The position numbers and the translations under genes are program-made. A stretch of 64,000 nucleotides of DNA from Acorus gramineus (Eukaryota > Streptophyta > Magnoliopsida > Acorales > Acoraceae), in NCBI GenBank assembly GCA_030737835.1, contig JAUJYN010000012.1:11642729-11706728 (forward strand). Reading direction: 5' to 3'. The notes beneath the pieces are model-generated. The model worked only from the letters and a program-made list of their open reading frames with translations. It was not told the DNA's origin and made no database searches. This document shows, piece by piece, positions 1 to 64,000 of this stretch. Position 1 is the stretch's first letter, and each line of letters starts with the position of its first letter.

Positions 1-964
1 CATATATGTTTCTAACAAGGGGTGTGCTACTTTAATCATCATCATTATTTTTGAAGTAGATTATTTGTTTGTCATTTATCTGATAATTCTTCGTAGGAAA
101 CATTTTTTTTTTTTTTTATCTGCTCAATGTAGACCACCACACTTGAAATTTATTTTATTCAATGTTTTTGAAATCTGAGAAACAGAATGAAAATGTGTTT
201 TTGTTGTTATTGTTATTATTACAAGATAATTGAATTTGATTGTATATTATACAAAGACACAATTATATAATATCATATATATTAAATTCAATTATGATAT
301 TTTTGAAGTAGATACTTTAATATCTGTTTGCATTTTAAGTCATTCTTGATATTCGAATATCAATTTTTTTTTTCTCTACCATTGATCCAAGTCATCCTAT
401 GGACCTATCCTACAAAAATAACAGAACCACAAAAACTTCATAGAGTGAGGAACATCTACCATATCATTGAAGAGATATTAAAAGGCAAAGGGAGATTCAT
501 CAAATATCATGAACAACTTGTCCATCTCCACTTGGATATATTTGGACCACCTCTAAATAGTAAGGTCTATATTTCCCATCAAACATGGACCACCTTCATT
601 CTAATTAAATTTTTAGAGTTGAAGAGTTCATTTAAATGAATCAAATAAAAGAGGAAAGATTTTTTTTTTTTTTTCTTAAAGAAATTATCACTATTCAATT
701 GAAAAGATATATCTATTCTTCATATAAACTAGCATTCCTTTAACTATTACCCACCACATGCAGTCTTTATAAACTAGCATTTCTATAAGCTTTTCGAACC
801 AGTTTACAAGCAAACATCTTTTGACTTGAAAGCTCCCTCAAACTTTGAAATTAACAACAAAGGAAATTTGAATTTTGAAATTTCTAAGTCTTGATGTTTT
901 ATATAAGCTTGTATGGGTCCGTACGCTGATACACTCACATCATTCATGTCATCCTAACTCAATG

Positions 965-1226
965 AGTGCAGCTACACTCAATTTTTTTTCTCAGTCTAAA
1001 ACACAGTTTTATATACCATATTAAAAATCTAGTGAATCATATACCTCGTTAGATATTGTATGTACCATATTAAATATTTTCTTATACTTATTAAAAATGG
1101 GTTCATTCACTTGAAATTAAGCGATATACACTTTTTATCATTAGATGATTTTTATTATTTTAAAAAAATTTAAAACATCTGAGTTCTCAGTTTTAATTGA
1201 TGAATGTGACTGAGTCTGTATTTTCC
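965..1226. mobile_element. Mutator-like MITE
   Basis: A 262-bp non-coding element whose ends resemble other copies in the window (outer sequence of the type GTTACA(C/T)TCA). It is flanked by near-identical 9-bp direct repeats, 956-964 and 1227-1235 (8 of 9 matching), the target-duplication size of Mutator-like elements. It encodes no protein. Confidence 0.55.
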
Positions 1227-1504
1227 AACTCAATATATGAACTCTATAGTAGAGTATATGTTCCACCGAGTGACTTTTGAAATATGTAAAAGATTTTGCT
1301 CTGGTCTTTTATGTGAGCTGTTGATGAGGTCATTTCTGTTTGTTTGGATGAAATTGATAATGCCCACATTTCATTTCAAATAAATTTCATCCACTATTTT
1401 TTTGTGAAATACATACTTTATTATAAAAGTAAACGCTTTTAAAAAATTCAAAATATATTTAGACCATAAAAATAACTACAAAAATGATTTAGAATAATAA
1501 ATAA

Positions 1505-1735
1505 GGGCGTTGTTACACTCGATTATTTTTACAACCTAAAATGCAGTCCTATACATCTTAGTCTTGTTAAATTTTTTCTTACATTCTGGATTCATTCAAC
1601 TCAAAATAAAGCAATATATATTTTTTTTATTAAAACATATACATCATTAAACGATATTTACTATATTTAAAAAAATAAAAAAACATGTATGATTAGCGTT
1701 TTGAATTGTAAAAGAGATCGAATGTAACATTTTTC
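1505..1735. mobile_element. Mutator-like MITE with perfect 9-bp TSD
   Basis: A 231-bp element with inverted ends: left GGGCGTTGTTACACTCGAT, right (reverse complement) GAAAAATGTTACATTCGAT. It is flanked by a perfect 9-bp direct repeat, AATAAATAA, at 1496-1504 and 1736-1744. Nine-base duplications are typical of the Mutator superfamily. It is non-autonomous with no coding capacity. Confidence 0.7.
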
Positions 1736-2599
1736 AATAAATAATTAAGTGGTGTCATGGCCCACGAAGAGCTGAATAAAAAAAATCATTTGATTTAATT
1801 AAAGTAATATCGTTATTAGTATAATAATAATTTTAATTAATAAGAGACAATACATGATCCAGCGACATGTGGCGAAAAACTAAATAATTGTTTTATATAG
1901 AGGTGTGTATCTTTCTTTTTATTTTTCTTTTTTTTAGGTGGATATGTAGATGTGTGTGTCTTCTTTGTTGAACATCATTTTCATTTGAATTGATTTTTCA
2001 TTTATTGACAAAAATTGACTATTTTCGGACCCACCGACAGATTTAAGAAGATCTGGAAGACTTCCAAAACCAGTGGGGGAGGAACACTGTAAATTAATAT
2101 ATATGCCATATATAAAGGCAAGCGGGCAATCATATAGACAAGGGTGCAATACTATCATATAAATCATATAATATATAAAAATGAATAAATTAAAAGTGAA
2201 TGCTAGCATGTAGGATTGCCCAGACATACATATGGAGGGAAAGAATATAGGTAGTGTATCAGATGTGGGAGCCATTAAAATTCCCTAAATTTTCTTCTAT
2301 TTTCATATAACTATTTTTTGTCATGATAAATTATTGTATGTGAATTAAACAGAAGGTCAGTGAATGGGATTAAGTCTGAACCAATTTAATCCAACCCAAA
2401 TTTTAAAGGGGATCCAATTAAAACTTTAATTAGTGGTTGAGTTAACATGAAGTTGAACCCAAAAAAACTTGATTCAATTCTGGTTGGGATTTAATGGAGG
2501 GGTGGAGTTATGTTTCAATGCATTTTTATAGAGAGTTTAGGCCCTTTTTATATTAGTTATCCACATCTATTAGAAGATGTGACGTTTACGAGAATGACA

Positions 2600-2700
2600 C
2601 CTTAAAATAGACTCCACACTCATCCATATCATGAGGTTATAACAATATTTCACAACACCTTAAAATAGACTCCACACTCATCCATATCATAAGGAGATTA
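2600..2700. repeat. Two-copy tandem repeat, about 60-bp period
   Basis: The stretch beginning ACACCTTAAAATAGACTCC occurs twice (about 2598 and 2655), followed both times by a near-identical sequence ending in a run reading AACAATATTTCACA. This is a simple local duplication. Confidence 0.7.
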
Positions 2701-3013
2701 ATTATAACAATATTTCACATCTCTCTGCACAATCTCTCATCAACAAATATCCCCACCATAGACGTAGAAACCTTAAAACCTTATTGATTCTCACATTCCA
2801 TGTGGATGCAAAAACTAACAACATTGGCACACAAAGTAGTGAAACCAATGTGTGTGCACGTGGAATGTCTTGCATTCTGATTATTGGATTATCAAAGAAG
2901 AACTACAGTAATGGACTTTTCTATAGTGAAAATGTTATTTGCTACTATGAACAAAATGTGGGTAGAGAAATTTTTCACATAAATATATGTGAGGGTATTA
3001 TGATAAGTTTAAT

Positions 3014-3525
3014 GGAAAAATCCACATAACCCCCTGTAAACTGTTTAAAATTCATATAACCTCCTGATTTTTCCTGAAGTCCATATAACCCCCTCAAAAC
3101 ACATATTTAAATCCAAATAACCCCTTGAGTTAAACTTCTGTTAACATATGCCCCTGCAAATATTCAGTTTGATTAACCCTGACTGAAAACACAGTATACC
3201 AAAACCCTTTATAAATTGTTAAATATGCGAAAAACACTTTATAAATGACGATTTTACTTGGAGGGATAAAATCATCGTTTACAGAGGATTTTTTACATTT
3301 TTGACACATTATGTGGTTTTTGGTATACTATGCTTTCAATCAGGGTTAACCAGACAAAAATATTTGTAAAATAATCCTAATATATCAACGAAAATTTAAT
3401 TTATATAGCTTTTTGGATTTATATATATGTTTTTAAGGGGTTACATGGACTTCAAGAAAATCAATGAGTTACATGTATTTCATGTAGTTTGGGGGAGGGG
3501 GGGGGGGTATATGATTTCTTCCCTA
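3014..3525. repeat. Fold-back repeat, CCATATAACCCCCTG family, copy 1
   Basis: The left arm starts GGAAAAATCCACATAACC and the right arm ends as its degenerate reverse complement, after a poly-G run near 3491-3508. Repeated segments reading like CATATAACCCCCT and AAATCCAAATAACCCCTTGAG are mirrored across the centre. Related copies lie at about 4093-4606 and 17263-17798, with an isolated arm at 34404-34560. I could not identify a clean target duplication for this copy. Confidence 0.55.
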
Positions 3526-3940
3526 ATTTAAAAGGTTATATACACTCCATAATTCCTCAACAAACACATAAAATCTTAGCTTAACAACAATGAAAAAGAT
3601 ATCCCAAAATAAATGTCATATCACACCTTCCTCACTATGAAAAGCATTCCCACACACAAATAGTGTTTATGAAAATCTCCAACTTGGTATACCCAATTTG
3701 AATGCATGTAACCCACCTAGCCACCTACCCACTCACAACACACACAACCCTATAGCTTTAACTTAACATCTCCTCTTCTTGTTTTCACTGTGTTTCCAAT
3801 GATGGTGGTGTTAGTGGTCACAAATACACCAGTTCAATCACGTTCACTCTTTTCTTTTTTTTTTTTGTTCTTCATTTTGCCTGTCGTTCTCGCAAAGCAA
3901 AATATAATGATAATTGAAAACACAATAATAATAAAATTGA

Positions 3941-3967
3941 TGACGTGGCAGTCGCACGTGTGGGCCC
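3941..3967. promoter_or_regulatory. bZIP/bHLH-type site cluster (TGACGTGGCA + CACGTG)
   Basis: TGACGTGGCA (3941-3950) is followed 4 bp later by CACGTG (3955-3960) and TGGGCCC. Such ACGT-core sites are classic G-box/ABRE elements for bZIP and bHLH factors. The cluster lies 1.9 kb upstream of the phytocyanin start, so the link to that gene is inference. Confidence 0.35.
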
Positions 3968-4092
3968 ATCTGGATTAACCGTTTTGGGTGGTTGAGTGAA
4001 GACTGGTGACATTAAATTTTAAAATCCCCAATTCAATCCGGTCAGACGAAACGGTTTCGACGGTCAATCATTCTGGCGTAACAGATATGCAT

Positions 4093-4606
4093 AAGGAAGG
4101 GGACAAATCCACATAACCCCCTGCAAACTATCTGAAATACATATAAATTCCTGACTTTCCTTAAAAGTTTTTTATGATTCCCGAAAACACCCATGTAAAT
4201 CTAAATAAGGGGAATATTATGTTTGATTAACCCTTACTGAAAACGCAGTATATCAAAAACCTCCTACAATGTGTTCAAACGAAGAAACATTATCTATAAA
4301 TAATGATTTTATAGGGTTTTTATAATCTATTTGGATGGGTATAATCATCATTCATAGAAGGTTTTCACATTTTTAACACATTGTAGGACGTTTTGATATT
4401 TTGTATTTCCAGTCAAAGTTAACCAAATGGAATATTCACATAATATTCTTCATTTGTCCACGAAAATTTAATTTACGGGCTATTGATATTTACTTAGGTG
4501 TTTTCAAGGGATTATATGGACTTCAAAAAAATTTAGGGGGTTATATGAATTTAAGACAGTTTACAGTTTATGTTTATGGGGGGATTGAATTTTTCACAAA
4601 TAAATA
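4093..4606. repeat. Fold-back repeat, CCATATAACCCCCTG family, copy 2
   Basis: It begins near ACAAATCCACATAACCCC and ends near the mirrored sequence before TTTTTCACAAAT. The arms are similar to copy 1 and, in part, to the outer ends of the Mutator-like element at 9642-10672. It carries no coding sequence. Confidence 0.55.
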
Positions 4607-4671
4607 AACATATTAAGAAACTCTATTTCAATAATTGAGTAAACATATTTGAATCATTAATTATTATAGGG

Positions 4672-4935
4672 TTTTTTATTTTTAAGTCCCCACAAACCAT
4701 TATATTTAGTGATCGATCCCTCACTTCTTTGTAATTAGGTTTTGAGTCGCCAGATTTAAAGGATAATTCATGTTTAGTCCCTATCACGGACTAAGAAAAA
4801 AGCTAAATAATTTATGAATAGATCCCTCTTAGGGACTAAAAAGGAATTATTCTTTAAATCTGAAAACTAAAACCCAAATACAAAGAAGTGAGGGATCAAT
4901 CACTAAATATAATGGTTTGTGGGGACTTAAAATAT
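4672..4935. repeat. Palindromic MITE-like element (AAGTCCCCACAAACC family)
   Basis: The left end reads TTTTTAAGTCCCCACAAACC and the right end is its reverse complement, GGTTTGTGGGGACTTAAAA. The two arms continue to match for about 100 bp each, around a short centre, so the whole unit can fold on itself. A second, diverged copy lies at about 47781-47983. Confidence 0.65.
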
Positions 4936-5751
4936 AATAATTTTATTAAGTATTATTACTAATAAATGATTTATAGCAAATATAAAAAAATTTAAATTTT
5001 TTTCATATAATAACAAATTTTAAATTTTAATACGTTTTTAGTTTTTATTAAATAACAAAACATTAATTTTTTAATATCAATTATACATTTTATTATATTT
5101 TATATTTTTATAAATAAATTATCATAATTTTTATGAATAAAGAATCAATCATTTTAATCAACACAACAAGCAATGGTTATAAAAACCGTGATTCAACCTG
5201 TAGATTAATTGATTTTTATCCATTTTTTTACAATATTGTGTTTTGAAAGCAAATCCAACTTAATTCAAAACAGATGAAGTTTTATGTAGTGTTTTAAAAC
5301 CCAACCCGATCTGCTCTATTGAACCAGTTAAACATTTACCTGCTTTGATTTTTGGTTTGGTTTATCCTTAAAATCCGATGATAAAAAAAATCAATAAAAC
5401 TTAGTCAACCACCGGTTGAACCAACAATTTTTATGAACGGACTACAGGTTGATTATATCGGATGGTTCTTTTTTTTATAAAAATTGTAATTAATCGCTTA
5501 TTAAAATATAAAATCTAATAAAAAAATTCAGATTCTATATACGAAAATCATGTTATGATGTTTGAAGTAAAAGCTCTATGCAAATATTTTTTAAAAAATA
5601 TTTTATAATTTTTATTTAATAACTATAATTAATATATTTATTATATTATAATTATAACACGGTTCAAACCCATTAATTGTGGACAACTGTCTCATGTGAA
5701 TTAAAAAACAGGGGCATTTTCGTCCATTCCCATATTTTGTGGTTCTGTACA

Positions 5752-5758
5752 TATAAAA
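5752..5758 (+). promoter_or_regulatory. TATA box of the phytocyanin gene
   Basis: TATAAAA lies 94 bp upstream of the ATG at 5852, a normal distance for a plant core promoter with a short leader. Transcription would start near 5785, placing the (GA)15 tract within the 5' UTR. Confidence 0.6.
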
Positions 5759-5812
5759 CCAAGTGTTGAACGGGCTTTGAATAGAAGAAAAAACAAGCTT
5801 TATTGTGTGAGT

Positions 5813-5816
<4 letters not shown>

Positions 5817-5846
<30 letters not shown>
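5817..5846 (+). repeat. (GA)15 microsatellite in the 5' leader
   Basis: Fifteen GA units end 5 bp before the phytocyanin ATG. GA tracts are bound by plant BBR/BPC proteins when in DNA. This one is also complementary to the (TC)10 tract just after exon 1 (6041-6060). Confidence 0.9.
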
Positions 5847-5847
<1 letters not shown>

Positions 5848-5851
5848 GGTG

Positions 5852-8800
5852 ATGGCTTCTGTGGCGAGGTCGATGGCTTCGCTGCTCCTCTTCGTCGCCG
5901 TGTTGGGTGGGTCGATGGGGTTCTCCGCGGGTGCGGTTTACAAGGTGGGAGACTCGCAGGGGTGGACCACATTGGGCAACCCCAACTACACCGCCTGGGC
6001 CGTCTCCAAAACCTTCCACGTCGGCGACGTCGTCGGTCAGTCTCTCTCTCTCTCTCTCTCTTTCTTTATGGGTTTTTTAATCTGGATTTTGTGTAATTTT
6101 TTTAATTTTAATATTTTTGTTTGTTTAAAGGTTTCTTTTCATATTTATAATTAGTCATCGTTTAGGATTTCAGGGTGTGATTTTTTATGGGGTTTTTTTT
6201 TTAATTTAATTTGTTCTTTTTTTTTTTGTGGGGTTTTCTATTTTATTTTGTTTGGGTTTTTTTTTATCAACCCGGTGAGTGATTTATTGTTGACTACTTT
6301 TATAAAAAAATAAAATAAAAAAATTGTCTTGTTGCAGTGAGTTTTTTAGATTTTTTTTTTCTTTCTAAATTGTGTTTTTTTGTCTTGTTGCAGACTTGCA
6401 GTGTGCTTTTTATAGTTTTTTTTTGTAGTGTTTATTTATATGGGTTTGCAGTCCGGATCGGTCTTTGAACCACGGCTATCGTTAGTGTCATATTAAACAT
6501 TTTATTAATTAAAATATATATAATTTATGGATCGGATTGTGAGAGTGATAATTTATTAAGTTTTTTTTTTTTTTTTTCTGTTTGAACCTTTCTCACTCGT
6601 GAAAAAAAATGGATAGAAACAGTCATTCTTGATTCTTGTAAGGTTGTACCCATTTTTGCTATAAGTGTACATATAAGTAAATTTAAAAATGATACACACA
6701 CATATATATATTTAAATTAATTAAATATATAATTTTTTTATAATCTTATATTTTTTTAATCTAGTATATACGAATAATAATTAACCCATTAAAGGATTCC
6801 CTTTGTACCATTGTTTCACGCTTAATAAAAATTATTTGGAATTTTGCGGCGCATAATTATCTGAAATGTGATTTTCACGCTTAATAAAAAAAAATGAATC
6901 CTCATCTTGTGAAACGTCTCACTCACCCTCCCATCACCGTCCATTTAATATCCCTCGATTCCGACCGTCCTTGCATTCGAGTCCCATAGTTGTGACCGTC
7001 CGTTCGGTGGTCTTTTATTAGTTGAAAAAAGACGGTGAAGATTTATCAACGTTGGGTGGAACGCATGAATGCCTGGTTCGCTTTCAATGGAATGCCACGT
7101 GGCTTTATCTTATTGGACCACCTCACAAGTCACCCTCAAAGCATCACGTGAAATCCTCGTGTCCGCTATACTATCTGGACCGTACAACGCATAGGCCCTT
7201 GGATGGGGATCACATGTAGAATGGATGGCTCTGATTTATTGGATGCATGCTTGTGTCAGTACTGTTGTGTCATTTATTGGAAGTAACTAACCATTATCTA
7301 CGAAATTCAGATAGAATATACATTTTCTTCTAATTTTATTGAATAACCATAGTTTTACCTACTTAAGGCAATCACTCTCATTTTAATTGTCAGACTATAT
7401 ATAGGAAACAATTTAATTATATATATATGTTATTTTTTGTGTGTATACATATATATTATTATGAATATATATGCTTATCGTGCTTAATGGAATTCTTTGT
7501 ACATAAATTTTGTGAATGTTATTTCTTTTATATTTTAAGGTTTTGATTTTGCCCTCTTAGTCAAAATTTACATGAAATGTGTATTTGAAAAAACGCCTAA
7601 TGCAATGTTTTGAATCACATTTGGGTTGGGCGGATTCTGTTGTTTCAAAGTCCAATTCTGATCCAAATGGTTTGTCTTAGGCGCCGTGCTTGTCATGTTT
7701 TCTGCATTTGTAAAATTAATTTTTTTCTTTATTTGAAAAGCTGTATAAAAAATGATCAGATTTTTAAAATCTCTTATTTTCCATTGCAATTACAAACAGT
7801 ACCACCTAAAGCTCTATCAAACACAATTCATAGTTCATACACCCTTCTCGGGATAGCTTTACAATTTATCAACATGTTTTTTTAAATTGATTAGTGTAAA
7901 TCAATTCTTACACTGTTCATTCCACACAGTTTTTTTATTTGAACTAGCTTTTATTAAATTAGTTTTTCTATGTGAGTTGGTCCAAAGTCTGTTTTCAACG
8001 AAATCATCACATATTCGCATGAAATTCACTCACTCTCGGTGTCTGAAACCATGTGCAGTAATTAATACATCGAGCTTTTTTTTTTTTCAATGTGTATAAA
8101 ATATTATAACCGTTTTTAGCTGGACTTTTTGTACCGGCCAGCTTTTGGAATTCTATATTGGAATCTAATTTTATCAAAAGCATCACCTAGTGAAAAAAAA
8201 GTGTCAAAAGCTAACTTTGGTGTTGAATTGCCCCCACACGCCCAATGTGACACTTTGGGTGCATTTAGTTGCGCGATTGCACAACGATTACGATTACAGA
8301 AAGTTGCGTTTATAATCGTGCAACCAAATAGTTTTACTATAACAGCTTCCTGCATACAGATTTCAGGCAAATAATGTTCAAAAGCTACGATTTTAAAAAA
8401 CTGATAAAGTGAGCTTCATACCGAATCAATTTTGCAATCGCGGATTTCTACAAAATCAGTTTTACAATCGTGCAACCAAACACACCATTTATGTCACATA
8501 TTAGTTGAAATGTCAAAAGCAAAACGGACTGCCCTGTTTTACTTCTATGAAATCAGTTTTCAGATAATCAGTTCTAAACATATATTCTTGAATTTAAATT
8601 TCTATGATGAAAAAGTTGGTTGAGAACAGTTTTTCCTTGAAATCGATTTAAAGTGTGACTCAAACATTTACGTGCCCCTGCCCCAGTGTTTGAGTACCAC
8701 AAGGAGTTCCACAACGTGCTACAGGTGACCCGACAGGCGTATCGGACGTGCGACGCCTCGGCCCCTCTCGCCACGTTCAACTCCGGCAACGACTCCATAC

Positions 8801-9081
8801 CCATAAAGACCCCGGGCCACCACTACTTCCTCTGCGGCATCCCGACCCACTGCACTTTGGGCCAGAAGGTCGACATCCGCATTCCCAAGTCCTCCTCCGC
8901 CTCCGCCCCCTCTTTGACGCCCTCCTTACCGGGCGGTGGCGGGGCTCCCACGGAGCCTTCAGCCGCCGCCCCCTCGCCTAAGGCGAACGGGGCATCGACG
9001 CTGCACTCGATGAGGTCCCCTGGGGTGGTGGTGGTGGTGGGGCAGTTTTTGATGCTGGTGTTGTGGATGTGTTTGGGGTAG
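5852..9081 (+). CDS. Phytocyanin (stellacyanin/mavicyanin-type blue copper protein), GPI-anchor type
   Basis: Two coding exons: 5852-6035 and 8687-9081, with a 2.65-kb GT-AG intron between them; 192 aa. The ATG at 5852 was chosen over the GTG before it because a signal peptide follows at once (hydrophobic [10 protein letters not shown], residues 11-20). The plastocyanin-like domain spans about 28-127. Type-1 copper ligands fit His70 (FHNV), Cys111 (FLCG), His116 (PTHC) and Gln121 (LGQK); the Gln axial ligand marks the stellacyanin/mavicyanin subtype rather than Met-containing uclacyanins. Cys83 and Cys117 would form the conserved disulfide. A Pro/Ser/Ala-rich spacer (about 129-170) and a hydrophobic tail predict an arabinogalactan-like, GPI-anchored cell-surface protein. 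Family members are small electron-transfer proteins; the physiological partner is unknown. The intron sits at the usual phytocyanin position, just before FEY. Confidence 0.93.
7094..7150. promoter_or_regulatory. Intronic G-box pair
   Basis: A perfect 10-bp palindrome GCCACGTGGC at 7094-7103 (strong G-box/ABRE) and a second CACGTG at 7145-7150, with TTATTGG (inverted CCAAT) between them. They lie in a GC-richer island of the phytocyanin intron. An intronic enhancer role is inferred only from motif content. Confidence 0.35.
8255..8495. mobile_element. MITE-like element in phytocyanin intron
   Basis: The ends are inverted: left GTGCATTTAGTTGCGCGATTG, and right reads, on the reverse strand, GGTGTGTTTGGTTGCACGATTG (first 20 bases in each case similar). 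A related sequence lies at about 60731-60922. Such (T)TTGGTTG-ended MITEs are common in plant introns. I see no clear target duplication. Confidence 0.45.
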
Positions 9082-9641
9082 TGTTTGAAATTGTGGTAGT
9101 GGGAAATGTTTGTCTTAGGGGGTCTTTGATATTTTGTTTTGGTGATGCTATATGGTTGGTTTGTTCTTTTATGGTTATCATTGATTTCATGTGGATGTGT
9201 AAGAGCTTTTACATAGAACTCCTTTTGTTTGTGTATTTGAATTAAGGTTGTCACCTTGTGCAATGTATAATTTTCAATTGTTTGTCAAACTGTTTCACAT
9301 GTATATATATATTGTATGTTATTTCGGCATCTGGATCAGTCTTTTGTGACATTTGTCAAACTATCATGGAATGACAAGTCTCTTGTATTGCAGCATATTC
9401 ACACAATCACACATTTGGATTTTTCATTACAACATTGTAGCTCATGTACGTGTGGACCTAATGCCTCGATCATCCGTGATTTTGACTTTGTCATGTCCTG
9501 TGGGACCATGTCTGATTTGATAATATGTATATATAGTATATACATATTGTTTACAAAAAGATACAAATTGAATGTATATAGTCTCATATTTTTAATATAC
9601 TAATTTTTTTTTTTTATGAAATGTTAATCCATTCATAATTA

Positions 9642-10672
9642 GGAAAAATCCATATAATCTCGTTTTGCGCCAATCGAACCTTCTCACTCTTCTGTGATAG
9701 CACAACAATTCTCCATGAAAACACAGTACTATATCTTCTCTGAAACAAAACTCTAGCAATATCTACTTTGATATTTTTCATCAACATTTTGCACACATCC
9801 AAGTTTAAAAGGCCTGATGATGTAAAATCAGAAACATTGACAAAAAACCATAGGAAAAAGTCTTTTAAATTTCTTGGAAACCCAATGAAACCTATACACA
9901 ACAAAGTCAACTCTTGTATTCGAGGATTCAGAAATACCCACTTAATATTACTACTAAACAAGATTTTCTCATTACACAGATTTAATTGGTCTAATGTTGG
10001 TGACTAAAAACATATACAAAATCATAACAATCACTAATTAAAGCCACCATTTTGTAGATTCCCAAAGAAACCCATACACAGAGAATTCAAGTTTCACATT
10101 CAAACACTTCCCAAAACCCAAAAATCCATCTTCAAAACCACTAAAAGAACACAGTTTCGGTCATAAAAAGCTATACAAACTTGAAAACATAAAGTTTCGG
10201 ATACTCAAATAAACCCCCCCATAACATAAAAAAGGCCAAGTTCATGTATTCAAACAATCCTCAAAACCCAACTTCCATCTTCAAAAACCGCTACAAAGAG
10301 CAGCCGATATGACTAGTTCAGCTCGGTCGATGCGGATGTGAAACCCTTATAAGCTTCTTCTGCTCCCATTTAGAGAGAGGGAAAACTTTCGGAGCTCTGT
10401 TCGGATCATACAAAATGTTTATGTGATGGGAGTGGTACATTTGTCATTCGCAGGGGTTTTTTTGAATTATTTGTTATATGTAGGTGGTTAAGATAATAAA
10501 ACATTTTGAACTTGAGTTTAGATAAACGGAATATTCTTCGAATATTTGACTTCTATCAACTGATTTTTAACTCAAGGGTTTTTCTGAATTTATATTTGTG
10601 TTTACATGGGGTTTTATGGATATATAAAAAATCAAGGGGTTATTTGGAAAAAGGGTTATATGAATTTTTCTC
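9642..10672. mobile_element. Mutator-like element, 1.0 kb, with unrelated interior
   Basis: The left end GGAAAAATCCATATAATC is mirrored by the right end (reverse strand GAGAAAAATTCATATAACCC). Near-perfect 9-bp flanks occur at 9633-9641 (TCATAATTA) and 10673-10681 (TAATAATTA), 8 of 9 matching. The right 200 bp belongs to the fold-back family seen at 3014 and 4093, but positions about 9675-10440 are unlike other copies. An interior differing from the family is what captured host DNA looks like. I could not recognise a source gene. It sits about 560 bp past the phytocyanin stop. Confidence 0.5.
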
Positions 10673-10681
10673 TAATAATTA

Positions 10682-12113
10682 ACAACAATTACAAAGTGTT
10701 CCACTAAATGTGTTACGGTTTCCCTGCCTGCCTGGTAAGGGATATAGTCTATAAATATTATTTATAAAAGAGATATGAATTGAATGTATATAGTTTTATA
10801 ATTTTTTAATATATTATATACTGATACAGTAAAATATATACTTTGTTATGTGATTTGGTATGACCTAATGTTTGAGGGAGTTGCAAAAATGTGAGACTAA
10901 TAAATTATAAGAATAGGGTTCTAGACTAATTTGATGAACCTTTAAGATGTGTTTGTGCACAAATTTGAAGGGAAAATGAATGAAAGTGAAGAAATTTATG
11001 TTAAAGGGAAAGTAGTGGAAAATAAAATAGCTTCTATATTTTTATGATGTTTGTGCATTTGGTGAAAAAAAATTTCATCACTTTCTCTCAAATTTGCACT
11101 TACGGAAAAGGGAATGTTTTTTCTCTTTTTTCTAATAAGATAAAATAAGATAGAGAAAATGACAGAAATTTTTTTTTTCCATTGTTTGACACAAACACTA
11201 GATTTGTAAATGATCAAAGAAAAAAATTTCCTTTTCAATCATTTTATTTCATTTTCACTTTAGCACAAACATACTCTTAAAGTTTCAAAATTTTAATATT
11301 GGCTTTTATACAAACAAAATGTGAAGTGTTTATGATAACTTCTTTTTACCCATCTAACAGCCGCCTAGCTGGTACCTATGACCGTGTGATAAATCAAGCA
11401 AAGTCCATCTGACTTAAGATTAATTGGGTTGCCCTTATTTTAACTTGATAATAAAATATTATTATTAATTTACTAGTATTTATTATTATACTAAAAAATC
11501 ATACTCTCAATATAATAAAACTTCCTACTAATTCTATATCTTTCATTTATTGTTTTATATTTTTTCTTATTTTTGACATATTAATAATTATTTAAATATT
11601 TTCATACAAGAATTTCTTCACTGAATGAGCAACTCCGATTCTGAGTTTTGAGTACTCTTTGCGGGCGTAGATGTGGATCCACCTATACACTGTAATAATA
11701 TAGTATACATTGTGTTATCATAATATACGAAAATAAAAAATATTTTTTAAAACAAAAAGGATACACAAGTGTATCTCAGTGTGTGTGTACACACATTTCA
11801 AGTTTTCACAGTATGTATTTCAATGAATGAATGTATGTTTTTTTAAAAAAAATTAAAAGAAAATCTATAAGGACTACAGATATATGATCTGTACATAAGG
11901 ATGAACACACCATTTTCCAAATCTGTCCCTTCATTTTCATTAATTTTATTAGTTGCTAATAACATCCAAAGATACAAAGAGAAACCAAACAAAGTTTTGG
12001 AAACAGATCACACATTCTCATCTATGTCAAACTCTCATTAAGATTGCATCCAAACAATGGAAAAACAAAACCAAGACCACCAACAACAAATCACACTCAT
12101 TCACTCACTCACA
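10682..12113. other. Intergenic DNA between phytocyanin and STP
   Basis: AT-rich DNA between two convergent genes. Around 11636-11810 there is a degenerate copy of a MITE related to the one at 49,380-49,640 (shared run ATAATATAGTATAC, then a TTATCATAATATACG run). A plausible poly(A) signal for the STP gene, AATAAA on the minus strand, lies at 11945-11950. Confidence 0.6.
11945..11950 (-). terminator. Candidate poly(A) signal of the STP gene
   Basis: AATAAA on the minus strand, 164-169 bp past the STP stop codon at 12114. The spacing is typical for a plant 3' UTR, but a single hexamer is weak evidence. Confidence 0.35.
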
Positions 12114-15100
12114 TCAAACTGTTGTAGTAGTATTGACACCCTCAACCCCATCATCATCATCCATGAACCTCTTCCAGTACCCATGCTTCTTCCAAACCCT
12201 CTCCATCATCTCATCAATGGGCACATTCTTGGTCTCGGGCAACAAAAACACCACAAACAGCCCCATCAACACAATCCACCCAGCAAAGAAGAAGAATATC
12301 CCGGCCTTCATGTGACACATCATAGACAAAAACGCCTGCGCAATCACGAAAGTGAAGAGCATGTTCGAACTGACGGCGAACGCGTACCCGGCCGTCCTCG
12401 TCTCGAGAGGGAACGTCTCGCTTGGTATGAGCCAACCCAACGGTCCCCATGACCACGCGAAGGAGGAGACGTAGACGCAGACCAAGACCACCACCCACAC
12501 CGCCACCCCCTTATCAAGGGAGTTCGTTGTGCCCAGATTGGCCATCAATAGACCTCCTATGATGCTCTGGCTTATGAACATCTGGACGCAGGCCTCCAAA
12601 AGGAGGACGCGTCTCCCCACCCGATCGACTAGCGCCACTGATACAAGGGTTGAGAGCACATTCACGGTGCCCATTATGATCGAAGAGAGAAGGGAGGCGT
12701 CGTTCTTGAAGCCGATTGTCTGGAAGAGGACCGGGGCGTAGAACATTATGGCATTGATCCCTGTGAACTGCTGGAATACCTGTTCATAGTGCCAAAGTTC
12801 GTGTGCGCGATAATTATTCAAGCAGTAATATGTATGAATGAATTTTATATGTAATATGTTCAGAACGATATGTTTTGTATGAAAGATATCTAATCAGATC
12901 GAGTACTTTAACCCTTATTTGAGTAGTGATATAAATTATTCTAAAATAAAAAAAAACTATTCCAATTTATATAAGTCATTTTTGTCAATCTAGCGAGAAA
13001 TTAAAACATTAATATCAATTTATTTTCACTTATTTCTTTTATATAAACAAATTTTTAAACTGATTAGATTTTCAAATCTCCTCTTTTAATTTCCACCACT
13101 ACGCACCTGCATTGCGATCGCGATCACAAGCTGGGGCCTGCTGCGCCGCTTCATGAGGTTGCGGAAGGGGCGCTTGACCCTCCGCGCGGCCTCGCTGGCC
13201 TCGATGAGCTCCTCGTACTCGGCGCGCACGTTGTCCGTGCCGCGGATGCGCTTCAGCATGGCAAGACCCTGATCAAGCTTCTCGCGCTCGATGAGACTCG
13301 TCGGGGTCTCAGCGATGATGAGGGAGCCGAGGCAAAGGATGAGTGCGGGGACACCGGCGAGGCCGAGGGAGAGACGCCACCCCCACGGGTGGAGGTTCGA
13401 GGTGAAGTAGTTGACGACGTTCGCGATGAAGATGCCGATCGTCACGTTGAGCTGGAAGAGGATGTTCAGGGCGCCTCGGATCCGGACCGGCGCGATCTCG
13501 GACAAGAACAACGGGACCGCCTGGATACGCGTACAAAGAGACGCGCTAGGTCAATATATACTTGGAGCTCTGATACCACTTGTTATGTAGAATGAAAATT
13601 AGTGATAACAAGAGATCAAAAAAGTACAAAGAGACACAAATTTCAAAATCTAGAGCATCCACTTAATAGTTGAAATACAAATGACAATAAGAGAATTATA
13701 AACCTTCCATTTAGTTTTCACTCTTTTCTAGCCCTCTCAACCTCTTTTTTTTTTTTTTGGTTTATGCATTGAGTGTGTATATAAATAAATCTTAATAAAA
13801 TCATTCGTATATAAATTTTTGATTGATTAGATAATATCAAGTCTTAATTAATCAATTAATTTCCTAAAAACAATCTTAATCAATCAAGTCCATTAGGTGT
13901 TCACTGTAAAAGACTCCATCCAATCTGGTACACCTCATATTAGTGTCTTGATTGAGAAAAAAAATTAATTGTTTCCAATATATTATATATGAGCTGGAGT
14001 ATACTAGCTATCTAGGGGTAGTTTTGTAAAACTGGTTAAAAAAAATATGATTTTAATTAAATTCGTTTAATAAAACTTTATTCCTAAAAAATTCACTTTT
14101 TTAACTTTTTCAAAAAAAAAAAAATAATCTTCATATTAAAAAAATGAAACAAATACTTTAATTATAAAACAGACTTTTCATCTAATAATTGAGTTTTTAC
14201 CTGGTTGGCGAATCCTACTCCGACACCTAGGAGGATACGGCCAATGATGAGCATGGCAAGGTCCTGGGCGGCGGCGTTGAGGACAACGCCAACGAGGAAG
14301 AAGAGGGAGGCAGCCTGCATGGTGGGGCGACGGCCGAAGCGAGTGCAAGACCTGGAGGCGACGAAGCTGGAGACGAGGGCGGCGAGGTAGAGGGAGGAGG
14401 TGAAGAGCTGGAGATGTTGGTTGTCATATTTACAATAGTTGTTCTCCGTCGCGTGGTGCTTCCTCACGTACACCGTCGGGAAGAATTTCAACAGGAAGTC
14501 ATCCATGGAGGTCACGCCCCCTAGTTAATTAATTAATTAATTAGTGAGGGGCACAGTGATTTGATCAATTTTTTTGTGTCTTTTGAGATAATTTGATTTG
14601 ATTGTATAAATTTAGAATGCAATTCTTGAATAAACCAAGGCTATCAGTTTGGAAACTAGTGATTTCGTATAAAGTAATTTAATAAAATTCACTTTCTATG
14701 ATGTTCATCTCTTTATGTTTTTTTAAAAACATGCATTTTGTACTTAAAAATTATAATATATTTTTTAATTTAATAAAATCACACTCAAGTGAGTTTTTAA
14801 ATGCTACTTAAGAATGAAAAAAATTCAGAAACGTAACGTATATAGCCCCAGGCCAATGTGGATGATAAATGATTGACCATTTTTGGATAATAAATTTCAG
14901 AAAAATTATAAATAAAATCATTGGACCAAGGCAAAGTTTGAATTAACATAAATGATCCTTATAAATGGGATGGGGTCCTATGTCAACGTCCTTTTTAATA
15001 GACATTGATAATTAGGTTCAATCATTTAAAAATAAATAATAAGTGAAGCCATAATTGCAACCAATGAAATTTTTTTTGTGATTTGATTGTATGAATTTGG

Positions 15101-16183
15101 AATGCATTTCCTGAATGACTAAGACTGTCTAAATATGTTTAAAAGGTATGATTTTATATAAAATAACTTAATAAGATTCAATTCCTAAAAAAACTCTCCT
15201 TCTATACTTTTTAAAAAGCACACTTCTTAGATGAATTTGAAATGCATTTTTGAATAAGCTAAACATAAAAGGAGTTTTTTTTTTTTTTTGTTGAAAAAAC
15301 ATAAAAGTTCATGTAGGTGATCTAGTAATGGAATGTGTATATATAGCCCAAGGCCAGTGTGGATGATAAATGGTAGGCCATTTTTAGATAATAAATTTCA
15401 GAGAATTAAATAAAATCAACACTTTTTGGACCAGACAAAGTTTGAATGAACATAAATGATCCTTAAATGGGATGGGCTGTCCCTTGTCAACGTTCTTTTT
15501 AATTAACATTTGACAATTAGGTTCAATTTTTTAAAAAATGAATAAATGGGGAAGACATAACTTAATCAACCGATTTTTTTTATATACAAAATTATAGTCC
15601 AATTAAAAAAATTATATATATAAATTATTATAAGGAAAATGAAATTAATTAAATTTCAGAAATGAGACTTGAGAGATTAAAAATGAAATAATATTAGCTT
15701 TATATAGTAGTTAGGATTCTAATCAAAATATGACATTAGAAATTTGAATAATATTTATTATTATGGATAATTTTAATTAGGAGATCATGGAATAGGGTGA
15801 ATAAAACCATGTTTATTTGTAAAAAAAAAGTAGGTGAGTTTAGTCAAACTAGGATAAATGAGAATAAAATGATATTGACATTTGATGTTCCCAACCGATA
15901 ATAAAAGTTTCAAAAGTTTGAAATTTTTTTTTATAGAAAAAGTAGATCCTGCTATCATCATTTTCATTACAAATGGTGTGTGATTACAAATCCGAATGAG
16001 ATGAGAGGATAAAAGTAAAATAACAAATAAAATATAATAGTTACCAGAAATGCCGATATCGTAACCGAACATGAGACCCCCGGTGGCGGCGATGATCCCA
16101 CAAATCACCACATATATTGTGATCTTCGCCTCAAATTGCTGTGAACTGCCATTTTCTGGCTTCGAAAGTACCACGGCAGGCAT
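12114..16183 (-). CDS. H+/monosaccharide symporter, STP family (STP6/STP8-like)
   Basis: Four coding exons on the minus strand: 16183-16045, 14520-14201, 13520-13107 and 12779-12114. All junctions are GT-AG and in frame; 512 aa, the usual STP length. It is a 12-helix major-facilitator sugar porter that imports hexoses with protons across the plasma membrane. Residues matching the AtSTP10 mechanism are present: Asp42 (FGYDIG) as proton site, Arg141 (GRILLG), Cys76 (NYCKYD) and Cys446 (SMMCH) that would staple the extracellular lid, and sugar-site QQFTGIN at 294-300. Signatures RFGRRP (107-112), DRVGRR (343-348) and PETK near the C-terminus are intact. Wording such as [15 protein letters not shown] and [16 protein letters not shown] is closest, from memory, to the STP6/STP8 branch. 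Intron 2 carries an LTR-retroelement remnant. Confidence 0.95.
13567..13900 (-). mobile_element. LTR-retroelement remnant in STP intron 2 (PBS signature)
   Basis: On the minus strand 13567-13578 reads TGGTATCAGAGC, the initiator-Met tRNA primer-binding site used by most plant copia elements and identical to that of the copia element at 58742-58753. It is preceded on the same strand by CTACATAACA, which looks like an LTR 3' end. The rest of the LTR would run rightwards; its outer limit (about 13900) is a guess. The site is only 47 bp from the exon 3 acceptor. No coding domains remain. Confidence 0.45.
14586..15565. repeat. Two-copy tandem duplication (about 480 bp) in STP intron 1
   Basis: Copy 1 (about 14586-15070) and copy 2 (about 15075-15565) share, in the same order, a segment starting TTTGATTGTAT, the run GTGGATGATAAATG, then CATAAATGATCCTTA and AATTAGGTTCAAT. 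Both copies are clearly diverged with small indels, so the duplication is not recent. Confidence 0.7.
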
Positions 16184-16258
16184 CTTCTCTTCTCAATTTT
16201 CTTCCTTTTCTTTTCTTCTTCTTTTATAGGGAAAAAAAATACACAAAAAGATTTCAAA

Positions 16259-16272
16259 AGAGAGAGAGAGAG
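16259..16272 (-). repeat. (CT)7 tract in the STP 5' leader
   Basis: Seven CT units in the sense (minus) orientation about 76 bp upstream of the STP ATG. CT-rich leaders are common in plant core promoters. GA/CT tracts also precede the phytocyanin, CLC-d and SMT1 starts in this window. Confidence 0.8.
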
Positions 16273-16379
16273 CCAACCCTTCAATACTGACAAAAGAAAG
16301 ATAGATAGGCTTTTGTAAATGGTGGTGAAAGGTGGGATCACCAAAGGGGATGCAAAGAATGAAATGCAATTTAAGCTCC

Positions 16380-16386
16380 TTATATA
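16380..16386 (-). promoter_or_regulatory. TATA box of the STP gene
   Basis: TATATAA on the minus strand, about 200 bp upstream of the ATG at 16183, followed by AGGAG. It would place the transcription start near 16350 and the (CT)7 tract in the leader. Confidence 0.5.
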
Positions 16387-16534
16387 ATATCTGAGAGTGA
16401 CGAATTTAGACAAAAAGTAAATTTTTTGACTTTTCTAAATTTGGGCTATTGAATTGGGAATCTGAACCGTCAGATGAGTTTATTTTATGTTTTGTTTTGG
16501 ATTAGAGGATTTGGATTTTGTGCCAAAATTGGAA

Positions 16535-16549
16535 TTTGACAAAGTCAAA
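16535..16549. promoter_or_regulatory. Inverted pair of W-boxes upstream of STP
   Basis: TTTGACAAAGTCAAA is a palindrome of two W-box cores (TTGAC) about 155 bp above the predicted TATA box. WRKY factors bind TTGAC. Some STPs are known to be pathogen- or wound-induced, so WRKY control is plausible but inferred. Confidence 0.4.
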
Positions 16550-17262
16550 TTGGCCTTAAATAGGTCCTATATTTTTTAATTATTGAATGGGATATCACGT
16601 TTTAAGGGGGGGAATTTTGTGGTGGTTACAGGTCACGTAAAAAAGATTCGACTATATAATGCACATTATGGGGGTCCGTCTGTTGCTACAATAAGCCTAG
16701 CATATTTACTTCATCAGAGAATCAGATAGTGACGAACCTTAAACGTGTTTGTTGAAAGAAGGATAATGTGTGAATATATGATTATTATTCAAAACAAAAA
16801 AAAATATTTTTTTTTAATATGAATATAAACTGTAATAGTTGTGTTCCATGACAGGTAAAAACTCAATAGTTTTAGGAGTCATGATTTGTTATATTGTAAG
16901 TAACAATCTTATCCAACATATACCAATTAGAAAATTTGAAAAGTGTTGTAAATACATGCATATGAACATGTATATAATTGTAGATGCATGTAATTGTGGA
17001 TGACCTCTTGATGCATGTATACATTAGTGTATCAAATTCATTATAAATTCATGTATGTTGAAAATGCATAAATAAGAGTCATTATGATTATTTTTCCAAT
17101 AAATAAGGGTTTGTCAAACATGAAAAGGAATAGAAATAAAATGAATTCTTGAAGAATATAGTTTCTCTACACCTCTTGTGCTCCAATCTCTTTTGTAATT
17201 TTTTTTGTGTTTTCATCTCTTTCCCTTTTATTTTATAACAAAACGGATTTTTTATTGAAAAA

Positions 17263-17798
17263 GGAAAAATTCAAATAAACCCCTGTGAACTGCCTGAAAT
17301 CTATATAACCCCTTGAGTTTTCCTAAAGTCTCTATAACCCCTGAAAACATTTATGTAAATCCAAATAACCCCCTAAGTTAATTTTCCATTGACATATGAG
17401 GAATATCCTATGAATATTCTGTTTGGTTAACCCACTGAAAATACAGTACACCAAAAAATAGTACAATTTATTAAAAATGCAAAGAACCTTTTACACATAA
17501 CGATTTTACCCCTCCGTATAGATTATAAAACCCTATCTGGAAGGATAAAATCATCATTTATAAAGAATTTTTCACATTTTAAACACATTTTAAAAGTTTT
17601 TTTTGGTATACTATATTTTCAATCAAGTTTAATCAGATTGAATATTAGCAGAATAATCCTAATTTTTCAATAAAATTTAACTCAGGAGGCTATTTGGATT
17701 TACATAGGTGTTTTCAAGGGGTTATACAAACTTTAAAAGAAGTCAAGGGGTTTTAGGATATAAGACAATTTATAGGGGGGTATTTGGATTTTTCCCTT
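17263..17798. repeat. Fold-back repeat, CCATATAACCCCCTG family, copy 3
   Basis: It starts GGAAAAATTCAAATAAACCC and ends as the mirror image (GTATTTGGATTTTTCCC). Internal segments match the copies at 3014 and 4093. It is non-coding, and I could not see a matching target duplication. Confidence 0.55.
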
Positions 17799-19727
17799 AA
17801 TAAAAACCAAAAAAATGGATACACCGATAAAATATACTGTCAAAATAAAAATATTGATATCTTCATTTTGTCCCTCTCGAACAAAATTTGCAACGTGATT
17901 TTAAATGAATATATATAAAAAAAAGTTAGATAAAATTCATTTTAGAGTTCAGTCCATCTTTTCGAATGACAAATGGTGAAGTTAAAACGGTTTAAATTTT
18001 TCTCTCGTATTTTTATAGTTTTAAGCTCCATGCGAATTCAACCTTCCTATATTGTTCACATGATAGTGTATCTTATTAAAATGAAGTTTATACACCAAAT
18101 AAAATTTACATTCATTTGATGGTTCAGATATCAAGTTAAACATCTGGTTGGGTACAACCAATTTGGATAAGTAAATATAAATAAAATAACAATAATAATA
18201 TAATAAGATGTTGTAGGCTTGCAGCTTGTTTACCAGGTGTTGCGAGACCTACAATAAAAACTTATCTAAATCCAAAAATACACATTGCTTGGTATAAAAT
18301 ACAAAATTCCTCATTTTGCTTCTCAACTATCTAAATTTGGGGCTAGCTTTATAAGCCTTGTACACTACATTTTTTTTTCCCCTAAAAAGCTTCCAACACC
18401 CCCATCGTTTTGTTTTTTTTTTTTTTTTTTTTTTTTCATACTACAATGAATGAATTATACATAAAATGAACTATCACAATGCACCTCAGATTTTTTTTTT
18501 TTGATATCGGATGGACTCCCCGTGGTTGACCTTACGGATGCACCTCTGATTTTGCATGATGCAAAAATACAATATATGCAAAACTAATAAAGACTGATCT
18601 GCAGGTGAAGATATATGAACAAGCTCAATGTTGTGTCTGTATTAGAAGGCTATTGAGAAGTGGATGCTCTGTCTCTCCTTGTCTATATGTTGGTCTTCTA
18701 ACAGGCTGTTGAGCCCTGTCAAAAACAAAAGCATGCACCTTCAGCCAAAAACATTAGAATAGAAAAAAAAAAGGGTTCTCAATTGAATAGGCGCATGTTC
18801 ATTCTCGCGCATTAGAAAGAATATAACCCACAGTGTTTGACAGGGCATCATCTTAAAGCCAGCCATAATGGTCTACTAAATGCAGGGTCTGAAACTTCAA
18901 ATCATTAAATAGATGCATGGATGCTAACTAATATCGATTCTATATTTAAATGCTCTACTTCCTTTAGGAATGTAATACCTTACATGCTGTCATATAAGTT
19001 ACAACATAGAAAGAAAATCTTCACTTCAAAAACTTTGCAGTTCAGACCCATTATTCCACAGAGAAGTTTTAATTGCGACCAAGAGTTAACGACGCTAAGC
19101 CTAGCTAATAATTAGATCAATAAAGCTAACCCAACATTTGATGGGATAAACCCTGTCGGTTAGTCATGGTTAGTGTTATATGGTAAACTCCACAACCAAA
19201 TGACTCTTTATTGTCGTTTGTCAAGCAGGATACATGAATATTATAGGCAAAAAACAGGCAACCAGATGTTTCCAGGCAATGCATGATCAAATTTCAGAAA
19301 GCTTGTAGTTTCTATAGTTATTACTCTCACCAGTCTAATCCATTTCCATGAAGATGACCTACCTCTCAAGTCTCCAATACATGGACTTCGAAAGGAATTG
19401 ACAAAAAGACTGCAGACTCCATTGCAGATATATAATCATAAACTCCTTTAGAGGTGTCATGATCTCAGTTTTCTACACCAATTCCTACATGCTACAACAA
19501 TCTTTCACAAAACCTCAATTCCGGATGCATACAACAGCTACGCAAAGACACAAGTGGAAACTGAAAACTGGGCATGGGCATTGTAACAAATTGCTCATGT
19601 AATAATGGATGTGAAATATGGAATAAGTAATATAAGAATATAGGTTTGCATTATACAACAAAACATGAACATATGATAAACTAGTACTACAGAATAAAAG
19701 AAGAGAGATAATGTAGGTATGGATTCA

Positions 19728-22700
19728 TCAAGACCTTACACTAGTCGATTGAAGCTCCAATGTTGCTGAGTCCTCATTTTCCTGTAACTCAACTCAGTAA
19801 GTCGTTTATATGAACTCACACATGCAAGGACAGAGAGCACATTAGTGAAAGTGTTCGACAAAGTACCTCCATTAACAAATCTTTCCTCGTGATCAAACCA
19901 ATGACGTGAGATGCCCGTGGGACAACAAATATATGCCTCAATCCTAGTTGACGAAAAAGATTATATACCTGTATATGACACAATTTTTTATTATTATTAT
20001 TAATCTTTCAAAAAAGATGTTGATTATTACAAGGTAAGAAACATGCATTAAGACCTTGGACAAGGACATGTCTTCCGGCACAATATAAGGGCAAGGGTTA
20101 AGAAAAGGTCCAAGATCTATGTACATATCCAGATCATCTCGAGTCAAATGAATTTTCTCTATGGACAATCCTTTGCTTGAGACAGGTTTAACGAAGTCAC
20201 TGAAGTTGTGCCTGGATAAGAGAACTAAACCACTTAATCCAAGAATTCACGCACGATTGAAATTGAAAAAGATATGGAAACACATATCAAGATTTTGCTC
20301 ACCTAATTGGCATAGAACCATCACAAGGAAAAGGGCTATTCTGAAAATCTGTCTTTGACTCTAGAAGTACTAACAAGTGACTGCATAAAATAAGCACAAG
20401 CACATGCCAAATTGATATTCTTGTCTTGTTGGCTTTGATGACCAGGTATTCAATGGTTCATCTTTCAGAAAAACATAATCATCGTAAAGAAAATATTTTG
20501 AACATCATACCTTCTCAAGATGAGCCCAATGACGCGCATCTCTCCATTATGCCCACGTTCCACCACCTGATGCCAAAATGAAAATATCAAGCACCAGAAG
20601 ACAGTTCCATAACAGAAATACCAAGAAGATTATTTGCTTACTGGAAAACCATTATGTTTGTTGCTTTGCAAAACAGAAACTACATCTGCTACCTTTACGA
20701 CACGAGAGAAGTAAACCACCTTCCATGGATGATAGGAGAAAAATCAGCAGAAAATAATACATAAATAAAAAAAAAAGTATTACAATAGATTGAACTGTCA
20801 AAAATCCTTCCAATTTCTCCACAATTTTCAACCTTTTGATTCCGACAGGCCTCGCGTGCTGTCATATTTCGCATATACTGTTTTGGCCTGGTCTCTAATA
20901 ACGGGATTCCTCTCAGACGAGCTTGCTCTTCGTATAAACCTTCATTGAAGGCATCACCAACAGCCTGTAAAAAGGAAAGGAAACAAGTTTCTGAGGAAGT
21001 TCATATTGACAATATTGTGCATGAAATATTAAAGTCAAATTGCATACTTTTGATATAAGAAGAACAAGCATGATCAAAGGCAACAGCTTCAAGTTATTAG
21101 TGATCTCGACCATAATGACACAAAGGGAAACTGTCATCCTCATTGAACCTCCAAGAAAAGAAGCAGCACCAAGTAGAGCATACCTGAAGAAAAGAGAAGC
21201 ACTCGAGAAGTTTAATCAGTGGAAACCAAGAGGTGCCTAATAGTCACACCCATTAAACACTTGTGAAATACCTCCATGATACAAGGTCTATATAATAATT
21301 TATATAGTATATTGGTAGTACATATTTTATTGATGAATCAGTACACCGTAATGTTAAACCAAAAACTATTTATAGGGATTAAAGAAGCTACAATAATCCA
21401 CAGTGGTCCACTGGTAAATTCATTTATCTGAATAGTGTGAAACTCACGTTCCCTCCTCCACATTGAGCTTCTTGTAATACGTAACCACAAACATCCCAAC
21501 AAGCCGTCCATATGTTGATCCTATCATGATTCCAGGAACAAATTGGCCAGCTGGAACAGCAGTTCCAAATGTTACAACAGCTAGAGAATAGAACATAGCC
21601 TGAAAAGGTAGATAAAGAGAAGAATGGTGCTTGAGAATGGTATCTACACTACTGGCTTCATCGAGCAATACAACAGATGCAGAATCATGGCTTATGTAAA
21701 GCCTAAATGAGTGGCAAAGCATTTTTATTAAGTAATCTCCCGACTAGACAGTAGATAATTAATGCCCAGCAACCGATAGAAAGGAAATCCGAGAATGCAG
21801 TATACTGTATGGTCTCATTTATTTAAAAAAAAAAGAAAGGCAAAACCCAGTCTTCAAGGAAGATCTGAGAATCTTAAGAGGATGCAGCTGTATGGTCTCA
21901 TTTATTAAAAAAAAAAAAGAATAAAAGGCAATTTTCCCCGGTTTTCAAGGAAGATGTGAGAATCTGTAGAGATAGTTTTGAGTAATGGCCAATAGTTTCA
22001 GGAAAAAAATATATATTGGTTATTGATAAGCCAATATGATAATTATGCCAATGGTATCAGCCTATACTAATGCATTTAGGTTCGTATTTGTTAGTTTTTC
22101 AAATGCAGAGACACACATAAATGACAATCCATGTGCCATATCCAGATGTTTGGAAATGGAATCTTAAAAAGGCATCATAAAATTCACAAGAACAAGTAGT
22201 TGTGACTTTTTTTGCTGGTTCTTCATTTTGACCTGATGAAATCATAACAGATGTTGTTGCTCTATTTGTTAGGATGCTAAAAATGATTCTTTATGCATCA
22301 AGATTGCCAAGATAAGTGATTTATAGATATCAAAAACTGAATGTATCCCTAAATATCATACAATTCATTTGTTTGATCTAAAAAAACTATTAAAAGGAAT
22401 GTGAAAGATGACATTGTTGCCACTACACGACTACTCATTTGTATTAAATTCAACCTAAGATACAGCAAGTCAGCAACAAATAAATCCAGAAAATCATATT
22501 GGACTCAGCACAAGGAGTAGCAAGTCCCATGAACACAGACCAAGAAAAGAAATAGAGAGAAGATTGACTAAAGAAATGACAAAATACCAGAAAGGTCAAA
22601 AGGCTTTGAGCACTGTACTCATGAATTGTCTTTGCACTAAATAAATTGCGAATGGCGTCATCCTGCAACCAATAACATGAATGAATAATAGAGAAACCAC

Positions 22701-25700
22701 AAGGAAAAATTCAGCATTCTGGAAACATAAGTCATGTAAAAACTTGTCACCAATAAGCACCTGGGTATTGAAAAATATGGTTGCCAAATCATTGTATTCC
22801 TTCTTATCCTTGGCACAATGAAACTGTCAGATAAAAACAGTCCAATAAAGCTCAAATTTTTGTTTGGCCATCTAAAATTTCAGATTGCATCATAACAGCA
22901 TCTATTGAAGATTACAGTATGTTAAGAGGATCCAAACATGCATATCAAGCAATAAAGAGCCCACTTAAAAAATAACCACACATTGAAAAAAAAAATGGAA
23001 AAATTTATATGATACAATTATACACATCCATACACTAGGTGCAGAAAAAGAAACGAAGCAGGCAGAAACCCCACATAAGTCAATTTTCATTAACGCACAA
23101 AAAGAATCCATCAACAGAAATCTAGGGTGCAACTTGAGCCACACTAACCCACAGATTGAATGAAGTAGCACAATTTAAATACTGACTGGACTACAATTTT
23201 ATCAATCTAGGTTAAACTAGCACAATATCAATACAGACTGGAATTGGATCAGTATCCTATCAAGCTATGTTGGACTAGAACAATATGAAAATAAGACTTG
23301 AGCAATATGTTGGACGAACTCTCTGAGATTTCAAGAGCCTCACCAATTCTGCTCCAAATTCATCACATGTAAGCTTAAATTACATGTACAACAGCAGGTT
23401 TAATAACCCAACTAATGAAATGGTAACCAAACCATATCAGCCTATCTCATGCACACGCATTTGAGGGTGTGCAAACCCATCTTTTACTTGTAATGCCCAA
23501 AACAATGGAAAGACGCAAAAGCAAAATCAATTTAAGTCTGGACGAAATAGATATAACTCATGTCATCATCACCTAGAATGATCAGATGCAGCCACACTGA
23601 AAATACAAACCACAAGGGAAGTACAGTCCTCATTTCAATGTGAATGCTGACAGGTTAGTATTTAGAAGATGTGGCTTAGGAACCAAAGTTGGACATGAAC
23701 TTTAGGCTTGACTCAAGGTGGGGAATACCAGGACCAGTTCCAGTTTGGCTTGTCCCAAGTCTAAAATTTAACTACATCTTCAAGTTGTGCACAAAAAGGA
23801 TCAGAGCTTGATCGAGCTAAGTCAAACTCATTCAGGCCACACAACCTGCGTGATTTTAATTTATGCATAGAACCCAGCATAAGACAAAAGCAACAATATG
23901 TTTTGTAGTCAACAGGCATCCCTGACTAATGACTTTAGCAAAACCATGCTTGAGTTCTCCGCTGCAAACAAGATCTATTCATGAGTAATGACTTGAAATA
24001 AAGAATCATGTAGACACAAAGGTTTTGAGCTTCCTTATTGATGCTTACATTAATTCAACATTAACAAGCCAATAGGACAATTTTATCAATCTTGTTGACT
24101 GGTAAATTTCCATCAGAGGCCAACTCCTGTAATAAAGTTACCTCATCACCTTTTGACCACCATCCAACTCATGTTTGATCTCCCCTACTTTCCTTCTGAA
24201 GTCATAGACCCAGATCTTTTCATTACAGGTGCTTTTGATGGCAAATGTATTGCCTGTGGTTTTTATTTTTTCAAGCAAGAAATCAAGAATAGAGCCCATT
24301 GATCATGACATCAGAGGAATCTCACTAGCATTTAGGCCCGAAGAGGACGTGGGTACTTCGGCTAAATGGATTCTCAAGTCCATGCACAGGCCCAAACCTA
24401 ACTTAGAATATTACATCAAATGAAGGAAACCTCCTGATCAAACAACTAAATGTCAGTACTGATTATTAAGAAATATCCTAGGACCAAGACTGCAACATTG
24501 TTGCCCCCCTAAGACCCAAAGAGACATTTGCAAAAGGAAATAACAGCAAATCGAAAACACTACAGAATTACAATCATATGAGGACAAATCCAAATTATAC
24601 ACCTCCATCAAGGTCTATAAATAGAAGACCATATCCCACACTAAGGACATCCATAATCAACCTAAATGACCCGCAACAGGCATTATATTTTATTTGTGTC
24701 ATATCCAGTTCACTTTTAGTGTTGGATTTCCATTGTAAGTTTTGCTTCCTGGTTTATGTTCTGTGGTTGTAAGTTGTAACTCTTATTTTTTGCAATAGAA
24801 AGAATCTATGAGCCCATTGGTCTAGTACTTTTCAATTGGAAAAGCACTTTTCCTCCACACACTGACTCATGCACAGATCACTAAAATATTTCACCATCAG
24901 CGGAATCTTCCTTTGCAACTGATAGGATGAAAATTCACAGTCAAACCTAACCGTTGCTTAACTAGTCTAGACACCCTACCCAGACAGTTCAACTAAAGGA
25001 CCAGTACCACACAGTCCAATACTGTAATAGACAAAAATCCTCTTTGGCTAAGAATTTTATTGGAGAGGTAAGCAAAAAAAAAAAGTACTCCAGGAGGATG
25101 AATCCCAACCTCTTAATGTTGATTGGTCTGAAAGGATCTCTCATTGCTCACTTGCTAAGAATTTCAAACTCCTGCCATCAACTTAGATATGACACTAATT
25201 GCAGTCAAAAGTTTTTAGATATGACACTAATTACAGTCAAAAGTTTCCACTTATAAAATGTATTATTTCTCCCAAAAAAAAAAAAATCCACTAACTGAAT
25301 CAATCAGTGATTATGTATAGAGATCATAATCAACACACAGCTATACTAATAACAAACAAGTTTTACAACTATGCACCCCACTAACCCACTGCCTCACCTT
25401 ATAACAACAAAAAAAAGTAAAAAAAATAATATAATTGATAGATAGTGAACATCATAACTGTTCATCAACTACAATTCTTTTTTCATATATGAAGAAGATT
25501 TATTTAAATGAAGGGCATGGTAATCAGCACATCTATATTGCTTTAATTTCTTGGAAAACTTTGTAACTATTGTAGTCCCAAAAATGGACATTATTGTCAT
25601 CACATACTCTATTAGGTAAGGAAAATGTTCACATAGTCATCACATACTCTATTAGGTAAGGAAACTTTGTAACTCCTTAATTAAGTGCTTACATTCACGT

Positions 25701-28700
25701 AGTTACCATATGTTCCAGGCGGACGGGGGCATTCAATGGCAGAATTAGCTTCCATAACTGGACATGGACTGCACGATCTTAAAAGTGGTAGCCCAAAAGA
25801 AATAAATGATGTTATCAATGACACAAGGCATACTTCAATGATCTGTAAGGAAGATGTTCAAAACTCATGTCATCAAACATAATGTTTGTCCAAAATGATG
25901 TATTCACATAATTATTCTATTTATTAAGGCCAATCTTACCTTAACTCTGTTCCCCTTCTTATGTAAATATGTTCGACGCCAATAAGTTATATAGAGAGTA
26001 AGCTGATTGAATAAAGCACCTACAGAAAAGATCAGGAAAAGTCAGTTCGGAAAAATATTAGCATAATCAAGCAGGTATGAGTATAAATTCATCCAACATT
26101 CTTGGACAGAATAACACATGAAGCACCAACCAAGAAGTCCTCCAATAACTCCGATTATAGCCATAGGAAGTAGTTCTTGGAATGAATAATCATCTTGTCC
26201 ACTAAAGGAAAATCCCAAGATCAGGATAGAGAATCAAATATGAGATCAACTCAAATAAAAGCATACAATATAGCAAAAAAAATGAAGTTTAGCAACCCTG
26301 AAATGTCCCAGATGATAAAGCCTCCTGAGCCAAAATGTCCGCATTTTCCACTCTTGCACCAGTTCATTGCAGAACGTACCACAACAGCCACCACAGCAGA
26401 TGTAAAGAAAACACGCCACATAAGCTGACTCCTCCACCTTTGGGGACCAGAATAAGCATTAAAAAAATAGAAAATGCAACACGCTTATCTAAGTTGAGAA
26501 ACTCAAACAACTTCAAAATAATGGAAATGAATTAAAAGAAAAACTTTATTGTGCATTGTTGCAGTCTTTTCTTTTATTCGGTTTTGATTGCTGTTCATCA
26601 ATTGGGTGAGAAATCATCGTATGCATCTCCTGTTTGCCCAAAAGTTGGGCAAGGCCTCAAAAATTGAAATGTAATCAAGAGAGACATTATTGTTGTACTA
26701 TGTGGCATTATCATGTATATGGTAAACTTAGGAAAATACCCTCATTTTGTGTTGAATTATATAATGTGGTTGTTTTATGTAATTTCATTTATTTTTATTA
26801 AACATTATTGTGTTAGTATCATTCATTTTTTACAGTTGGGACTTGGGATACAAGTAAAGAGTTAGTTTCTTAGATATATTTACAAGATTGCTAGTAAGGG
26901 TGTTTTTGGTGTTTAAGCCAAATTCCTTTTATACCATGTGCAAACCAAATTCCTTACAATTTAGGTCAAGTTTCCACTGGCTTATTCCTCGTGTTTTGAG
27001 ACACGCAATGAGAACATCTGTCATAAGAAAAGGACCTATGTTGAAAACATCTGGGCAGTGATCACTTCAAGCTCCTTTTAATCCTTTTTTTTTTTTGGCT
27101 ATCGGAGGTATCCCAAACCCTTTGAGGCAAGGACTAATCCTCCAGGTGAATCCTTTGTTTTTGTAGATGCATGATTGTCTCTTGTTAGTATTTCAATCCA
27201 ATTATCCAAAACAAAAGATGGCTAGTCCAGAATGTTCTTCGAAATGGACTGTAGTCCATCATAGACCATAAATTTTTATTAGAATTGTGCGTGCACATCA
27301 ATTTCTGACATCCTTTTTCCTGGATTTTCCATTTCAGAAAAATATGACGGTAGAAAATAAATTTTTTAAAGGAAGACTTGAAATAAATTCAAATAAGAAA
27401 AACCTTATTACCAAGATGTAACCTCCTCTAGTGCAAACAAAACACCACCAACTGGAGCTCTAAAAGCTGCAGCGACCCCAGCTGCACATCCACAGGTCAC
27501 CTTTCAAAACATAGAGCATCAGTAAGAAAAGAATCTAAACCTCAACAGAAATATCGGCACTTCAGCATACCACTGACATGCAATGGTTAATCCTGGCATC
27601 TATTATATGCAATGGACGAAAAGTGCTAATGTACATGTGCATGAAATGGTTTGTAGCTGGAGTACTGCATATTTGAGACTATGTAACCTCATTTGAGTTA
27701 GCGAGTGTAACTGCCTATCTACTATAATGTGTAGTTTATAGGGTCTACACAAATTGTGATTCTATCAACTCTTAGTTTGCGATCTCAAAATCCACGGATA
27801 CGGATCGGATAAGCTCATATCCGTATCCGTATCCGAATTGGATATCCGAAAAAATATCCGTATCCAATATCCGACGGATATTCCAAAACACATCCGTATC
27901 CGATCCGAAAATTTGGATACGGATTCGAATAATATCCGAAATATCCGAACCAGATTAAAATACAAAAAATTTATAAAATCATAAGTCCTAACATAATTAA
28001 ATAGGTATCTACTAGATGTATAAAAACATAAATCATAATATAGTTAAACAAGTATCAACAAAAACATAAATCATAATATAGTTAAACAAGTATCAACAAT
28101 AATATAAAATAATAAAGCATAACATAGTTAAATATCCTATCAACAAAAATTGATCTGAAATTAAATAAACAGAAGTACTGTCCCTTTACCAAAAAAAAAT
28201 TGAGTGGATAGAGCCAGAGTGGGAGTGTTCAGAACGGAGTGTTCGCAAATACCCACTCAACTACCACTGAAAGAAAAGGAGGCTTAAATAAGTGAGAACA
28301 ATGCATACGAGGAAATCCACTATGGGAATTAAGAGATTTAGTTTTAGTTAGCAGAAAAAGTTGTCTAGATGATGTGAATAAAACCAATCGGGTAAGTATG
28401 GCAGTTAATTTTCAAAAGAACAACTGGAAAATTATCTGCTCCTTTCGCTTTACTCTCTATCAACTTTGTTTACTTGTTCCGGCGGCAGAGAAGATGATCG
28501 GAGACTTGCAGAGAGAGGAAGAGAAGAAGATCGGTGATTTTTGTTTTTCTTTTTGTTCTTGCTGGGTGATTCCGTAAGAGATGAAACTGGGGAGGGTTGG
28601 TCTCATCTAATTGGATTGTGTTTTGCCCCAGAATATATGTCATTGGATTTTGATCTAAGGGTTGAAAATAATCCTATTATATATAAATAAAATAAAATTT

Positions 28701-31700
28701 GAGATACGGATATTTTTTTGATCGGATACGGTTTATATCTGATCCGATCAAAAAATCCAAAAACATCTAATTCTTGATGGCTAATATTCTCATTTTATGT
28801 TGAATTATGTATGTGGTTTTTTATGTAATTTCATTTATTTTTGTTAAACATTATATTGTGTTAGTATCACTACTTTTGACGGTTGTGATACAAGTAAAGA
28901 CTTAGTTTCTTAGATATATTACAAGATTGCTATCATGTAAATATAAAGATATTTTTATCATGTTGTGTCCGCGTCCCGTGTCCATGGAAGGATGGTTCAC
29001 CAATTTCATTAAAAATAAAAATAAAAAGTGGTCAACAAAGATAGAAGGTGATTGATCTTATCAGATAATAAATCACTCAGCAACAGATCTAGATAGCTGC
29101 AAAATGAGTGAACATTAAACAGGATAGTTGGACAACGCCAGCAAGCTCAACATTTACTGGTTTCTCATGTTTTATTCCGGCGGCGGTGGGCTACTTGGGT
29201 CGCAAGAAACCAACTTGTATCACAACTCCCAGTTAAGAGATACATTAAGGCGAAATACAAGTATATCTATCTTTGTTCATATGACCGACTTTACTGCCAG
29301 TCATTATGGTTATGGTAACATCCAAGGATGAAAGAGACAAGGGATTTTGTAAAGGAAGAAGAAAGAAGAGACAGAGATGAACAGTGAACTGCTCAACGGA
29401 TAATATCCCATTTCTGCTTGAAGTCACTTTAGATGTAACATTTCTTGTATTTTCTGAAACAGACACAAGAAGTACAGGACCCGGCATTTCCATGGATCAG
29501 GAAATTTGCAGATACTCACAAGGTCACGGCGATCTCGATCACTTTTAAACACTTGTAGCCACCTTGAGCTTAAATGATATTTTGTTGATCCACCCTGCAT
29601 AGTATTAATTAGAAAAATTATGAAGCCATCAAAATATGATATAAAAGTGCTTCTCAAAGAGTGCAAATAAATATGAAATAAAAATAATCTTAGCTGTATT
29701 ATGTTGTCTCATTTAAGCATGTATTGGTCATTTCCATGAAACTTTTGGCCAATGAATTAGACACAATAAATTGTTTCTTCTTAGACTTCAGTGTTGGCCA
29801 TAACAGGGACAGTGGACTCTGAAATGCCATTTTTAACCTTAATATAGACAATTTTTTTATATTCTCTACATCATTTGCAAGAATACTTAACCTGACTCCA
29901 TATGTGGCACCGTCAGCTTATTAACAGATACAACAAAAGTAATCTTAGCCAATGTTGTAAAAAGCATCAGGTCGGGCGGTTGGTGACCGACTAGTGATTA
30001 ATCGTTGAGGCAAAGATTAATCAATCATTTTTTAGATAATAAATACAATACATATTTATATATAATAATAGTTAAATTTAGACTATAAAATAAAAAACAG
30101 GGTAACATCAAAATATAATTGATAATATAAGCATTAGGGATAGCATACAAAAATTAATTATATAAGGCAACGTAATAGATTATTAGTTAACTAGGGATTT
30201 ATCATAAAGGTGGCTAGGCGTTGTGGGTTGGGCTCTGAAGGGGGGTTAATCAGGGCCGAGAAGTGATTTTTAGAACACCGATCTTAGCTACATTATGTCA
30301 TCTCTTTAAAGCATGTTCTGATCATCCCTGTGAAACCTTCTGGCCAATGAATTAGACAGAACAAGCTGTTTCTTCTTTGGATTTCAGTGTTTATCCATAA
30401 GAGCGATGGCAGAAATCTGGATTGCCCTGTTTAACCCTAATATGGTAAAAAAAAAATTATGCTTTCTACATCATTTGCAAGAATACTCAACCAGACTCCA
30501 TAGAAGGCACCATCAGTTAATAATTATTAACAGATACAACAAAAATAATCAGATATCTATACAGTTAAAAAGAAAAGTCGAACGTATGGTTACTCGTATC
30601 CAAAGTTGAATTTGTTATTTTGAAGAATGGCTAGGAAGCATGAACACTTCAATGAACATGTCATGTCCATGTCCGACACATATCGGACACAAGACACGAC
30701 ACGACATGCGTTGAACACGTGTCAGACACATCTCTTAAGTGTCAAAAATTTTAAAATAATTTTCTCAACTTCGGATACACCTTGAACCTGGGATAAAAAA
30801 GGCATGGACACACAACACTTATGTGGGACATCATTGTAACTTTTTTTTTCTTGTTAATGGAGTTGATTTATGCTCACAAGAAGTCAAAGGATGTTAAAAT
30901 CTTAATGGAGTTGATAGTTTACACATCACTGTAGTTATATTAACTTTTAGTTTATGGATGTGATCTTGTTTTTTCAAAGGATAATGCTAGGTGTAGCCCA
31001 AAATGCAATCCTCAAATGTTTTAATTTTTTAAAAATAATAAATATCATCTAATGAGGTATATGCTTTGATAAGCGCTCCATTTCGAATTGAATTGACTCA
31101 TTTTTAGCAAATGTAAAAAATAAAAAATAATAATAACGAAATATATATCTTACCTAAAAATGTATGTACCTCGTCAGATGGCTAAAGAGGTATATGGGAC
31201 TGCATTTAGGGTTGTAGCAGTGCCCTTTTTCAAATAATCATAATATAACATTTTTTTACTTATTAATCAACATGTCTTTGCCATGTCCTATCTCGGTTTT
31301 TCAAGCTTCGTAGTGTCACCACGTCCATATCGTGTTGTATCTGTGTCCGTAGAAGATGGTGTCACCAATTTCATTAACAAAAAAAGTGATCAACAAAGAT
31401 AGAAGGTGATTGATCTTATCAGACAACAATCACTCTTGCGACAGATGTAGATGGTTGCAAAATGGGTGAACATTAAACAAGATAGTGGGACAATGCCAGC
31501 AAGCTCAACATTTACTGGTTTCTCGAGTTCTTATTCCTTCGGTGGAATGGGATATTTGGGTTGCAAGAAACCAACTTGTTTTTAAGTTTTAAAGGCGCCT
31601 ATTTTGCTTTCGGAAGGTTTGGGACTCGGTGGAGTGTTTTATATCGAAATGGGGGTGGTTTTGTGTGGGGGTCTCTACTGTTCATTTTGAGTGGGGTAAA

Positions 31701-34120
31701 CTTGTGATTGGGGAGTAACCATTTGAATGAGGGCGAACCAGTAAAGTTGCAGACATCTTGTCCTTCTTTATCTTTCTTTTTTTTCCCTTTCTCATCTTGG
31801 CTATGTACCACTTGTTTCAACTAGTGAATGGACAATACTTAGTTCGAAAAAACATTTACTGGTCTCAATTACACCAAAATTTATCTATGCAATAAATCTT
31901 TACTCGCTAGCATTTGGAAGATCTCCAAAGCACATAAGTATGTGACCAATCTGATTTGTTAGACTAATTACATCTTTTCAAGGGTTTCACATAAAAATCA
32001 TACAGAACATTTTGTTGATGAGCTGATTATCTGATAACAGCATTTTTATAATCCGGAAAAATATTATCTAACACGGTAAATGAGACTTAATAATAACAAA
32101 ATTTATAATATCAACCATTATAATTTTCACTTTATGGAAGATTGCAAGATAATATAAACAATGGGCATCACGATTGCGTAGCTTGTCATACCTGTCCAAG
32201 AAGAGAAGCAATACAGGCTCCAGTGTGAACAAGAGGGCCTTCTTTACCTAAAGCAAGCCCACCTCCAACAGAACCAATGCTCCCAAATATCTGCAATCAG
32301 GGAGCAATGTCAAATTAACGTTATAAGATCCCATAAAAACAAATATGACACACTGGTAAGTCCAATAAGGTATATACTTTACCTTTCCAATCAATGTTCG
32401 GAAGAGAAGGATTCCGGGGGCATCAACTCCTGCATATTTTTGTAAATCTCTTTTTGAACACTACGAAAAAGAAATGATATGTATAAATGTGAGATTGACA
32501 AGAATGAGTTACCATTTAAGTAGCCCTTTATTTCAGGAATACCAGACCCAGCAGCTGCTGGTGCAAAGTGAGTGACAATGAACACAGAGGACATAACCAA
32601 AGCAAGATTGAAAAGAGTGTACACTAAGAAACCCGCAAAATATGAATGCTGAATTATAGAGAAGGTCAAAGAGAATTTCCATCCGGAGAAGTTCTCCACT
32701 GCTAAATTAATGAAAATTGCAGCTGCTCCAGTGCCTGGATAATAGAATAATAAGCATTCAATAACCATTTCATTTCAATGAAGGAAAAGACAGAAAAAGA
32801 AGTATTTGACTGAACAAATGGAAGATCATGTGGATAAAAACATCCAAATGAATATACAAGAAGGGGGAGTAATGTGGAACATGACATATCAGCATATACC
32901 ACTGCCACAATGCAAATCATGCCAGCACTATGCACTATTGAAAAAACCTTGAGATTATATGGACAGGTAGAGTGATGCAAATTTCTGTAGAGAAGTATTC
33001 CATATCATAATCCAACCACTATGAGGCATTGCCTTAAGCATATACATGATGACATAGACTCCAGAACTGGGAACAAGATGTCTTCTCCAAAGGAAAGAAA
33101 AAGAAGGGAAAAAAAAAACACGAAATCATCCTTCCACTCTACACCTCCCTAATCCAAAAAAGAGAGTGGGAGTTCACATCTAACCTACTCGCCCCAAGGT
33201 TGAACTTGAAATCCCTTATGTCATTTACAATAATGCACCATGCATTCTCAGCATAGCATTCTCTTCTTTAAATATTTCCTCATGAGTAATTGTATAAAGT
33301 ATTGAAGGGTCCTCTCATGTGGGTGCGGGGCATCGGGTGGGCTGTATATTTAGTTTTATGAAATTTCCCTATTCCCACTTTTCTTGCCTTGGAGCAATAC
33401 CTCTGATTTCACAAATACAGGTTGTGCGCTCCAACCTTTTCTCCAAAAAAAAAAAAACACTTTTTTTTTAGATGAAGAAAAAAAGATGGTGTAACCATTA
33501 CAAGCACACACTACTTCAAACACTTGTCACTTTTCCGAAAACTCAAACATGGAAAACCAGATTGCTATAAATGTAAGAAAATCAGGTCCACCAGAGGATA
33601 CGAAGATTTATACATGCATGAAGAAAACTATTCACTATCCCATAAGTCAAAAGGGAGTCAACAATTAACAGAAAGGGAAAAAAATTTGCCAAATCAAGCA
33701 ACATATGAAAAACTGTCAATAAATTCAAACCAAAGGCATGAGAACGATATCACTTACCGATACCAATCAGCAAAGCAAAGAACCACTTCACCATCACCGA
33801 GTACCCGACATAAAACCTCCCCCTTTTCGCCTGCACGGATCTCAATAACAAAACCGAACCTAAAAATTCATAATTCGAATTCAAATTCAAATTCAACTAA
33901 AACCCCTAAAAAAGATCAGATTCGCCACCTGTTCTTCCCTGTACGCGTAATTCTCTATGACCTCGTAGTCAAGGCTCTCAACGCCCCCGTTGACCCTCGG
34001 ACCGAACACCTCCTCCCCTTCGGCCGAGGCCGAGGCCGATTCGGGCTCGTCCGAGCTCGGAAGCTGGGACCAGACCTGCCTCGCCGTCTCGAGCCCGTTC
34101 TGTAGGCGGCCCGAGATCAT
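19728..34120 (-). CDS. CLC-d: Chloride channel / anion exchanger CLC-d
   Basis: 22 coding exons, minus strand, all phases consistent: 34120-33929, 33830-33758, 32734-32513, 32429-32383, 32290-32192, 29594-29520, 27500-27412, 26437-26297, 26201-26131, 26019-25940, 25842-25693, 22823-22761, 22662-22588, 21599-21448, 21183-21048, 20964-20833, 20719-20642, 20566-20511, 20380-20303, 20211-20055, 19968-19867, 19781-19728. The product is 773 aa. The leader region [15 protein letters not shown] is diagnostic of plant CLC-d. The selectivity motif is GSGIP (151-155), with Ser as in chloride-preferring plant CLCs instead of the Pro of nitrate-type CLC-a. Gating Glu195 (GKEGP), the proton-path Glu262 (ALEEVTSW) and Tyr489 (STYGR) are all present, so exchange activity is expected. 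Two CBS domains fill roughly residues 590-755. In Arabidopsis CLC-d acts in the trans-Golgi network with the V-ATPase. Introns are inflated by repeats. Confidence 0.96.
21785..21965. repeat. Two-copy tandem repeat in CLC-d intron
   Basis: The run TGTATGGTCTCATTTATT recurs about 95 bp later (about 21808 and 21891), each copy followed by poly-A and then a CAAGGAAGAT-GTGAGAATCT-like segment. It is a local duplication inside the intron before the exon at 21599. Confidence 0.65.
22824..25692 (-). other. 2.9-kb intron of CLC-d
   Basis: The largest CLC-d intron, between the exon ending NYVN and the exon starting FHCAKDK. It holds no extra exon and no clear transposon. Two short tandem duplications occur near 25184-25246 (31-bp period) and 25594-25665 (about 42-bp period). 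Confidence 0.7.
26741..26894. repeat. Dispersed intronic repeat C, copy 1
   Basis: About 150 bp containing TTATGTAATTTCATTTATTT and ACAAGTAAAGAGTTAGTTTC, found again at 28789-28936 in the neighbouring CLC-d intron in the same orientation. The two copies are well conserved with a few indels. Confidence 0.65.
27775..28765. repeat. Repeat with clustered CCGTATCCGA-type motifs
   Basis: About 27785-27955 consists of overlapping degenerate units such as ATCCGTATCCGA and GGATACGGAT. A second cluster on the other side (28705-28760: GATACGGATATT, GATCGGATACGG) suggests the two ends of a roughly 1-kb non-autonomous element in intron 6. The interior includes a 45-bp tandem repeat at about 28025-28115. 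The class of the element is uncertain. Confidence 0.4.
28789..29222. repeat. Dispersed intronic repeats C (copy 2) and A (copy 1)
   Basis: 28789-28936 matches 26741-26894. 28990-29222 (with AGATAGAAGGTGATTGATCT and AACATTTACTGGTTTCTC) matches 31350-31582 in the next upstream intron. These intronic duplications show repeated local copying across CLC-d exons 5 to 7. Confidence 0.65.
29690..30552. repeat. Tandem segmental duplication B in CLC-d intron 5-6 interval
   Basis: 29690-29945 and 30291-30552 are diverged copies, sharing GGCCAATGAATTAGACA, TACATCATTTGCAAGAATAC and ATTAACAGATACAACAAAA in the same order and spacing. They lie in the 2.6-kb intron 32191-29595. Confidence 0.7.
30979..31225. 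mobile_element. Mutator-like MITE with perfect 9-bp TSD, nested in a repeat
   Basis: A 247-bp element starting GGATAATGCTAGGTGTAGCCC and ending GGGTTGTAGCAGTGCCC (first 20 bases of each relevant). It is flanked by perfect 9-bp repeats TTTTTCAAA at 30970-30978 and 31226-31234. The flanking DNA is itself a repeat with CGGACAC motifs (30645-30780 and 31255-31350), so this is a nested insertion within a CLC-d intron. Confidence 0.65.
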
Positions 34121-34167
34121 GATGGGAGGAAGCGACGGTGGAGGCTCGGTCGATCGAATCAGAGGCG

Positions 34168-34180
34168 AAACCCTAGGTTT
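34168..34180. promoter_or_regulatory. Palindromic telobox in CLC-d leader
   Basis: AAACCCTAGGTTT, 48 bp upstream of the CLC-d ATG. The telobox (AAACCCTA) is typical of plant housekeeping and translation-related genes. The same 13-mer precedes SMT1. A (GA)n/(CT)n tract follows at about 34224-34250. Confidence 0.55.
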
Positions 34181-34223
34181 TGAAGGGTTGCGGTGCGTGG
34201 CATGAGAGGTTCAGATCGAGATC

Positions 34224-34250
34224 GAGAGAGAGAGAGAGAGAGAGAGAGGA
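34224..34250. repeat. (GA)12 tract in CLC-d 5' leader
   Basis: About twelve GA units on the plus strand, i.e. CT units in the sense direction of CLC-d, about 105-130 bp upstream of its ATG. Confidence 0.85.
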
Positions 34251-34670
34251 GGAGGAGACGTTCGTTAGTTGGAAGCGAAAGCGATTTTAGAGTGGAATTA
34301 CTGCTTTCGTGCAGTAACAGATCGGATGGGAAAAACAAATTACGAAAGATTTAACCGGGAATACGGATGAATCGAAAGGAATGAATGGAAAAGGAGCTTA
34401 TTTAAAGGGAACAATCCATATAACCCCCTGTAAAATTCCTGATATCCATATAACCCCCTATAATCTCAATATATCCATATAACTACATATAACCACGTGT
34501 AAACACACTATAAATACAAATAACATTGAAGTGAAATCATTATGGCAACTTCCATAATGATTTGGTGTTTACTTGTCAAAGGTCTATTAAATAAACTATT
34601 CTAAAAAAAATACATTGAAGTGATGGTCATGATAATACCATATCATAAGTCATGATCTCTTTTTATGATG

Positions 34671-35182
34671 AAAAATGTTAATTTTTTTTGCGGTCTTGCT
34701 AGTTGACTAATTAAATATATTTTTATTTTTACAAATACAACATACAATAATACAGTGAAGAATATATCGTGGTTGATGATTTCATATATTATGTTAGCGA
34801 CATTATTAAATAATGCTAGAAAAATGTTAATTTTTTTTGCGGTCTTGTTAGTTGACTAATTAAATACATTTTTATTTTTACAAATACACACATACAATAA
34901 TACAGTGAAGAATATATCGCGGTTGATGATTTCATATATTATGCTAGGGACATTATTAAATAATGCTACTTGCTAGTTGACTAATTAAATATATTTTTCG
35001 TGGTTGAAAAATGTTGATTTTTTTCGTGGTTGAAAAATGTTAATTTTTTTTGCGGTCTTGCTGGTTGACTAATTAAATATATTTTTATTTTTACAAATAC
35101 AACATACAATAATACAGTGAAGAATATATCGTGGTTGATGATTTCATATATTATGTTAGCGACATTATTAAATAATGCTACA
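34671..35182. repeat. Tandem repeat, about 150 bp, three copies plus a fragment
   Basis: Copies begin near 34671, 34820 and 35033, each with AAAAATGTTAATTTTTTTTG then CGGTCTTG, GTTGACTAATTAAAT and CAGTGAAGAATATATCG. A partial unit (about 34972-35032) lies between the second and third. The copies differ by very few bases, so expansion is recent. It sits about 550 bp upstream of the CLC-d ATG. Confidence 0.85.
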
Positions 35183-36007
35183 AAACACTTGGCCCCGTTT
35201 GGATCCGCAGTGGATGGATTACGCAGCAGAAAATATGGCGTAATGCTATCATGGATCTAAACATGTTTTTGGCGTTTGCGTTTACAGAGTCTATAGAGTG
35301 TTCTCATGCCAATTGTTTTTACGTTTGAGAAGTCCTGAAAACAATATTTCTCCATCATTTCGCTATAGTCCCAAACCAACCCTTAGCTATCAGCTACCTT
35401 TTCTGATAATCATTATTATGTCTAAAACTTGGGGAGTGGTAATTTTTGTATGTAAAACACTGAGATTTAACATTTATTTAACTATTCAATGTGAGAAATG
35501 TTACACACAGTTTAAAATACAGGCCACACATATTTTTAAAAAATCATATACATCATCCAATAAATTATGTATTTTTAAAAAAGGTAAATGTATACTCCAA
35601 TGAATTGAATGATATCATTTATAAAAAATGTAAAAAAAATTCAATGAGTTATGTATCTTAATACAGTGAATGAATTATGCTAACGAGATATATAGGACTA
35701 CATTTAAAACTGTAAAAATGATTGAGTACAACAAAACTCTTTACTGTGTGATTTTTAAGTTAATGATGTGAGATTAGAATAGGAAAAAGTTGCTAAATCA
35801 TTTTTATTGTTCAAAACTCAGACCATACATATTTTCATTTTTTTTTAAATAATAAACATCATCTAACGAAGTATATCTTTGATAAAATGTGTATATCACT
35901 CATTTTCAAGTTGAATGAATCCATTTTTAGTAAGTATAAGAAAAAATTTAACAATATTAGGTTTCTAACGAGATATATGAAACTGCGTTTTGGAATATAT
36001 AAAAAAA

Positions 36008-36285
36008 GGGTGTTGTTACACCCATATCAATTTTCAACCCCAATTCCAGCCCTATATGCGTCAATAGATTTTTATCAATCATATGCTCACGTTAACTAAT
36101 CATATACTTCGAAAGAATTTTTTTACATTTTTTATAAATGCATCCATGCAAGTCATTAAAGTATATGTTTCATTTTTTTTATAAAAGCATGTACCTCATT
36201 AGATAAGGTATACTATTTTTAAAAAATTCAAAACACATGTAGATAGGAATTGAGGCTAGAAATGAAACTGAATGTAACATTATCC
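36008..36285. mobile_element. Mutator-like MITE
   Basis: It starts GGGTGTTGTTACACCCAT and ends AATGTAACATTATCC. Flanked by 9-bp ATAAAAAAA at 35999-36007 and 36286-36294, though these flanks are low-complexity. A second relative lies just to the right at about 36523-36795. Confidence 0.5.
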
Positions 36286-36522
36286 ATAAAAAAAAAAAAA
36301 AAAAAGTATATAACAGCGCCTATCAGAATATACTCGTCATCGGTTGCTCTGTCCCCAAGCCCAGCCCAGCTTGGGACAAAAACTGGGTGGGCTAGAGGAG
36401 TGGACCCAGACGTGCCTGTCCCGTGGGCCGTGGCCCTCGGCCACATCTTACCATTACACACATGTGCGATATACACCCGACCATTTTATACTTTATTATA
36501 AAAAATATAAAAAAAAAGAGTG

Positions 36523-36795
36523 ATGTTACATTCAATTTTTTTCTCAATCCAAAACACATACCTATATAATTCATTATAGATTTAATGAAACATATACCTC
36601 ATTAGATGATGTATATACCTCACTGAATTTTTTCTTACACTTATTAAAAATAGATTCATTCAACTCGAAATAAAAAAATATGCACATTTTATTAAAGCAT
36701 ATACCTCATTAAATAATATTTACTATTTAAAAAAAAATAAAAACATTTGATGTTTGAATTTTGATTAATGAATGTAACCAAGTCTAACATTTTCT
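36523..36795. mobile_element. MITE of the GTTACA family
   Basis: It starts near GTGATGTTACATTCAATTTT and ends near TGTAACCAAGTCTAACATTT; A-rich flanks prevent a firm target-duplication call. The interior ATATACCTCATTAGATGATG-like runs match the copies at 965 and 1505. Confidence 0.5.
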
Positions 36796-37492
36796 AAAAA
36801 AAATACATTCTGATTTGTACAAATATATACCTCAACTTTTTATAAAAAAGTATATTTTATTAGATGAATATATAATTTAAAAAATCCACTAAACTTATTT
36901 TGCATACCCCTTATACAAAACAATCTATGACTCAATAAGGGTGTGCAAAATATCCCTGGGTGCGAATAAAGACACCTTTCACATGTAGCCTTTCTAAATG
37001 AAAGTGTGATTTTTTTAGAGGTTATAATTTTTATTGAAGATATATGCTTAATTACATGAAATATATAATTTTCAAAAAATCAATATTGGGAAACTTCAAA
37101 AATATCTCTATACGAGGTTCTCCTTGTATCACCCATTAGAATTCATATTATTATAATTGTTATTACTACTACCACTACCACCACTACCATATAATGAAAC
37201 ACAATTTGTTCAATGAAGAAGATTTACATGACTACCTTTCACACAGAGATCCAAAAATATAATAATCAACAGGAATCAATCAACCACAACTGTAGTGATC
37301 AACATTTAATATCCAAAAGCCACAAAATCTAAGTCAGAACTCAGAACAGAAAAGAACAAGTGCAAGGCAGATTGTTATAAAATGACAACAGCAACAACTT
37401 CAACTACTATCATCAACACACAGCATAAATACTTTTATCTGTATGACCTTTTATGTGGTGTGGACAGTCACAACAGTCTCACCCTTTTTTTT

Positions 37493-40400
37493 TCAAGACT
37501 GGGAGAGGGGCTTTCGGGCCAAGAAGAAATACATCGGTGTAAATATTTCCTTCCTGCATGAATTGATCATGTAGAAAATCACGCATTGTTGAAGCATCAA
37601 ATTCTAAGCATGGTTCCATCTAAATATGTATTTTTTCTCACAACAAAAGAGAAGATGTGTGAAGCATGACATCAAGTAAGAATAATCACCAGAATTTTCA
37701 ATGCAATTATATAATTTATCCTAAATTATTCAATAAAATGTTTCAAGGAAACTCTGATAATGCGATAGTGGGTTCTCAGTTTAGCTCACCTTCCACCTTC
37801 GACAAGCCCGTCTGCAGCTTTCTCCAAGAAGGATGAGACTCTCTGACTCCCCTCTGGCGCGAGCCCAATGAACTCTAATGCCTTGACCTATGATTTATAA
37901 AACAAAAATTAAAATAAGATAAATTTAGCATAAGATATTGAAAATTTAATATCAAGATAAATAGCGATAGCATCTTAGCATCACATACCAAGTTCTTAGT
38001 AATGAAACGCCCAACCGAGGTTAGACGGAAACTGCTTAAAGAGAAGTGACTTGTGTCAAGGGGCAGGTACCAAGGGACGGGTGATTCGGAAGCAAGATCT
38101 GCTTCCCATATGACCTTAAAAGAATAACCATTAAATTTAGCCACCCATAACCACAACACAACATTTTTATGGATCAATATATCAATTGGTTGTTGCTTAC
38201 TTCAAAACCAGCAAGCTTCAGAGCTTCAAGGCATTTTCTTGTTGTCCTTATGTCCGGCAGGCCATCACCTAGTTCGATTTCTGCCTTAATTCTTTGATGA
38301 TCTTGATTATTGGGATCAAAAGCATCAGTCATGCACCATTCATAAGCAGCAAAATGTTGACCAGGCTTTAACACTCTGAAGATCTCCTTGTAACAGCCCA
38401 GCTGTTGAAATGAGAAATTAAGAAACTAATAAAAATCGGGTAAAAAAAGTAAATGGTGTGTACATGTGTAAGGGTTTGAAAAAGCAATCTTATAAAATAC
38501 ATACCGCATCTGGGGCATGGCACGTTGCTTCTATTGCATATATGGCATCAAATGTGTTATCAGCAATTGGCATTTTCATGAAGTCGGCCTACAGAAACAA
38601 ACCTATTGAATAATCTGTTCTACTCATAAAATAACTCATTTTGTGTTTGATAATGTTCCTACATGATTGGACTCTAAGCATCATATTCAAATATTCAAAG
38701 ATAATAAAAGTGGAAGAATCACCTTCAAAAAGTCACAAGTTTTGTGCACACCTGCCAAATGATTCAATTCCTGCAGGCAAAAGCTATATATAACTCAAAT
38801 TGCTTATGATCACTTTAAAAAGTTCATAATATATTTGCATACAGTTTGACAGAGATAACGCTTTCTGGTAGAAAACTATTATAGTTCATCTCCAAAGAGC
38901 CAATCACAAGTCCGCAATGCAGGAATGAAAAAAACTTACTTTGCCCCTTGAAATTTGGTAATCATTGTTGTTCAGTCCAGTAACTGAAGCAGAGCTGCAG
39001 TAAATTAAAATAAAATTTACAAGATTAATTATAAAAGAACAAAAGATAACTACAAGATGAATAATCCATCCATGTGTTCATCATCATTGAAGTATTCCCC
39101 CAACAATTATGGTTGAGTTAATGAATCCATTTTTTTTCTTTAGTGTTTTTTTTTTATTTACTGATGCAATAATTTTACAGCAAGGTTTAATAGTTAACAT
39201 TGTGTATGCAGATGGGAAAAAATCCATTTAAACTTTGACATCCTATTCTGAAAATTGCAATGCCTGAGAACTAGAAGCTACCTGAATCTAGCGATCTCTC
39301 GCAGTGGCCCACCAATCCCACATCCCACATCCAGCACCTGTAGCAAGAAGTTAAAGGGTCAAATTGCTTATATGTGAAGATCGACATGAATTTTTTATAT
39401 ATATCCCAATTGTAGATCACAATAAATCAACTGCTTAAATGAAAACCTTCATTCCGGGTTTCAAGCCTAGTTGTAAAGCAAGGAAGTGTTCATGACGTTT
39501 AATGCTCTCCCTGAGAGACTCCCCTTTCCATCTGCAGAAAATTGAATGCAAAAATCTAGTAGTTCATCATCAACAATGTGATCAACGACAAAAAATTAAA
39601 TAAAATAATGAAAGTTCCTTAAGATGTTATACACATGAACTAACCTGTGGGCGAAATGGAAAGACTCTCCCCAGCCAAATTCATAGAAGCTGGTAGAAAG
39701 GTCATAATATTTATTGACCTGTGGATATAGAAAGTGATCATCAGTCATCAGATCTCGAAGAAAACTTGACAATTCATATCAGCATATATGAGCAGCCAGA
39801 AGTTCTTTCCTCATTTAACACCAGACATCATTAGCCACAAGTAAGACTTTAATATGTGAAACATAACATAAACTTCCATGAATATAACATCTTACTGTTA
39901 CGTTGCCCATCATTTAACATTCAACAATAAAAATAAGAAAGACAAAAAAAAAATCAGCAATGCAACATGGATGTGGACTTCAGTATCCAGGGAGTGAAAT
40001 GACAGATCGAGGAAGATTTGGACACATCCATGTACATTTACCAGGTAGACAAGAGGTTTCCTAGTAAAGGATAGAGAAAAAATGCTGGATGTGATCAGGG
40101 AAATAAATTGGAATACTTTTGAAGATACCAAGCATCATTGGATATAGTAAATGGAAGTGCTACATTGCATCTCATTCAGTTAGTGTTGAAATATGGTAAA
40201 AAGTACTTTCTGATATTAAGATGTCACATTTCATGCATTTGGAATCCTATATGAAAGGTACACCTGAGATGTGATAGACATGCCCAATTTGCTAGAAGGT
40301 AGAGAAAAAAAATTCAAGAACACATGATTACCTCTTTCTCAAAAATCACCACCAGGATTTAAAAAAAAATAGATCTGTATTTTCATCAGAATAGAGTAAT

Positions 40401-41516
40401 GACAGTAATTTCTTAGAAAACAAAAGGAGTGAGTAGTCTACAAGTGTACTGAAAGTTAATTACGAAAATCAGAAGTTCCAAATACAATCCCTTGAGATAC
40501 AACTAACTTCACATTTATGCCTTATGGAGAGATGAAAAAAATGATAGAAAAATCTCTCACCATATCAGTGTAGTTGGCTTTTCGAGCTTCCTCATCACCA
40601 CCAAAATGACCATGGTATTTCTCATACCTAATGCACGGAGGCAACAAAATCAACACGTAATCCTTACAACTGCCAAAAACACGGGATCAAAGCCATAATG
40701 CTCTATTGAAAAACACTATCAAACGTTTCTCTCCCTCTCTTCTCCAAAAAAAAAAAACATTTACTTATTTATTTATATTTATTAATTTGCAAACCGTAAA
40801 AAGAAAAACTTAGACCAAATGTAAATTGTCAAAATTTCAAATTACAGAGTATCTAAACCAATAAACCTACTAATATTATAAAGATGGATACACAGTGAAG
40901 AGAAGAAAAATAACATATAAAACCATTATAAAAAAAATTGGGCCTTCCATTTATTTAAATGACATAAAATCACTGCCGTCTTCAAACAAACACAAAAAGG
41001 CACTGTCCTCAATCAATTAAATAATGGAAACCAAAATAAATAATTAAGTAAACCTATCACGTTTTTGGCTATTGAGAATCAATTTTTGCACCAAGTGTTC
41101 TTTTTTTTTCAAAAGACAGCTCAATCTTTTGACCTAATTAAATACTTTGATGACCAAAAAGTGAACATTTCAATAAAATCTTTTCAAATAAATAAATAAA
41201 ATATCTCAATACACATATTTTTCTTATATCCCTTTCAAATTCAAGGTAAATCAACACCCAGAATCTGAACATAAAAAAAAAAAAGAAATCCATCCTATCC
41301 TTTCATTCTACACTCCAAAACCATTGTCAATCAAACAAAACCTCTTTTTTTCACTATCTTCTCTCTTTCTCTCTGTCTGCATTAAAATAAAAAACCTGAA
41401 AGAAACAGAGAAGAACAAATCAAACAAAAGAAAACTTACTGATCAACAGCAGATCTGATCTCCTTCTTCTCGATCTTCCCCCCGAGCCCGCTCGCCAGAT
41501 CTATAGCCCCCGACAT
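37493..41516 (-). CDS. SMT1: Sterol C-24 methyltransferase 1 (cycloartenol-C24-methyltransferase)
   Basis: Twelve coding exons, minus strand: 41516-41440, 40627-40561, 39718-39645, 39531-39447, 39337-39282, 38994-38940, 38770-38723, 38588-38505, 38401-38201, 38114-37989, 37887-37790, 37553-37493. All GT-AG and in phase; 343 aa, close to the about 336 aa of Arabidopsis SMT1. It transfers a methyl group from S-adenosylmethionine to C-24 of cycloartenol, the first step specific to alkylated plant sterols, at the ER. Visible motifs: SMT region [16 protein letters not shown] (59-73), SAM motif [10 protein letters not shown] (102-111), region [15 protein letters not shown] (171-182) and YEWCMTD further on. 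There is no N-terminal membrane helix, which separates it from SMT2/3. The ATG is the first in frame and gives the SMT1-like N-terminus. Its TATA box adjoins a Mutator-like insertion. Confidence 0.96.
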
Positions 41517-41692
41517 CTCTCCTCCTCTCTCCCCCTTCAAAAACTACACATCTCAGCCACAAAAAAAAAAAATCAAAATCACAACAAAAAAAAACCGTCA
41601 AAATCACAGACCTCACGATCCAATCACAGGATCCACGAAAAAAAAAATTCCTCTCCAGAATCAACGTCAGAACACGATTTCAATGCAGAGAT

Positions 41693-41707
41693 AGAGAGAG
41701 AGAGAGA
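41693..41707. repeat. (GA)7 tract in SMT1 leader
   Basis: Seven GA units on the plus strand (CT in the SMT1 sense), about 180 bp upstream of the ATG and just downstream of the telobox. Confidence 0.8.
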
Positions 41708-41737
41708 TTACGATGAAAAGAAGATCCGGCCGAGACG

Positions 41738-41750
41738 AAACCCTAGGTTT
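41738..41750. promoter_or_regulatory. Palindromic telobox in SMT1 leader
   Basis: AAACCCTAGGTTT, identical to the site upstream of CLC-d (34168-34180), about 90 bp downstream of the predicted TATA box. Confidence 0.55.
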
Positions 41751-41835
41751 CTCTGGGAATGAATCGAAAAAAAGGTACCGAAGATGCGAGATTCAGTTCG
41801 GGTTTTTTTTTTTTGGGGGTGGGTTTGATTTATAA

Positions 41836-41844
41836 TTTTATATA
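41836..41844 (-). promoter_or_regulatory. SMT1 TATA box, also the target duplication of a Mutator-like element
   Basis: On the minus strand this reads TATATAAAA, about 320 bp upstream of the SMT1 ATG and the best core-promoter candidate. The same nine bases recur at 42749-42757 on the far side of the transposon, so the element inserted exactly into the TATA box and duplicated it. Confidence 0.55.
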
Positions 41845-42748
41845 GGGTTAAAGACATCTAAGTCCCTACAAACATGGAAAAACCCATATAAGTCCCTACT
41901 AAAATTAGGATAGACGTACGAGTCCCTGAAAACTCAGAAAAACCCAATTATCATCTCTGAGTTAAATTTTCATCCAAATTTAACGGAATACTGTCACATA
42001 TAATTGTGTTGATGTTGAAGTCCTTATAAACAGTCATAAAGACAAATTAGTCCCTGCAAAAGATAAAATTACCCCTGAAAGACTTTTACATTAAATTGTA
42101 TACACATTGCAGTCCCTATAAACAATCATAAAGACAAATTAGTCATTGCAAAAGATAAAATTTATTTAATTGCATAGACATTACAGTCCTTATAAATAAT
42201 CGTAAAGATAAATTGGTACATGTAAAAGATAAAAATGACCCTGAAGAATTTTTACATTTAATTGTATAGAAATTGCAGTCTTTTAGAGGGTATTTAATTT
42301 TTAAATTGCAATGTATACACAATTAAATGTAAAATTCCTACAAGTGTATTTTTGTCTTTTAGAGGGACCAATTTGTCTTTACGATTATTTATAAGGACTG
42401 TAATGTCTATTCAATTACATGTAAAGTCTTACAAGGACAATTTTATCTTTTGCGAGGACTAATTTGTTTTTATGATTATTTATAGGGACTACAATATATA
42501 CACAGGGGCAATTTTATCTTTTGCAGGGACCTATTTATTTTTATGACTGTTTATAAGGACTTCAATGTCTACACAATTATATGTGATAGAATATTCTAGG
42601 AATATTCCGTTAAATTTGGATGGAAATTTAACTCAGGGATGATAATTGGGTTTTTCTGAGTTTTCAGGGACTCGTATGTCTGTCCCAATTTTAGTAGGGA
42701 CTTATATGGATTTTTCTATGTTTGTAGGGATTTAGATGTCTTTAACCC
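41845..42748. mobile_element. Non-autonomous Mutator-like element with long terminal inverted repeats
   Basis: A 904-bp element. It begins GGGTTAAAGACATCTAA and ends TTAGATGTCTTTAACCC; the arms keep matching as reverse complements for more than 200 bp (e.g. AGTCCCTACTAAAATT and AACTCAGAAAAACCCAATTA on the left are mirrored on the right). Perfect 9-bp target duplications TTTTATATA flank it (41836-41844, 42749-42757). Long inverted repeats plus 9-bp duplications are hallmarks of MULEs. Inside, a unit of about 70 bp (TATAAACAATCATAAAGACA then AAAGATAAAAT) repeats several times per arm. No transposase is encoded. It stands between SMT1 and its upstream promoter. Confidence 0.85.
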
Positions 42749-44635
42749 TTTTATATATAGGTGAAAGAGCGCGAAAAAAGCAAAAACAAAAGAGGGGAGA
42801 GACACGTTCGTACAGCCTGTTCCGCTGTCTCTTTTCCCTTGGCCTCGACGAGGGTTTGCCCGGTGGGATCGGAGGTACGAAATGACTGTATTACCCTTCG
42901 TCTAGAGGGATTTTTTTACGATGACGGCGATTTTTGGTTGGTGGGATATATCGCTGGAATTTGCTTTTTAACCTGAGTGGTTGTCCGATTGGACAGTTTT
43001 TTTGTTAAGAAAATTGTTTCTCAGGTTAAAGAAATTATGCCATCAAAGAGTTTTAATGTAGCAGTTTCTTCCATATAAATGGTATCCAAAAGTTGGGGTG
43101 GAGGGGGGGGGGGGAGCATTACAGTTTTAAAATTCAGATTTCTATATAATCACACAATCAAACACGCCTTAAAGCTCCGTTTGGGAGTATTTCTGCAGGG
43201 GGACCTGCAGTGCCAGAAATCGTTGTTTCTATAGAGTCATTGAAACATGAAAAAACGGGTTGAAAACAACATATGACAAGTTATTTGTGGGTTGTCGATG
43301 CAACGACGGGAAGGACCATTTGTGTCCATTTCCATGGAGTCCGCCCGACTCCACCGCAACTTTAACGCTCCACCAAACAGAGCCTAAACATGTTTTCAAA
43401 ATGTTCTAAAAAAACCATAATTCAAAAGTTTGTTTTAATTTTTAACATAAAAATTATGGTTTTAGAAAAATGGATAAATTTGTAAAATAAATAAATAATT
43501 TTAAAACAAAACGTAAATCTCAATAAACACATGAAAGGAATTTTTTTGGGGCGTTAGGCCTCAATACGTAGGGGGCTATTTATTTATGGCATGCCATTTT
43601 TGTAGTTTCACGTAGAGTTGTATACTAATTTTCTTCTTCACACGATGTGCGTGTAAACAAAAAAAAATTGAAAAAACTACCCACAACCAATGCCTATAAT
43701 TTTTTAATATGCCATGTTATATATACATAAATGATATAACAAAAATTTTAATAATAATTTAATAAATCATTTATAAAATTTATTATAAAATTACACATAA
43801 AAGAGTTACAACATAAAATGAATTTTTTACATATATACCTCTCAACTAACCTTATATTATAAAAATACCCTATTTGAAACTTTGAAATCAAGAATATCAC
43901 TTGAATATATAGATAAAAAATGATATTTATATACAATTTAAACCTTTTTGAATGATATTATTGGAAATAACAAATCATCAATGATATTTTGCTAATATGT
44001 GATTTGTTAAGGGTATATATACAAAAAAAAAACCATTAAGATTTAGTAGATATTGATGATATTATCCAATTTATATATGGATACAAAAAAGTCAAGAATT
44101 AAATTATACTTGAAATTCTTTAAAAAATCATAATTTTCAAGTATAACTCCGATTGGGGTGACCAAGCTTATTGGAAAGATATATATTTATGACTATCAAA
44201 TAAATTTTTTTCAAAAATGACTATTTTATGATGAAAAGTGAGATCAAATGTGGAAACTCAAATTTGACTCAAAATTAGTTATTTATCATCTATATTTCAT
44301 GATTATCTCAAACTAAATATAATAAAAAAAATAACAATAATAAAAAAAATAATGACGTAGCACCATCATTATCATTCATTCATATTAAAAAGATATATTT
44401 AATGAGTATCTCACATTACCTTTTATTTTTTTCCATTCTTACCTTTAATTCAACAATAATGATTTTTAAGCTCCAAATTTTAGGCTCCATCAAAAACAAT
44501 ATGAGTTGGCACATGTACAATATATATTATATCTTTGTATTGTATTTTTACTATTATTGCTCTTCATATTTTAAGGAGGTGGTTATAAATTAGAATGATT
44601 GCATCAATCCCATTTATTCTTCAAATTTTTTCTTG

Positions 44636-44902
44636 TGTGGGTCAACATATCCAACATAGCATCCAATCTTTCTTATTTACGAAGTCGAGATATGGGGAAC
44701 AAGTGAAGTGGGACAGAAGTGGACCCTTTATATATATATATAATAAAGAATTTACAGATGAAATTATTGAAATATAGATAAGGATGGATTCTTGGAGTAT
44801 CAAGTGAACTGTGAACCAGGTGTTGTTTGGGGGGTTCATTTATGCTACTACTAGACAAACCATTTTATTTCAGTACCTGACAAGGTTCACGAGGATATGT
44901 TT
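44636..44902. repeat. Direct repeat pair D, copy 1
   Basis: About 265 bp with AAGTGGGACAGAAGTGGACC, GGATGGATTCTTGGAGTATC and TGACAAGGTTCACGAGG, matching 47378-47644 in the same orientation 2.7 kb away. The copies differ by small indels and substitutions. I see no TG..CA ends or target duplication that would make them LTRs. Confidence 0.7.
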
Positions 44903-45224
44903 TTTATACTACTTTTAATGAGGATTGAATTTAAATAAACGTTGATTTTAATGAATTGTACAAAAGAAATTGATTTGAAAGAATGTTGATATCAATGAAT
45001 TGTATAAAGAAATTGATTTGAATGAATGTGATTTGAATGAATGAATTTGATTTGATTGAATGCTAAAGTAATTGAATTGAATATTGATTTGATTAAATCC
45101 TATAAATGAATGGAAAAGAATGTTGATTTGAATGATATTAATTATTTTCAATATAAAAATAAATAAATTTAAAGGTTATTCATTATAAAAAAAAATAAGA
45201 ACAATTAATCTCTGTTTAAAATAA

Positions 45225-45495
45225 ATTGTATTTGCGGCGGTTTTGTAACCATTGCAAATAAACTAATACAGCAGCTTTGCGACGGTGTAGGATATCATAT
45301 TGTCACAAAAGTTCTTTATGGCGGATAACAAAATTCGTAACTGATATTTTTGGCTGTGGGCTCATTGTAAACTTTTTACGACCTAGTGCGGCCCTACCAA
45401 AATCGTCGCAAAACCATCGTAAATAGTTTTTGTGACGGTTTAAGATCCTTCTATGACAATTTGGGGCAGTCACAAAATACCTTTTTTTTTTAGTG
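45225..45495 (-). mobile_element. CACTA (En/Spm-like) transposon end
   Basis: Reading the minus strand from 45495, the sequence begins CACTAAAAAAAAAAGG and then carries typical subterminal motifs: TTTTGTGACTGCCC, AAACCGTCACAAAAAC, TTTTGCGACGATTTT, TTGCGACGGTG-like and GCAATGGTTACAAAACC. GTCGCAAA/GTCACAAA repeats next to a CACTA terminus are characteristic of this superfamily. Only this end is visible; no partner CACTA terminus or transposase was found, so it is a truncated or scrambled copy. Confidence 0.6.
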
Positions 45496-46790
45496 AAGCG
45501 TGTTAGCAAGGAGTTAATTACATTTTTTTTTAATTTGGTTTATTTGGAATGTATATTTTTTTTAATATTGAAAAGGCCTTCAAAGAAAATGAGTACAAAA
45601 GTGTAGCTTTATAGGATTATGTGATATTAACCTCTTAGAATTACAGACATTGATAAAGGATGAGAATGTGGGGAGACAAAACATGACGGAGCAGATCAGA
45701 GGACAAAAGAGGAGATCAATCACCCGTTCGTGTTCGTCGAGCATGTTTAGCCCGTGCCTCTGGTGCCTGGACCATATGACGTTGCACCTTGCTATAGCAC
45801 ACCTTGTCTAAGAGAGCAACTTCCCAGTTGATAGAAGAGATAATACCTCAAAGATAGGGCGACGCTATACGCTGGAATACATAACTGTTACATGATGTTT
45901 AGAGGACGATTCGAATTCCCACGATGTTTTGAAGATCACATGAAGACTAATAGTGATTTTTGATATAAATCTAAATAAATGAGGACTTAACTTTATCCAG
46001 ATGGATTCCAATTAATGCTGGATCCCTTACTATCTTGTCAAATCCCTAGTGAAGAACTTACATGTTGCTTATATAATCACAAAATCTCTCGTATTAAACA
46101 TGTGAGATGTTTACTAATTGAAAACTAACAAAAAAACAGAAGGAATACAGTACTAATTGGGTCTCTTCCCAACTTTCCAGTGTTTGGCTTTTTCCATTTA
46201 CGAGTATGGAACATGAGGGAGTTAAGTCATTCAACTTCTGAGTGTTCATTTGGACTTTTAAATAGACCTCGACTTCTTCGTGTTCGACTCCAGCTATTGC
46301 GTTCATCTTCAAGAGGTTGGTGACATCCCCCAATTTATGATTTCTTAGATTGTACTTCTGAATTTAATTGAAGAAAAATATTAGGGACAATCATTGTTTG
46401 TTGTTCATTTACAATCCTAGGTTGTTTTAATGTTTTGAATACTATGTGTGTGTGTCTAGTAGAATACATATTTTTTTACAAGATAAAAAATAATATATAT
46501 TATAATGAATTGAATGTTTTTTTAATAATCATGTATCAAGAAATATTATCTTACATTGTATTGAAAAAAAAATGAAATGACACGAAATGACGCATACTTA
46601 AATAAAATCCAAAAACTTAAACCCCGTTTAGTTTGCAAATAGTTTATTCAAATATTAAATATAAACTTTTAATCTATCTAAATATAAAGTTTATCTATAT
46701 TAAATAAACTTTTTTTAAAAAGATTAGCATGTTTTAATTTAAATGAAATCTAAATGAATATTACCTTTTCCAGCCATGAATGATAATCTG

Positions 46791-47230
46791 AAACCATAGG
46801 TACCCAAAGCCCCCGTTTGGATATGGAATAGCTCATGGAATAAGTGAGAATAAAGCAAAATATGTATTTTTTGTTGTTTGGATGTAGGGAATACTTAGGG
46901 ATAAACTATGTCAGAATAAACTGGTATAAAGTGGTATATGAATTCCAACTAAGCTCTGAAATTAGAGTTATTTCACGTTATTCCAACTAAATAATATGTG
47001 AGCCCACTGTAAAATCAACTGTCACCACCTCTAATAAATCACATGTCAAAACAACTATCATTATTTTTTCTCCTTTTATAAATCTTTATCCATATTTTAT
47101 TCACATTTTACCTAAACAACAAATTTTTTATTATTACGTTTCTCAACGAAAATAATTCGAAACACAGTCAAACACAAAATTACTTTATCTTTATTTATAC
47201 TCACTTATGAGAATAACTATATAAAAAAAA
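46791..47230. mobile_element. MITE-like element (CCCGTTTGG end)
   Basis: It starts CCCCCGTTTGGATATGGAAT and contains TGTAAAATCAACTGTC and CAACTATCATTATTTT runs. The element at about 48905-49370 contains the same runs in reverse complement and ends CGAACCAAACGGGCC. The two are inverted copies of one family, 1.7 kb apart. Confidence 0.5.
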
Positions 47231-47377
47231 AATCATATTATGTATCTAAAAGGTGGGGGGGGGGGGGGGTTTGGTCTGTATTTTAATTTTAATTATTTGA
47301 GAGAATCGGGAACCAACATCTATTTATAAGAGAAAATATTCACAAGTATACAAGGCCAATGAGAATATAAAAAAAGT

Positions 47378-47644
47378 ATAGATGTGGGTCAACTAAGCAG
47401 AGATATGGGAGAACAAGCGAATTGACCGAGTGGGACAGAAGTGGACCCATTTTTTTTTTAATAATAAGAATTTACAGATGAAGTTATTGTATTGGAATAT
47501 AATTGTTGGGCTTATTAGATAAGGATGGATTCTTGGAGTATCAAGTGAACCAAGTGTTGTTTGTTTGGGTGGTTCATCTATGCAACTACTTGACTGACCA
47601 GTTTATTTCAGTACTTTGACAAGGTTCACGAGGGAGGATATGTT
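47378..47644. repeat. Direct repeat pair D, copy 2
   Basis: Counterpart of 44636-44902; see that entry. It keeps the blocks GTGGGACAGAAGTGGACCC, GATGGATTCTTGGAGTATC and CAAGGTTCACGAGG. Confidence 0.7.
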
Positions 47645-47780
47645 TGTCCTATTGAATTCAAATCTAATTTTTGAATGGGTTCGATTTTGGATTTTAGTTG
47701 TTGGAATTTGGGTCCAGTTATTCAGATTTGATCTGATGTAATAATCCCTTGTGGGTTAAAAAAAAAAAAGAAGGAATTTT

Positions 47781-47983
47781 TAGTTTTAAATCCTCACAAA
47801 CCATCATATTTAGTAATTGATCCCTCAGGGACCTATCCATAAATTATTTAATTTATTTTTTAGTCCCTCTGAGGGATCTATCCATGAATTATATTTTAAA
47901 TCGGGGGACTAGAACCTAAATACGAAGAAGGGAGGGATCGATCACTAAATATGATGGTTTATGGGGACTTAAAACTAAAAATC
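47781..47983. repeat. Palindromic MITE-like element (AAGTCCCCACAAACC family), copy 2
   Basis: It starts GGAATTTTTAGTTTTAAATCC and ends GACTTAAAACTAAAAATCC, nearly perfect inverted ends. The interior GATCCCTCAGGGACC and mirrored segments resemble the element at 4672-4935. Both flanks are poly-A, so a target duplication cannot be told from background. Confidence 0.6.
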
Positions 47984-48904
47984 CAAAAAAAAAAAACATA
48001 CACGCGCGCACGCGATGGAATAAGTGATAGAATTATGAGTTTACTTTCCCAAAGAATTCCTTATCTACAGATGTTAATATTTTCTAGTTCCGTTCATAAA
48101 TCCTGTATATAAAAATAGGGTTTTGTAAAACGTATTTTACAGTTTTACATGATGTCTTATTTGCATACAACAGATATGTGCACATCAATATATGATTTTA
48201 GTGTGAAGGTGAGTGAGTGTGTTCAATTTTTTTTTTTAGTAATTTGGGTCAGACCGCATGGAAACAAAGGGTCCTAAATTTCTAATATATGTTTACTTAC
48301 AAAAAAAAAAATGAAAAAGGAAAAAGTATGCATTCTTTACTCTAGCATATATTATGTTCGATGATTAGCATATAGTCCGTTAGAAAAAAAAAATTAAAAT
48401 ATATTTATTTGAGTATATAATTATTATAATATATATACTATAATAGACCATATACACTTTAGATTTTTTTTTAAAAAAAAACACATATTAGAATGAGATC
48501 TTGGATTCCAGATGGGCCTTTCATCACTTAAAGATTGAGTGTTGGGTTTCATTTGCAGCCCAATATGCAATCAAGAAACAGTCCCCAATAGTTTTACACT
48601 CCACCAGTGGACAATGTATTGTCATAGTACAGTGTATGTTTCACTAATGTGGCGTATGCTTAATTATAATATTTCATTTTAAAAAATAAAAATATGTATT
48701 GATTTGTCTAGGTATAATGGTATATATTCACTTTTCACAATGGTATATTTCATTAAGAGCATATTTACTTTAAAAAAATAGGTTCGAGATATCATTTTCA
48801 ATTTCCAGTCCCAAACATAGCCTCCGTCTTTTTTTTATTTTTTAAAATAATATATCTCATCTATGTATTTATGTAAAAAAAAAATATGTTTTAATGAATT
48901 GTAG

Positions 48905-49370
48905 TAACTCTAAGCCCACATTTGAACAGAGAATTAAGTTATTTTAAGGTTTATGACTATTATTGTATAAATCAGAATAAAATCATATTATAATGTTTAT
49001 GACATTTTGCTTAGTTGTATTTTGAATTAGTTTCGTTGAAAAATGTAATAATAAAGTGTTTGTTGTTTGGATAAAATATAAATAAGGTGGAATAATGATT
49101 TATAAAAAGTAAAAAAATGATGACAATTGATTTAAAAGTTGATTTATAGAAAATGATGATAGTTGATTTGACAGTGAACCCACGTATTCTTTGAGGTTGA
49201 ATAAACTTAATAATTTATTTTCATGGGTTGTCTGAAATTTATATACCAGTTAATTCTGATATACATATTCTCATATATTCCATCCTTTCAAATATCCATC
49301 TTGAGGTTATTCTGATTAATTTCCACTTGTTTCAGATTTTATTCTCGAACCAAACGGGCCTACAAGTATA
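48905..49370. mobile_element. MITE-like element, inverted relative of 46791-47230
   Basis: It contains GATGATAGTTGATTTGACAG, GAACCCACGTATTCT and a right end ACCAAACGGGCC, which mirror the segment at 46791-47230. Confidence 0.5.
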
Positions 49371-49422
49371 CATATAAGAGCGCTGATACGCGCAGTTTAT
49401 TTTATAGCCCGTTTTGTAACCC

Positions 49423-49468
49423 CATACGCTATGATAATGTAGTATATACTACATTATCATAGCGTATG
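49423..49468. repeat. Perfect 46-bp palindrome
   Basis: Two 23-bp halves, starting CATACGCTATG and ending CATAGCGTATG, are exact reverse complements with no spacer; the centre lies between 49445 and 49446 (TATATA). It lies within a MITE-like element (about 49380-49640), roughly 280 bp upstream of the RLF leader. Confidence 0.9.
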
Positions 49469-49795
49469 AGATTCTATCATAATATATGATCTATTTTTTT
49501 TTTTTATCATAAAAGAAATATATTAATGTATTTCAGTATATATTTTATTTTATATAACAATATGCACTTCAAAAGGTGAGTGTGATTTTTAAAAAAAGAA
49601 AAAAGAGATGGACTACAATCGAGGTTACAATGAGGGAATTGTGTGTATCTTTTTCTAATATATAATAGTGAAGGTTGAGTTACTGATCACGGGTGTTCTG
49701 AATCTGCCGACCCGACCCGATCCCGTTCCTATTTCTTCCCCCATTGGATCGTCGATCATTCACAAAAGAAAATCCCAACAATCCATCGGTCAAAG

Positions 49796-49908
49796 GTAAA
49801 TCAATCAATCGATCTTTGATTATTTCTTCTGAATTCAGTCTTTATTGACATACGACTATACGATCTCCGTGTGGACTTTCATTTTAATTTATGTTGAATT
49901 CTTGATAG
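49796..49908 (+). other. Probable 5' UTR intron of RLF
   Basis: CAAAG|GTAAAT at 49796 and TTGATAG|G at 49908 would remove 113 bp, including an out-of-frame ATG near 49890. The frame upstream of the RLF ATG carries no in-frame ATG, so the protein start is unaffected. Confidence 0.4.
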
Positions 49909-49982
49909 GTTTGGGCACAAGGAACCCTAACTGCGGTCATAAATTGCAAATTGGACTTCTATTAATCATCTGGGGAGCAGCA

Positions 49983-51478
49983 ATGGATGATGCCAGTGAT
50001 TTCACCTTTTGTCAGGTAATGAATGATTGTGATTCTGTTGAATGGCTTTGTTGTTCATTTGGATTGATTGCCTCTTTTTTTTTTTTTATCATCAATGTAT
50101 TTGGTAATTGGTTGTGATCAGCCTCAAGATCATTATAGCTATATTTTCAATCAATGTTGTAAAAGGTTTTAAGCTCTAGTCGGATTGTCAGTGGTTTCAG
50201 TCACTTTTTTAATTAAGGATATTGTATATATTTAAAATACAAATAAATAAAATAAATGTAAGATATTAGGATTGAAGGAGAAAATTGGATTAATCGGATG
50301 AACCTCTGCTTAATGACTACCTAGCCGCTTAATCTCGTTTAATCATCGCTTTAAATTCATGTTCGTTTTTAATACCTTGGACAAGGCGGATCAATTTTAT
50401 GATCAGTTTGAAAATTGGGTTGATTCAAAATATATTATATACATAGTTAAAATACAAAATAAATAGAATACTTGTATTAATTAAAAACTAAAGGAATAAA
50501 TTGAATTAATCCGATTAAATCTTGGTTAACCACTACCTAGCCACTTAAAATCGTTTAATCCCTGCTTAATCCCTTGGACGAGGCGGACTAAACCCTATTC
50601 TACCTGGGCGCTTGGTTCATCTCCGCTTTAGAACACTGTTTTTTTAATGTTGTCTACCTTTATCTTGTTACCATTTTTTTAAAATAATAATTGGAAAGCA
50701 TTGCACATGTCTAAACCATCTGCTACCAGAGTGTATCTTTTTTTTTCTTTTTTTTGGTGACATGTTACTCCAATTCCCAAGAAAAGTTGTGCATTAGGTA
50801 AGTATGGGGGGATTCAAACTCAAGACATATGGGGAGCAAACCCAAGCCAACCCAGTGTGGGATTTACCATTAGAATTGCTTCTATGATTCTTTTCAATGC
50901 ACCTTAATCTTCATCCATCTTTGTTATCCTTCTCATGCATCTGCTTGCATCCTCATTTCCTACCAATCATAACCTATTATTGTGCCATTTTGGTCAGTTT
51001 AGTGTTCCCATCGGTAGCCAGTAGCACGTAGATGCGAAATCTTTTTAATGCTTTGTTTTGACATGGACATGTATGTTAATTGTAATAATTAGACAGGGGC
51101 TTGACTCTTGGGTATCAGATATTTCTTGATTAGTTGTTCTCCAAAATGTATGTTGCATCTTAGTTTATCGGATTCATATTGAATTGCAATCAAAATATGA
51201 AAGGAACTTACATGGATGATAAAGGAAATCAATCCATTTTTTTTGCTCATGATGCTTTCAATCAGTGTGTGCAGACTATTTAAGGGGAAGATACTATGAG
51301 TTTTTTTTTTTAATTACGGAAATTCTTTTTTTTCCCTTGTTAATTTGGCAACAAAGATAAATGACAATTTATTTGTGTGTGTGTGTGTGTGTGTACATAT
51401 ATCTAATGTATGTATGTATGTAAAAATGCTCATATGACCACCCCAGTAGTTTGCCATTTGATAACATAGCTTTTGAAT

Positions 51479-51510
<32 letters not shown>

Positions 51511-54500
51511 ATTATTATTAACTTTGCAAATGTAACCATGCATACATCATTGGTTATCCAAAAAAAAAAAGCATACATCGTTGCTTTTATTTCATAAATA
51601 ATTTGATCAAATGAATTTTTTTCTACTCGGTTTTTAGTGTTAGTGATTATTCTTTGTTAGGTTGGTTTGCAAGTGATTGATGATCAACTGGAGTCACCCA
51701 AACGTATTCCCAGTATCGCTGAAATTGCACTTGAAGACAATCATTTGAAGGATGTCGGTACTGATAAAATCGCAAGCACAAAACAACGTGGTAGTTCTGT
51801 TGATGAAACTACTACAAAAGCTGCAAGAGATGGAGATTCTTCTTCCTCAGAATTTGTAAACTTACAGCCACCAACCATCAAATTGAAGGCTCTGCCAGAA
51901 CAGGTAGGATCGAAGGATACTCATGATACTGCTAATGCACTGGAAAAGAAGTCTCCTATAAAAAAGCCAGTTGTTCGAGCAAAGGTTCCTTTTGAGAAAG
52001 GGTATAGTCAGATGGATTGGTTAAAGCTTACACGAACACATCCTGACCTTGCAGGTACCTGTATTTTCTTTTTAGCTGCTTTAATTCGAAAAATTATCTC
52101 TCTCTTTTAAAATTGAATATTATGTTTGGTCCATACCAATGCTCGAGATGACAACATGTATAAAGATGCTCTATGATAACCATGGTTAATTTTGCAGCCA
52201 TTTATAGTATAGAATAAGAGGGACAGCTACATTCTTATCAATTTTCATTTCAATTCTCTTTCAGTCATTTGTATAGGCCACGTGTTCATCACATGAGTTA
52301 TTCTACCTTTATAGCCTTTCCAAGCACTAAGCATGTTGATATCTCCGGGCATTGTTTGGTGAATCATTATTTGGTTATGCGGCTATGTCTGATGGATGTT
52401 TACAAAATGTGAAAACATATCCTTCACCTTTGTAACACTGGTCTCTGTTGGTTTATGGTGGTGCAATTCACATTTTTTTTTGAAATATATATATATCAAT
52501 TATATAAATCATGCATGATTTAATCAAAACCAAAGTACTGATTGAGAATCATGCTACCTTACAGCAATATTCTTACCCGCAGACCACTTTTACTCCAAAG
52601 ATGAGAAATTATGATTTAAGCCTGTCATCCCCTTTATGGCCTTCCAAATCAACTTAGCCACAGGACAGGAAATAAAGAGATACACCATAGAGAACCGCAA
52701 AAAATTACTCTGTTGGGTCGTCCAGGGCCCACTTTGCTCAATTGGTCTTGGTGAAAAGTTGCTCTTGGTATAAGAACCACAAGAAAGTCTTCACCTTGAG
52801 GGTGGCTTTAGTGCCCCAAATTTCTTTTCTCTTAGATGCCATGGAAAGCAGGAATATTGAGCGCTCCTATATTTGCTCTTTATTTGTTTCAGATGCTGGA
52901 TCGTGATTAGATTGGTATTTTTTTTTTGGTTTTTTTGAAAATAAATGATTACTTGATGCTTGGTAGGTTTGCGAGTCAGTTAGATAGTCTATAAATGAAC
53001 CACCATAATGGTTGGAGGTTTCCCCTAAGATGGGAGCTGAAATCCCTTAATATTTGGGCTCATTACTGTATGTTGGTTTTTTCCTGTTATGAACACGCTT
53101 TTCCTTTCTCAGTCTCACTGTAAAAATTAACTAGTTGAGAACTTGAGATTTTTAGGCTATTGACTTTCTGATGATTTTTTACATTTCATTCTTTTTAATC
53201 TTTTCCAATGATATAGTACAAGTTTGTCTAAGCTGCATTAGTGCCTGAAGTTCAAATCTTTGGTTTTCAGGACTAAAGGGACAATCAAGTAGAAGGCTCA
53301 TCTCAATGGAAGAAGTTAGGCAACATAAAACAGAAGGATCTTCATGGACTGTTCTGAAAGGTCGTGTGTACAACATTTCACCCTACATGAAGTTTCACCC
53401 TGGAGGTATGTACATATGAAAGATGATTTAAAATAATTTCACAAAACTAATTAATGGGGAGCTTGGAGTGGACGTTGTTGATGATTCGATATCTTATATT
53501 GTTTTAAAGATTTAATCCTTGGGGTGTTTCTATATTTTTTCTACAACCTTCTGTTATCCATTCTGATTTTTACGTAATGTATTCTATTCTGATAATTAGC
53601 CCTTTAAACTGCTGTTCGTTTCAATAAATCACTGATCTGAGTTGAATATTTTACATGTTCTTTTGTCGATAGGCCTGAAATTTCATAAAATTGAATTTGT
53701 GAAATATATTTCAACTTTATATGATGTGAACTACATTTGAAACTCCATGTCATTGGTCAAAAATCATTGAAGTATCTTAATGTTTCTATATGTTCACATC
53801 TCTTTTCTGTAGCTGCTCAATTTGATATATGACTACGTAACTACCATGTTACACATTAGATAATCATACATGAAAGTTGGCACATTGATATGACCTCTTA
53901 CTTTTCATGAGTGGATTTAGCATATGCAGGTTTGGCTAGAAAATCAGCTGGAAAATTCCTTAACATTAAATTTTCAAAATTTTAACTAGTGAACAAGGTC
54001 AAATCTGAGGAAGCTAAATGTGTAATTGAAATGTTTAAATATAGGGTAGTTTCCATTGGAACACTTTACTATTCAGGTCGCGACCACAAAAAAAGTCTGG
54101 GGCATCCCTGCACCCTTGTTCTAGAAGAAATAAATAGAATAATATTGTATTGAATAATGGAGGCTGAAAGGTCCCTTATATAGTTACAAGATGTACAAAC
54201 CCTAGAAACAGTAAATGATCAAAATATCCATGACAAAAATTCGAGTCGGGTGTGCTGCCCCCGAACCCCCCGTGCGCCCAATCAGCGATTCAACCCCCGG
54301 GCCGGAGGGAATAGGCCTAACAACAGGCCTATATAATGACTCCAATACTCCCCATCAAGTTAGAGCGAAGATATCAATCAAGCCCAACTTGATCAAGCTA
54401 GAACGAAGAACAGAGGGATTAACGGACTTGGTGAACATATCAGTAAGCTGCTCATTGGAAGAGACAAAAACTGTGTCAATGGTGCTTGACTGGACTTTCT

Positions 54501-57500
54501 CTCGAAGAAAGTAAACATCAACCTCAATGTGTTTGGTCTGCTCATGAAGAAGTGAGTCCAAGGCAAGCATAATGGCATATCGGTTATCACAAAACAAAGT
54601 AGATGAATCAACTACAGGGAATCCCAACTCTGTCAAAAGAGAGCGCAACCAAATCATCTCACATGTGCCTTGGGCCATGGCACGATATTCTGCCTCAGCA
54701 GAAGAACGGGAGACAACACTTTGTTTCTTACTTTTCCAGGGAATAAGGTTGCCCCCATGGAAAGTACAGAAACCAGAAGTGGATCGATGATCAGTGAGTG
54801 AACCAGCATAATCTGCATCAGTGTAGCAAGAAATGATAGGCTGAGCACTAGTAGCATAGAATAAGCCAAGACCTGGGCATGACTTCAAGTATCGAAGAAT
54901 CCTGTAAACTGCATCTAGGTGAGAAGTCCGTGGGGCATACATGAATTGACTCACCACGCTGACAGCAAAAGTCAAATCAGGTCTAGTATTCGTCAAGTAG
55001 ATCAAACGACCCACTAGACGCTGATACAAAGAAGGATCTGGCAGAAGGTCGCCTGATTCAACATGAAGGCGATGGTTCTGGTCCATAGGAGAAGTGGCAG
55101 GGCGACATCCAAGCATACCGGTGTCCTCAAGAAGGTCAAGAGTGTATTTTCGCTGGGAGAGCGAAATACCATGGCGTGAACGAGCAATCTCAATCCCCAA
55201 AAAATACCGAAGAGGACCTAAATCCTTCACATCAAATGCATGTCCAAGCTCAGTCTTCACTCTGACAATGTAATCAGCATCATCTCCTGTGATAATGATA
55301 TCATCCACGTAAACTAGAACAATGGTGCACCGTCCATTACTTCGACGAATGAAGCAAGTATGATCAGCATGACAACGAGTGAATCCAAGAGAGAGAATGA
55401 TTACACTGAATCTCTGAAACCATGCTCTCGGTGACTGCTTCAGTCCATATAGAGACTTGAGAAGAAGACACACCTTCCCGGACCCTCCCTGAAGACGAAA
55501 GCCAGTCGAAGGATCCATATCAATTTGTCAAGTCACCATGAATAAAAGCATTCTTCACATCCATCTGATGAAGAGGCCAGTTGTGGCAAGCAGCAAGAGA
55601 GACAAGAAGCCGAACAGTAGTCAGCTTGGCAACAGGAGCAAATGTAGCATGGACCCTGGAGTTCTGAGTAAAGCCTGGCAGCAACAAGGCGTGCCTTATA
55701 CCGCTCAACAGCCCCATCAGCCTTGTATTTTACTGTGAAAACCCATCGACAGCCAACGTCTCCCCTGGTGGAAGATCAACTAATCCCACGTATGATTTTT
55801 CTGCAAGGCATCCATCTCAGCGGTCATAGCGGCGGTCCATAGAGGATCCTGTAATGCCTTAGTAACAGTACGAGGAATACGGATAGACGATGTAGCAGCC
55901 AGGTAAGCTCTGTAGGAATCGGAAAGTCCCTGATAAGAAACAAACTGGGCAAGAGGATGAGCAGTGACACAACTCCGACGACCTTTGCGAAGAGCAATAG
56001 GCACATCATAGTCAGATGGAGGCAAATCAGGAACAGAATGTGGAGTGATCAAGGAAGAAGGCATACCTGAGTCCGAGTAGGATGTCGACAAGTGAGCAGG
56101 AGAGAGAGGTGGGCGAGGTCTACGAGTGTATACAATAAGAGGAGACTTTGGTGGTGACGATTGTGGCTGTGGCAAAGGCAATGACGGAAAAAATGAAGCC
56201 GGTCTAACTGGTGAAGAAGAATGTTGCAGAACCGTGTCAGAAAAATATGGCACATCTTCAAAAAATGTAACATCAAGGGAATGAAACAATCTCCGAGAAA
56301 TAGGATCATAGCATCTATATCCTTTGGACATGGTGGAATAACCAAGGAAAACACAACGTATAGACTTATCATCAAGCTTGGTGCGTGAGGGCCCCCTATC
56401 CTGAACAAAACAAGTACACCCGAAGACTTGAGGAGTGATGGGAAAAATGTACGACCAGGATACAAAGCATGGAAAGGAACTTGACCTCCTAAAGTACGAT
56501 CGGGAGTCCGATTAATAAAAAGGGCAGCAGTGAGGACTGTCATATTCCAATAGGACTTTGGAACATTCATTCCTTGAAGGAGACAACGAACCACATTCAT
56601 GAGATGACGATATTTGCATTCCGCCACCCCATTCTGCTCAAGTGTATATGGACAAGTCAACTGTTGAAGAATTCCCAACTCATTCAGATAAGACCGAAAA
56701 GAATCGGAGACATACTTCCCCCCCATTATCAGACCTAATACTCTTGACAATAATGTTAAACTGTATTTTAATCACGCGCAAAAAATTAACACTGAGAGGA
56801 TGTCTCAGACCGAGATTTAAGAAGATAAACCCAAGGATATCTAGAAAAATCATCAATGAATATCAAGTAATATCTATGACCACCAAAAGCAGTAACAGGA
56901 GAGGGACCCCACACATCAGAATGAATCAAATCAAACAACCCATAAGCTTTATTCATGCGAGAAATATAAGTAGTACGTGTATGTTTAGAAAGCTCACACA
57001 CAACACATTGAAATTTATGAGTCTTACATGAAGAGCAAACGTAAGAAATAAAAAACATAGATGCTGAAAATTGGCATGTCCTAAATGTGCATGCCATAAA
57101 TCTAGAGATTGTAGAGAAAAACTATGCGAATGATTGGTGGGCAAAATGGAAGCATGGGCCGTGGTGGGTGGTTCTCCGAAGACGTAAAGGCCATCTCTCT
57201 CATACCCCTTGCCAAAAATCCTCCGTGTACTCAGGTCCTGAAAAACACAATGATCAGGGTAAAAAGTCACTGAACAGTTCAAAACCTTAGTCAATTGGCT
57301 AACAGAAAGAAGGTTAAGAGCAAGATTGGGAACATGTAACACAAAGTGTAATGATAAAGAAGATAAAGGAACGGTACCCTTACTGATGACAGGTGTAAGT
57401 GAGCCATCAGCAAGACGTACCTCTCTGTGCATAGAAGGTGATGTCAAGGGAGCAAACAATCGAGACTCACCAGACATATGTTCAGTAGCGCCTGAATCAA

Positions 57501-60269
57501 TGACCCAAGTAGGAGACCCTGATTGGTTAACATGGTAGGCGGAGGGGATACCTGAGGTAGAGGAAGAAGCAGCAGAGGATGTTGGACCAGCATGAGAGAG
57601 AGACATGAGAGGCAAGGCTCTCCCGAACCATGGCATCAATATGGTTCTGAATAGTACGCATATCAAAGGACCCAGATGGAGCAGTGGGGGCATCACCCGG
57701 AACCGAGGCATCAGCAACAACAGCACGAGGGGCAGACGAAGGAGCTCCAACATTGCGAGATCGCATCAATTGTGGGTACAGAAGATAGCATCTGACTTTT
57801 TCATGCCCTGTTTTTTCACAGTGGCCACAAGTCACAATATTGCTACGTCCACGTCCACGACCGCGACCACGACCACTATTCCTATGGCCGCGAGAGTCAT
57901 ATCCAGAGGTGGCTGCCAATGCCATTTGATCGCCGAGGGTTCCAGTGGTCGCTGAGGAAGAGATCTGACGGCGATGCTCATCACCCTCAATAATAGCAAA
58001 TGCCTCAAATAAAGAAGGAAGTGGTGTGGTATTCAAGATCTGAACACGAAGAGATTCGAACTCCGGTCGAAGGCCCATAAGAAACGCATACGTCTGTTGG
58101 CGTTGTAGTCGGCCAACCACAATCGTGGCAGCCTCCTTAGGCAACTCTGAAAGAGGCTCATAATGGGCAAGTTCCTCCCAACGAGCCTGAAGAAATCCAA
58201 AATAATCGGTAACAGATTGGGTACCTTGGGTGGCCTGGGCAATATCCTTGTACAACTCATAGATCCGTGAGTCATTCCTGGCATGACCATAGGTCTTCTT
58301 CAACGCAGCCCATAGAGAGTCGACCGTATCATGATACATGAACATATTATACGGGTCTCCATGGAGTTGTAGAGCCAACCTAGAACCGTACAGTTGTTGA
58401 TCTCCCACTGATTGAAGGTTGCATCAGTTTCTGCCGGCTTTTTAATGGTGCCAAGAAGAAGGCCTGACATGCCTCGACTACCCAAATATAATCGAACGGA
58501 ACGCGACCAGGACGGATAATTTCGTCCATCAAGAAGCACATTGGTAATCCGTTGAGCATGAGAGTTATGCCCTAACGGAATGATGGTGTCCTTGATCTCC
58601 CCACCCGACAGTGGCGTGGGGTCCTTCAGCGTTGGATCCATTGCAAACCTCAAATCTCGACCCGAGAGAGGAAAAGATAATAGTGATCACCACGACCCGT
58701 GATGAAAAAAAAAAATCGTGAAACCCTAGGGTTTCTTTGCGGCTCTGATACCAAGAAGAAATAAATGGAATAATATCGTATTGAGTAATGGAGGCCAAAA
58801 GATCCCTTATATAGTTACAAGATGTACAAACCCTAGAAACAGTAAATGACCAAAATACCCATGATAAAAATTCGAGTCGGGGACGCTGCCCCCGAACCCC
58901 CATGCGCCTAATCGGCGATTCCCCACATGGGTTTGTCGTTAGGCCTATTCTCTTCGGCCCATGGGGGGCGTTGCCCCCCAACCCCTGGAGGCCCGGGAAT
59001 AGGTTCAACAACAGACCTATATAATGACTCCAATAGTTCTAAAGTTCAAAGTTATATACAAAATGCAGTGCAATATAATGTCAACCTCAAAGGTCATAAA
59101 TGAACCTTGTAAATGTGGAAAACTGTGGTGTTCTATAAATGTTTGATCTTACAACATTAATTTATTGATGGATATTTTAATTGTTGCCAGTGAAAATATT
59201 TTATTCCACAAAAATAAAGTTTTAAAGAACTCTCTTGAGAACTTTAATTTCCTAGGTTACACAGCTCATACAACATCGATGGTTTAGATATCTCAGCCAT
59301 TCACCTGCAAATTTTTGGGCTGAAGTATGCTTTCATATGCATGTATGCATGTTCGGAAGTGTGGGCTTTCTTGCATTTGTGTATATAGATTGGCATCGCA
59401 TAAATAGAGACAATTAATGCAAGCTTTATACGCTTCACTTTGAATGTCATAAATGACATGTTTGGGGTTTTGCCTTTCATTCAGGTGTGGATATGTTAAT
59501 GAAGGCGGCTGGAAAAGATTGCACCTCTTTATTCAGTATCCTTTGTGTTTTGTTACTTTTGATCATTGTAGATCCTCTTCATTTGTGTCTTTATCATAGA
59601 CCTACTTGGATTTGATATAGTATAAATCTCTCTTTCATTTCTCTTTAGGGGGGGCCCAATTTTCTCAAGAAGAACGTAATGTCATTACAAATCTGCCCTT
59701 CACACGACCAGAACTGCACACTTTTGCTATTGAACTGATTTTTTTTTTGATGAAAAACCAGTCAGGTCAGGGAATGAAAAACCAAAAATTTAATTGATGT
59801 ATATTTATACTATCTTTTCTGTAAAAAAATGTCACTTTCTGTATTGTGATCATATTTTATATCCTTATAAAAAATCCATAACAAGGGTGCTTGAATATCT
59901 TCAGCCAATTAAAACTTCTGTTGCAAATTAGACCAGAGTGACCTCTCCTTACCTTCTATCCTTATTTTAAAATTCGTCTGGGTTTAATGTATGCATGCTC
60001 GCAACCATTTGAACTAAATGAATTTTATGATCAAGCATATCAGCTTCATTTTCCACTATCCAATGAAATCTTTCATTGTATGCACCTGATGATGTTTTAA
60101 TGCATATCATGAAAAAAAAAAATTCCCTTGTTTATGGTGAAGCAGTTGTGATGGAGCTAACATGCATTGTTACATTTCCTTGACTTCCATCAAAGACAAG
60201 TACCACGCTTGGGTGAACGCGGAGTTTTTACTGGAGAAGTGTTTGGTGGGCACTCTAGATGATAACTGA
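49983..60269 (+). CDS. RLF: Cytochrome b5-domain protein RLF (reduced lateral root formation)
   Basis: Five coding exons: 49983-50015, 51661-52054, 53271-53405, 59485-59535 and 60196-60269, all in phase, 228 aa. The start [11 protein letters not shown] and the core [19 protein letters not shown] match plant RLF, and the C-terminal half is a cytochrome b5 heme-binding domain (about 150-225). The two heme-ligand histidines are His185 in HPGG and His208 in KYHAWVN. Residues 12-110 are a low-complexity, charged linker typical of a disordered region, slightly longer than in Arabidopsis (211 aa as I recall). In Arabidopsis RLF is a cytosolic protein needed for early lateral root initiation; its redox partner is not known. 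The third coding intron is 6.1 kb because an antisense copia element lies in it; the splice sites are intact, so the gene is probably functional. Confidence 0.93.
51374..51507. repeat. Inverted (GT)n and (CA)n microsatellites in RLF intron 1
   Basis: A GT tract (about 51374-51393) and a CA tract (about 51480-51507) lie about 90 bp apart. Being complementary within one transcript, they could form a stem of about ten dinucleotide pairs. Confidence 0.8.
54123..54347 (-). repeat. 3' LTR of the copia element
   Basis: 225 bp; minus-strand ends TATTGGAGTC ... TTTCTTCT. Compared with the other LTR it lacks about 57 bp in its middle, and I count about a dozen substitutions, mostly transitions, over the first 160 aligned bases. 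The insertion is therefore not young. Confidence 0.9.
54355..55850 (-). pseudogene. copia reverse transcriptase and RNase H region
   Basis: The 387-codon frame 55518-54355 carries the end of the RT domain ([12 protein letters not shown], the catalytic YVDDI box) and RNase H ([18 protein letters not shown]). The upstream part of RT ([21 protein letters not shown]) lies in other frames at 55717-55520 and about 55850-55780, so the domain is split by frameshifts. Confidence 0.85.
56049..57560 (-). pseudogene. copia protease and integrase region
   Basis: The aspartic protease signature [13 protein letters not shown] (DSG at 57498-57490) and the pre-integrase motif [10 protein letters not shown] lie in the frame 57753-56953. 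The integrase core ([17 protein letters not shown]) is in 57097-56786 and continues, shifted again, in 56750-56049 (EQNGVAE). At least two frameshifts interrupt it. Confidence 0.8.
57690..58653 (-). pseudogene. copia gag region with zinc knuckle
   Basis: It begins with an ATG at 58644-58642 or 58653 (frame ending near 58300) and continues in a second frame (58408-57527), implying one frameshift near 58,390. The nucleocapsid zinc knuckle [14 protein letters not shown] (CX2CX4HX4C) is at 57829-57788, after an Arg/Gly-rich stretch. Confidence 0.85.
58742..58753 (-). other. copia primer-binding site
   Basis: Minus strand TGGTATCAGAGC, complementary to the 3' end of initiator-Met tRNA, directly next to the LTR end at 58754. 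The leader just beyond (58720-58735) contains a perfect telobox palindrome GAAACCCTAGGGTTTC. Confidence 0.85.
58754..59035 (-). repeat. 5' LTR of the copia element
   Basis: 282 bp, the longer LTR copy; it includes a GC-rich self-complementary section (about 58900-59000, with GGCCCATGGGGGGC and CCCCCCAACCCC) that is largely missing from the other LTR. Confidence 0.9.
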
Positions 60270-62660
60270 TCAACATACAATTGATATACTTGTGTTATAC
60301 AGTTCATATGTATCTTGTCTGATGAGATCTTTGGGCAGATGATGTATAAAATTATTTCTGGAGGTGCATCACGCCTTTGATGTGTAAACATGAAAAGTAA
60401 AGCTCAATGTAGTCTTGAGATTTTTTTCCTGCTGATTATTTTGATATTAAATTAAATATCTCTGATTTAATAGACATTTTTCTGTTGGCTTTATTGTTTC
60501 CGTTTCAGATCCTTGTTGGCTTTATTGTTGGCATTAGCATTATTATTTTGAAAATCAATAAGCATTCTTTTTCAGGTTGAGTGGTTTGGTGATTTTTTTT
60601 AGGGGATTATGAAAGAGGCGCAGATTCACTGTGAGTAGTTTGATACGCCATAAAAAGTGGTTTGAGTCATTTGAATTATTACATAAATTCGTTTAGGTTT
60701 GAATGGTCAATCTTATTTTTAACATAAATGCTAGGCAGCGTTTGGTTGTATGATTGAGTAGTTTTTGTGTTTGTAGGAAACTGTTTTTGTAGTCGTGCAA
60801 TCAAACAGTTTGACTGTAACAGTTTTCTGTGAACAGATTTCAAGTAAATAATGTTAAAAAATTATGATTTTCATAAGCTTGATGGATGAACTTCTTGCAG
60901 AATGCGTAATCAAATGCACCCTAAGTATATGCCTTGCATGCCTCGTTGTCCAACGGACAGTGCTCACCAGAAATTAGATGTTAGATCTGGAATGCTAAAG
61001 GATCTCTCCGTTGGCCTCCTGTTTCTATTTGCGCACTTCACTAACAAAAGAATTGACATGATCTATACTAGCGGTGTAAAACGGAGAAGGTCGGCCCAAC
61101 ACATCCCTCTGTGCTAACCCAGCAAGCAGCAAGCTAACAGGGCGTGCTGTGCTAGCCTGGTAGGCCAAACCGGTCATGCCTATTTACAGGCCAGGCCAAC
61201 AAGTCAGCCTGTAAAAATGGTCTATGTTATTTTTTTAAATAATATTTTTTAATTTAATATTTAATTGTTTCATATTTATATATTTAATTGTTGAAATTTG
61301 ATTAACGTATTACTTTATTTTTAATTTAAGTTAGAATTATAAAATTTATATTGTTAGTATTAATTTTTAAGTTAAAAGCGATAAAACGAATGAATTGAAA
61401 ATATAGTTTTAAGAAAATAAATTTTAAAAAATTATTAATCTATATGAAAACACATAAGAGAATATAAATATTTCTTTTATTGAATATTGAATTCATTGAA
61501 TACATCAATATTAATTAAATAAATGAATAAGAAATAATACATCGGTTATTAAAAATAATTTGGCCTGACTAATAGGCCGTGCTAGAAATGACACAATGGG
61601 CCATGGGCCGGCCAAGAGTGTGGCCCATCTCCTTTTACACATATAGTCTCTGCACTTCATTGTAATATATATTTCTTTTTTTTTTAAAGAAATATATAAT
61701 TCAATTAAATATTATTTTAAAAAAATAAAAAATGGTGCGGACTGAAGTTGAATGCGTGCTGTTACACAGTTTTTTTCTATTCCCATATGTGTTGATAGAA
61801 AATTAATGATGCATATACTTACATTAATGAGATATATGGTTTGATAATTTTTTTTAACATTTTTAATAAATGCATCCATGCAATTTATTGAAATATATGT
61901 TTTATTTTTTTATAAAAACATATATTTCATTAGATGAAACATTAAAATTAGAAATGCAGCTGTACTTAACATTATCCGAACCCGAAATTGAAAACACAAC
62001 TGAATCTAAGATTTTTTTAAAAATAGTCTAATGACATATATGTTTTGATAAAAAATTTCATAACAAATTAAATGCTATCATTTTTAACGAATGTAAAAAA
62101 AAAAAAACAAGTTATATAACTTACCAAACATTAATGAGATATATAGTTTGATAATGTTTTTTACATTTTTTGTAAATGCATGTATGCAATTCATTGAAAT
62201 ATATGTTTCATTTTTTATAAAAGCATATATTTCATTAGATGAAATATTAAAACTAGAAATGCAGCTGTACTTAACATTATCCGAACCCGAAATTGAAAAC
62301 ACAACTGAATCTAAGATTTTTTTAAAAATAGTCTCATCTAATGACATATATGTTTTGATAAAAAATTTCATAACAAATTGAATGCTATCATTTTTAACGA
62401 ATGTAAAAAAAAAAAACAAGTTATATAACTTACCAAGGAATTATATATATATCACTATATGATTATGAAAGTATATATATACAAGGAAGTATATATAAAC
62501 TTTTAGTCCGGTCTGTATGTAATAACAATTTTTTTTAATAAAATCGGACTGTTTTAACATTATTCTTTGCCAAATAAAAGCAACCTTGCCTTAATAATCT
62601 CGGGCCGCAACTCTCACCCGATTAAAGAGTCCAACCCGACCCGTCAGACCCGATTCACCT
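60270..62660. other. Intergenic region between RLF and the bL17 gene
   Basis: It holds the RLF 3' flank, a MITE-like element (about 60731-60922, related to 8255-8495), AT-rich DNA and a near-perfect two-copy tandem duplication (61821-62436). No gene was found. Confidence 0.65.
61821..62436. repeat. Recent tandem duplication, about 305 bp, two copies
   Basis: Copy 1 starts near 61821 (ACATTAATGAGATATATGG) and copy 2 near 62128 (ACATTAATGAGATATATAG). Long identical runs recur, e.g. GCAGCTGTACTTAACATTAT and CCGAACCCGAAATTGAAAAC, offset by 305 bp. Very few differences, so the event is recent. The unit itself derives from a MITE of the GTTACA family. Confidence 0.85.
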
Positions 62661-62666
62661 CCCCAA

Positions 62667-62683
62667 AAACCCTTCTAGGGTTT
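62667..62683. promoter_or_regulatory. Double telobox in the bL17 promoter
   Basis: AAACCCTTCTAGGGTTT, two facing telobox cores 56 bp upstream of the ATG. Teloboxes are characteristic of plant ribosomal-protein promoters and usually lie near the transcription start, which supports the gene call. Confidence 0.6.
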
Positions 62684-62738
62684 CTGCGCTTCCTCTCCCT
62701 CTCGGTGATCTGAAGACGAACAACCTACCTCGTCCGCC

Positions 62739-63090
62739 ATGAGAAAGCTCGGAAGGCCAACAGCCCATCGTCTGTCGATGCTCAGGTACTCGCTTCGTGT
62801 ACCGTCTCTCCTGTCGACCTCCATTTTAGGGTTTTGTAAGAGTTCAGTGAAGGATCCTGATCGATTTTTACGCAGGACGATGGTTTCTCAGCTGGTGAAG
62901 CACGAGCGCATCGAGACCACGGTCGCCAAGGTGCGTCGATCGGTCTCCCACACTTTTTAGGGTTTCGGAAATGTTTGAATCGCAAAATCGTTGAATGCAT
63001 GAGTTTTGTGGGTTTTTTTTTTTTTTTTTGTAAATCCAGGCGAAGGAGTTACGACGTGTGGCTGATCAGATGGTGCAGCTCGGGAAAGAG
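62739..63090 (+). CDS. Ribosomal protein bL17 (organellar type), 5' part only
   Basis: Three coding exons are inside the window: 62739-62785, 62876-62930 and 63040-63090, with GT-AG junctions in phase. They encode about 52 residues: RKLGRPTAHRLSMLR, then TMVSQLVKHERIETTVAK, then AKELRRVADQMVQLGKE. This is the highly conserved N-terminal half of bacterial-type L17 of the large ribosomal subunit (polypeptide-exit side). No long transit peptide precedes it, as in the plant mitochondrial-type L17 family (Arabidopsis At5g09770/At5g64650, from memory). The remaining exons (expected VRGDDVIHKLF-type sequence) are not found up to 64,000, so the gene continues beyond the window. Confidence 0.9.
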
Positions 63091-64000
63091 GTTTGTGGTT
63101 TTACAAGATTTCCATGTGATGTTTCAATGTGGTTGCTGAAATTTGTTAGTCTATATGATGTTAGACAGGCTGGAAATTTTAGTTGGAAGTAGAGAAGAAT
63201 CTTGTATTGGGGAATGTTTAATTGTTCTCTGGATGGGGTAATTGGGATTTAGTATGAAATAGCAAAGGAAGTGGTAAGATGAGGAGTCGTAAATCCAATT
63301 GGATCTTATAAGGGACCTTCACATGATTGAGGTAACTTCTTCTTTTTTCCTTTTTTTTTTTTTTAGTTAACTAATTTGTGGGAGTTAACAAATGGATGCT
63401 TACTAAGCATCTAATTTCAAAAGCAGATTGAAGTGAAAAGCTACTTTTCAAATGGGTTATCAAATGCTTCCTGAGTGGTGAATCTTGTCAAAGTTGGTTT
63501 ATTTTGATGTACTGTCATGGGAGAATCACGTTTTAACACAGTGGCATGGGAAAATCACCTCACGTAGCTATATAAGGAGGCAATTTATTTGGAGTGTGCG
63601 CTATCTGATATTGACTGTTGAGTTGGAAACTAGGCAAGGAAGTTGCCACATTGGAAGTCACTGCATCACCTAGGTGCATCTGGCTATGTATTTCTTCTGG
63701 AGTTATGATTGGATGAAGGATTGTAATGTCCATTTGAAAATGGATGGGAAATTTTGCATATATTCATTTGGATAGGTGGCAGGTGTGAGATGTCCAATGC
63801 TCCATTCAACTTCATGAATATGTGAGTATACTGTGGATTGGTGTGGCCTGATCATGAGCTTATTTCTCCATGACCAATCTTTTTTCACAAAATTGATTTA
63901 GATCCTTTAGGGAAAAAACAAGTTGGCTGAGATCCTTGAGAGAAATTTATAAGTGACTAATTGTTGCCCAGTGAACCTGTTGCATGTTTTCATTGGTGCT
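63091..64000 (+). other. Intron of the bL17 gene, running off the window
   Basis: GTTTGT at 63091 opens an intron with no recognisable exon up to the window end. It is single-copy-looking AT-rich DNA with a poly-T run near 63350. Confidence 0.6.

Follow-up and report, generated by a model that had tools for sequence, protein, structure and literature searches.

An A/T-targeting Mutator-like element (MULE) very probably transposed into the TATA box of the sterol C24-methyltransferase gene SMT1 and duplicated that box; the proximal copy probably still drives a transcription start near position 41814, and the old upstream region has been displaced. Positions refer to the window, the whole 64,000-nucleotide stretch of Acorus gramineus DNA that was analysed, except where another location is named.

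The element and its flanking duplications

The features of the SMT1 locus are as follows:

37493-41516, minus strand: SMT1 (sterol C24-methyltransferase) coding region, 12 exons, 343 aa
41517-41814, minus strand: presumed SMT1 5' UTR, 298 nt as reckoned from the predicted start, with one upstream ATG at 41551
41814, minus strand: predicted SMT1 start, at a CA step that the first T of the proximal TATA box precedes by 30 nt
41836-41844, minus strand: proximal target-site duplication (TSD), which is the SMT1-proximal TATA box TATATAAAA
41845-42748, no strand assigned: non-autonomous foldback Mutator-like element, 904 bp, with GGG...CCC ends
41845-41991, plus strand: left terminal inverted repeat (TIR), 138 of 147 bases equal to the right TIR
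42602-42748, minus strand: right TIR, 138 of 147 bases equal to the left TIR
42749-42757, minus strand: distal TSD, the second copy of the TATA box, adjoining the old upstream promoter DNA
42758-42960, strand as SMT1: displaced old upstream promoter region, 48.8% GC, for which no second copy was found among the genome matches scored

SMT1 itself is intact, with its ATG at 41516, a stop codon ending at 37493 and GT..AG borders at 11 of 11 introns, and its protein matches the Pfam families Sterol_MT_C (2.7e-30, 104.7 bits) and Methyltransf_11. The element upstream of it is bounded by perfect 9-bp copies, both TTTTATATA, which in the orientation of SMT1 is TATATAAAA, and its 147-nt inverted-repeat arms are 95% complementary (138/147 matches). 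An initial annotation of this DNA had described a 904-bp Mutator-like inverted-repeat element within perfect 9-bp duplications, inserted into the likely TATA box of SMT1, and both the duplications and the TATA-matrix match described below bear this out. The exact 9-bp TSD and the long TIRs agree with what characterizes MULEs, a TSD of about 9 bp and TIRs of about 100 bp or more. No stop-to-stop open reading frame longer than 59 aa lies wholly within the element, and an Rfam scan of the window gave no match at gathering scores. Folded as RNA, the element forms a foldback over almost its full length, with a free energy of −527.5 kcal/mol compared with a mean of −168.6 kcal/mol for 20 shuffled sequences (z −34).

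The two copies of the TATA box differ in their surroundings: the distal copy is embedded in a longer TATATATAAAA run, and the proximal copy is a shortened version of that run with CCC in front of it. The DNA beyond the distal copy (42758-42960) had been noted as GC-richer, which is correct, its 48.8% GC comparing with 29.8% for the element and 34.1% for the window. Further out, 43196-43406 upstream of SMT1 is part of another dispersed repeat, and of the 39 other genome matches listed for the distal flank, about 15 fall in it, at 71-78% identity.

For an estimate of divergence, the copies of 880-1,000 bp among the first 39 fetched from the genome were tabulated, 31 in all, together with the window copy. 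The latter departs from the family consensus at 36 of 904 positions, nine of which are private. At a substitution rate of 7e-9 per site and year, the 36 or 9 differences would loosely date the window copy to ~1.4 to 6 million years.

Probable use of the two TATA boxes by SMT1

The proximal TATATAAAA has its first T 328 bp and its last A 320 bp before the SMT1 ATG, and the distal copy lies 1,241 bp before it. With a hand-entered TATA matrix and a threshold of 7.5 bits, the proximal TATATAAAA was the sole match above threshold from the element to the ATG, in keeping with the earlier proposal that this 9-mer is the best TATA box of SMT1. About 30 nt is a usual spacing from TATA box to start in plants, and the CA step at 41814 has this spacing; an alternative CA at 41820 lies 24 nt from the proximal TATA. 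SMT1 is therefore likely to use the proximal TATA. The suggestion that the gene uses this box, with transposon sequence as its upstream DNA, thus appears to be the most economical reading of the locus; the accompanying suggestion, that transcription starts at both boxes, is less likely in view of the hairpin and the 16 ATGs considered below.

It is possible, though doubtful, that TATATAAAA is not the true core promoter of SMT1, that transcription starts through the nearby TTATAAATC or in a TATA-less manner, and that the duplication was neutral. The second TATA-like sequence TTATAAATC does lie just downstream of TATATAAAA, and a presumed 5' UTR of 298 nt is fairly long. However, TATATAAAA alone exceeded the matrix threshold between the element and the ATG, and a CA step is found 30 nt from it.

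Transcription of SMT1 mainly from the distal TATA and the old promoter, giving a leader in which the element is transcribed or from which it is spliced out, is more improbable still. The distal TATA retains its old upstream DNA and has YR steps 32-38 nt downstream; but the leader of such an RNA would contain the −527.5 kcal/mol hairpin and up to 16 extra ATGs ahead of SMT1, and the proximal TATA is intact. Because of this hairpin and these ATGs, an RNA that begins within the element at the distal TATA would probably yield little SMT1 protein. It could instead feed small RNAs.

A genome-wide family with A/T-rich targets

The first 41 bases of the TIR were searched for in the 398.6-Mb assembly, allowing up to three mismatches. 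This gave 633 forward and 636 reverse matches (1,269 ends), compared with 0 and 0 for a reversed-pattern control, and the element therefore belongs to a real repeat family. Fifty-nine other copies were fetched (39 + 20), the window copy never being counted among them. Five of these were dropped for want of a findable second end (L036, L041, L042, L058 and L065), leaving 54, and a further 16 were dropped for having more than one mismatch between their TSDs. Thus 38 of the 54 other two-ended copies carry a 9-bp TSD whose two repeats differ at one base at most and are identical in 26 cases, although some of those counted are homopolymeric or nearly so (e.g. L026, L031 and L040) and could be chance matches. 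The left flanks of the 38 copies are all distinct, as expected of a multi-copy family at independent insertion sites. Among the TIR ends, L076 and L077, 130 kb apart on C3, have near-identical flanks starting TATATATAAATA and apparently reflect a segmental duplication of one insertion.

The 38 TSDs are 95% A/T, compared with a mean of 66.6% for random flanking 9-mers, and 0 of 10,000 random draws reached 95%. Position 1 of the TSD is T in 84% of the 38 copies and position 9 is A in 76%. A strand-symmetrised target model was built from these TSDs, with the window copy excluded, and run on the SMT1 promoter as it would have been before the insertion. Within the upstream kilobase the SMT1 TATA box came first among 992 sites, and within ~500 bp on either side first among 983; over the whole 1,571 bp it ranked sixth of 1,563 sites, five sites scoring higher. 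In a leave-one-out analysis of the other copies, each true insertion site was ranked against the positions around it: 27 of the 38 sites were within the top 5% and 32 within the top 10%, with a median of 2.4%. The model is informative, yet the preference it describes is not absolute, since the remaining 6 copies miss the top 10%. Only two T[AT]7A 9-mers occur in the kilobase that precedes the SMT1 ATG, and these overlap each other at the TATA box; if one G or C is tolerated, the number of such T...A 9-mers rises to 16.

The initial annotation implied that an insertion so exactly at the TATA box was surprising. This impression is not borne out, because the family favours 9-mers made up of A and T alone, and none in the kilobase upstream of SMT1 is a better target than the TATA box. 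Open chromatin or selection may also have contributed at SMT1, given the five sites that outscore the TATA box over 1,571 bp.

We also considered whether the family belongs with the MITEs associated with (TA)n microsatellites. This assignment was not supported: (TA)5 or longer occurs within 30 bp of 1 of the 38 sites, and (TA)4 or longer within 30 bp of 6.

Does the family seek TATA boxes?

A specific recognition of TATA boxes or core promoters by the family, mediated for instance by TBP or by open chromatin at start sites, with SMT1 as one of many such cases, is very improbable, even though the insertion at SMT1 falls exactly on a TATA box. Eight A/T bases follow the TIR at 784 ends, which are not all independent, since one copy can contribute both its ends and some loci, such as L076 and L077, are duplicated; TATAWAWA occurs at 11 of the 784, the SMT1 end included. 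The number expected with equal A and T is 12.25 (binomial p 0.89), and the number expected from the family model is 21.5, so that 11 is a shortfall (p 0.02). With the TATA motif thus showing no excess over the A/T-matched expectation, a TATA-box-specific transposon was not supported. In addition, TATAWA is present in only 4 of the 38 TSDs.

The 10 other TATA-flanked ends have no obvious coding start within ~480 bp, the longest ATG-started frames beside them ranging from 15 to 94 aa; this is a weak check because the first exon of SMT1 is short, SMT1 itself yielding a 26-aa frame by the same measure. Genes do occur a few hundred bases or less from some copies of the family. L018 precedes an ATG by 137 bp and CTATAAATA by 48 bp, and L029 is 238 bp before the ATG of an open reading frame with a weak lipase match, just below the Pfam cut-off. 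These two insertions upstream of likely genes could be taken to favour a taste for promoters, but they are beside TATA sequences and not in them, L029 being 194 bp upstream of its TATAWAW match. Insertion may be locally more frequent where promoter chromatin is open.

Proposed course of the insertion

We propose that a non-autonomous foldback element of this large family moved into the SMT1 TATA box. Its transposase would have been supplied from elsewhere and would prefer 9-bp A/T-only targets, typically of the form T.......A, for which the TATA box would have been the best candidate in the upstream kilobase of SMT1. A staggered cut of the Mutator type would copy 9 bp, and a TATA box is ~8 bp, so the insertion would leave a full TATA box on each side of the element because the duplication is longer than the box. 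The proximal TATA would then keep its old distance to the start site, from which SMT1 probably still starts near 41814, and the former upstream region would now stand 0.9 kb further off, behind the element. Upstream control of SMT1 would thereby have been lost, weakened or replaced.

The ancestral state would, judging from the duplication alone, have read CACCTATATATAAAATTATAAATC. A search of the assembly for an empty site with the distal flank as query found only the window itself over 42758-42977 (40 of 64 candidates scored, other matches lying further out), and a search with the SMT1 5' UTR and exon 1 likewise found only itself (1 candidate). Paralogues were sought with a 348-aa SMT1 query carrying the last exon in another frame, which affects only the row for the last exon. 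A second SMT1-like gene is present at C7 3930628-3932564, with 90% identity in the longest matching exon, but it had no DNA match to the query of SMT1 5' UTR and exon 1. Two further genes, at C4 2552576-2553526 and C10 14075052-14075999, have uninterrupted 38-39% matches to SMT1 and are perhaps SMT2-like.

Relation to known systems

The closest parallel is the maize allele Adh1-3F1124, ascribed to Chen et al. 1987 and Kloeckener-Gruissem et al. 1992, in which Mu3 is said to lie in the TATA region of Adh1, its 9-bp duplication having doubled the TATA box. The gene reportedly stays active, with a changed organ specificity. On this account, that allele and the SMT1 locus are alike in having a Mutator-superfamily element at a TATA box and a 9-bp duplication that copies the box; they are unlike in that Adh1-3F1124 arose recently as a mutant and has expression data, involving another element and another gene, whereas the SMT1 case is known from the sequence of a reference genome. 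Among the papers searched for transposons at TATA boxes, or copying them, no closer case was found. What is new here is the member, not the kind of insertion.

Among other Mutator-type elements, the Abermu MULEs are described as having GGG...CCC ends and TA-rich TSDs, the TSD being 9 bp long in 267 of 278 bounded barley elements, and their authors point out that TATA boxes may be found in TA-rich regions (PMC9168764). By this description the SMT1 element resembles Abermu in its GGG...CCC termini and TA-rich 9-bp TSD; however, the Abermu elements tabulated there measure several kb and have a transposase open reading frame, whereas the SMT1 element is a 0.9-kb foldback without coding capacity. 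The microsatellite-associated Mutator-like MITEs of pineapple (PMC8449440) and the MiMs of carrot (PMC8227079) are also Mutator-derived, non-autonomous and directed to A/T targets, but are flanked by (TA)n, unlike the family studied here. Maize Mu has a 9-bp TSD and favours the 5' ends of genes near start sites (PMC2774946), both features in common with the SMT1 insertion; its weak consensus, SW::SWNNNNNWS::WS, contains G/C positions, in contrast to the nearly A/T-only targets of the SMT1 family. Elements at core promoters are likewise described for mPing in rice, where two earlier insertions are reported to have disrupted TATA boxes, the genes nevertheless becoming stress inducible (PMC3782648); but the 3-bp TSDs of mPing are too short to copy a TATA box.

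A broader and tentative idea, which we consider doubtful as a general rule, is that A/T-targeting MULEs with a TSD longer than the TATA box are promoter swappers by construction. The TATA box would be the best target in the GC-richer promoters of plants, the core would be rebuilt at the right spacing, the upstream DNA would be replaced and the insertions would be tolerated. If this were true, such insertions could rewire genes such as SMT1. The locus offers a clean natural case in which the choice of insertion site and the length of the duplication together predict that the core promoter survives and that upstream control is displaced, and the family's target model is simple enough for every TATA box in this genome and in its relatives to be screened for the same outcome.

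Other MULE-like elements in the window

A scan of the window for TIR elements with exact TSDs of 8-11 bp, which decayed elements escape, found the SMT1 element and one weak A/T pair. Three more related MULE-like foldback elements are present at 3009-3503, 4097-4595 and 17257-17798. The first two are 66-72% identical to the third, which is 73% identical to its own reverse complement. Another MULE-like element begins at 34407, for which neither a matching second end nor a second TSD copy was found. Its end is directly abutted by TTATTTAAA at 34398-34406. This 9-mer precedes a minus-strand ATG near 34121 by ~280 bp, and towards that frame it reads TTTAAATAA, a possible TATA box.
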